From Chloroflexota bacterium (GTDB lineage: Bacteria; Chloroflexota; UBA11872; VXOZ01), in assembly GCA_028874195.1 (NCBI GenBank), contig JAPPLM010000017.1, positions 1-32,024 of the forward strand: a DNA stretch of 32,024 nt, given 5' to 3'. Positions 1-32,024 of the stretch are shown here, piece after piece. A program made the translations under genes and the position numbers. The notes under the pieces were generated by a model, which was given only the letters and a program-made list of their open reading frames with translations, did not search any database and was not told the DNA's origin. The stretch's first letter is position 1. Every line of letters starts with the position of its first letter.

Positions 1-40
1 GAAACCGGTCACCAGCCCTTGACAGCCAAGACAGTTTCTG

Positions 41-55
41 AGCTTGTCGAAGGGC
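41..55 (-). repeat. Short dispersed repeat fragment (TTCGACAAGCTC type)
   Basis: The plus strand reads gagcttgtcgaaggg here. The same core recurs at about 16,626 (gagcttgtcgaaagg) and, in diverged form, inside the palindromes at 16,671, 16,859 and 16,943. It lies in the 84 bases before the stop codon of the first gene, where nothing else was recognised. I read it as a fragment of an intergenic palindromic repeat. Confidence 0.5.
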
Positions 56-84
56 GGATTGACGAAAGGTTGCCCTTTGTCTCT

Positions 85-981
85 CTACTTGCCGCCTCTG
101 CCGGGATAGGTGAGTTCCGCTACGCCGGACTTATCCAGCTCGCCGAGGCCCATGTCGATCATCCTGTCGTACTGCGCCTTCGTTGCCTTTGCCAGCGGCA
201 GGGCGAGGCCGGCATCATCGGCCAGACCCAGCGCAATGCCGGAGTCCTTGGAAGCGTGGGCGGCTGAGAAGTAGCACTCGTGGTCGCGGGCCTCCATGTC
301 TTCGCCGTCGGTCTCCAGTACCCGCGAGTTCGCGCCGGTTTGGGAAAACACCTCTTGCAGCATCCCGCTGTCGAGGCCCAGCGCCTCTCCCAGGCCCAAG
401 CCCTCGGCGAGACCCGCCGTGTTGATGTTCATTACCATGTTCACCAGCGCCTTCACTTGCGCCGCCTTGCCGGCAGAGCCGATATAGCGCAATGAAATGC
501 TCATAGTATCCAATAGTGGTTGGGCCCGGTTGAAGGCAGCCTCGTTACCGCCGCACATGAGATAGAGCGTGCCGTCGCGCGCTTGGGTGATGCTGCTCGC
601 CATGCAGGCTTCCAGGCTCTGAGCGCCTGCCGCCTCAGCGCGCTGCTCCACATCCACGTGGACTTGGGGCGTAATGGTGGCGCAGTTGATGAAGAGCTTG
701 CCCGCGGCGCCTTGCAGCAGGCTATCGCCACTCGCCGCGAAGATTGCATACATTGCCTGGTCGTCCGTGACGACGGTAATGATGGTATCGGCGAGGCTTG
801 TCACTTGTGCCAGCGTACCGCAGGCCTGCGCGCCGATCTCTCCGGCAAGCTCTTGGGCGATGGCGGCGTTCACGTCGTAGACGGCGGTGACGGCGTAGCC
901 CTCGTCATTCAGATGGCGGGCAATGTTCGCGCCCATGCGTCCGACACCCACCACACCGACCGATCCATACTCGTTTCCCAT
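85..981 (-). CDS. NAD(P)-dependent 3-hydroxyisobutyrate dehydrogenase family oxidoreductase
   Basis: This 298-residue protein belongs to the beta-hydroxyacid dehydrogenase family (3-hydroxyisobutyrate, tartronate-semialdehyde and 6-phosphogluconate dehydrogenase relatives), a usual length for the family. The N-terminal Rossmann motif GVVGVGRMG is at residues 9-17. The helical C-terminal half carries the catalytic-lysine region (K177, with N181 four residues later, matching the Lys/Asn pair of the family). The usual substrate motif D-A-P-V-S-G-G is not conserved: at residues 124-130 it reads E-A-C-M-A-S-S, although the following DGTL and the CGG strand are present. The substrate therefore cannot be named and may be unusual. 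The start is fixed by AAAAGGAGC upstream of ATG. It lies directly downstream of the hairpin at 1025-1060. A role in branched-chain or acid-sugar catabolism is inferred only from the family. Confidence 0.88.
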   Translation of the reverse strand: MGNEYGSVGVVGVGRMGANIARHLNDEGYAVTAVYDVNAAIAQELAGEIGAQACGTLAQVTSLADTIITVVTDDQAMYAIFAASGDSLLQGAAGKLFINCATITPQVHVDVEQRAEAAGAQSLEACMASSITQARDGTLYLMCGGNEAAFNRAQPLLDTMSISLRYIGSAGKAAQVKALVNMVMNINTAGLAEGLGLGEALGLDSGMLQEVFSQTGANSRVLETDGEDMEARDHECYFSAAHASKDSGIALGLADDAGLALPLAKATKAQYDRMIDMGLGELDKSGVAELTYPGRGGK

Positions 982-1024
982 GGCTAGCTCCTTTTCGCAC
1001 TGATTCCATTAGTACTAATAAAGA

Positions 1025-1060
1025 GCCGTTCGGCCTGACCACTGCGGGAGGCCGAACGGC
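1025..1060 (-). terminator. Intrinsic terminator after the DUF5069-like gene
   Basis: A perfect 12-bp inverted repeat (gccgttcggcct at 1025-1036 pairing with aggccgaacggc at 1049-1060, 12-nt loop) starts 27 bases past the stop of the minus-strand gene at 1087. On the minus strand the stem is followed by TCTTTATTAG, a T-rich tail. It separates this gene from the dehydrogenase at 85-981. Confidence 0.75.
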
Positions 1061-1086
1061 AATTTCAGTCGTTCCTTATGCGTACG

Positions 1087-1530
1087 TTAGCCGGAAAGCG
1101 AACTGTGCAATTCCTGCCAGTCGTCAAGGGCGTTGAGATTGGCGGCATCGGTGATGTTGCCGTCGTTGGCAAGCCCGGTCGCTTCGCAGATGCCGGCTAT
1201 GGTGTCGCCGTCATGGTTATAGCCGAGGATGGCGTCGTTGCTGGCCTTTACGGTCTCGGCGGAGATATTGCCGCCATTCTGGTCTACGACCCACTGCTCG
1301 AACTCGAGGTACGACGGTCGGTTGTTCCGCAAGAACGCCAGCGCCGCGTCGCGGTCGACGTTGAGGCCGTCCAGCACCATCTGGTCGAAGCCGGCGCCGC
1401 ACTCATCATATTCATCGTGCAGCGCGCCAGCCGTTGCCAACGAGACCTTGAGCCACAGGCGCGGCAAGTGCACTGCGCCCAGAGGGCCGGCTTCAGTTGA
1501 ACCAATCAGGGGTACGAGCTTGTCTGCCAT
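1087..1530 (-). CDS. Small conserved protein, DUF5069-like
   Basis: This 147-residue acidic protein has no transmembrane segment or signal. Recognisable blocks are LPRLWLKVSL (about 24-33), ECGAGFDQMVLDGL (about 44-57), PSYLEFEQWVV (about 73-83) and a C-terminal LNALDDWQELH. The pattern of a leading LPRL..K helix followed by a Gly-Phe-Asp block resembles what I know as DUF5069-type proteins; the function of that family is unknown to me, so no role is assigned. The ATG at 1530 is chosen over an upstream in-frame ATG at 1584 because AAGGAGGAAG lies about 6 bases before it. It has its own strong promoter (1602-1631) and terminator (1025-1060), so it is apparently a monocistronic, well-expressed gene. 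Confidence 0.72.
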   Translation of the reverse strand: MADKLVPLIGSTEAGPLGAVHLPRLWLKVSLATAGALHDEYDECGAGFDQMVLDGLNVDRDAALAFLRNNRPSYLEFEQWVVDQNGGNISAETVKASNDAILGYNHDGDTIAGICEATGLANDGNITDAANLNALDDWQELHSSLSG

Positions 1531-1601
1531 GATACTTCCTCCTTGCTCGCTGCACTGGGGCAACGAACTCCGTACACTACACATCTCCCAATACCGGAAT
1601 C

Positions 1602-1631
1602 ACTATAGCCGCCTTGCCGTAGCACTGTCAA
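1602..1631 (-). promoter_or_regulatory. Sigma70-type promoter of the DUF5069-like gene
   Basis: On the minus strand there is a perfect TTGACA (-35, 1626-1631), an 18-base spacer and TATAGT (-10, 1602-1607, 5 of 6 matches). The predicted transcription start is near 1595, giving a leader of about 65 nt before the AAGGAGGAAG ribosome binding site. It is the best promoter match I saw in the window. Confidence 0.65.
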
Positions 1632-1723
1632 CACTAGAAGAACGCCGTTAATGCGATTAGGCGGTTTTCTGCCGCGCTCGCCCAGGTGTCACTCCGGTGA
1701 GACTAATGTATCTTCCATTCTGC

Positions 1724-3043
1724 CTAGACATCCAAATGCGGCTGAATGAGATCATCCAGGGTCTCGCGGCGGCGGATGAGGCGGGCATCGCCGTCGTTTA
1801 CGAGCACCACCGCCGGGCGCGGCACCAGGTTATAGTTGCTGGACATGGCGAGGCAATACGCGCCGGAACTGGGCACGGCAATCAGATCGCCGGGGTTGAG
1901 CACCGGCATTGCGATGTCCTTGAAGAGCACGTCGCCGCTTTCGCAGTAGCGGCCGGCGATAGTCACCGTCTCTTCGGCCGGGTCGTGCATGCGGTTGCCG
2001 ACCAGCACCGTGTAGAGCGCGTCGTAGAGCGCCGGGCGGATGTTGTCCGCCATGCCGCCGTCTACGGCAACGTATTTGCGCACGTCCGGTATCGTCTTGC
2101 TCGAGCCAACGGTATAGAGACCGACGCCGGCCTGCCCCACGATGGAACGTCCCGGCTCCACCACCAAGCGCGGCAAGTCCCAGCCAAGCGCGGCCATGCG
2201 GTCTTTAACGGTAGCCGCCACCGTCTCCGCCAGGTCTTCGATGGGCGGGGGGTCGTCGGCGCCGGTGTAGCGAATGCCCCAGCCGCCGCCGGGCGAAAGC
2301 TCTTTGACCTGAAGGCCGTATTTTTCGGCCATTTGCTGCGCGAATTCAATAAGCAGGTCGAGCGTATCCACGTACGGCTCGATGTCGAAGATCTGGCTGC
2401 CAATGTGGGCGTGGAGACCGATAAGGTTGAGATGGGGCGCGGCCTGCGCCCGGGCTACGGCCTCTTCCGCTTGGCCGATGGGCAGCGCAAAGCCGAACTT
2501 GGAATCGAGCGCGCCGGTCTTGATGTAGTCATGAGTATGCGCCTCGACACCGGGGCCGATGCGCAGGAGAATCTGCGCCTGGGTGCCTGCCTCTCCGGCA
2601 ATGGTGTTGAGCAGGTCGATTTCGTTGAAGTTGTCCACCACGATGCGACCCACGCCGACTTCGAGCGCGTAGGCGAGCTCTTCGGGCAGTTTGTTGTTGC
2701 CGTGAAAGTACATGCGGTCCAGCGGAAAGCCGGCGGCGACGCCCACCGCGATTTCGCCCGCGGAGACCACGTCCAGCCCCATGCCCTCTTCGGCGGCGAT
2801 CTTGACCACGTGGGGATCGGAATACGCTTTGCTCGCATAGAGCGGCAGCGCGTCCGGATAGTTGGCGTTCAATGCGTCTCCATAGCGGCGCATATTCGCG
2901 CGCAGCGTCGCTTCGTCATAGATATAGAGCGGCGTGCCGAATTCTCGCGCCAACTCCGTCACCGGCACACCGCCGATAGCAAGCACGCCGCTGTCGGACA
3001 CTTCCGCGGAAACGGGCAGCACCCGATCTGCAACTTCGATCAT
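1724..3043 (-). CDS. lysA: Diaminopimelate decarboxylase
   Basis: This enzyme decarboxylates meso-2,6-diaminopimelate to L-lysine using pyridoxal phosphate, the last step of lysine biosynthesis, in the cytoplasm. The 439 residues are a typical LysA length. Visible fold type III signatures are the PLP lysine in YASKAYS (K72), HAHIGSQ (211-217), the phosphate-binding glycine loop SPGGGWG (250-256), EPGRS (296-300), DGGMADNIRPALY (328-340) and the CESGD motif (367-371) that supplies the active-site Cys across the dimer interface. The start is supported by TTAGGAGCTAGAAACCG before ATG. No other lysine gene is adjacent, so it appears to be a stand-alone gene here. Confidence 0.97.
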   Translation of the reverse strand: MIEVADRVLPVSAEVSDSGVLAIGGVPVTELAREFGTPLYIYDEATLRANMRRYGDALNANYPDALPLYASKAYSDPHVVKIAAEEGMGLDVVSAGEIAVGVAAGFPLDRMYFHGNNKLPEELAYALEVGVGRIVVDNFNEIDLLNTIAGEAGTQAQILLRIGPGVEAHTHDYIKTGALDSKFGFALPIGQAEEAVARAQAAPHLNLIGLHAHIGSQIFDIEPYVDTLDLLIEFAQQMAEKYGLQVKELSPGGGWGIRYTGADDPPPIEDLAETVAATVKDRMAALGWDLPRLVVEPGRSIVGQAGVGLYTVGSSKTIPDVRKYVAVDGGMADNIRPALYDALYTVLVGNRMHDPAEETVTIAGRYCESGDVLFKDIAMPVLNPGDLIAVPSSGAYCLAMSSNYNLVPRPAVVLVNDGDARLIRRRETLDDLIQPHLDV

Positions 3044-3253
3044 CGGTTTCTAGCTCCTAACTAGCATGGATTCAATGAAAAAATGCACCCTTCATGGTAC
3101 CGCACTCGGCTTGGCGATGTGTAGAATAGGATTCAGTGGTAGCGAGGTCTCTAAAGGGGTGGAGAGCCGGCGCGGTGGGTAAGGTAGCGGAAATGAGACC
3201 GTAGTTCTGCACACCTAGGGGCTGTGTGGGCTTTGTCGTGTCGCAGGAAAGAG

Positions 3254-4291
3254 ATGCCAATCATGAATATGCGTCGATTCTTGCTGTCGATGATCTTGCT
3301 TATGCTTGGGATCACGCTCACGAGTTGCGCCGTAGTGCCAGGTGAGCTTCGGCCTGGAAAGTCCGGCGCGGCGGAAAGCTCTGCCATCACCGGAGAAATG
3401 CAGGCAGCCCAGAGCGCGGACTGCCCGGTAACCACACCCACTGTTGCAACGCCGCCGGATTCAAAATACCGGGACCCAATGCCGCGCGGGGCATATTTTG
3501 TAAGCGCCGACGAGTTGATTTGGGTGTCGATGGACTTGTGGGGACGGGGGAGCCGGAAAGTGCCTTGGATCAAGCCGGAAGGCTCGACTTTGACAGTGCA
3601 AGGTCGCCGCCTGGATGGCGATTCCCCGCCGTTGTGGGCCGACATATCTGATGGCTATGTCGGTGACTTTCAATCGAGCAGATTGATCATCCCATCCGCC
3701 GGTTGCTGGGAGATTGAGGCCCGCGCCAACGAGAGCCTGTTGCGGTTCGTGATCTATGTGCCTCAGCGCCCGGAGATCGGGGATGGTCCTACGTGTGATA
3801 GCATCGGCGAGGTCGTGCGACGGAACAGAATTGTCATCGCCGGTCGCGTCGAGAGCAGCATCGTGGATGCAAGCGGCCGGTGGGCATGGCAGAGTGTGCG
3901 CGTGACGCGAAATCTCTATCCATATTCTTTGTACCGTGAAGCCGCGAGCGTGGGCAGGATAGTAACGATCCTGCAGGACACCGCCCGGGAGCCTGCACGT
4001 GCCGCGGGAGCCGAGTACGTGCTCGTGCTCCACGACGACCCGTGGCAGGTGGCATGCCCGCAGCAGACGGTAGCTGCCGTTGACTATACACAGGAAGCCG
4101 CCCGCGTAGAGCCAATGACGCCGGACCAAGCCCTCTGGGCAGGGACAACGCTGCTGGAGATCGAGGAGGAGATTGCGTCGGCCCATCGCAAGGCGCGGGT
4201 AGCGCGCTTGGCGCAGGTTGCAAACCTGCGCTACCGGAGTTTGGGAATCTACTTGTTGCTCGAGTGTTCAATGGACTCTTGCGGAGGCTAG
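3254..4291 (+). CDS. Predicted lipoprotein of unknown function
   Basis: This 345-residue protein starts with a lipoprotein signal: two Arg, a hydrophobic run and the lipobox L-T-S-C with C25 as the expected lipidated residue. It is therefore predicted to be anchored outside the membrane. The middle (about residues 75-180) has a beta-rich block with PEGSTLTVQGRRLDG and a conserved-looking SAGCWEIEARA segment, resembling an Ig-like or carbohydrate-binding-type sandwich often seen in secreted Chloroflexi hypotheticals; this is an impression, not a family assignment. A second domain (about 190-285) with VIAGRVE and a paired Cys may be an OB-like fold. ATG at 3254 follows AGGAAAGAG; the alternative ATG at 3263 gives a similar signal. 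The last 30 residues contain the palindromic repeat at 4211-4234, so the natural C-terminus may have been altered. Confidence 0.8.
   Translation: MPIMNMRRFLLSMILLMLGITLTSCAVVPGELRPGKSGAAESSAITGEMQAAQSADCPVTTPTVATPPDSKYRDPMPRGAYFVSADELIWVSMDLWGRGSRKVPWIKPEGSTLTVQGRRLDGDSPPLWADISDGYVGDFQSSRLIIPSAGCWEIEARANESLLRFVIYVPQRPEIGDGPTCDSIGEVVRRNRIVIAGRVESSIVDASGRWAWQSVRVTRNLYPYSLYREAASVGRIVTILQDTAREPARAAGAEYVLVLHDDPWQVACPQQTVAAVDYTQEAARVEPMTPDQALWAGTTLLEIEEEIASAHRKARVARLAQVANLRYRSLGIYLLLECSMDSCGG
4211..4234 (-). repeat. Dispersed palindrome inside the 3' end of the lipoprotein gene
   Basis: This 24-base segment is identical (24 of 24, opposite orientation) to 28864-28887. Its core gcgcaggttgcaaacctgcg is a near-perfect inverted repeat. 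Here it is translated in frame as part of RLAQVANLRY near the lipoprotein C-terminus, followed by about 20 further residues before the stop. Confidence 0.8.
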
Positions 4292-4349
4292 CGGTATCGG
4301 CTCGGCGTTCAACGCACCTTTGAGATTGTGCCAGAACTGTGTCGGTTGC

Positions 4350-6437
4350 TTAAGGTCCGGCCTGCGGGTCAAACTCCAACGTCACCACGTCGATCTCTGA
4401 GAGCTTGGCAAGGGTGACGAACGTATGCTTGCCCTGCCGGCGGACGTGCACCGCTTCGCCACTGGCGGCGCTGGCCGAGTCCACTGTCACCGCCGACTTG
4501 ATGGTTACGTCTGCCAGCGGCACCGCTTCCGGTACGTCAACCCAAGGTCCGGCGCGCCGACCCCGGCCTGCGCCCTCACCGAGAGGCCGGGTCACGGGAC
4601 AGTTGACGAGGAAGACCTTCATTTCGTTGCCGTCTCTGGTGTAGGCGGCCTCAACGTTGGGCACTCCTTGCAGGCGCACGTCTGCGGCATAGCCGATGAA
4701 CATCAGTATCCGCATCACCATGCGACCAAAGGCCCGCGCGCCCCGCAGCATGTACTCGGCAAAGGGCTCATGGTTGCAGTAGGCAATCTGGCCGTCTCCC
4801 ATGCGCCCAAAGACCACCGCCGGCATACCGGTCTCCGTGCCCCAGCGCGTGCCGTGGCTGTCCCAAACCTCACCGTGGGGCTCGACGATGGGTTTCAGGG
4901 AATACGCGAGTTCCCCAAAGCCGGGGAAGTTCCGCAGCGGCCAGTGGCCCAGCGAGCATGCCAGTTCCCAGTCGGGAATCTGCCACGCCTCCGGCGCATG
5001 AATGTACCAGCCGTCCTGCCGGGCGCCTCGGTGGTCTTGTCTGTCGGCGAGGATGATGCCGAGGTCGCGTTGCAGGTTATTGGCGCCGGTGACGAGCAGG
5101 CGGCCGCCGTGCTCGGCGAACTCCCGCAGCAGCGCAATGGATTCCGGCCGGAGATCGCCGGGATGGGCGACGATGAGCGCTCGCAGACCGGCAAGATCGT
5201 TGGCTTCCAACACGTCGTCGCAGACCATGCGGAAGGGGAAGTGCTGCTCAGACAGGTACTTGTATGCGCCTGCCGTATCCCGGCTCATGCCAGCCACCGT
5301 GGGCACGTTGCCTAACGCCACCTGCTCCTCCGAGAAGAGTAAGCCGATGTCGGCATACGTTGTTGCGCTCGCTCGTTCTTCCGCGAGCGGACCGATCTTC
5401 TTGAACGTCGTCGCGACTTTGTCAAGTACCGGTTGACCAAAGAAACCCGTGCGGGTGTCCGGCGCGCCCCAGATCATAGTGGCGTCGGCGCCCGCCGCCA
5501 GCGCGCTGGCGGCCTGAAACGTCAGTTGGCTTTCGCTGACGCCCGCGTACATGACGTTATCCCAGCAGAAGGCGATTTCCACCGGACGTCCCTTGGCGAA
5601 CGCGCGCAGCCGGTGCGTTTGCAGGGCGGGTGCAAAGAAGTTCCCGCCGGTGGCGTCGGATTCGGCGAAGAGATAGTCGTCGTGCGCGTACGGCCAGTAG
5701 GCGTTGTGGGTGAGTTGGACATCCTTGCCGCTGGCGCGGATGCGCTCCTTTACGCCCGCAAGGTAGTTCTCGACGACGTGATTGCCAAAAGCGGTAAGGC
5801 GTGCGCGGAGCTCTCGCGCGGCTCTCCCAACATGCCTTCTTCCGCGCTGTCCTCTCCTTCGCCCGCCCCGCGAGCCCGCGTGAATTTCCGGTGGTTCTGG
5901 GAAGGTCTCGCCAAAGTGTTCTTGCCACGCGTCTTGGCAGTGCTCGCAATAGCACAACATGCGGTAGTGCACGATGTCCAAGAACAACCGGGAAAACGTG
6001 TAGTTCGCGAGCAACTCGTCGAGCATGGCGTACGTATAGTCGCGATACGGCGAGTTGAGGCAGAGCCAGCGCCACCGCGTGTGCGGCCCGGGTTGCGGAT
6101 TGCCTTCTGCATCATAGCTGCGCCACTCGGGATGGTCGCGGTACGCGTGCTCATCCCAGCGCACGGAATAGTAGAGGGCCGGATCGACGCCATGCTCGTG
6201 TGCCGCTTGCGTTTGCGCCGCGATGAGATCACAGTCGAGCGCCGGGTGGCGCGTTCCAATGGCGGTGTCGTAGTAGGCATGACCCCAGTGGCACTTGGCT
6301 TGCAGCAGCACCGCGTCCGTGCCGATGTCGCGCAGCGCGGCCATCTGCGCGGCGGGATCCACCTGAGAGAGCGTGTGCGCGCCGTAGGGTCCAAGATGGT
6401 TGTCGATGAGTATCCTTCTGGGGCCTACTGCTGCCAT
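4350..6437 (-). CDS. GHL6-type glycoside hydrolase with beta-galactosidase trimerisation domain
   Basis: This 695-residue cytosolic protein has no signal peptide. The N-terminal 350 residues look like a (beta/alpha)8 hydrolase of the hypothetical glycosyl hydrolase 6 kind: ILIDNHLGPYG (9-19), YSVRWDEHAYRDHPEW (90-105), FLDIVHYRMLCYCEHC (152-167) with the characteristic Cys-rich turn, and CWDNVMYAG (291-299). Residues about 360-570 form a glutamine-amidotransferase-like domain (DVLEANDLAGLRALIVAHPG, GGRLLVTG) typical of the trimerisation domain of family 42 beta-galactosidases, and the last 100 residues are beta-rich. Substrate and catalytic acids are not assigned. The start at 6437 follows AAGGGAAAG; a longer reading to 6662 has no family similarity. 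An Arg/Gly-rich stretch at residues 188-212 looks like a foreign low-complexity insert. Such proteins are common in organisms degrading complex carbohydrates. Confidence 0.82.
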   Translation of the reverse strand: MAAVGPRRILIDNHLGPYGAHTLSQVDPAAQMAALRDIGTDAVLLQAKCHWGHAYYDTAIGTRHPALDCDLIAAQTQAAHEHGVDPALYYSVRWDEHAYRDHPEWRSYDAEGNPQPGPHTRWRWLCLNSPYRDYTYAMLDELLANYTFSRLFLDIVHYRMLCYCEHCQDAWQEHFGETFPEPPEIHAGSRGGRRRGQRGRRHVGRAARELRARLTAFGNHVVENYLAGVKERIRASGKDVQLTHNAYWPYAHDDYLFAESDATGGNFFAPALQTHRLRAFAKGRPVEIAFCWDNVMYAGVSESQLTFQAASALAAGADATMIWGAPDTRTGFFGQPVLDKVATTFKKIGPLAEERASATTYADIGLLFSEEQVALGNVPTVAGMSRDTAGAYKYLSEQHFPFRMVCDDVLEANDLAGLRALIVAHPGDLRPESIALLREFAEHGGRLLVTGANNLQRDLGIILADRQDHRGARQDGWYIHAPEAWQIPDWELACSLGHWPLRNFPGFGELAYSLKPIVEPHGEVWDSHGTRWGTETGMPAVVFGRMGDGQIAYCNHEPFAEYMLRGARAFGRMVMRILMFIGYAADVRLQGVPNVEAAYTRDGNEMKVFLVNCPVTRPLGEGAGRGRRAGPWVDVPEAVPLADVTIKSAVTVDSASAASGEAVHVRRQGKHTFVTLAKLSEIDVVTLEFDPQAGP

Positions 6438-6742
6438 AGAACTTTCCCTTAATGCAATGCCTTCAGTTGGTCTTCTCACCCAACGGGTAGAGCTAAGCTG
6501 ACTTCGGAGTGCTTTTGTCTTAGGGTTCTCATGCGGCCTGCGCCGCCAAGCAAGAACCTCGTGGCCGTAGTGTTCTTCAATGCTACCCACCTGGTAGCCA
6601 ATTGCCAACTTGCGTTGCTTGCGCGCACATAGCCGCCGTGTACCCGTGTCGATTTGGAGCAACGCTTGTACAAGGCGGTATTATAGGCGGTAGCGTGAAT
6701 GTCTTAGAGGAACAGAACTCAACCATTTAAAGAACTCGCAAA
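6438..6742. other. Divergent intergenic region, 305 bases
   Basis: This region separates the minus-strand glycosidase from the plus-strand helicase-like gene, so it should hold promoters in both directions. A ggtattatagg element at 6678-6688 gives TATTAT on the plus strand and TATAAT on the minus strand. No -35 element with acceptable spacing accompanies either, so I do not call a promoter. No reading frame here has recognisable content. Confidence 0.5.
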
Positions 6743-9682
6743 GTGAACGTGCATTTGTCCGACATCACCCCAGATAAGGACAACCCCGTGCGCCTGCTCG
6801 ACGAGATGCGGCAGGCTCTGGAGGCCGAATGCGCTGCGACGCAGGCCCAAGCGGCAACGTTTCGCGCGGAGGTGGTGTCCGGCACGCTGCTTGGGGATGG
6901 TGACGGCGGCTACATCTATGCATTTCTGCTTACTGCGGTGCTGCCAATCTCAGACGATATGCCGGGAGAGTTGCACATTGGAAGCCAAGTGTATCCCTGC
7001 CGCATTGTCGCCGTGTCAGGCTTGCACGTTTCCTTGCTGCTGGCGTCCGCTCCCGCTCGCGTTATCGAGCGCGCCACGCTGGTGGCGCAGCCGTGGGTGG
7101 CGCTCAGTCGGCTTTACGAGGAGCTTGAACATCGCTCGGTAGAGTCAGCTACTGGCCAAGGGTTGAGCGCGGCGCTCTTTGGCGGAAACTCTGCCGCCGT
7201 GGAAGTGATTGCCTACACGGCGAAAGATCTGGATGAAGCGCCGCTGAACGAGGCGCAACAAGCGGCGCTCGCCACGGCGCTCCAGCATCCGGTGGCGGTT
7301 ATTGCCGGACCGGCGCACTCCGGCAAGACCCTCGTGCTTAGCAGAATAGCGGCCGCCTGCTTGGAGTCCGGCAAACGTGTTCTCATACTGGCGGCTGCCA
7401 ACGACTCCGTCGATTCAGCACTCGGGATGCTGGCCGCAGCCGGCGCGAGTCCTGTGTATGCTGCCGGCGAGATGTTGCGGAGCGGCTGTGGCGCCGCTCC
7501 GGACGTATGGCGCGCGTACCCCTTGCTTGCGTCGGAACAAGCCGAAAACCGCCTCCGCGCGGAGTTAGAGCAAGAGCTGGCTGCGCTGGAGACCGAACGA
7601 GCCGCGCTAACGGAACGAGCGCACGCCCTGAGCGTCTTGCAGAAGGCTGCGGACCTTGCCCGGCGCGCGGCGGAAGAACGCACTGCCGTGCAGGCGGAGG
7701 TGGCTGCGCTGTTGGCGCGACAAGAAGACGGGGCTCAGGAGGGTGCGGGATCTTCAAGCGTGCAGTTCTTGAAAGAGCGGTGGCAGCACGTGTGGCAGCA
7801 TGCCAAGCGTCTCACGGGGCGCTCCACCGGCGGCTTCCGGCAGACGTATCGTGAAGACTCGGAGCGGCAGCGGCAGGAAGCCTATGAGTACGCGCAGCAA
7901 CTCGCTGAAGCGCAACGCCGTCTCGATGAATGCAGGGCAACCGCCGAGCGCCTGCATACCAGCGTTCGTGGGCAGCTCGCACAGTACGATCTCACCGCTG
8001 ACAGCGTGGATGCCGCATGCGCAGACACGGCAGCGCGACTGCGCGCGTTGGAGAAGAAGCAAGAAAGCGCCTTGGGCGACTTGAACGAAGTACAGCGCGC
8101 CGCCCGTGCGCGAGCACGATTGGTGGGGTGTACGCTCACACACGCCCTCGTTGCCGAGGCGTTCGCGCCGGAGTCGTTCGACGTTGTACTCGTCGACGAC
8201 GCCCACTCCATTCCCTTGCCGCACCTCTTCTGGGCAGCCGGTCTGGCGCGTTCGCGCCTTGTCGTTACCACGGAGGAAGCTGCGCTGCAGCCATGGCACT
8301 GCGCGCAACCGGCGGTCGCAAGGCGGTGGCTGGGCCGGTCGTTCGCTGCCTTCGCAGCAGGCATGGGTGCGCAACCCGCGCCGCAGGTTGTAAACCTCAC
8401 AGAACGCTATGGGCTGCATGCCCCAACTGCCGAGGCCGTTGCACGCTGGCTGGATGAGGCGGGCGATGGCGGCGGAGCGCGTCTGCTGCGCGCGCCAAGA
8501 CGGCCGCAAGGGCCGCGCCGCAGCGTGAGACGGCGCTTGCCGGTACGCGGACACACCGTGCCTCTCGACATGGCGCTTGACTATGAGAGTCCGCTGGTGC
8601 TGGTTGATACCGGCGCAGTGAAGCCGTGGTGCGAGGCGGTCCCGCAGGAAGGGCGCGTGAACATCGCGAGCGCTCTCACTACGATTGCGCTGGCGGAACG
8701 GCTCCGCGCGGCTGAACCCTCGGCCTCCATTGCCCTTGTCACGCCGTTTGCCGCGCAGGCTCGGCTGCTCGTTCAGGTGGCGCGTGATCGGGAGATCGCC
8801 GCTGCTATCGAGGTCTATGCGCCGCCTTGTCTGCCTACACAGGCAGCGGACAGCGTGATTATGGATACGGTGGAGGCCCCGGGTACCTTCGCCTGGTCCG
8901 CTCTCGACGACTCGCGCCCGGATTCCCAGGCGTATGCTTTCTATAGCGGTGTGTTCTCGCAGGCGCGGCGGCGCGTCTTTATCGTCGCACACTGGAAGCA
9001 CGTGCGGGACACGTTCGGCGCGCGCGCGCTAATGCGGCGCATGCTGGGCGAAGCCGTGGACGCAAAGTGGGCGGTTTCGGCGGCAGAACTGGTGCCGAGC
9101 GAGCGGGCGGGCACGCTGGCGCGTATGGCAGCGGCTTCGTCTCGTGCAAATGGAACGAAAAGCAAGCGGTCCGGCGCAGCCACCGGCTGGCGGCTGCTCT
9201 TGGAGGACCTGCAAGCGGCCGAGCGCCTCATCACTATATTGAGTCCGCGTCTGGCCCTGACGACGGTGGAGCGCGTGGTGAGTTGGCTGCCGTCCGCGCT
9301 CTTGGAGCGCGGCGCCGTGCGCCTTATCACGCTCCCAAGCGGACAGCGCAGCGGACAAAGCGTGCAGTCGGCGGAAGCGCGCCTCGTGTGTGAGCAAATG
9401 GGCGTGCGCGTGGAGGAACGCAACGCATTGGCGGCCAATCTTGTCATCGTAGACGACCGGCTCGCCTGGGACTGTACGTTTCCGCTCCTTGGGGCCGGCA
9501 GCCGCGGTGGGGAGATGCGCCGTATCGAGAGTGCGCAGGTTGCCAGCGTGTTGCGCAGGCTCTTGTCAGCGCCGGTCAGCGGTGCAATCACCGAAGATAT
9601 CGCCGCATTCTTGCCTTTCACCGGGACGAGTACTGCCATTGAGAGTGCGGCCGTAGAGCCAGCGCACCGTGCCCTGAGGTAG
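6743..9682 (+). CDS. Superfamily 1 helicase-like protein with coiled coil and C-terminal PLD-like domain, motifs degenerate
   Basis: The 979-residue protein has an N-terminal beta-rich region (about 40-130), a Q-motif-like LNEAQQAALATAL (168-180) and an intact Walker A GPAHSGKT (189-196). A long charged helical/coiled-coil insertion follows (about 265-450), then the Walker B region LVDDAHS (484-490; DDAH instead of DEAx). Later SF1 motifs are recognisable but eroded: TTEEAALQP (509-517) replaces the GDxxQLPP motif, LTERYGLH (552-559) has Gly for the YR arginine, SIALVTPFAAQ (662-672) is well kept, and VFSQARRRVFIVAH (737-750) lacks the motif VI arginine of the VALTRA type. Residues about 815-940 resemble a phospholipase D-like domain, but the HxK of HxKxxxxD is replaced by A897 and N899 before VDD. 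The architecture (Upf1/Dna2-type helicase plus PLD) recalls COG1112 proteins and the antiphage protein MkoC of type II Mokosh. GTG start with a weak ribosome binding site. Confidence 0.75.
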   Translation: MNVHLSDITPDKDNPVRLLDEMRQALEAECAATQAQAATFRAEVVSGTLLGDGDGGYIYAFLLTAVLPISDDMPGELHIGSQVYPCRIVAVSGLHVSLLLASAPARVIERATLVAQPWVALSRLYEELEHRSVESATGQGLSAALFGGNSAAVEVIAYTAKDLDEAPLNEAQQAALATALQHPVAVIAGPAHSGKTLVLSRIAAACLESGKRVLILAAANDSVDSALGMLAAAGASPVYAAGEMLRSGCGAAPDVWRAYPLLASEQAENRLRAELEQELAALETERAALTERAHALSVLQKAADLARRAAEERTAVQAEVAALLARQEDGAQEGAGSSSVQFLKERWQHVWQHAKRLTGRSTGGFRQTYREDSERQRQEAYEYAQQLAEAQRRLDECRATAERLHTSVRGQLAQYDLTADSVDAACADTAARLRALEKKQESALGDLNEVQRAARARARLVGCTLTHALVAEAFAPESFDVVLVDDAHSIPLPHLFWAAGLARSRLVVTTEEAALQPWHCAQPAVARRWLGRSFAAFAAGMGAQPAPQVVNLTERYGLHAPTAEAVARWLDEAGDGGGARLLRAPRRPQGPRRSVRRRLPVRGHTVPLDMALDYESPLVLVDTGAVKPWCEAVPQEGRVNIASALTTIALAERLRAAEPSASIALVTPFAAQARLLVQVARDREIAAAIEVYAPPCLPTQAADSVIMDTVEAPGTFAWSALDDSRPDSQAYAFYSGVFSQARRRVFIVAHWKHVRDTFGARALMRRMLGEAVDAKWAVSAAELVPSERAGTLARMAAASSRANGTKSKRSGAATGWRLLLEDLQAAERLITILSPRLALTTVERVVSWLPSALLERGAVRLITLPSGQRSGQSVQSAEARLVCEQMGVRVEERNALAANLVIVDDRLAWDCTFPLLGAGSRGGEMRRIESAQVASVLRRLLSAPVSGAITEDIAAFLPFTGTSTAIESAAVEPAHRALR

Positions 9683-9730
9683 TCGGCAGCGGTTCACTAT
9701 CGGAGCGTTGGGCTTCCCGGCAGCGCGCTC

Positions 9731-10201
9731 TTAGTCTTCAGCGAAGTCGCCAAGTGTGGGCTGTTCGACGGTAATGTAGTCCCGGCAGGCCATGATGATG
9801 GAGGCCGAGCGGCTGCCGGCGTTGAACGAGATGCGGTCGTTTTCCAGCAGGCCGCGGTCCACATACGTGGATAGGTCGAGCACGCTGCCGAAGGGCGGTA
9901 CCGCTCCGACGGGTAGGCCGGTGAGTTCGCGCAGTTCATCCGGATTGACCATGCGCAGGTTCTTGACACCGAATGCCCGCTTGAAGGCACGGGTACCGAC
10001 GCGTTTGTGGGCGGGCACGACTGCCAGCACACTAGCTTCATCCGCGGCAAAGACGAGGGCCTTCGCGCCCTCGTGCAGGGGCGTGCCCCGGATTTCTGCC
10101 GCTTCCTGACTGGTCTTCACGGGCGCGTGCTCTTTGAACGTGAAGGTGATGCCGCGACTGTGGAGCAGCTCTTGAATGCGCGCGGTTATTGATTGAGTCA
10201 T
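9731..10201 (-). CDS. YbaK/ProX-type aminoacyl-tRNA deacylase (trans-editing)
   Basis: This 156-residue single-domain protein of the YbaK/EbsC (INS-like) superfamily hydrolyses mischarged tRNAs, for example Cys- or Ala-tRNA(Pro), in trans. The catalytic-lysine block GAKALVFAAD (45-54, K47) is present, as are the family's TGLPVGAVPPFG loop (94-105) and the C-terminal FNAGSRSASI segment (126-135) that lines the pocket. Length fits stand-alone deacylases. Which tRNA it edits cannot be told from sequence alone. It lies 64 bases downstream of the PIN gene on the same strand and converges with the helicase-like gene. The upstream ribosome binding site (TAGGG) is weak. Confidence 0.87.
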   Translation of the reverse strand: MTQSITARIQELLHSRGITFTFKEHAPVKTSQEAAEIRGTPLHEGAKALVFAADEASVLAVVPAHKRVGTRAFKRAFGVKNLRMVNPDELRELTGLPVGAVPPFGSVLDLSTYVDRGLLENDRISFNAGSRSASIIMACRDYITVEQPTLGDFAED

Positions 10202-10265
10202 ACGTGGCCCTACGCTCGCTACAGAATACAGGGTTTGGCACGTGAGTTCGGCAATTCACCCCACA

Positions 10266-10691
10266 CTACGCACTGTCCACCAACTCGATGCGGTCACCAT
10301 AACGGCGGAAGTCTGCGGTATTGAACGTCAACAGTCTGTGCTCGCCGTGCGCCAGCATGGTCGCGACGATGTTGGCGTCGTGAATCTGCCGTCCTCCTAC
10401 CGTAACCTCGCGGCACAGCGCGAGCAAAGACTGGGTTACCTCGGGACCATCTTCGAGCATCTCGAAGCCGTTCGTCAACCGGTCCACGTCAGCGAGCGCG
10501 TCCTCCCGCGCGATGGCGATTGACCAGGTCTGCGGGCGGGTAACTACGGACAGATACTCACGCACAACCTGCCGGCTGATCCGCAGCGGTTCGAGGTCTT
10601 GAAACGCGCGCTCTAGTTGCGCTCTCGCAAGATCATGATCTGGGGCCTCAAGAATGCGGGCATTTACGAGGACATTAGTATCGATGAACAT
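10266..10691 (-). CDS. PIN-domain ribonuclease, VapC-like toxin
   Basis: This 141-residue PIN domain is the usual size for VapC toxins, Mg-dependent endoribonucleases that cleave tRNA or rRNA. The acidic residues are in place: D4 in MFIDTNVLV, E45 in VVREYL, D105 in IHDANIVATM and a final acidic/Asn site in TFNTADF (122-128). It reads through without frameshift, so it looks intact. The upstream gene at 10699-11106 is only 7 bases away on the same strand, the antitoxin position, but encodes a DUF7662 protein rather than a classic VapB. The toxin assignment rests on domain and context; activity is not shown. Confidence 0.85.
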   Translation of the reverse strand: MFIDTNVLVNARILEAPDHDLARAQLERAFQDLEPLRISRQVVREYLSVVTRPQTWSIAIAREDALADVDRLTNGFEMLEDGPEVTQSLLALCREVTVGGRQIHDANIVATMLAHGEHRLLTFNTADFRRYGDRIELVDSA

Positions 10692-10698
10692 AGGGGAG

Positions 10699-11106
10699 TT
10701 AGGCTCTGTCCTCGTAGATGTCCTCTCGCCTCAAGCTTAATCCTTGCGGCCACGCCCCCGCGCGGTGGACGGGCCAGACCGCTGCGAGCGTGCGTGGGCG
10801 CGTGCTTGCCGCGGACTGCCGTTGCCTCAGCAGCAGCGTCTCGGCATGCATGTCTACCTCAGCCGTCTCCCAGCCGGCAACACCCCAGGCAAGAGCCTGA
10901 CTGTGACCGTTGCCGCCACTCTGGTTTGCCCACCATGGCCGGTGCAGACGCGCGGAAGCGGGCAGCGAAAAGCCTAAGATGGACTCGATCTCGCTGAAGG
11001 TTGTCCGCCATTCCTCGGCCCGCAGACGGCACAGATATGTATACAGTCGCTGATACTTGCCGCGGCTTGCCATCTCCAGATACTTCCGGTCTCGATCTAA
11101 AGCCAT
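10699..11106 (-). CDS. DUF7662-domain protein, putative antitoxin of the PIN toxin
   Basis: This 135-residue protein has residues about 17-92 matching the DUF7662 pattern: YQRLYTYL, TTFSEIESILGFSLP (35-49), SARLHRPWWAN (51-61), HSQALAWGVAGW (68-79) and the closing VD. The C-terminal tail (93-135) is basic then acidic, ending in LSLRREDIYEDRA, the sort of short flexible tail that antitoxins use to cover the toxin groove; that reading is inference. It is the first gene of a two-gene unit with the PIN protein 7 bases downstream. DUF7662 has no established function that I know of. ATG at 11106 has GAGGAGAC about 9-11 bases upstream; an internal ATG at residue 12 is a possible alternative. Confidence 0.75.
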   Translation of the reverse strand: MALDRDRKYLEMASRGKYQRLYTYLCRLRAEEWRTTFSEIESILGFSLPASARLHRPWWANQSGGNGHSQALAWGVAGWETAEVDMHAETLLLRQRQSAASTRPRTLAAVWPVHRAGAWPQGLSLRREDIYEDRA

Positions 11107-11276
11107 GCTGGGGCCGTCTCCTCATCACGAATTTGGCAGAGCAACCGCTCAGGTACTATTTTAGGTAGTTAGTGCACATCGCACAAGGTTAGAAGGTGTG
11201 CTGACGCGGGCGAGAGTACCCCTTACCTTAGAGCGAGAAGGCCGGGACGCAGAGAGCCACTCCGTAGTCCACCCGC

Positions 11277-12035
11277 TCAGAGCAGGCCTACGGTCAGACC
11301 GCCGTCGATGTGGATGACTTGACCGGTGATGTATGAGGCCGCGTCGCTTGTCAAATAATCGACCAGCGCGGCGATCTCCTCTGGTGTTCCGGCCCGCTTG
11401 ATGGGCAGCTTCTGCATGAGGCGGTCCATGAGGTGCGGCGGGATATCGTGGGTCAAGTCTGTGGGAATGTACCCCGGTGCAATGGCGTTCACGGTGATGC
11501 CTCGGCTGCCCATTTCCACGGCGGTCGAGCGTGTGAACGCGACCACACCGGCTTTGGCGGCGGTATAGTTGGCTTGGCCGGGGTTCCCTACCAGCCACCC
11601 CACCGAGGTGATGTTGATGATGCGGCCCCAACGCTGCGCCAGCATGGGACGCAGAGCCGCGCGCGTGCAGAGGAACGCGCCGCGCAGGTTTGTGTCTACA
11701 ACCAGGTCCCAGTCGTCGTCGCTCATTTTGAGGACGAGCGTATCTTTGGTGATGCCGGCGTTGTTCACCAGGACGTGGAGCTCGCCGAATGTTTCCAGAG
11801 TGCGGTCGACGACAGACTTCACGGCCTCGGCGTCGCGCACGTCGCCGCTGACCGCCAGCGCGTTGCCGCCTTCTTCTTGTATCTGAGCAACGGTCTCGTG
11901 TGCGGCCTCTTCGTTGACCTGATAGTTGATCGCTACGTTAGCGCCCGCGGCGGCCAAGTGGAGCGCAATGGTACGACCAATCCCACGCGAGGCGCCGGTT
12001 ACGAGTGCGGTCTTGCCGGTGAGGTGTCGTTCCAT
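11277..12035 (-). CDS. fabG: SDR-family 3-oxoacyl-ACP reductase (FabG-like)
   Basis: This 252-residue classical short-chain dehydrogenase reduces 3-oxoacyl-ACP with NADPH if it is a true FabG. Motifs: TGASRGIG (13-20) cofactor loop, NNAG (91-94), N116, catalytic S144, and Y157 with K161 in GNPGQANYTAAK, a phrase typical of FabG itself. The C-terminal ITGQVIHIDGGLTVG is also typical. No other fatty-acid genes are adjacent, so the enzyme could equally be a FabG paralogue acting on another hydroxyacyl or sugar substrate. ATG at 12035 gives the normal FabG N-terminus (MERHLTGKTALVTG); a longer reading to 12080 adds 15 unlikely residues. Only a weak GAGA precedes it. Confidence 0.85.
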   Translation of the reverse strand: MERHLTGKTALVTGASRGIGRTIALHLAAAGANVAINYQVNEEAAHETVAQIQEEGGNALAVSGDVRDAEAVKSVVDRTLETFGELHVLVNNAGITKDTLVLKMSDDDWDLVVDTNLRGAFLCTRAALRPMLAQRWGRIINITSVGWLVGNPGQANYTAAKAGVVAFTRSTAVEMGSRGITVNAIAPGYIPTDLTHDIPPHLMDRLMQKLPIKRAGTPEEIAALVDYLTSDAASYITGQVIHIDGGLTVGLL

Positions 12036-12208
12036 GTTCTCAGTGCGTTGCGTTTGAATGCGACTGCAAACCTTGTACACATCAGTTAGCCGCAGCCGAT
12101 GCCTCTGGAAATCCTTACATAACGCTTCTAAACAGATGAAACAGCCCGATGAATGCGCCGAGTTCCCCTCACCCCGAACATCTGTTACCCATCAGCCCAG
12201 TCTGTACA

Positions 12209-12276
12209 CTCCCCAGGGAGAGGGAGTCTTTTCGGCTGCCGCTCCGGGTTATGCAAAGATCTCCCCAGGGAGAGGG
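12209..12276. repeat. Pair of ctccccagggagaggg direct repeats
   Basis: The 16-base sequence ctccccagggagaggg occurs at 12209-12224 and again at 12261-12276. Each contains the small palindrome ctcccc/gggagag. A related cctcaccc element lies at about 12,168. They fill the 262 bases between the FabG-like gene and the methyltransferase gene, where nothing else was recognised. Confidence 0.6.
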
Positions 12277-12297
12277 TGCCCCTTTGACCGACGCACG

Positions 12298-13140
12298 TCA
12301 CACCTTTTCGGCGACAACCTGCAGCCAGTAGCGGGGGACCGTTGTTAGTTTCAGCTCTTTCACGGCTTCGCGAATGCCGTGCTTGAGCACTTCGGCTCCC
12401 ACGTCCAGCGGCACGCTCGGCAGCACTCCTTCGATGAAGAGCGAGTAGTCGCTGATGTCTTCCAGGCTCTCTTGGGTCATTTCTACTTGCCGGCATTCGA
12501 GGTGGGTCACAGCGAAGCCGTTCTCTTGCAGCAGCGCCGAATACTGATCGGGCGAAAGCCAACGCATAGCCGTCGTCTTGGCGTCCTTGACGATTTTGAC
12601 GTTGGGGTACTCGCGCCGCATCTTCTGCACCGCACGGACGACCCAGAGGCGATTGGCTTTCTCGGTGATTGGAAGATAGGCGCCGTCGAAGAAGGTCGTG
12701 TTGAAGGCGACGACTCCGCCGGGATTCAGCGCTTTGCCAATCTCTTTGAAGACGGCGTGCTTATCCTCGATGAGGTGAATGGCGTTGCAGAAGAAGAGAG
12801 CGTCCGCTGACGATACAAGCTGGGATACGTTCTCCGCGCTGCCGTTGAGAAACCTGACCATGGCGCTCGTGACGCTCTGCCGCGCTTTGTCCAAGGCTAA
12901 GGGGGATGGGTCTATGCCGAGGATTTGGGCCTTCAGTCCCAGGCGCTGCACTTTGGCAAGGACCAGTCGCGTGATCGCGCCGGTGCCGCAGCCAAGATCG
13001 ACGATGCGGCGCTGTACGTTGGGATCGAGCCGCTCGAGGAAATTCAGGGCCGAATCGACCAGGTCGGTATTAGTTTCACGATAGAACTCATGCCGAGCGA
13101 ATGGCTCGAAGGAGTGATCCGTTCCTCGTGTACCAGCCAT
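12298..13140 (-). CDS. Class I SAM-dependent methyltransferase
   Basis: This 280-residue protein has a class I methyltransferase core: motif I DLGCGTG (48-54), the acidic ribose-binding strand GIDPS (75-79), FFCNAIHLI (116-124) as motif IV and LNPGG (138-142) before strand 5. Residues about 150-280 form a variable cap probably binding the acceptor. The acceptor is unknown; UbiE, BioC and small-molecule O-methyltransferases share this core. ATG at 13140 is preceded by GAGAGGAAGGTG, which decides the start over an upstream in-frame ATG at 13164. It may be transcribed from the TATAAT-containing element near 13325. Confidence 0.8.
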   Translation of the reverse strand: MAGTRGTDHSFEPFARHEFYRETNTDLVDSALNFLERLDPNVQRRIVDLGCGTGAITRLVLAKVQRLGLKAQILGIDPSPLALDKARQSVTSAMVRFLNGSAENVSQLVSSADALFFCNAIHLIEDKHAVFKEIGKALNPGGVVAFNTTFFDGAYLPITEKANRLWVVRAVQKMRREYPNVKIVKDAKTTAMRWLSPDQYSALLQENGFAVTHLECRQVEMTQESLEDISDYSLFIEGVLPSVPLDVGAEVLKHGIREAVKELKLTTVPRYWLQVVAEKV

Positions 13141-13564
13141 AGAACACCTTCCTCTCACCGACACCAGCGCTCAATATGCTTGAGGGGTGGTATCGTATTC
13201 TCCCTTCACCTCAAGGTCTGTCGTTGATTTGGCAAGCGGCATACTACATTGCCCAAGGTCTGCGGCGAATTTCCGCATGTTGCTCACAGACCCACCACTA
13301 GCCTCCTGGCAATGGCACATCCCTATTATACGGGTATTTTTAGATGCAGGGTCAGATTTTGCCAGCCGCCTGCGCGGTGACGCCCTGCGCGGGAAACGGA
13401 ACGGCTTGGAACGCAATGCTACAATGGGTGCGTGGCTGATTGCAAGATAGCAGCGGCATCCGGTTCACACCAATTAGATTCGTAACGTTTCGTTTAGCCG
13501 AAGCGAGTGACGTTCAGCATAACGTGAATGGTTGCTCTGACGGCTCAATGCAGAGGACTCGAGA
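13141..13564. other. Divergent intergenic region, 424 bases
   Basis: This region lies between the minus-strand methyltransferase and the plus-strand enolase-superfamily gene. It contains the palindromic ccctattatacggg element (13321-13334) that gives the candidate minus-strand promoter. Short open frames of 81-100 codons on either strand show no recognisable content, so I do not call a gene. Confidence 0.5.
13325..13355 (-). promoter_or_regulatory. Candidate promoter for the methyltransferase gene
   Basis: On the minus strand a perfect TATAAT (13325-13330) lies 19 bases after CTGACC (13350-13355), a partial -35 match. The spacing is slightly long and the leader would be about 180 nt, so this is only a candidate. 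Confidence 0.3.
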
Positions 13565-14752
13565 ATGAGAATTCGCACGGTAGAAGCAGTGCCGCTCCGC
13601 TGGCCTTTGCCAAGCAGCGGCCATGAACGCGTTTCGGACTATGGGCCGCATGATGAGGCACACGCCGTCATCGTCAGGATTGAGACGGACGACGGGCTGG
13701 TGGGACACGGCGAGGTGCATCCCGGCTACGGCTACACGCGCGGCGCGTGCTGGTCGCTGAAAGCCATCGTCGAAAAGGAACTCGGCCCCGAAATCATTGG
13801 CGAGGATCCCACACAACCCGAGTACGTCTGGGAGAAGATGTACAATGGGCCGCGCTTGGGCATCGCGCTCACGTACGGCCAGAGCGCGCCCCGCATGGGC
13901 CGCCGCGGCGTAACTGTCTGCGCTTTGGGCGGCATCGACATGGCGCTTTGGGACATCTACGCCCGGTCGCTCGGTGTGCCCATCTACAAGCTGCTGGGCG
14001 GCGGCTACCGCTCACGGTTGCCGACCTATGCGAGCGGCGGTCACGCGGCCGCGGAGGAAGCGGGCGCAGAGGCGCTTACGTACCTTGCCAAGGGCTTTCG
14101 CAATGTGAAGATGCGCGTGGGCGCCATGGACGCGCCGCGTGTCGTCGCCGATGGAATTGTGCGCATTCGGGCGGTGCGTGAAGCAATCGGGCCGGACGGC
14201 GAACTCATGCTCGATGCCCACGGCTCTCTCAACGAGTCGCAGGCAATCCGCCTGGCGCAGGCGGCGGAGGAGTACGACATTTCGTGGTTCGAAGAGCCGG
14301 TGAGCAGCGACAATTGGAACGGCATGCGCCGCGTGCGGGAGGCTACGTCGATACCCATCTCGACCGGCGAAAACGACTTTACGCACTTCGACTTTCGCGA
14401 CATCATTGCCCATGAAGCGGCGGACATCTTGCAGCCAGACCTGGCCGTTGTTGGCGGGTTTACGGCGGCGCAGCGCATTGGTGTGCTGGCACATGCGGCT
14501 AACCTGCAGGTAGCGCCCCACATTTGGGGCTCAGCGTTGCTCTTCTACGCCAGCTTGCAACTGGCGGCGGCGCTGCCCAATTGTCCGATCATCGAGTTTC
14601 GCCAGGGCGGCAATCCGCTCTTTACTGAGTTGATCTCGCCGCCGCCCGCAATCGATGGCGAGGGATACGTGACGATCCCCTCAGGACCGGGCTTGGGCGT
14701 CGAAATCGATCTGGAAGCGGCGCAGCGGAAATTCCCTTTCGAGGGTTCATAG
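13565..14752 (+). CDS. Mandelate racemase/muconate lactonizing enzyme family protein (acid-sugar dehydratase type)
   Basis: This 395-residue enolase-superfamily protein has an N-terminal capping domain (1-130) and a barrel domain. Expected active-site residues: the basic pair on strand 2 appears as K182-M-R184 (KxR rather than KxK), metal ligands D217 (LMLDAHG), E243 or E244 (WFEEPV) and E269 (STGEN), and the His-Asp dyad as D292 (QPDLAVVGG) and H319 (APHIWGS). This layout fits the mandelate-racemase subgroup, which mostly dehydrates sugar acids such as galactonate, gluconate or rhamnonate, giving 2-keto-3-deoxy acids. The exact substrate is not assigned. ATG at 13565 is preceded by AGAGGACTCGAGA. 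The next gene begins 55 bases downstream on the same strand, so the two probably form an operon. Confidence 0.88.
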   Translation: MRIRTVEAVPLRWPLPSSGHERVSDYGPHDEAHAVIVRIETDDGLVGHGEVHPGYGYTRGACWSLKAIVEKELGPEIIGEDPTQPEYVWEKMYNGPRLGIALTYGQSAPRMGRRGVTVCALGGIDMALWDIYARSLGVPIYKLLGGGYRSRLPTYASGGHAAAEEAGAEALTYLAKGFRNVKMRVGAMDAPRVVADGIVRIRAVREAIGPDGELMLDAHGSLNESQAIRLAQAAEEYDISWFEEPVSSDNWNGMRRVREATSIPISTGENDFTHFDFRDIIAHEAADILQPDLAVVGGFTAAQRIGVLAHAANLQVAPHIWGSALLFYASLQLAAALPNCPIIEFRQGGNPLFTELISPPPAIDGEGYVTIPSGPGLGVEIDLEAAQRKFPFEGS

Positions 14753-14807
14753 GACCGCCGTTGCTGGACACATACCCTGGAGGCACTGCGGGAGAGAGGA
14801 AAAAGCG

Positions 14808-16253
14808 TTGGCAACTCTGACAGGCACAATTCACGACGCGGCAACGGGCAGCCGGCTGGCGGCGAAGGTCTCGGTGCTGAGCAGCCATGGCAGGTACCTC
14901 GCGCCGGAAGACAGCCTGGCAACCATGGGAACGACCAATCCGTTCTTCTACGCCGACGGCACGTTTTCCCTCGAAGGACCGCGCGGGCAGGTGGACGTGC
15001 GCGTGGAACGGGGCACGGAGTACGCGCCTTTGGAAATGACGGTAGATCTGCCACTGCACGGTACGGTGAAACTCGATTTGCCGCTGCAACGCTGGATTAG
15101 TCTGCCGAAGCAGGGACTCTACCCGGGCAATACGCACATACACTACCGGGAGACTGAAACCCGTCCCGAGGAGCGCCTCCGCTTTGACTCCTCAGTTGAG
15201 GACCTCACCGTCACCATCATCAGCGTGTTGCAGCGCGGCGAACTGGAATACGCCACCAACCGCTTTCCCGTGGGAGAAATGGAGCATCCCACCACGCCCG
15301 GCCACGTGCTCGACGTGGGTGAAGAGACGCGGCACAATAGCTGGTCATACGGCACCGGGTATGGCCATGTGATGCTGGTGCGGCTGCAGGAGCAGGTTGA
15401 GCCGCTCAGCCGCGGTGTGCTCGTGGACGAGTCGGCGCCGGACTATCCCCCGCTGATCGATGCGTGCGCCGCGGCGCAGGAGCAGGGCGGGGTGACGATC
15501 TGGTGCCACAACGGCAAGGGGATGGAAGCGCCGATTGCCGCCGGTCTGGGGCGCTTGGATGCGGTCAATCTCTTCGATCCCTACTGGACTGACCCGGAGT
15601 ACGACCTGTGGTACCACTTGCTCAACTGCGGATTCCAGTTGCCGATAAGCACCGGCTCGGACTGGTTTGTCTGCTCGGCAAACCGCGTCTACGTGCAGCT
15701 TGAGGACTCTTTTTCATACGATTCGTGGCTTAACGGTCTGAAGAGCGGGGCCACCTTTATCACCAACGGGCCGTCGCTTACCCTGCGTGTTGCCGGTCAA
15801 CCGCCCGGCAGCGTCCTGGACGTGCGTACCAGCAGACGCAAGCAGGTGAATACCTTTGTGCGCTGGCAATCCTTGCGGCCGGTGCAACGCATTGAGCTAA
15901 TCTGCAATGGCGACGTGGTGGCGCGCGAGGAATATAGCGAGGGCCTGCGCGAAGGCGTGCTGCGCACGAGACTGGCGGTGCCCAACGACAGTTGGATTGC
16001 CGCCCGCTGCTCGGGCCGCCAGCGTGATAGCTACGGCCACTCCCAATGGGCGCATACCAGTCCGGTCTATGTGCAGGCCGGGGGCGCCAACCCGGCTACA
16101 CGGGCGTCTGCCGAGTTCTTCGTGGCTGAAATGGAGCGGGCAATCGAATGGGTTTCAACGCAAGGCCGCTTCGACCACGACGACCACCGGCAACGCATGC
16201 TGGAGATCTTCGGCAATGGTCGCGAGCAGTACGCGCGGCTCGCCAGCAGTTAG
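14808..16253 (+). CDS. CehA/McbA-like metallohydrolase (PHP superfamily)
   Basis: The 481 residues begin with a beta-rich segment (1-95; SLEGPRGQVDVRVERG looks like a carboxypeptidase-regulatory-like fold). A PHP-type metal centre follows: H110 and H112 in GNTHIH, H234 in IWCHNG and D285 in STGSDW. This resembles the CehA/McbA family, named for carbaryl hydrolases, whose natural substrates are mostly unknown. A beta-sandwich (about 325-415) follows. Being directly behind a sugar-acid dehydratase suggests a role with carbohydrate-derived esters or lactones, but this is inference. The start is TTG at 14808, chosen because GGAGAGAGGA ends 7 bases before it and the family N-terminus starts there. 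No signal peptide is seen. Confidence 0.8.
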   Translation: MATLTGTIHDAATGSRLAAKVSVLSSHGRYLAPEDSLATMGTTNPFFYADGTFSLEGPRGQVDVRVERGTEYAPLEMTVDLPLHGTVKLDLPLQRWISLPKQGLYPGNTHIHYRETETRPEERLRFDSSVEDLTVTIISVLQRGELEYATNRFPVGEMEHPTTPGHVLDVGEETRHNSWSYGTGYGHVMLVRLQEQVEPLSRGVLVDESAPDYPPLIDACAAAQEQGGVTIWCHNGKGMEAPIAAGLGRLDAVNLFDPYWTDPEYDLWYHLLNCGFQLPISTGSDWFVCSANRVYVQLEDSFSYDSWLNGLKSGATFITNGPSLTLRVAGQPPGSVLDVRTSRRKQVNTFVRWQSLRPVQRIELICNGDVVAREEYSEGLREGVLRTRLAVPNDSWIAARCSGRQRDSYGHSQWAHTSPVYVQAGGANPATRASAEFFVAEMERAIEWVSTQGRFDHDDHRQRMLEIFGNGREQYARLASS

Positions 16254-16340
16254 ATTGCCCACGCGGTCCGCTAGCGGCTTCTCACTGTCGCACCTGTCCT
16301 CAATTCGCAAGCCCCATGCTACCTTGATCGAATGTCTCAT

Positions 16341-16362
16341 CGTAGCGCGGGGGCTTGTCCCT
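16341..16362 (+). repeat. Repeat family C (GCGGGGGCTTGTCCC), copy 1
   Basis: Reads cgtagcgcgggggcttgtcc, shared with 16518-16544 almost to the base but with the right arm diverged (ctcac instead of ccgctc). A third, more diverged copy is at 16738-16764. Confidence 0.7.
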
Positions 16363-16390
16363 CACTGGAATGAGCTTACTCGCCCAAGAC

Positions 16391-16418
16391 AGATGGACTC
16401 CCGCGAAAGCGGGAGTGA
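16391..16418 (+). repeat. Repeat family A palindrome (GATGGAYTCCCGC...GCGGGARTGA), copy 1
   Basis: agatggactcccgc, then gaaa loop, then gcgggagtga. The stem is 8 bp with a GAAA tetraloop. The same element with compensating A/G changes recurs at 16791, 26061, 27015 and, inverted and diverged, 18623. Such elements are what give FPRKRESI in spurious translations. Confidence 0.8.
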
Positions 16419-16517
16419 CGTGCCAATACCTGTCGATTCAGAGTGTAGACTTGGTCTAATTCTCTATTGGAATTCGGAAGTCTCCGCTATTCTACCTTCT
16501 AAAGTGAAAGTTAGGAC

Positions 16518-16545
16518 GTAGCGCGGGGGCTTGTCCCCCGCTCTT
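16518..16545 (+). repeat. Repeat family C, copy 2
   Basis: gtagcgcgggggcttgtccc followed by ccgctctt. The gcggggg/cccccgc arms pair perfectly around ctt-gt, making a strong short hairpin. Confidence 0.7.
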
Positions 16546-16670
16546 GTCGCATTAAGCTTGTAGTGCATACCGCTGTTCCACTAAGTCCTAGGAGATGGAT
16601 GAGCGTGCGCACAGCCGTTCGCCTTGAGCTTGTCGAAAGGTGAACGGCGGGTTGTTTGTGGCGCGCTGTA

Positions 16671-16711
16671 CTACCCGTTCATACTTCGACAGGCTCAGTA
16701 CGAACGGGTAG
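16671..16711. repeat. Repeat family B palindrome (TTCGACAGGCTCAG core), copy
   Basis: ctacccgttc (16671-16680) is repeated in inverted form as gaacgggtag (16702-16711), around a loop containing cttcgacaggctcag. A half-copy, gagcttgtcgaaagg, lies just upstream at about 16,626. Confidence 0.75.
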
Positions 16712-16737
16712 TCCGCTGCTCAGCCGCTTTATGCGAC

Positions 16738-16764
16738 AGCATTGGGGCTTGCCCCCCGCTCTTG
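16738..16764 (+). repeat. Repeat family C, copy 3 (diverged)
   Basis: cagcattggggcttgccccc followed by cgctctt. It shares the ggggctt-g-cccc hairpin and the trailing cgctcttg with copy 2. Confidence 0.6.
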
Positions 16765-16790
16765 GGTCGGTGTGGACGTGCCAAATTGCG

Positions 16791-16818
16791 GATGGATTCC
16801 CGCGTGTGCGGGAATAAC
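16791..16818 (+). repeat. Repeat family A palindrome, copy 2
   Basis: gatggattcccgcgtgtgcg followed by ggaataac. It has the same hairpin as the copies at 26061 and 27015; the right end reads aataac instead of aatgac. Confidence 0.75.
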
Positions 16819-16858
16819 CATGGCCTTTCCCAGACCACACAGGTTACTGAAGAAGAAC

Positions 16859-16911
16859 GCACATCTCTCCGTTCGTGCTGAGCCCGTCGAAGTTTGAACG
16901 GAGAGATGTGC
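16859..16911. repeat. Repeat family B long inverted repeat
   Basis: gcacatctctccgttc (16859-16874) and gaacggagagatgtgc (16896-16911) are a perfect 16-bp inverted repeat around a 21-base loop containing gctgagcccgtcgaag. It is the longest perfect palindrome I found in the window. Confidence 0.8.
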
Positions 16912-16942
16912 ATTGCAAGCAGTTACTCAATTCCTACGGCGT

Positions 16943-16973
16943 CCGCCCTTCGACGAGGCTCAGGGCGAACGGC
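16943..16973. repeat. Repeat family B palindrome, further copy
   Basis: ccgcccttcgacgaggctca followed by gggcgaacgg. The ccgccct and agggcgaac arms pair around the ttcgacgaggctc core shared with the other family B copies. Confidence 0.7.
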
Positions 16974-17062
16974 ATTGTGGCTTACTTTCAGATTAATGAC
17001 GGAACCAAATCCCCTGCGATTCTGAGACAAGCTCCAATTCGTCCCCGGTAAGACACGACGGG

Positions 17063-18232
17063 CTAGACTTCCTCCCGCCGGTCTTCCCAGGCGTTCCAGT
17101 AGAGTGTCTCGATCTCCTCCGGTGTCGGTTGGCGGGGATTGCTGGCGGCGTTGGGTTCTTTGGCGCTGTTGGCAACCATGTGCGGCAGTTTCTGCGACAA
17201 TTGCTCTTTGGTAACGCCGGCTTCTTGCAGCGAGGCCGGAATGCCGACCTGAGCCCGTAACGCTGCCAAGGCGTCAACGAGAGAAGCGATGGGATTGTCT
17301 CCGCTCAAGCCAAGGCGTGTTGCGAGGTCAGTGTATTTTTCGGCGGCTGCCCGCGCGTTGAAGGTGACGACGTGCGGCAAGAGCAGGGCGTTGGCGCGTC
17401 CGTGAGGCAGGCCGAAGGCCGGCGTAAGCTGGTGCGAGAGCGCGTGGCAGAGCCCCAATCCCGCGCGCATGGTCGCTCCGGCGATAGCCGCGGCCAGGTG
17501 CATTTCAGCGCGGGCGGCCGTATTGGCAGTCTCTTGCACCGACGCAGGCAAGTGGGCAAAGACCGTGGCGATGGCCCCTGCTCCCAGCGCTTGCGTCACG
17601 CGGTGGGATTCAATACTGGCGAAGGATTCTACGGCATGCGCCAGGGCATCATAGCCGGTGTCCGCCGCAACGTGGGCCGGCATGGTGGCGGGCACGGCCG
17701 GGTCGAGAATGGCGGCGTCGGGAACGCCGGTGAAAAGGACGCGCTTGATGGGGCCTTGCGCGGTGTTCTCCGATATCACGGCTCCGCGGCTGACCTCCGA
17801 GCCGGTGCCGCTGGTGGAGGGAATGGCAATGCAGGTCATGCGGCCGGTCTGGCGCGGCGGTGGATTGAAACCTGCTGCCACAAGCTCCGGCACCGATACC
17901 CCGGGCGTCTCACAGGCGGCGCGGACGGTCTTGGTGACGTCGAGCGTGGAGCCGCCGCCCAGACCAACGATCGTATCCGGCGCAAACTCCTCTGCCAGTT
18001 CCACGCCCGCGATGCAGGTCTCCTGTGATGGATCGGGTTCGACGGCATCGAAGACGGTCGTTGCCGCGCCCGCTTGGCGCGCCAGACCGCAGACGCGTTC
18101 GGTGAAGCCCAGTTGCGTCATTACCGGGTCCGCCACCACCAGCACCCGCTTGCCGCAGAGCGACGGCAACAATTCTAACGCACCATCCCCAAGGTGAATC
18201 TCGGTAGGCATTGAGAATGAGCGAATGTCCAT
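17063..18232 (-). CDS. Iron-containing alcohol dehydrogenase family protein
   Basis: This 389-residue type III (Fe-ADH) dehydrogenase is the usual length. The NAD-binding part has GLGGGSTLD (90-98) and PSTSGTGSE (139-147). The metal site residues are D195 and H199 (DTGYDALAHAVES), H263 (GLCHALSH) and H277 (GLPHGRAN). The family includes lactaldehyde reductase, 1,3-propanediol and 4-hydroxybutyrate dehydrogenases and maleylacetate reductase; the intact Asp-His-His-His set argues for an alcohol dehydrogenase rather than maleylacetate reductase, but the substrate is unresolved. ATG at 18232 is preceded by ACAGGAGGAGACC, which decides the start; the reading upstream to 18328 is not expected to be translated. 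Confidence 0.9.
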   Translation of the reverse strand: MDIRSFSMPTEIHLGDGALELLPSLCGKRVLVVADPVMTQLGFTERVCGLARQAGAATTVFDAVEPDPSQETCIAGVELAEEFAPDTIVGLGGGSTLDVTKTVRAACETPGVSVPELVAAGFNPPPRQTGRMTCIAIPSTSGTGSEVSRGAVISENTAQGPIKRVLFTGVPDAAILDPAVPATMPAHVAADTGYDALAHAVESFASIESHRVTQALGAGAIATVFAHLPASVQETANTAARAEMHLAAAIAGATMRAGLGLCHALSHQLTPAFGLPHGRANALLLPHVVTFNARAAAEKYTDLATRLGLSGDNPIASLVDALAALRAQVGIPASLQEAGVTKEQLSQKLPHMVANSAKEPNAASNPRQPTPEEIETLYWNAWEDRREEV

Positions 18233-18668
18233 GAGCAGGTCTCCTCCTGTAGGAAGAATTGACGAACTGCAATCTAACAAGGCAAAGGTGATTATGGGAA
18301 CTTTGTGCTTGGAAGCGCAATGAAGCATTGTCAGAGAAAGATCGCGCCTAGGCCACAGTATACGGCATCCCTCACCCGGAGAGTGGGATCAACTATTCGC
18401 AGGACTTTTGGGTGCGAGAGTGGCGTATCTGCGGCGAGCGGGGTGTCAGGAGGGTCTTACACTACACCGCACACCGCAATAGCATGTTCCCGTAGGCCGC
18501 GTCTACTCTGGTATCATTGAAATTAGAAGAATGACGAATGTCTTGGGCCAGTTGGGTCTGTGAAATCAGACGGATGTAATTGGTAGCCGTGTCCACTATT
18601 AGCCACCGAGTATTCGCTGGCTCTTCCCGCGCAAGCGCGAATCCATCCCTTGACTATAGAGAATCACC
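18233..18668. other. Divergent intergenic region, 436 bases
   Basis: This region lies between the minus-strand alcohol dehydrogenase and the plus-strand ATPase. It holds a cctcacccggagagtggg element at about 18,370, similar in kind to repeats near 12,200, and a diverged family A palindrome at 18623-18649 just before the ATPase start. No gene was recognised. Confidence 0.5.
18623..18649 (-). repeat. Repeat family A palindrome, diverged inverted copy
   Basis: On the minus strand it reads gggatggattcgcgcttgcg followed by cgggaaga: the family A element with one substitution in the left arm and a diverged right end. It ends 20 bases before the GTG of the ATPase gene. Confidence 0.6.
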
Positions 18669-20015
18669 GTGATTACCTCGCTCCGCCTCGTCAACTTCAA
18701 GAACTTCGCCGATGAAACACTGCGCCTCGGTCCGTTCACCCTTATCGTGGGGGCCAACGCAAGCGGTAAGAGTAACATTCGGGATGCTTTTCGATTCCTT
18801 GAGGGCATTTGCGACAACTACACTTTGGCGGAGATTCTTGGTGGAAGATATGGTGCTGAAGATCAGCCTGTCCGTGGCGCTGCCAATGAGGTTATTCGCT
18901 TTGGACAGGATGAATTCGCTCTTGAAGTCGAGATGGAATTGACTGAGTTGCTCAAGTCAGGCGTAAAGAGCATACGCTATTTTATCCGAATCCGACGTGA
19001 TCAGGCTGGAGGTCAATTCCAAGTTATAGCCGAATCACTAAGAACTGGTGCAAGGACGCCGGATTCGCGAGTTCCTGAAATCTTGTATACGAGTGATCCG
19101 CCCCTGAATTGCAGCAAGGGAGCGGAGCTAGAGGATTCCAAGCTGCGTCTCTACCTTCCGCTGGCCGGCGAGCCGATAGAAGTCGCTTCAGATCAACCTG
19201 GCCTCAGTCAGATTGATGATTTCCTTAGTGATTTTGTCAGTATGAACGGGCCTGAAGACATTGATGACGAACAAGCTAAGGACCTTATAGCTAAGTTGAC
19301 TATCTACCTGACAAAGCTGGACATCAGGAGAGAACTCTTGAGTATGCACTTTCTGGAGTTATCGCCGGAAAGCATGCGGAGGGCTGCCGTCCCTGGTGCT
19401 ACTAGATTGGGCGAATCAGGCAACAATTTGGCCACAGTGCTCGAGGCAATCTGCGGTAGTGCCCAGCGCAAGAGTGTCCTTCTATCATGGTTACATGAAC
19501 TTACCCCGATGGACGTAGAGGACTTGGAGTTTCCAATTGACCTGGACGGAACAGTAAACCTTCGAATACGGGAGGCTAATGGGCGAGGAGTATCGGCTCA
19601 TAGTGCATCTGATGGTACACTGCGGTTTCTCGGCATGCTGGCCGTGCTTTTGAGCGAAGACAGTGCTGGCTTCTACTTCTTCGAGGAGATCGACAACGGC
19701 ATCCATCCCGCGCGACTGCACCTCTTATTAGACCTCATTGAGCGGCAGACCGCCAAGGGAAAGATTCAAGTAGTTGCCACTACGCATTCGCCAGACGTGT
19801 TGAACCTCATAAATGACACGACTTTCGAGAATGCAGTGGTGGTCTATCGCGATGAGGACGCGGCGGACGCAGTCATCCGCCAGGTGGCGGAATTACCTAA
19901 TGCCCGAGAACTGCGGAAGTCCCAGGGACTGGGACGCCTCCACGCCAGCGGTTGGATGGAGAACATACTCTCATTCGCGGAGGCGGATGGGGAAGGTCAG
20001 AAGGACGGAGAATGA
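18669..20015 (+). CDS. AAA (ABC/SMC-type) ATPase of a two-gene ATPase/TOPRIM-like module
   Basis: This 448-residue ATPase belongs to the AAA_21/OLD-like class. The N-terminus MITSLRLVNFKNF is the usual RecF/SMC-like start. Walker A GANASGKSN is at 28-36, the ABC-type signature region SASDGTLRFL at 312-321, Walker B FYFFEEID at 335-342 with the catalytic Glu, and the switch histidine in ATTHSP at 370-375. Residues 50-300 are an insert (coiled coil or lid) of unknown role. The stop codon overlaps the start of the next gene (ATGA), indicating translational coupling. The gene is visibly less GC-rich than its neighbours and uses more A/T-ending codons, suggesting acquisition. Paired ATPase plus TOPRIM/RloB-type nucleases occur in phage defence (OLD, Gabija, PARIS, AbiL); membership of any of these is not shown. 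GTG start, weak ribosome binding site. Confidence 0.85.
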   Translation: MITSLRLVNFKNFADETLRLGPFTLIVGANASGKSNIRDAFRFLEGICDNYTLAEILGGRYGAEDQPVRGAANEVIRFGQDEFALEVEMELTELLKSGVKSIRYFIRIRRDQAGGQFQVIAESLRTGARTPDSRVPEILYTSDPPLNCSKGAELEDSKLRLYLPLAGEPIEVASDQPGLSQIDDFLSDFVSMNGPEDIDDEQAKDLIAKLTIYLTKLDIRRELLSMHFLELSPESMRRAAVPGATRLGESGNNLATVLEAICGSAQRKSVLLSWLHELTPMDVEDLEFPIDLDGTVNLRIREANGRGVSAHSASDGTLRFLGMLAVLLSEDSAGFYFFEEIDNGIHPARLHLLLDLIERQTAKGKIQVVATTHSPDVLNLINDTTFENAVVVYRDEDAADAVIRQVAELPNARELRKSQGLGRLHASGWMENILSFAEADGEGQKDGE

Positions 20016-20565
20016 GAGTCCTCCTGATCCCAGAAGATTTTCGCAACGATCAATACATTCTGAAGCCTATCTTTGAACGACTGTGTCGTGATATTGGCAG
20101 GTCGTCCCTGCGCGTTGAGGTTTGCCTTGACCCTTTGCTTGGCGGAGTAACTGAGGCATTGAAATCGGAACGCGTGCAAGAAATCGTCGAACAATACCCT
20201 ACGATAGACATCTTCATTCTTTGCGTAGACCGCGACGGCTGTGAGGGGAGACGCCAAAGACTCGATCAGATCGAAGCCGAGTTTGGAGACGCCTTCTTTG
20301 CGGAGAACGCTTGGGAAGAGATCGAGACGTGGGTACTGGCTGGATTAGAGTTGCCCACAGACTGGAATTGGCGGGATGTTCGCGCAGAAGTGCACGTCAA
20401 GGAGACTTACTTCGAGCCGTTTGCCGCTCTACGCGAATTGTCCGAGCGCCTGGCGGCGGTCGCAAGGAAGTAGGGGAAGAGGCAGCGCGTCAGATTGGCG
20501 CGATTCGACAGAAATGCCCCGAGGACTTTGACAGTCTTGCTCGACGTCTTGAGGCCAAAGTCTAA
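20012..20565 (+). pseudogene. TOPRIM-like (DUF4276/RloB-like) partner protein, apparent one-base frameshift
   Basis: The first frame from ATG 20012 (overlapping the ATPase stop) gives 153 residues ending at TAG 20471. It has a TOPRIM-like layout: E8 in LLIPEDF, the D-x-D of LCVDRDG (D73, D75), and ENAWEEIETWVLAG (98-111), a phrase typical of DUF4276-type proteins. After L147 the frame degenerates to AAVARK and stops. The -1 frame starting at 20452 continues as GGGRKEVGEEAARQIGAIRQ then KCPEDFDSLARRLE to a stop at 20565, which looks like the natural C-terminus. The joined protein would be about 184 residues. The break lies in ggcggcgg (20452-20459), a tract prone to indels or sequencing error. 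It could be a real mutation, an assembly error or, less likely, recoding; the catalytic-type residues lie in the intact part. Confidence 0.72.
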
Positions 20566-20636
20566 GCAAATTGGCAGACAGAAGATCGTAAAGAGTTCCT
20601 TTGAGATATCCTTGAAGCCCTCTGAAAGGACTGCCG

Positions 20637-22481
20637 ATGGCTACAAGAACACCACATAGCGCCCTGGTTGAACACGACACTATTGGCGAGAACGGACTGC
20701 TGCGGGTGTCTTCACTCGCGGAGTTGCAGGAGCAAGGCGTGGTCACGGCCACGGGGCACGGGCATACGGTGGCCGTGTTTTGGCACAACGAGCGGGCGTA
20801 CGCCGTGGACAACCGCTGTCCGCACATGGGATTTCCGCTGGCGAAGGGCATCTGCGAGGACGGCGTGCTGACCTGTTATTGGCATTATGCGCGTTTCGAT
20901 CTGGATTCGGGCGGCGCGTTCGACATCTGGGCCGGGGACCTGCGCGCGTTTCCGGTGACCGTGCGCGACGGCGAGGTGTGGGTGGATCTGCGGGAAACGC
21001 AGAGTGTTGACGAACGCTACGCGGAGGAGGTTCCCCGCCTTGAGAAAGCGTTGGAGCAGGGCATTGCGCTCAACCAAGCCAAGGCCGTGCTGGCCTTGCG
21101 GGACCTCAAGCCTGCTGAAGCGACGAAGCAGATCGTCGCTGCCACTGCCGGGTACGGCTTGCGGCGGGGATCGGGACGTAATCCGGGCGGCTGGGGCGAC
21201 GGCCTCACGATTCTCACGGCCATGGCGAACTTGCAGCCGCATCTCTCCGCGGACGATCAACCGCTCTCCCTCTATCACGGCACGCGCCGCGTAGGCGGCG
21301 ATGCCATGAACCGCACCGAGCGCATCCTGCTCGATCCGCTGCCGACGGCGGCGATACCGGCCGAGCGCCTCAAGCGCTGGTTCCGGGAGTACGTGGAAGT
21401 CCGCGACGCGGATGCGGCGGAGCGCACGCTGCGCACGGCAATAGCGACCGGCTGGCCGCCGCAGCAATTGCTCGACATGCTGGCCGCCGCCGCTACCGAT
21501 CACTACTACCGTGACTTTTCCCACGTCATGGATACGCTCGCCAAGGCAGCGGAGCTGCTCGACATTATCGGCTGGGAGAGTGCTGAAGCCGTGCTGCCAG
21601 CGCTGACGAGCCAATGGGCGCAGGCATCCCGCGAGGAAGAACGCAACGCCTGGCTGCGACCGGAAAACCTCGTGGCAATTGTTGAAGCGGCGGTGCCTGA
21701 GCTCGAAAAGGCGATTGATCTCGCGGCAATACCAACCGGTGGCTGGGACGACAGCCTGATCGACGCGCTCCTCGGCGACGACCCGCAAAGGAGCCTCGAT
21801 GCTCTACTGGCAGCCTTCCGGCAGGGCCTGGCCTTGGCCGATGGCGCGCAGGCCTTAGCCTATGCTTCCGCACTGCGTCTCACGCGCTTTCCCACCAGTA
21901 ACGAATTTGGCGATTGGGATACGGCGCTTCACCACTTTACGTACTGCGCGTCGCTCGCCCAGGTTGCCAAACGCGCGCCGTCTGTGGAACTGGCGCGGGG
22001 CGTGCTGCATGGCGCCATGGTGGTCTATCAGGCGCGTTTTCTCAATATGCCCGCCGCGCGCCTGCCGCATGCAACTGCGTTGGCGGCATTGCCAAGCGAC
22101 CCCAGCACTTTGCAAGAGCAACTCCTGGAGTATTGCGAGCGTCAAGGCGGCGTGGACGAGGCCGGGGCCGTCACCTACCGCTATCTCACCCTCGGCCATG
22201 ATCCGGCGCCGCTGATTGCCGCGCTCGGCCATGCCGTGCTCCGCGAAGACCCCAGCTTTCACGATTTCCAGATGCTCGAAGAAGGCGTGCGTCTCGCCCA
22301 GGATCTCGCCGCAGCCGGCCATAGCGACGCTTCATATCAGACGCTGGTCGCGATTGCCCGCTGGCAAGCGGCCCACGCGCCCACACCCCGCGCCACCACC
22401 CAGACCTACACCATCGCCCGCCGTCTGCACCGGGGCGAGGCTGTGTATGCCGATTCCAGTGATGACGAGGGTGTGGCTTGA
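20637..22481 (+). CDS. Rieske [2Fe-2S] protein with long uncharacterised alpha-helical region
   Basis: The 614-residue protein has a Rieske domain at residues 20-120: C61-P-H63 and C80-Y-W-H83 bind the cluster, and YWHYARFDLDSGG is typical of ferredoxin-type Rieske domains of ring-hydroxylating systems. The remaining about 490 residues are mostly helical and not a mononuclear-iron oxygenase domain: no D-x2-H-x4-H facial-triad pattern is present. Histidine-containing helices occur instead (LYHGTRR about 212-218, DHYYRDFSHVMD 288-299, ALHHFTYC further on), which could bind a metal, but this is speculation. No signal peptide, so cytoplasmic. ATG at 20637 has GAAAGGA upstream. It follows the ATPase/TOPRIM-like pair by 71 bases on the same strand but returns to high GC, so it is probably not part of that module. 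Confidence 0.82.
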   Translation: MATRTPHSALVEHDTIGENGLLRVSSLAELQEQGVVTATGHGHTVAVFWHNERAYAVDNRCPHMGFPLAKGICEDGVLTCYWHYARFDLDSGGAFDIWAGDLRAFPVTVRDGEVWVDLRETQSVDERYAEEVPRLEKALEQGIALNQAKAVLALRDLKPAEATKQIVAATAGYGLRRGSGRNPGGWGDGLTILTAMANLQPHLSADDQPLSLYHGTRRVGGDAMNRTERILLDPLPTAAIPAERLKRWFREYVEVRDADAAERTLRTAIATGWPPQQLLDMLAAAATDHYYRDFSHVMDTLAKAAELLDIIGWESAEAVLPALTSQWAQASREEERNAWLRPENLVAIVEAAVPELEKAIDLAAIPTGGWDDSLIDALLGDDPQRSLDALLAAFRQGLALADGAQALAYASALRLTRFPTSNEFGDWDTALHHFTYCASLAQVAKRAPSVELARGVLHGAMVVYQARFLNMPAARLPHATALAALPSDPSTLQEQLLEYCERQGGVDEAGAVTYRYLTLGHDPAPLIAALGHAVLREDPSFHDFQMLEEGVRLAQDLAAAGHSDASYQTLVAIARWQAAHAPTPRATTQTYTIARRLHRGEAVYADSSDDEGVA

Positions 22482-22859
22482 GGTGTGGGTCTTGCATTAG
22501 CTAATTGTACGGCCATTCGTCTGCTAGTTTGCGGGTCGTAGCGGATGACCGGCAACGCACTTGATTCCATAGAGAGGGCAGTCACAAGGACTGCCCCAAC
22601 CGCAGGTCTGTGAAGGGTGTGCACCTGTGCCAACGGGAAGAGGGAGTGTGCGGGCTCTTCCGCGCTCGAGATTTCAACGGGCAGCGCAGTGGCATTGAGG
22701 TAGACCTACCTGATTGCACGTGCAAGCTACCGTTTTGTGAATTGCAGTTTTCGGCGACTACAATAGTCGGCTGCAAGTAGGTTAGAATGAGTGGTGAAGG
22801 CAGGCCGAATGATGGCCATGCTCTATTCATAGGTGAACGCTGCAAAGTGAGAGTCAGGT
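22482..22859. other. Intergenic region upstream of leuC, 378 bases
   Basis: It contains an 8-bp hairpin, gggcagtc-acaag-gactgccc at 22576-22596, possibly the terminator of the Rieske gene although no T-run follows, and the candidate leuC promoter at 22735-22764. The leader from that promoter to leuC is about 90 nt. I saw no leucine-rich leader peptide and no T-box core in it. No gene was recognised. Confidence 0.5.
22735..22764 (+). promoter_or_regulatory. Candidate sigma70 promoter for leuCD
   Basis: TTGTGA (22735-22740, 4 of 6 matches), 18-base spacer, TACAAT (22759-22764, 5 of 6). The -10 sits in an A/T-richer stretch, and the predicted start near 22772 gives a leader of about 88 nt. Confidence 0.42.
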
Positions 22860-24260
22860 ATGGCTGGAAAGACGCTGTTTGAAAAGGTTTGGGAGAGTCA
22901 CGTCGTACACGAGGAGCCGGGAAGTCCGGCGCTGCTCTACGTTGACCTGCATTTAGTGCATGAAGTCACGTCGGCGCAGGCGTTCGAAGGGCTGCGGCTC
23001 AGCGGCCGCACCGCGCGGCGACCGGACTTGACAGTGGCGACGGTAGACCACAACGTGCCTACGGCGGACCGCGGCGCGCCCATCGCGGATGACATTTCGC
23101 GCCGGCAGATCGAGACCATGGAGCAGAATGCGACGGAGTTCGGCCTGACGTTCTATGGCTACCGGAACCCGAATCAGGGCATCGTGCACATCATTGGGCC
23201 GGAATTGGGCTACACGCAGCCCGGCAAGGTCATCGTGTGCGGTGACAGTCACACCTCCACCCACGGCGCGTTCGGCGCATTTGCCCTTGGCATCGGCACC
23301 TCTGAAGTGGAGCACGTGCTCGCCACGCAGTGCCTCATTCAAAAGAAACCCAAGACCATGGAAGTGCGCGTGGACGGCGCCCTGCCCCAGGGCGTGACCG
23401 CCAAAGACATCATTCTGGGCATCATTGGGCACATCGGGGTGGACGGCGGCGTGGGCCACGTGATCGAATACACCGGTGAGGCGATACGGTCGCTCTCCAT
23501 GGAAGGGCGCATGACCGTGTGCAACATGTCGATCGAGGGCGGCGCGCGCGCCGGCATGATTGCGCCCGACGAGAAGACGTATGCGTATCTCAAGGGTCGC
23601 AAGTACGCGCCGGAAGGGGCCAATTGGGACGAGGCGCTCGCCTATTGGCGGACCCTGGCTACCGACGCCGACGCCACCTACGATAGCGTCGTGAAGATTG
23701 ATGCGGCTACGCTGGCGCCGCACGTCACCTGGGGCACGAATCCCGGTCAGGTGGTTCCCGTTACCGGCGCTGTGCCCAAACCGGGAGAGATGCCTACGCC
23801 GGAGGAGCAAGCTGCTACCGAGCGCGCATTAACCTACATGGGACTAGAGGGCGGCACGCCCATTCAGGACATCGCCGTAGACCGCGTGTTCTTGGGATCG
23901 TGCACCAACGCGCGGCTGGAAGACCTGCAAGCGGCCGCCGGCATCGTGCGCGGCAAGCGGGTGCACCCCGACGTTAGGGCCATGGTAGTGCCGGGATCGA
24001 CTCTACTCAAGCAAAAAGCGGAGTCAGAGGGTCTCAGCGATGTCTTTGAAGCTGCCGGCTTTGAATGGCGCGAGGCCGGTTGCTCTATGTGCTTGGGGAT
24101 GAACCCGGACATTCTCGAACCCGGCGAACGCTGTGCTTCCACGTCTAACCGCAACTTCGAGGGCCGCCAGGGCAAAGGCGGGCGCACCCATCTCGTCAGT
24201 CCGCAGATGGCCGCCGCCGCCGCGATTGCGGGCCGCTTTGTGGACGTGCGGGAATGGTGA
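22860..24260 (+). CDS. leuC: 3-isopropylmalate dehydratase large subunit
   Basis: LeuC with LeuD isomerises 2-isopropylmalate to 3-isopropylmalate in leucine biosynthesis, using a [4Fe-4S] cluster. The 466 residues are the bacterial full-length LeuC size. The cluster cysteines are C348 in LGSCTNAR, and C408 and C411 in [10 protein letters not shown]. Other aconitase-family blocks are [10 protein letters not shown] (59-68), [14 protein letters not shown] (127-140) and the C-terminal [12 protein letters not shown] (427-438). ATG at 22860 follows AGTGAGAGTCAGGT. The leuD gene is 120 bases downstream on the same strand; no leuA or leuB lies in this window. Confidence 0.97.
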
Positions 24261-24380
24261 GAAACGATTCTACGAATGTTTTGGTGAGTTGAGATCGCCG
24301 TAGTGCCTAAGCGATGACGCGAAAACAGACTGGGGCCAAACTGAGTGCCCTAGGGCTGAGAAGATGACGAAGGAAACAGG

Positions 24381-24989
24381 ATGGAACCATTTGTAACGCA
24401 CACCGGCAAAGTAGCCGCCCTCGACCGGGTAAATGTCGATACCGACCAGATCATTCCGAAGCAGTTTCTCAAGCGGATCGAACGCACGGGCTACGGCCCG
24501 TTTGCGTTCTTCGACTGGCGCTACTTCGAGGACGGCACGACGCCGAACCCGGATTTTGAGCTGAACGACGCGCGCTACGCAGGAGCGACGGTTCTTGTAA
24601 CCGGCAGAAACTTCGGTTGCGGCTCCTCGCGGGAGCACGCGGCGTGGGCGCTGAAGGAATACGGCTTTCTGGCCATCATAGCGCCGAGCTTTGCCGACAT
24701 ATTTGCTAATAACGCCGTGGAGAACGGCATGCTGACGGTGGTGCTGCCGCCGGAAGACGTGGCTACACTTACAGAACGAGCGCAAGACCTAGACGACTAC
24801 CGGATAACGGTGGACTTGGCGAACACGACGGTTCAAGACAACCAGGGCTTTGCGGCGGCGTTTGCGGTTGATCCCACGGTTCAGCACCGCTTGCTGAACG
24901 GACTGGATGCAGTGGGTCTTACGTTGCAGCAGGAAGACGCTATCACGGCGTTTGAGGAACGGCGCCCGGCTTGGCTCACTGTTTCCTGA
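24381..24989 (+). CDS. leuD: 3-isopropylmalate dehydratase small subunit
   Basis: This 202-residue swivel-domain partner of LeuC is the normal length. Markers are the N-terminal VDTDQIIPKQFLKRI (19-33), FFDWRY (43-48), and the substrate loop RNFGCGSSREHAAWAL (76-91), followed by SFADIFANNAVENGML. ATG at 24381 is preceded by GAAGGAAACAGG. It is separated from leuC by 120 bases without a clear terminator, so co-transcription is likely, and is followed by the terminator at 25023. Confidence 0.97.
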   Translation: MEPFVTHTGKVAALDRVNVDTDQIIPKQFLKRIERTGYGPFAFFDWRYFEDGTTPNPDFELNDARYAGATVLVTGRNFGCGSSREHAAWALKEYGFLAIIAPSFADIFANNAVENGMLTVVLPPEDVATLTERAQDLDDYRITVDLANTTVQDNQGFAAAFAVDPTVQHRLLNGLDAVGLTLQQEDAITAFEERRPAWLTVS

Positions 24990-25022
24990 CCGGGCACTTC
25001 AGTCCAAGCAGCTATTGACAAA

Positions 25023-25048
25023 GGCCGCACCGGTTTTCCGGTGCGGCC
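25023..25048 (+). terminator. Intrinsic terminator after leuD
   Basis: A perfect 11-bp stem, ggccgcaccgg (25023-25033) with ccggtgcggcc (25038-25048), and a TTTT loop, 34 bases past the leuD stop. The following atttgg is a poor T-run. Its placement between convergent genes suggests it may serve both strands. Confidence 0.6.
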
Positions 25049-25130
25049 ATTTGGTTGGCGTTCGTACGGTTGACCGTTGCTGACTGCTCGTAGCGCGCAG
25101 CCATTGTCTGCCAATGCGGTCGAGTTCGGT

Positions 25131-26039
25131 CTATTCGTCGGCGGTCAGTTGGCGCACCGGTGTCGCGAGCAGGCCGATTTCGTCGATCTCGATCTCCACG
25201 ATGTCACCGGCCCGCAGCGCGGCGTCTTCCGTCACGATGATGCCCGTGCCCGTGCTCACCACCGTGCCCACCGGCACGGGGTTATTGCGTACGAGATAGG
25301 CGGTAAGGGTCTCGAAGGGATGCCGAATCTGGTCGGTATTCGCGGAACCCTCGAAGATCACCGTGCCGTCACGGCGGATGCGGGCCGTGATCTCCAGATG
25401 ATAGGGATCGGTGATTTCTCCCGTCGTCACAAAGGTCGGGCCGAGGGCCGTGCACCCCAAGAAGATCTTCGACTGCGGCAAGTAGAGCGGATTCTCGCGT
25501 TCGATGTCCCAGGCCGACACGTCATCGCAGATCGTGTATCCGATGATCTCATTATCGAAGCCCAGCACGTAGGCGAGCTCCGGCTCCGGCGCCGTGAAGG
25601 TAGAGTCGACGCGGATGCCGATAGGCTCGTTCGGCCCGGCGCAGTGCTGCGTATCGCCCTTATAGAAGATTTCCGGGCGGTCCGACTGGTACACCTTGTC
25701 GTAGATGCCCATGGGCCCTTCCATGTCGGCGTCGCGAAACTCGGCGCTGCGGCGATATGTTACCCCACACCCCCACACCTGCGGCGGGAATAAGGGCATG
25801 GTGAGCCGGGGTTCGTCCGGCTCGAGAAGCTCCGCATACGCGTGCGCGCCGCCGGAGGCGTCGGCAAGCCTGTCCGCGATTACGTCATCGAGCGAGCGGC
25901 GCTGCCGGCGAGCCTCGTCCACAAAGTCCAGCGTCGTCGTGAGGTCCTGTTCCGAGTCGGTGATGTCGATAACCTGTCCGTCTTGAACGACACCGACGCG
26001 AATGCGCGAGTCCACGTCATAGTATTGCACCAGTTTCAC
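25131..26039 (-). CDS. FAH-family 2-dehydro-3-deoxy-D-arabinonate dehydratase-like protein
   Basis: This 302-residue protein of the fumarylacetoacetate hydrolase fold has Mg-binding residues E152 and E154 (PEPELAYVLG) and D172 or D173 (CDDVSAWDIE). The sequence is unusually close, as I recall it, to archaeal 2-keto-3-deoxy-arabinonate dehydratase: VWGCGVTYRRS (88-98), YDKVYQSDRPEIFYKG (113-128), ENPLYLPQSKIFLGC (182-196), RNNPVP. That enzyme dehydrates the C5 keto-deoxy acid to 2-oxoglutarate semialdehyde. It would fit downstream of a sugar-acid dehydratase such as 13565-14752, although they are 11 kb apart. The start is GTG 26039, because AAAGAGGAGCC precedes it; a longer reading to 26141 would translate the repeat at 26061 as FPRKRESI and is rejected. 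Confidence 0.85.
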   Translation of the reverse strand: MKLVQYYDVDSRIRVGVVQDGQVIDITDSEQDLTTTLDFVDEARRQRRSLDDVIADRLADASGGAHAYAELLEPDEPRLTMPLFPPQVWGCGVTYRRSAEFRDADMEGPMGIYDKVYQSDRPEIFYKGDTQHCAGPNEPIGIRVDSTFTAPEPELAYVLGFDNEIIGYTICDDVSAWDIERENPLYLPQSKIFLGCTALGPTFVTTGEITDPYHLEITARIRRDGTVIFEGSANTDQIRHPFETLTAYLVRNNPVPVGTVVSTGTGIIVTEDAALRAGDIVEIEIDEIGLLATPVRQLTADE

Positions 26040-26060
26040 GGCTTGGCTCCTCTTTAGGCA

Positions 26061-26090
26061 GATGGATTCCCGCTTTCGCGGGAATGACGG
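26061..26090 (+). repeat. Repeat family A palindrome, copy 3
   Basis: gatggattcccgctttcgcg followed by ggaatgacgg. The stem gattcccgc/gcgggaatg is formed around tttc. It lies immediately upstream of the GTG start of the FAH-family gene, only about 20 bases from it, so it would be in the leader transcript. Confidence 0.8.
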
Positions 26091-26147
26091 ATAGTAGGCC
26101 GATGCACAATTAACACCGCACTTGTCGATTGTCGGGGACAATTGCCT

Positions 26148-26888
26148 CTATAGTACTTCTTTCACGATACGGATGCCGTTCAGGGCCATGTGGTAGAGGA
26201 ACACGAGATGCATCAGGTCGCCGTCGTGGGGCATCACGCCGATTGTTTGCGCCACGCTCACAGGTAAGTCGTAGGTTTGGACGCAGTTTTCCGGCACGAC
26301 GACCTGGCAGTCGCGCTGGGCCGCATTTGCGGTGAGACGCAAGTGCATGGCCGTCTGGTAGATACAGAGGTCCGTGCAGTCGCCAATGACGAGAAAATAC
26401 CGTACCTCGGGATGCTGCTCGAGCCACTCCTGCAATACGGTGCCATGGGTCGGATGAAGCGAGTTTTTTGCGACGACCGTGAAGTGCGCGGCGGCGGGCA
26501 GTGCGGCCAGCTCCGGTACCGTATCGGATTCGCTCTGCCCTTCGATGCAGTGCGGACCGAACTGGGCGAATTCCAAGGCATCGGGACGGTGGGTGTCCTG
26601 GGGCAGCAGGTAATTGCGCACACCGCGCGCGTAGGAGCGCTCGATGACGTCCCGGACGGGCGCTATGAGTCCATTCACCCGGTCGCCTGCCAACGGGCCC
26701 TCGTGGCAGAACCCATTCACCATGTCCACGACAAGGACGACGACGTTTTCTGCCGCCAAGCCGTTTGCGGACCAATCCGCAGCCAGGTCGAGCGTCTCCA
26801 GGTCGGCGTGCCAGTCCGCCAGATATTCCAGGAACGCATTGCTGCTCAGGTTCTGCGTTCTGGTGCGTTCCGGCATGAGTGTGCTCAT
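26148..26888 (-). CDS. Nicotinamidase/isochorismatase-family cysteine hydrolase
   Basis: This 246-residue protein has the catalytic triad D55 (VVDMVNGFC), K141 (VVAKNSLHPT) and nucleophile C175 (GDCTDLCIYQTA). The preceding QDTH (97-100) and FGPHCIEG (110-117) resemble the metal-binding D-x-H and WPPHC..GT loops of nicotinamidase PncA, so nicotinamide deamidation to nicotinate is the most likely reaction; other amide hydrolases of the family cannot be excluded. An N-terminal extension of about 45 residues precedes the core. ATG at 26888 has GAAAGGAGGCAGC upstream, a strong ribosome binding site. It sits on the same strand, 108 bases before the FAH-family gene. Confidence 0.87.
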   Translation of the reverse strand: MSTLMPERTRTQNLSSNAFLEYLADWHADLETLDLAADWSANGLAAENVVVLVVDMVNGFCHEGPLAGDRVNGLIAPVRDVIERSYARGVRNYLLPQDTHRPDALEFAQFGPHCIEGQSESDTVPELAALPAAAHFTVVAKNSLHPTHGTVLQEWLEQHPEVRYFLVIGDCTDLCIYQTAMHLRLTANAAQRDCQVVVPENCVQTYDLPVSVAQTIGVMPHDGDLMHLVFLYHMALNGIRIVKEVL

Positions 26889-27014
26889 GTGCTGCCTCCT
26901 TTCAGGAATCCACCTTGCCGCGTGCTCTGGGATTGTGCTGCTCCCTCCCAATATACGCGCAATTACTGTGCCTCCATATTTAATACGGGGCGGGAGTCCA
27001 GACGGCACAGAGAA

Positions 27015-27043
27015 GATGGATTCCCGCGTGCGCGGGAATGACG
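27015..27043 (+). repeat. Repeat family A palindrome, copy 4
   Basis: gatggattcccgcgtgcgcg followed by ggaatgacg. The hairpin is essentially that of the copies at 16791 and 26061. It lies between the nicotinamidase-like and SAM hydroxide adenosyltransferase genes. Confidence 0.8.
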
Positions 27044-27065
27044 ATCTGGGGCACCGTCTTTCTCT

Positions 27066-27839
27066 TCATAGCACTACACGAATCTCTTCACCGACGTCAA
27101 TGTTCAAAGTACGTGCGGCATGCGCGCTGGGCAAGGCCAATTCGATGCGACCGCCGCTATTCACCACCGCTATCAGGCCGTCGCCCGCGGCGTAGTGCGG
27201 CGTAATGCCACGAATCCCCAGGTCACGCACCCGAAAACGCGCGTCTCTAGTCTCCTTACCCAGGTCTTCCAGCCGTAGGTTGGTAATCAGGTTACCAAAG
27301 CGATCGACGTGGATCACTTCACCGCGAATCTCATCGCCACACCGCTGAGGCAGAGGCCAGGTAAGCCGCTCCATGCGGGTTGTCGGTGTTCCCAGTCGCT
27401 CAGGCCGGACGCTATTCGCCAGGTGAGCGGCTACCGGCGCAAAAACATCGCGTCCGTGAAAGGTCGCGCTCACGGCGGGCCGCCAGAATTCCGGTTTATC
27501 CAGCGTGTAGATTTGCGCAGCGTCGTTTTCAGGCATGACACTGGTCAGCACACCATTGTCCGGCGCGAGAAACCGCCCATGCACAGTCTCGACGAGTATG
27601 GCCGCCCGGTCGCTGCCCACGCCGGGGTCGACGACTACCACGTGAATGGTGTCAGGCGGAAAGTGCGGACATGCCGTCTCCAGCGCAAATGTCCCCGCCC
27701 GGATGTCGTGTGGAGGAATGTCGTGTGTGATGTCGACGAGTGTGACGTGCGGCTCCAGGCTCAGGATTACGCCCTTCATCGCGCCCACGAAGCCATCCGC
27801 CGTGCCAAAGTCAGTGATGAGCGTAATAGTCATCGACAT
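27066..27839 (-). CDS. SAM hydroxide adenosyltransferase (DUF62 family)
   Basis: This 257-residue protein of the fluorinase/chlorinase superfamily uses hydroxide instead of halide, splitting S-adenosylmethionine into adenosine and methionine. The family's Asp-Arg-His set matches: D71 and R78 in VVVDPGVGSDRAAI, H128 in TFHGRDVFAP. This is the signature that separates the hydroxide enzyme from halogenases. Also visible are LITDFGTADGFVGAMKG (7-23), ITHDIPPHDIRAG, LAPDNGVL and, in the C-terminal beta-barrel, VIHVDRFGNLITN. The physiological role is unclear; SAM salvage or detoxification has been suggested. ATG at 27839 has no good ribosome binding site; an ATG two codons later is equally possible. 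Upstream, 27840-28032 shows nothing. Confidence 0.92.
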   Translation of the reverse strand: MSMTITLITDFGTADGFVGAMKGVILSLEPHVTLVDITHDIPPHDIRAGTFALETACPHFPPDTIHVVVVDPGVGSDRAAILVETVHGRFLAPDNGVLTSVMPENDAAQIYTLDKPEFWRPAVSATFHGRDVFAPVAAHLANSVRPERLGTPTTRMERLTWPLPQRCGDEIRGEVIHVDRFGNLITNLRLEDLGKETRDARFRVRDLGIRGITPHYAAGDGLIAVVNSGGRIELALPSAHAARTLNIDVGEEIRVVL

Positions 27840-28032
27840 GGGGCAGAGAGTCCGATTAAGCTCTTGACAGTCCTATTCTGCCTGCTATGCCTGAGCAAAG
27901 CAAGAGGTTGGGTGCGACATTGGTTGAGAATGGGTGGGCACTGAACGGAATGGCGCTCTCGCACCGGCGGTTAGGCTCATCAACGCGCGTGGTCACGGAC
28001 GCAGCGATTAGGCCCGGACAGATAATGCGGAG

Positions 28033-28749
28033 CTAGCTCGCGTCGCTCTCCGCTTTGCGCGTTGTCCGCGGGCGGGACGTGGACCGTTGTGACCGGCTCG
28101 ACGCCGCAGGCCGTTTGCTACCGCTACGGGAGCGGCCGGATGACGCCTGCCGGCCGCGTGATTGCCGGCTCCGTCGGACCGGACTCGTCCAAAGATCGGC
28201 GGGAGTAAGCAGAGCTTTGAGATTCTCTTCTACCTGTTTCGCGTCCAGGCCCTCGGCCTCCGTAGCGAATGCCACCGCTTCCTTGGCGACAGCACGCGTA
28301 GCGCGTTTCTTCCACACCTTGAGCAACGTGGCTACCAATTGCTCCTCAAACTGCTGCTTCCACTGCTGCTGGTACGGGAACTCGCTCGGCCACGCCATTG
28401 CGCCGGTTTGCGCAAGACACCGCACCATTGTGGTTTTGGCTAGGTCTTCCCACTTCTTCTTCCGCGCCGCGGTGGCGAGCGTGAACAAGGCTTGCGGCTG
28501 CTTGGCCAGCGCCTCAGCCGCGTCCTTTACGAGTTCTTCGTCATCTACGGCAGTCAACGCGGCGGCCAGCGCCTCGAAGGGGGCGAGGTCGCACTCAATC
28601 GAGTCAACGGCCTGTGCCGCTCTGATCGCTGCACGCGCCCACTGTAACGTCTCTTCCTTCTCCGCCGCCGCATCCGCCAAGCGCTGCGCTTCCTGCGCAG
28701 CCATCACAAGCTGTGTGGCGGGAATGTCATTCCAAACTAACGTGATCAT
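28033..28749 (-). CDS. Uncharacterised Ala-rich helical protein with basic Ser/Arg tail
   Basis: Not recognised. The 238 residues split into a helical, Ala-rich and acidic N-terminal 180 residues (several AxxA, EALAKQPQAL and AARKKKWEDL repeats reminiscent of a TPR or HEAT-like solenoid) and a 45-residue tail made of Arg, Ser, Lys and Pro (SRQSRGRQASSGRSRSGS and continuing). The tail is strongly basic and low-complexity, as in nucleic-acid-binding or RNA-chaperone tails; that function is inference. Coding status is supported by the uninterrupted frame, the separation of acidic and basic domains and codon use, but the ribosome binding site (AGAGGAC) is about 14 bases before the ATG, further than ideal. 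Confidence 0.6.
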   Translation of the reverse strand: MITLVWNDIPATQLVMAAQEAQRLADAAAEKEETLQWARAAIRAAQAVDSIECDLAPFEALAAALTAVDDEELVKDAAEALAKQPQALFTLATAARKKKWEDLAKTTMVRCLAQTGAMAWPSEFPYQQQWKQQFEEQLVATLLKVWKKRATRAVAKEAVAFATEAEGLDAKQVEENLKALLTPADLWTSPVRRSRQSRGRQASSGRSRSGSKRPAASSRSQRSTSRPRTTRKAESDAS

Positions 28750-28863
28750 TGGTCAATTCTGTCCTCTAGTGTTTGTTAGGTTTTTATCCCTAATCTTGTA
28801 CGCAATGACTGCTCGGTAGACGAGAGCACATTGCATCGTCATGAATGTGTCGCTTGCCTCATA

Positions 28864-28887
28864 GTAGCGCAGGTTTGCAACCTGCGC
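28864..28887 (+). repeat. Dispersed palindrome, second copy of the element at 4211
   Basis: Identical over 24 bases to the complement of 4211-4234. The core cgcaggtttgcaacctgcg is the inverted repeat. Here it is intergenic, between the valS stop and the Ala-rich gene. The bases that follow (ccgcggcagccgc) are not shared. Confidence 0.8.
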
Positions 28888-28968
28888 CCGCGGCAGCCGC
28901 CGGTGGTGCTTCCAGATGAGGCCTCCCAAACCTACAGGGACAACCATCTCATTTGTAGACCGCCTTCC

Positions 28969-31665
28969 CTAGGCTAGCGCCGCCAAGCGCTCACGCACCT
29001 GTTGCGCGCGCAGTTCCAGGTCGCCGAGCTTTTCCCGTTCTTTGGCTACGACGGGCGGCGGCGCGCGGTTCACGAAGTTCTCATTGGCCAGCAGCCCCTG
29101 CGTGCGCTCCAGATTGGCAAGGATGTCCGCCTGTTCCTTCTCCAGCCGCTGGCGCTCTTGCTCCACGTCGCGCAGCCCGGCGAGTGGCACATACACGGCA
29201 AGGCGGCTGGTGAGCACCGAGACAGCTTGCTCCGGTTCATCGTCGAGCGCCGCGAGGACCGTCAGCGGCCGCACGCGGGCGAGCAACTCGATGACCGCGG
29301 TATGCGCTGACACTGCATCGGATTGGCTTCCGGCCACAATCGTTGCGGGAATGTAGCGGCCCGGCTCCACTTCGTACTCGGCGCGGATGTTGCGCACGCC
29401 GCGTATCGCCTCGATGAGTTCATTGAGGAAACCTTCAGCTTCTCGATCGCGCGCACCGGCCGCCGGCCACGGCGCGGCGATCAGGCTTCCCGTGCCATCC
29501 GACAGTGCCTTGGGATACAGATAGTGCCAGATCTCTTCCGTGACGAACGGCATGAAGGGATGCAACAGGCGCAATATCACGGCCAGCGTGTTCTCAAGCA
29601 CGCTCTGTGTGACTGCCCGCGCCTCAGGATCGTCGCCGTAGAGGCTCACCTTGCTCGCTTCGATGTACCAGTCGCAGAACTCACTCCACACGAACTCCTG
29701 CAGCGTGCGCCCGGCTTCCCCGAGATGGAATTGCTCCAGCAGCCGTGAGACCTCCTCAACCGTGTGATTGCGGCGGCTGATGATCCAACGGTCCACGAGC
29801 GAAAGTCGGGGCGCGTCCGTCTCGGACGCAATGCCCGTCGCGCCTTCCGGGCGGTTGCTGAGCACGAAGCGGCTCGCGTTCCACAGCTTGTTTGCGAAAT
29901 TACGCGCCGCTTGAATCCGCTCCGTGGTGAAGCGCATGTCATTGCCCGCCGTCGTGCCCGTGACGAGCGCAAAGCGCAGCGCGTCCGCGCCGTACTCCTC
30001 CACCATGACAAGCGGATTGATCACGTTGCCGCGCGTTTTGCTCATCTTCTCGCCTTCTACGTCCCGAATGAGGCCGTGCAGATAGACGGTGCGGAAGGGG
30101 ATTTCCTCCATGTTTTCGATTCCCGTCATAATCATGCGCGCCACCCAGAAGAAGAGGATGTCGTGGCCAGTCTCCATGACCGTGGTGGGGTAGAACCTGC
30201 GCAGGTCTTCCGTGTCATCGGGCCAGCCCAACGTCGAATGCGGCCACAACGCGGAACTGAACCAGGTGTCGAGCACGTCCGGGTCCTGGCGCAGAGCGCC
30301 TGCACAGTCGGCGCACGCCTCCGGATCGCGCATGGGGTCGTCCACCGACGGCACCGCGACCGCTTCGCAAGCATCGCAGTACCACACCGGGATGCGGTGG
30401 CCCCACCAGAGCTGCCGCGAAATGCACCAATCGCGGATGTTTTCCATCCAGTTGTAGTAGATGCGCTCAAAGTGCTCCGGCAGAATGCGAATCTTGCCGC
30501 TGCGCACGGCCTCAATTGCGGGATCCGCCAGGGGCTTGACTTCCAGCCACCACTGCCGGCTCACGAGCGGTTCCACGATGATGTCGCAGCGCGTGCAGTG
30601 GCCGATGGCGTGCCGATGGGTCTCGATTTTCTCCAATCGCCCCTGCGCCTCCAGGTCGCGCACAACCTGCTCGCGGCAGGCATAGCGGTCCATGCCCGTG
30701 TAGGCGGCGCCGGCATGCTCATTCATGGTGGCGTCGAGGTTCAGCACGTTGATGAATTCCAGCCCGTGGCGTTGGCCGATTTCGAAGTCGGCAATGTCGT
30801 GGGACGGCGTTACCTTGAGCGCGCCAGCGCCAAATTCCGCCTCCACCGCGTCATCGGCAATGATTGGGATTCTTCTATCAGTTAACGGGAGTAGAACCTC
30901 TTTACCTAGAAGATGCCGGTAGCGCGGGTCGTCCGGATTCACTGCCACGGCGGTATCGCCGAGCATAGTCTCCGGCCGCGTAGTCGCCACGGTAATTGCG
31001 ACGGACTCATCCTCGACAAGCGGATACGAGATGTACCAGAGGTGGCCGTCTTCTTCCTCGTGGGCGACTTCGAGATCGGAGAGTGCGGTAGAGCAACGCG
31101 GACACCAGTTGGTGATGCGCTCACCGCGATAGATGAGGCCCTTGTGATAGAGGCGCACGAACGTGGTGCGCACGGCCCGCGCCGGGCCCGGATCGAGCGT
31201 GAACGTATCCCGCGACCAGTCGCAGGAGGCGCCAAGACGGCGGTGCTGGTCGTCGATGACGTTTCCGTACTTGTGCACCCACTCCCACACGCGCGCTTCG
31301 AATTTCTCGCGCCCCAACTCCTGCTTCGAGGTGCCCTCCTCTTGCAGCAGGCGCTCCACCACCACTTGTGTCGCAATGCCGGCGTGGTCGGTGCCGGGCA
31401 CCCAGAGCGTGGCGTCGCCGCGCATGCGGTGCCAGCGCACGAGCACGTCCTCGATAGCGGCCGTTAGCGCATGCCCGAGATGCAGTTCTCCGGTGACGTT
31501 GGGCGGCGGCATGATAACCGTAAACGGCTCAGCCTCAGCGTCCGCGCGGGGCGCAAAGTAGCCTCCCTCTTCCCAGAAGGGATACCAGCGCGCTTCCACC
31601 GGCGCGGGTTCGTAGGTCTTGTCCATTGTTTGTCGTGAATCTATTTCCGGTTTGGCTTTTGCCAT
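28969..31665 (-). CDS. valS: Valyl-tRNA synthetase
   Basis: This class Ia synthetase charges tRNA(Val). The 898-residue length is normal. The HIGH box is H62-L-G-H65 in NVTGELHLGHA, the KMSKS loop is KMSKT (540-544), and the editing domain lies between (ATTRPETMLGD at 227-237 and TPSHDIADFEIG at 286-297). DTWFSSALWP (466-475) is typical ValS, as is the C-terminal arginine-rich coiled coil (LEKEQADILANLERTQ). A further CxxC pair occurs in the middle (about 430-433 and 451-454), likely zinc-binding. ATG at 31665 is chosen because AAAGGAC lies about 12 bases before it and the alternative start at 31707 has no support; a start at residue 14 is also possible. A structured leader with its own terminator precedes it. 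Confidence 0.97.
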   Translation of the reverse strand: MAKAKPEIDSRQTMDKTYEPAPVEARWYPFWEEGGYFAPRADAEAEPFTVIMPPPNVTGELHLGHALTAAIEDVLVRWHRMRGDATLWVPGTDHAGIATQVVVERLLQEEGTSKQELGREKFEARVWEWVHKYGNVIDDQHRRLGASCDWSRDTFTLDPGPARAVRTTFVRLYHKGLIYRGERITNWCPRCSTALSDLEVAHEEEDGHLWYISYPLVEDESVAITVATTRPETMLGDTAVAVNPDDPRYRHLLGKEVLLPLTDRRIPIIADDAVEAEFGAGALKVTPSHDIADFEIGQRHGLEFINVLNLDATMNEHAGAAYTGMDRYACREQVVRDLEAQGRLEKIETHRHAIGHCTRCDIIVEPLVSRQWWLEVKPLADPAIEAVRSGKIRILPEHFERIYYNWMENIRDWCISRQLWWGHRIPVWYCDACEAVAVPSVDDPMRDPEACADCAGALRQDPDVLDTWFSSALWPHSTLGWPDDTEDLRRFYPTTVMETGHDILFFWVARMIMTGIENMEEIPFRTVYLHGLIRDVEGEKMSKTRGNVINPLVMVEEYGADALRFALVTGTTAGNDMRFTTERIQAARNFANKLWNASRFVLSNRPEGATGIASETDAPRLSLVDRWIISRRNHTVEEVSRLLEQFHLGEAGRTLQEFVWSEFCDWYIEASKVSLYGDDPEARAVTQSVLENTLAVILRLLHPFMPFVTEEIWHYLYPKALSDGTGSLIAAPWPAAGARDREAEGFLNELIEAIRGVRNIRAEYEVEPGRYIPATIVAGSQSDAVSAHTAVIELLARVRPLTVLAALDDEPEQAVSVLTSRLAVYVPLAGLRDVEQERQRLEKEQADILANLERTQGLLANENFVNRAPPPVVAKEREKLGDLELRAQQVRERLAALA

Positions 31666-31725
31666 CCTCGGGTTGTCCTTTCCGGTCTCTGTTTCTCGCC
31701 GACCCAAGTCTCGTGTTCACAGCAA

Positions 31726-31758
31726 CAAAAACCCGCTCTCATCGCCAGACGAGAGCGG
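31726..31758 (-). terminator. Terminator or attenuator hairpin in the valS leader
   Basis: On the minus strand, ccgctctc (31751-31758) pairs with gagagcgg (31733-31740), extended by a few pairs around tggc, and is followed directly by gTTTTTg. It lies 62 bases before the valS ATG. The tRNA-Glu transcript has its own terminator at 31911-31952, so this one is more likely part of the valS leader, that is, an attenuator. Confidence 0.65.
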
Positions 31759-31910
31759 ACGAACTACACCTACGACGGTTAGCAAAGCCGTTGCCGCATC
31801 TGCAGCCCAGCGCGGCAACGCTAACCAATTAGCATCCTTGTAACGGTTTCTCCGATACCCCACTGTCCATAAGCATCTTCTCTATCGGTTTACCGACAGT
31901 TACCGTGCAC
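31759..31910 (-). promoter_or_regulatory. Structured 5' leader of valS, class unknown
   Basis: On the minus strand, ggttagc-gttgccgc (31826 to 31812) pairs with gcggcaac and, after a 6-base bulge, gctaacc (31797 to 31777): a 15-bp interrupted hairpin about 20 bases before the terminator hairpin. Val-responsive T-box or attenuation would be the expected regulator upstream of a synthetase, but I do not see the T-box core (tggtaccgcg) nor a Val-rich leader peptide. No clear -35/-10 pair was found in the 150 bases available. Confidence 0.4.
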
Positions 31911-31952
31911 GAAAACAGACTTCACAGCAAGCCAGTTGCTTGCCGCGAAGTC
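31911..31952 (-). terminator. Intrinsic terminator after tRNA-Glu
   Basis: On the minus strand, gacttcgcggcaagc pairs over 15 positions (two G-U) with gcttgctgtgaagtc around a 5-base loop (31918-31952), followed by tgTTTTcg. It starts 8 bases after the tRNA CCA end. Confidence 0.75.
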
Positions 31953-31959
31953 CCAAACT

Positions 31960-32024
31960 TGGTAGCGCATACGGGATTCGAACCCGTGATCTCCGCCTTG
32001 AGAGGGCGGTGTCCTTGGCCACTA
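31960..32024 (-). tRNA. tRNA-Glu (anticodon CTC), 5' end cut by window edge
   Basis: The minus strand shows most of a tRNA: part of the D arm (ctagtggccaag), anticodon stem ccgcc/ggcgg with loop CTCTCAA giving anticodon CTC, T arm acgggttcgaatcccgt, the 3' acceptor strand atgcgct, and an encoded CCA at 31962-31960. The first about 11 bases (5' acceptor strand) lie beyond the window. GGACACCGCCC before the anticodon is typical of bacterial tRNA-Glu. The 3' CCA is genome-encoded. Confidence 0.93.

Follow-up and report, generated by a model that had tools for sequence, protein, structure and literature searches.

A coupled OLD-type ABC ATPase and small TOPRIM-like protein as a probable mobile anti-phage module

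The question raised by this locus is what two tightly coupled genes of low GC content are doing between the metabolic genes of a Chloroflexota bacterium. The window, which is the whole stretch of 32,024 nucleotides that was analysed, carries at positions 18669 to 20565 a pair that a first-pass annotation described as an ATPase with a small TOPRIM-like partner, probably acquired and of a defence type. The evidence makes it probable that the pair is a mobile two-gene anti-phage module of the OLD-ABC plus TOPRIM kind, in which the ATPase gates a predicted nuclease.

The gene pair and the state of the window copy

The upstream gene (18669..20015, forward strand) has a GTG start and encodes an OLD/SMC-type ABC ATPase of 448 amino acids, the predicted sensor or regulator of the pair. 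The ABC-type motifs listed in the first-pass annotation are all found, with Walker A GANASGKS at residue 28, a signature-like SASDGT at residue 312, Walker B FYFFEEIDNGIHP at residue 335 and an H-loop-like ATTHSP at residue 370. The downstream gene (20012..20473, forward strand) starts within the last 4 bases of the ATPase gene, forming an ATGA overlap, and encodes a TOPRIM-like, DUF4276-related predicted nuclease. Residues E8 and D73/D75 and the EEIETWVLAG block are present in this partner as annotated, and E8, D9, D13, D73, D75, E103, E105, W107, K130, E131 and R151 are invariant in the 32 relatives of alignment A1.

Scanning genome contigs with the partner gives 39 loci, to which 3 same-genus copies were added, and the spacing of the two genes can be scored in 40 loci. 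An ATPase homologue lies directly upstream on the same strand in 40/40 of these, with the 4-base overlap retained in 37/40, and conservation of the arrangement over 40 loci means that the pairing is not a product of chance.

The partner frame of the window copy is shortened to 153 amino acids compared with 184-198 amino acids in its relatives, close to the repaired length of about 184 that had been predicted. Compared with G002, a genome of the same genus, the window copy lacks one base at about position 20443, and the C-terminal part continues in a shifted frame (20443..20565, forward strand) with the conserved GGGR and KCPEDF motifs, the tail of the open reading frame 20311-20565 matching the relatives. 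The frameshift drops the invariant R151 and removes the C-terminal helices of the effector, so the locus may be dead in this strain; a decayed remnant, which would fit either view of what the family does, is given an even chance. The rest of the partner gene is under strong purifying selection (dN/dS 0.08) and the contig comes from a draft assembly of 81 contigs, both of which argue against decay. The shifted frame may be real and leave the window copy non-functional, or it may stem from a sequencing or assembly error.

Predicted fold and kinship of the two proteins

The AF2 model of the G002 partner orthologue shows an alpha/beta fold (pLDDT 93, pTM 0.88) with E8 placed just past strand 1, the DxD motif ending a core strand and E103/E105 beginning the helix after the last strand. 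Structural comparison with VIA-align gives 2p62 in the top row (Z 8.9, rmsd 4.0, 164 aligned residues) and C-terminal regions of class-2 OLD proteins close behind, with 6nk8 in the second row (Z 8.1, rmsd 4.2, 156 aligned) and 6njv at Z 7.3, a Z of about 8 being modest on its own and at the level of common fold arrangements. Foldseek of the model against the PDB gives no match under E 0.028, and PDB sequence searches with the single partner sequence and with its profile give no significant match. BpOLD binds two Mg2+ through E400, D455/D457 and T506/E508, the last of these in the helical domain's first helix (PMC6755086). The invariant E, DxD and ExE of the partner are comparable to these residues in kind and in order along the chain, and are candidates for the same structural places. 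The predicted fold and the invariant residues support assignment of the partner as a TOPRIM protein and, taken with the obligate pairing and the OLD structural match, uphold the annotated combination of an ATPase with a TOPRIM-like partner.

Against a profile of DUF4276 proteins collected in this analysis the partner reaches 93.7% in hhalign, in an alignment that covers the DxD, the E-x-W block and the KCP-F tail, which at the profile level indicates a distant kinship with DUF4276. The Pfam DUF4276 model (PF14103) gives weak matches in 8/32 partner members (best E 0.0035), all below the curated cut-off, and Pfam, NCBIfam and PADLOC 2.0 each fail to recognise the partner family. The first-pass annotation had placed the partner closer in size to RloB-type proteins; the similarity in size holds, but kinship with RloB (PF13707) was rejected, with no Pfam match and an hhalign score of 0.2%, and the profile points to DUF4276 instead. 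Kinship of the partner with PIN proteins was likewise rejected, having no hhalign support.

The window ATPase matches Pfam AAA_21 (5e-31), and among PADLOC models it scores best with PDC-M07A (4e-67), followed by HEC-01A (3e-42), AriA (7e-34) and AbiLi (1e-26). Its AF2 model (pLDDT 86.7) is matched by SMC, Rad50, PtuA and OLD heads at Z 18-22. In the ATPase tree every TOPRIM-linked ATPase falls in one clade (SH-aLRT 99) with the PDC-M07 ATPases as its sister group (99), and the DUF4276-linked and HEC-01B-linked ATPases are separate from it. The greatest divergence occurs in an insert at about residues 100-245 (18966..19400, forward strand), with 29-53% identity to the congeners in 50-column blocks compared with 84-96% for the Walker A and Walker B blocks, whereas the partner is 81-88% identical between congeners (G002 and G003). 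The hypervariability makes this insert the likely trigger-recognition part of the ATPase.

These likenesses bear on the substrate of the predicted nuclease. As a variant of the defence reading, the TOPRIM effector could be a DNA nickase or nuclease gated by nucleotide or DNA state, as in OLD, Gabija or Septu-like systems, and not an RNA-cutting toxin gated by a phage protein. The best TOPRIM structural neighbours of the partner are OLD DNA nuclease domains and the ATPase resembles SMC/Rad50/PtuA heads, which keeps the DNA variant a serious possibility. It nevertheless falls short of being probable, with the small standalone TOPRIM protein of PARIS, AriB, cleaving tRNA (PMC12409363) and the hypervariable insert appearing better suited to a protein trigger than to a universal DNA or nucleotide cue.

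Genomic context and mobility

The GC content of the ATPase gene is 52.4% and that of the partner gene 53.6%, compared with 65.0% in both flanking genes, in agreement with the lower GC noted in the first-pass annotation, and the modules of three congeners have 53-54% compared with 58-62% for their loci. The window copy is surrounded by genes for an Fe-dependent alcohol dehydrogenase, a Rieske protein and aconitase, and no defence island is found around it. In G001, G002 and G003 the pair occupies the same site as in the window, between the Fe-dependent alcohol dehydrogenase and Rieske-domain genes. In G004, of the same genus, these two genes adjoin and the module is absent, leaving an empty site that shows the module to be dispensable. 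Two long open reading frames elsewhere in the window, 14808-16253 (481 amino acids) and 25077-25793 (238 amino acids), are without a convincing Pfam family.

A dispersed REP-like palindrome (18624..18648, reverse strand) ends 20 bases before the ATPase start. The position given for this repeat in the first-pass annotation is correct, but its link to the module does not stand, because the palindrome (GGATGGATTCSCGC..GCGSGAA) is one of at least 16 dispersed copies in the genome, compared with 0 for a reversed control pattern, and is thus not part of the module. A second window copy lies at 16790-16814 and a similar palindrome lies upstream of the G002 copy of the pair, and the repeat was rejected as a mobile-element boundary.

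Hosts of the pair belong to at least eight phyla (Chloroflexota, Latescibacterota, Binatota, Pseudomonadota, Gemmatimonadota, Acidobacteriota, Spirochaetota and Cyanobacteriota). The partner tree requires 14 phylum changes against a minimum of 7, a pattern consistent with inter-phylum transfer, although contaminated bins could also contribute to it. Two alphaproteobacterial bins with different names (L018 and L019) have identical partner proteins, which may stem from a recent transfer, from a single population or from a contig common to both bins. A cyanobacterial plasmid carries one copy of the pair close to an integrase. Another is on a contractile-tail phage contig (L134, IMGVR_UViG_3300036393_000014, 3754-5582), where it directly follows the tape-measure gene between tail genes and is possibly a moron-type defence cargo. 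A phage database of 50,697 records gives no match to the module. The low GC, the empty congener site, the patchy spread over eight phyla and the plasmid and phage-contig copies agree with the earlier proposal of an acquired module.

Five loci (L020, L023, L024, L026 and L031, from Latescibacterota, Alphaproteobacteria and Binatota), with the window copy not among them, carry the pair within Hma operons. Hma has been defined with PADLOC as a candidate defence system (PMC8565338), and genes embedded in Hma, termed HECs, include systems of demonstrated antiviral activity (PMC12988326). The pair is placed between hmaB and hmaC in four of the loci, and in L031 it follows a partial hmaB and a restriction enzyme gene and precedes hmaC. 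The Hma genes of L023 match HmaB (3e-119) and HmaC (1e-68), and those of the other four loci were identified by blast homologues. A few other loci place the pair near DpdF, HEC-07/PsyrT or HEC-01A genes. Flanks outside the Hma cases are mostly metabolic, with few of 97 flank proteins matching PADLOC strongly. Two different ATPase/effector pairs share the Latescibacteria Hma locus L020 (40-6564): the first is HEC-01-like and has a DUF4276 partner, the second belongs to the TOPRIM-like family.

The context bears on whether the pair serves defence at all, as it could instead act in DNA repair or regulation, or be a selfish module of the toxin-antitoxin type, and be kept by addiction or housekeeping. 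Such a role would account for the many copies, the window's included, that lie between metabolic genes and for the fixed site shared by 4/6 congeners. It is judged improbable in view of the five Hma-operon copies, the copy in a phage tail cluster and the DpdF, HEC-07/PsyrT and HEC-01A neighbours, along with the dispensability shown by G004. The neighbourhood survey suggested in the first-pass annotation finds no consistent housekeeping partner, and on the basis of context the Hma operons and the defence genes beside a few further copies favour the defence type that it had proposed.

Proposed function and comparison with known systems

In the preferred reading of an anti-phage module, the ATPase, an ABC/SMC head with a variable insert, would assemble with the small TOPRIM protein and restrain it. 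On sensing a phage-made trigger the ATPase would license the TOPRIM protein, a putative two-metal nuclease using E8, D73/D75 and E103/E105, whose cutting of nucleic acid would abort the infection. The target may be tRNA, the substrate of PARIS AriB, or DNA, that of OLD and Gabija. Congeneric copies have a conserved nuclease but ATPase inserts in which over half of the positions differ, and insert swaps can therefore test what these ATPases sense.

In BREX and related systems, OLD-ABC dyads with TOPRIM, PIN, HNH or other nucleases are pervasive as back-up effectors (PMC12839542), and the pair, with an OLD/AAA_21-type ATPase gene directly coupled to a predicted TOPRIM-like gene, appears to belong to this general kind. 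The effector family that it brings to this kind is uncatalogued, as PADLOC 2.0, Pfam and NCBIfam all miss it, and it occurs in at least eight phyla, most of which are represented here by uncultured genomes. The profile searches proposed in the first-pass annotation assign the ATPase to AAA_21 with PDC-M07A as best model and leave the effector unrecognised. The same genome contains two further ATPase pairs, one (contig C71, locus L002 865-2064 and 2061-2672) with a clear DUF4276 partner (7.7e-25) and one (contig C76, locus L005 899-2071 and 250-894, reverse strand) with a DUF3226 partner (3.5e-53). The latter partner has a VEGPDD motif of TOPRIM-like appearance.

PDC-M07 resembles the pair in its sister-clade ATPase, which the PDC-M07A match reflects, and in the same tightly coupled gene order. 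The systems differ in their effectors, as PDC-M07B is an unrelated protein (hhalign 0.3%), read as PIN-like from its motifs and a sub-threshold PIN_12 match, whereas the effector here is TOPRIM/DUF4276-like. The PDC-M07B model (PDLC04394) has no match in the window genome but does match in 8 further Chloroflexota genomes. Among the papers available to this analysis, a literature search found none on PDC-M07 or DUF4276. As the sister PDC-M07 ATPases have an unrelated PIN-like partner, the ATPase tree points to an exchange of effectors on one sensor lineage, of which this would be a clean case. A more tentative and rather unlikely extension is that this lineage is an exchangeable phage-sensing unit with swapped effectors, PIN-like in PDC-M07 and TOPRIM in the present pair. 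Its hypervariable insert would then recognise a phage protein that evolves fast, and its place in Hma operons would be that of a back-up triggered when a phage blocks Hma.

The HEC-01/AbiL-type pairs of an ATPase with a DUF4276 protein share the effector superfamily by profile, the ATPase matches to HEC-01A and AbiLi, and the embedding in Hma operons seen for HECs. They differ in that the HEC-01B models miss the effector (0.008 for the window copy, 4.8e-4 for the best of 32 members, hhalign 36%) and in that the window ATPase lies in another clade of the tree. PARIS is similar in having two genes, with an AAA_21-type ABC ATPase and a separate TOPRIM protein, and in the AriA match of the window ATPase. 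The partner of about 184 amino acids, relatives included, has no match to an AriB model in Pfam or PADLOC, and for the ATPase PDC-M07A is a far better-scoring model than AriA. Most likely the pair represents an uncatalogued variant among the PARIS/AbiL/HEC-01-like dyads, of the alarm-and-toxin type.
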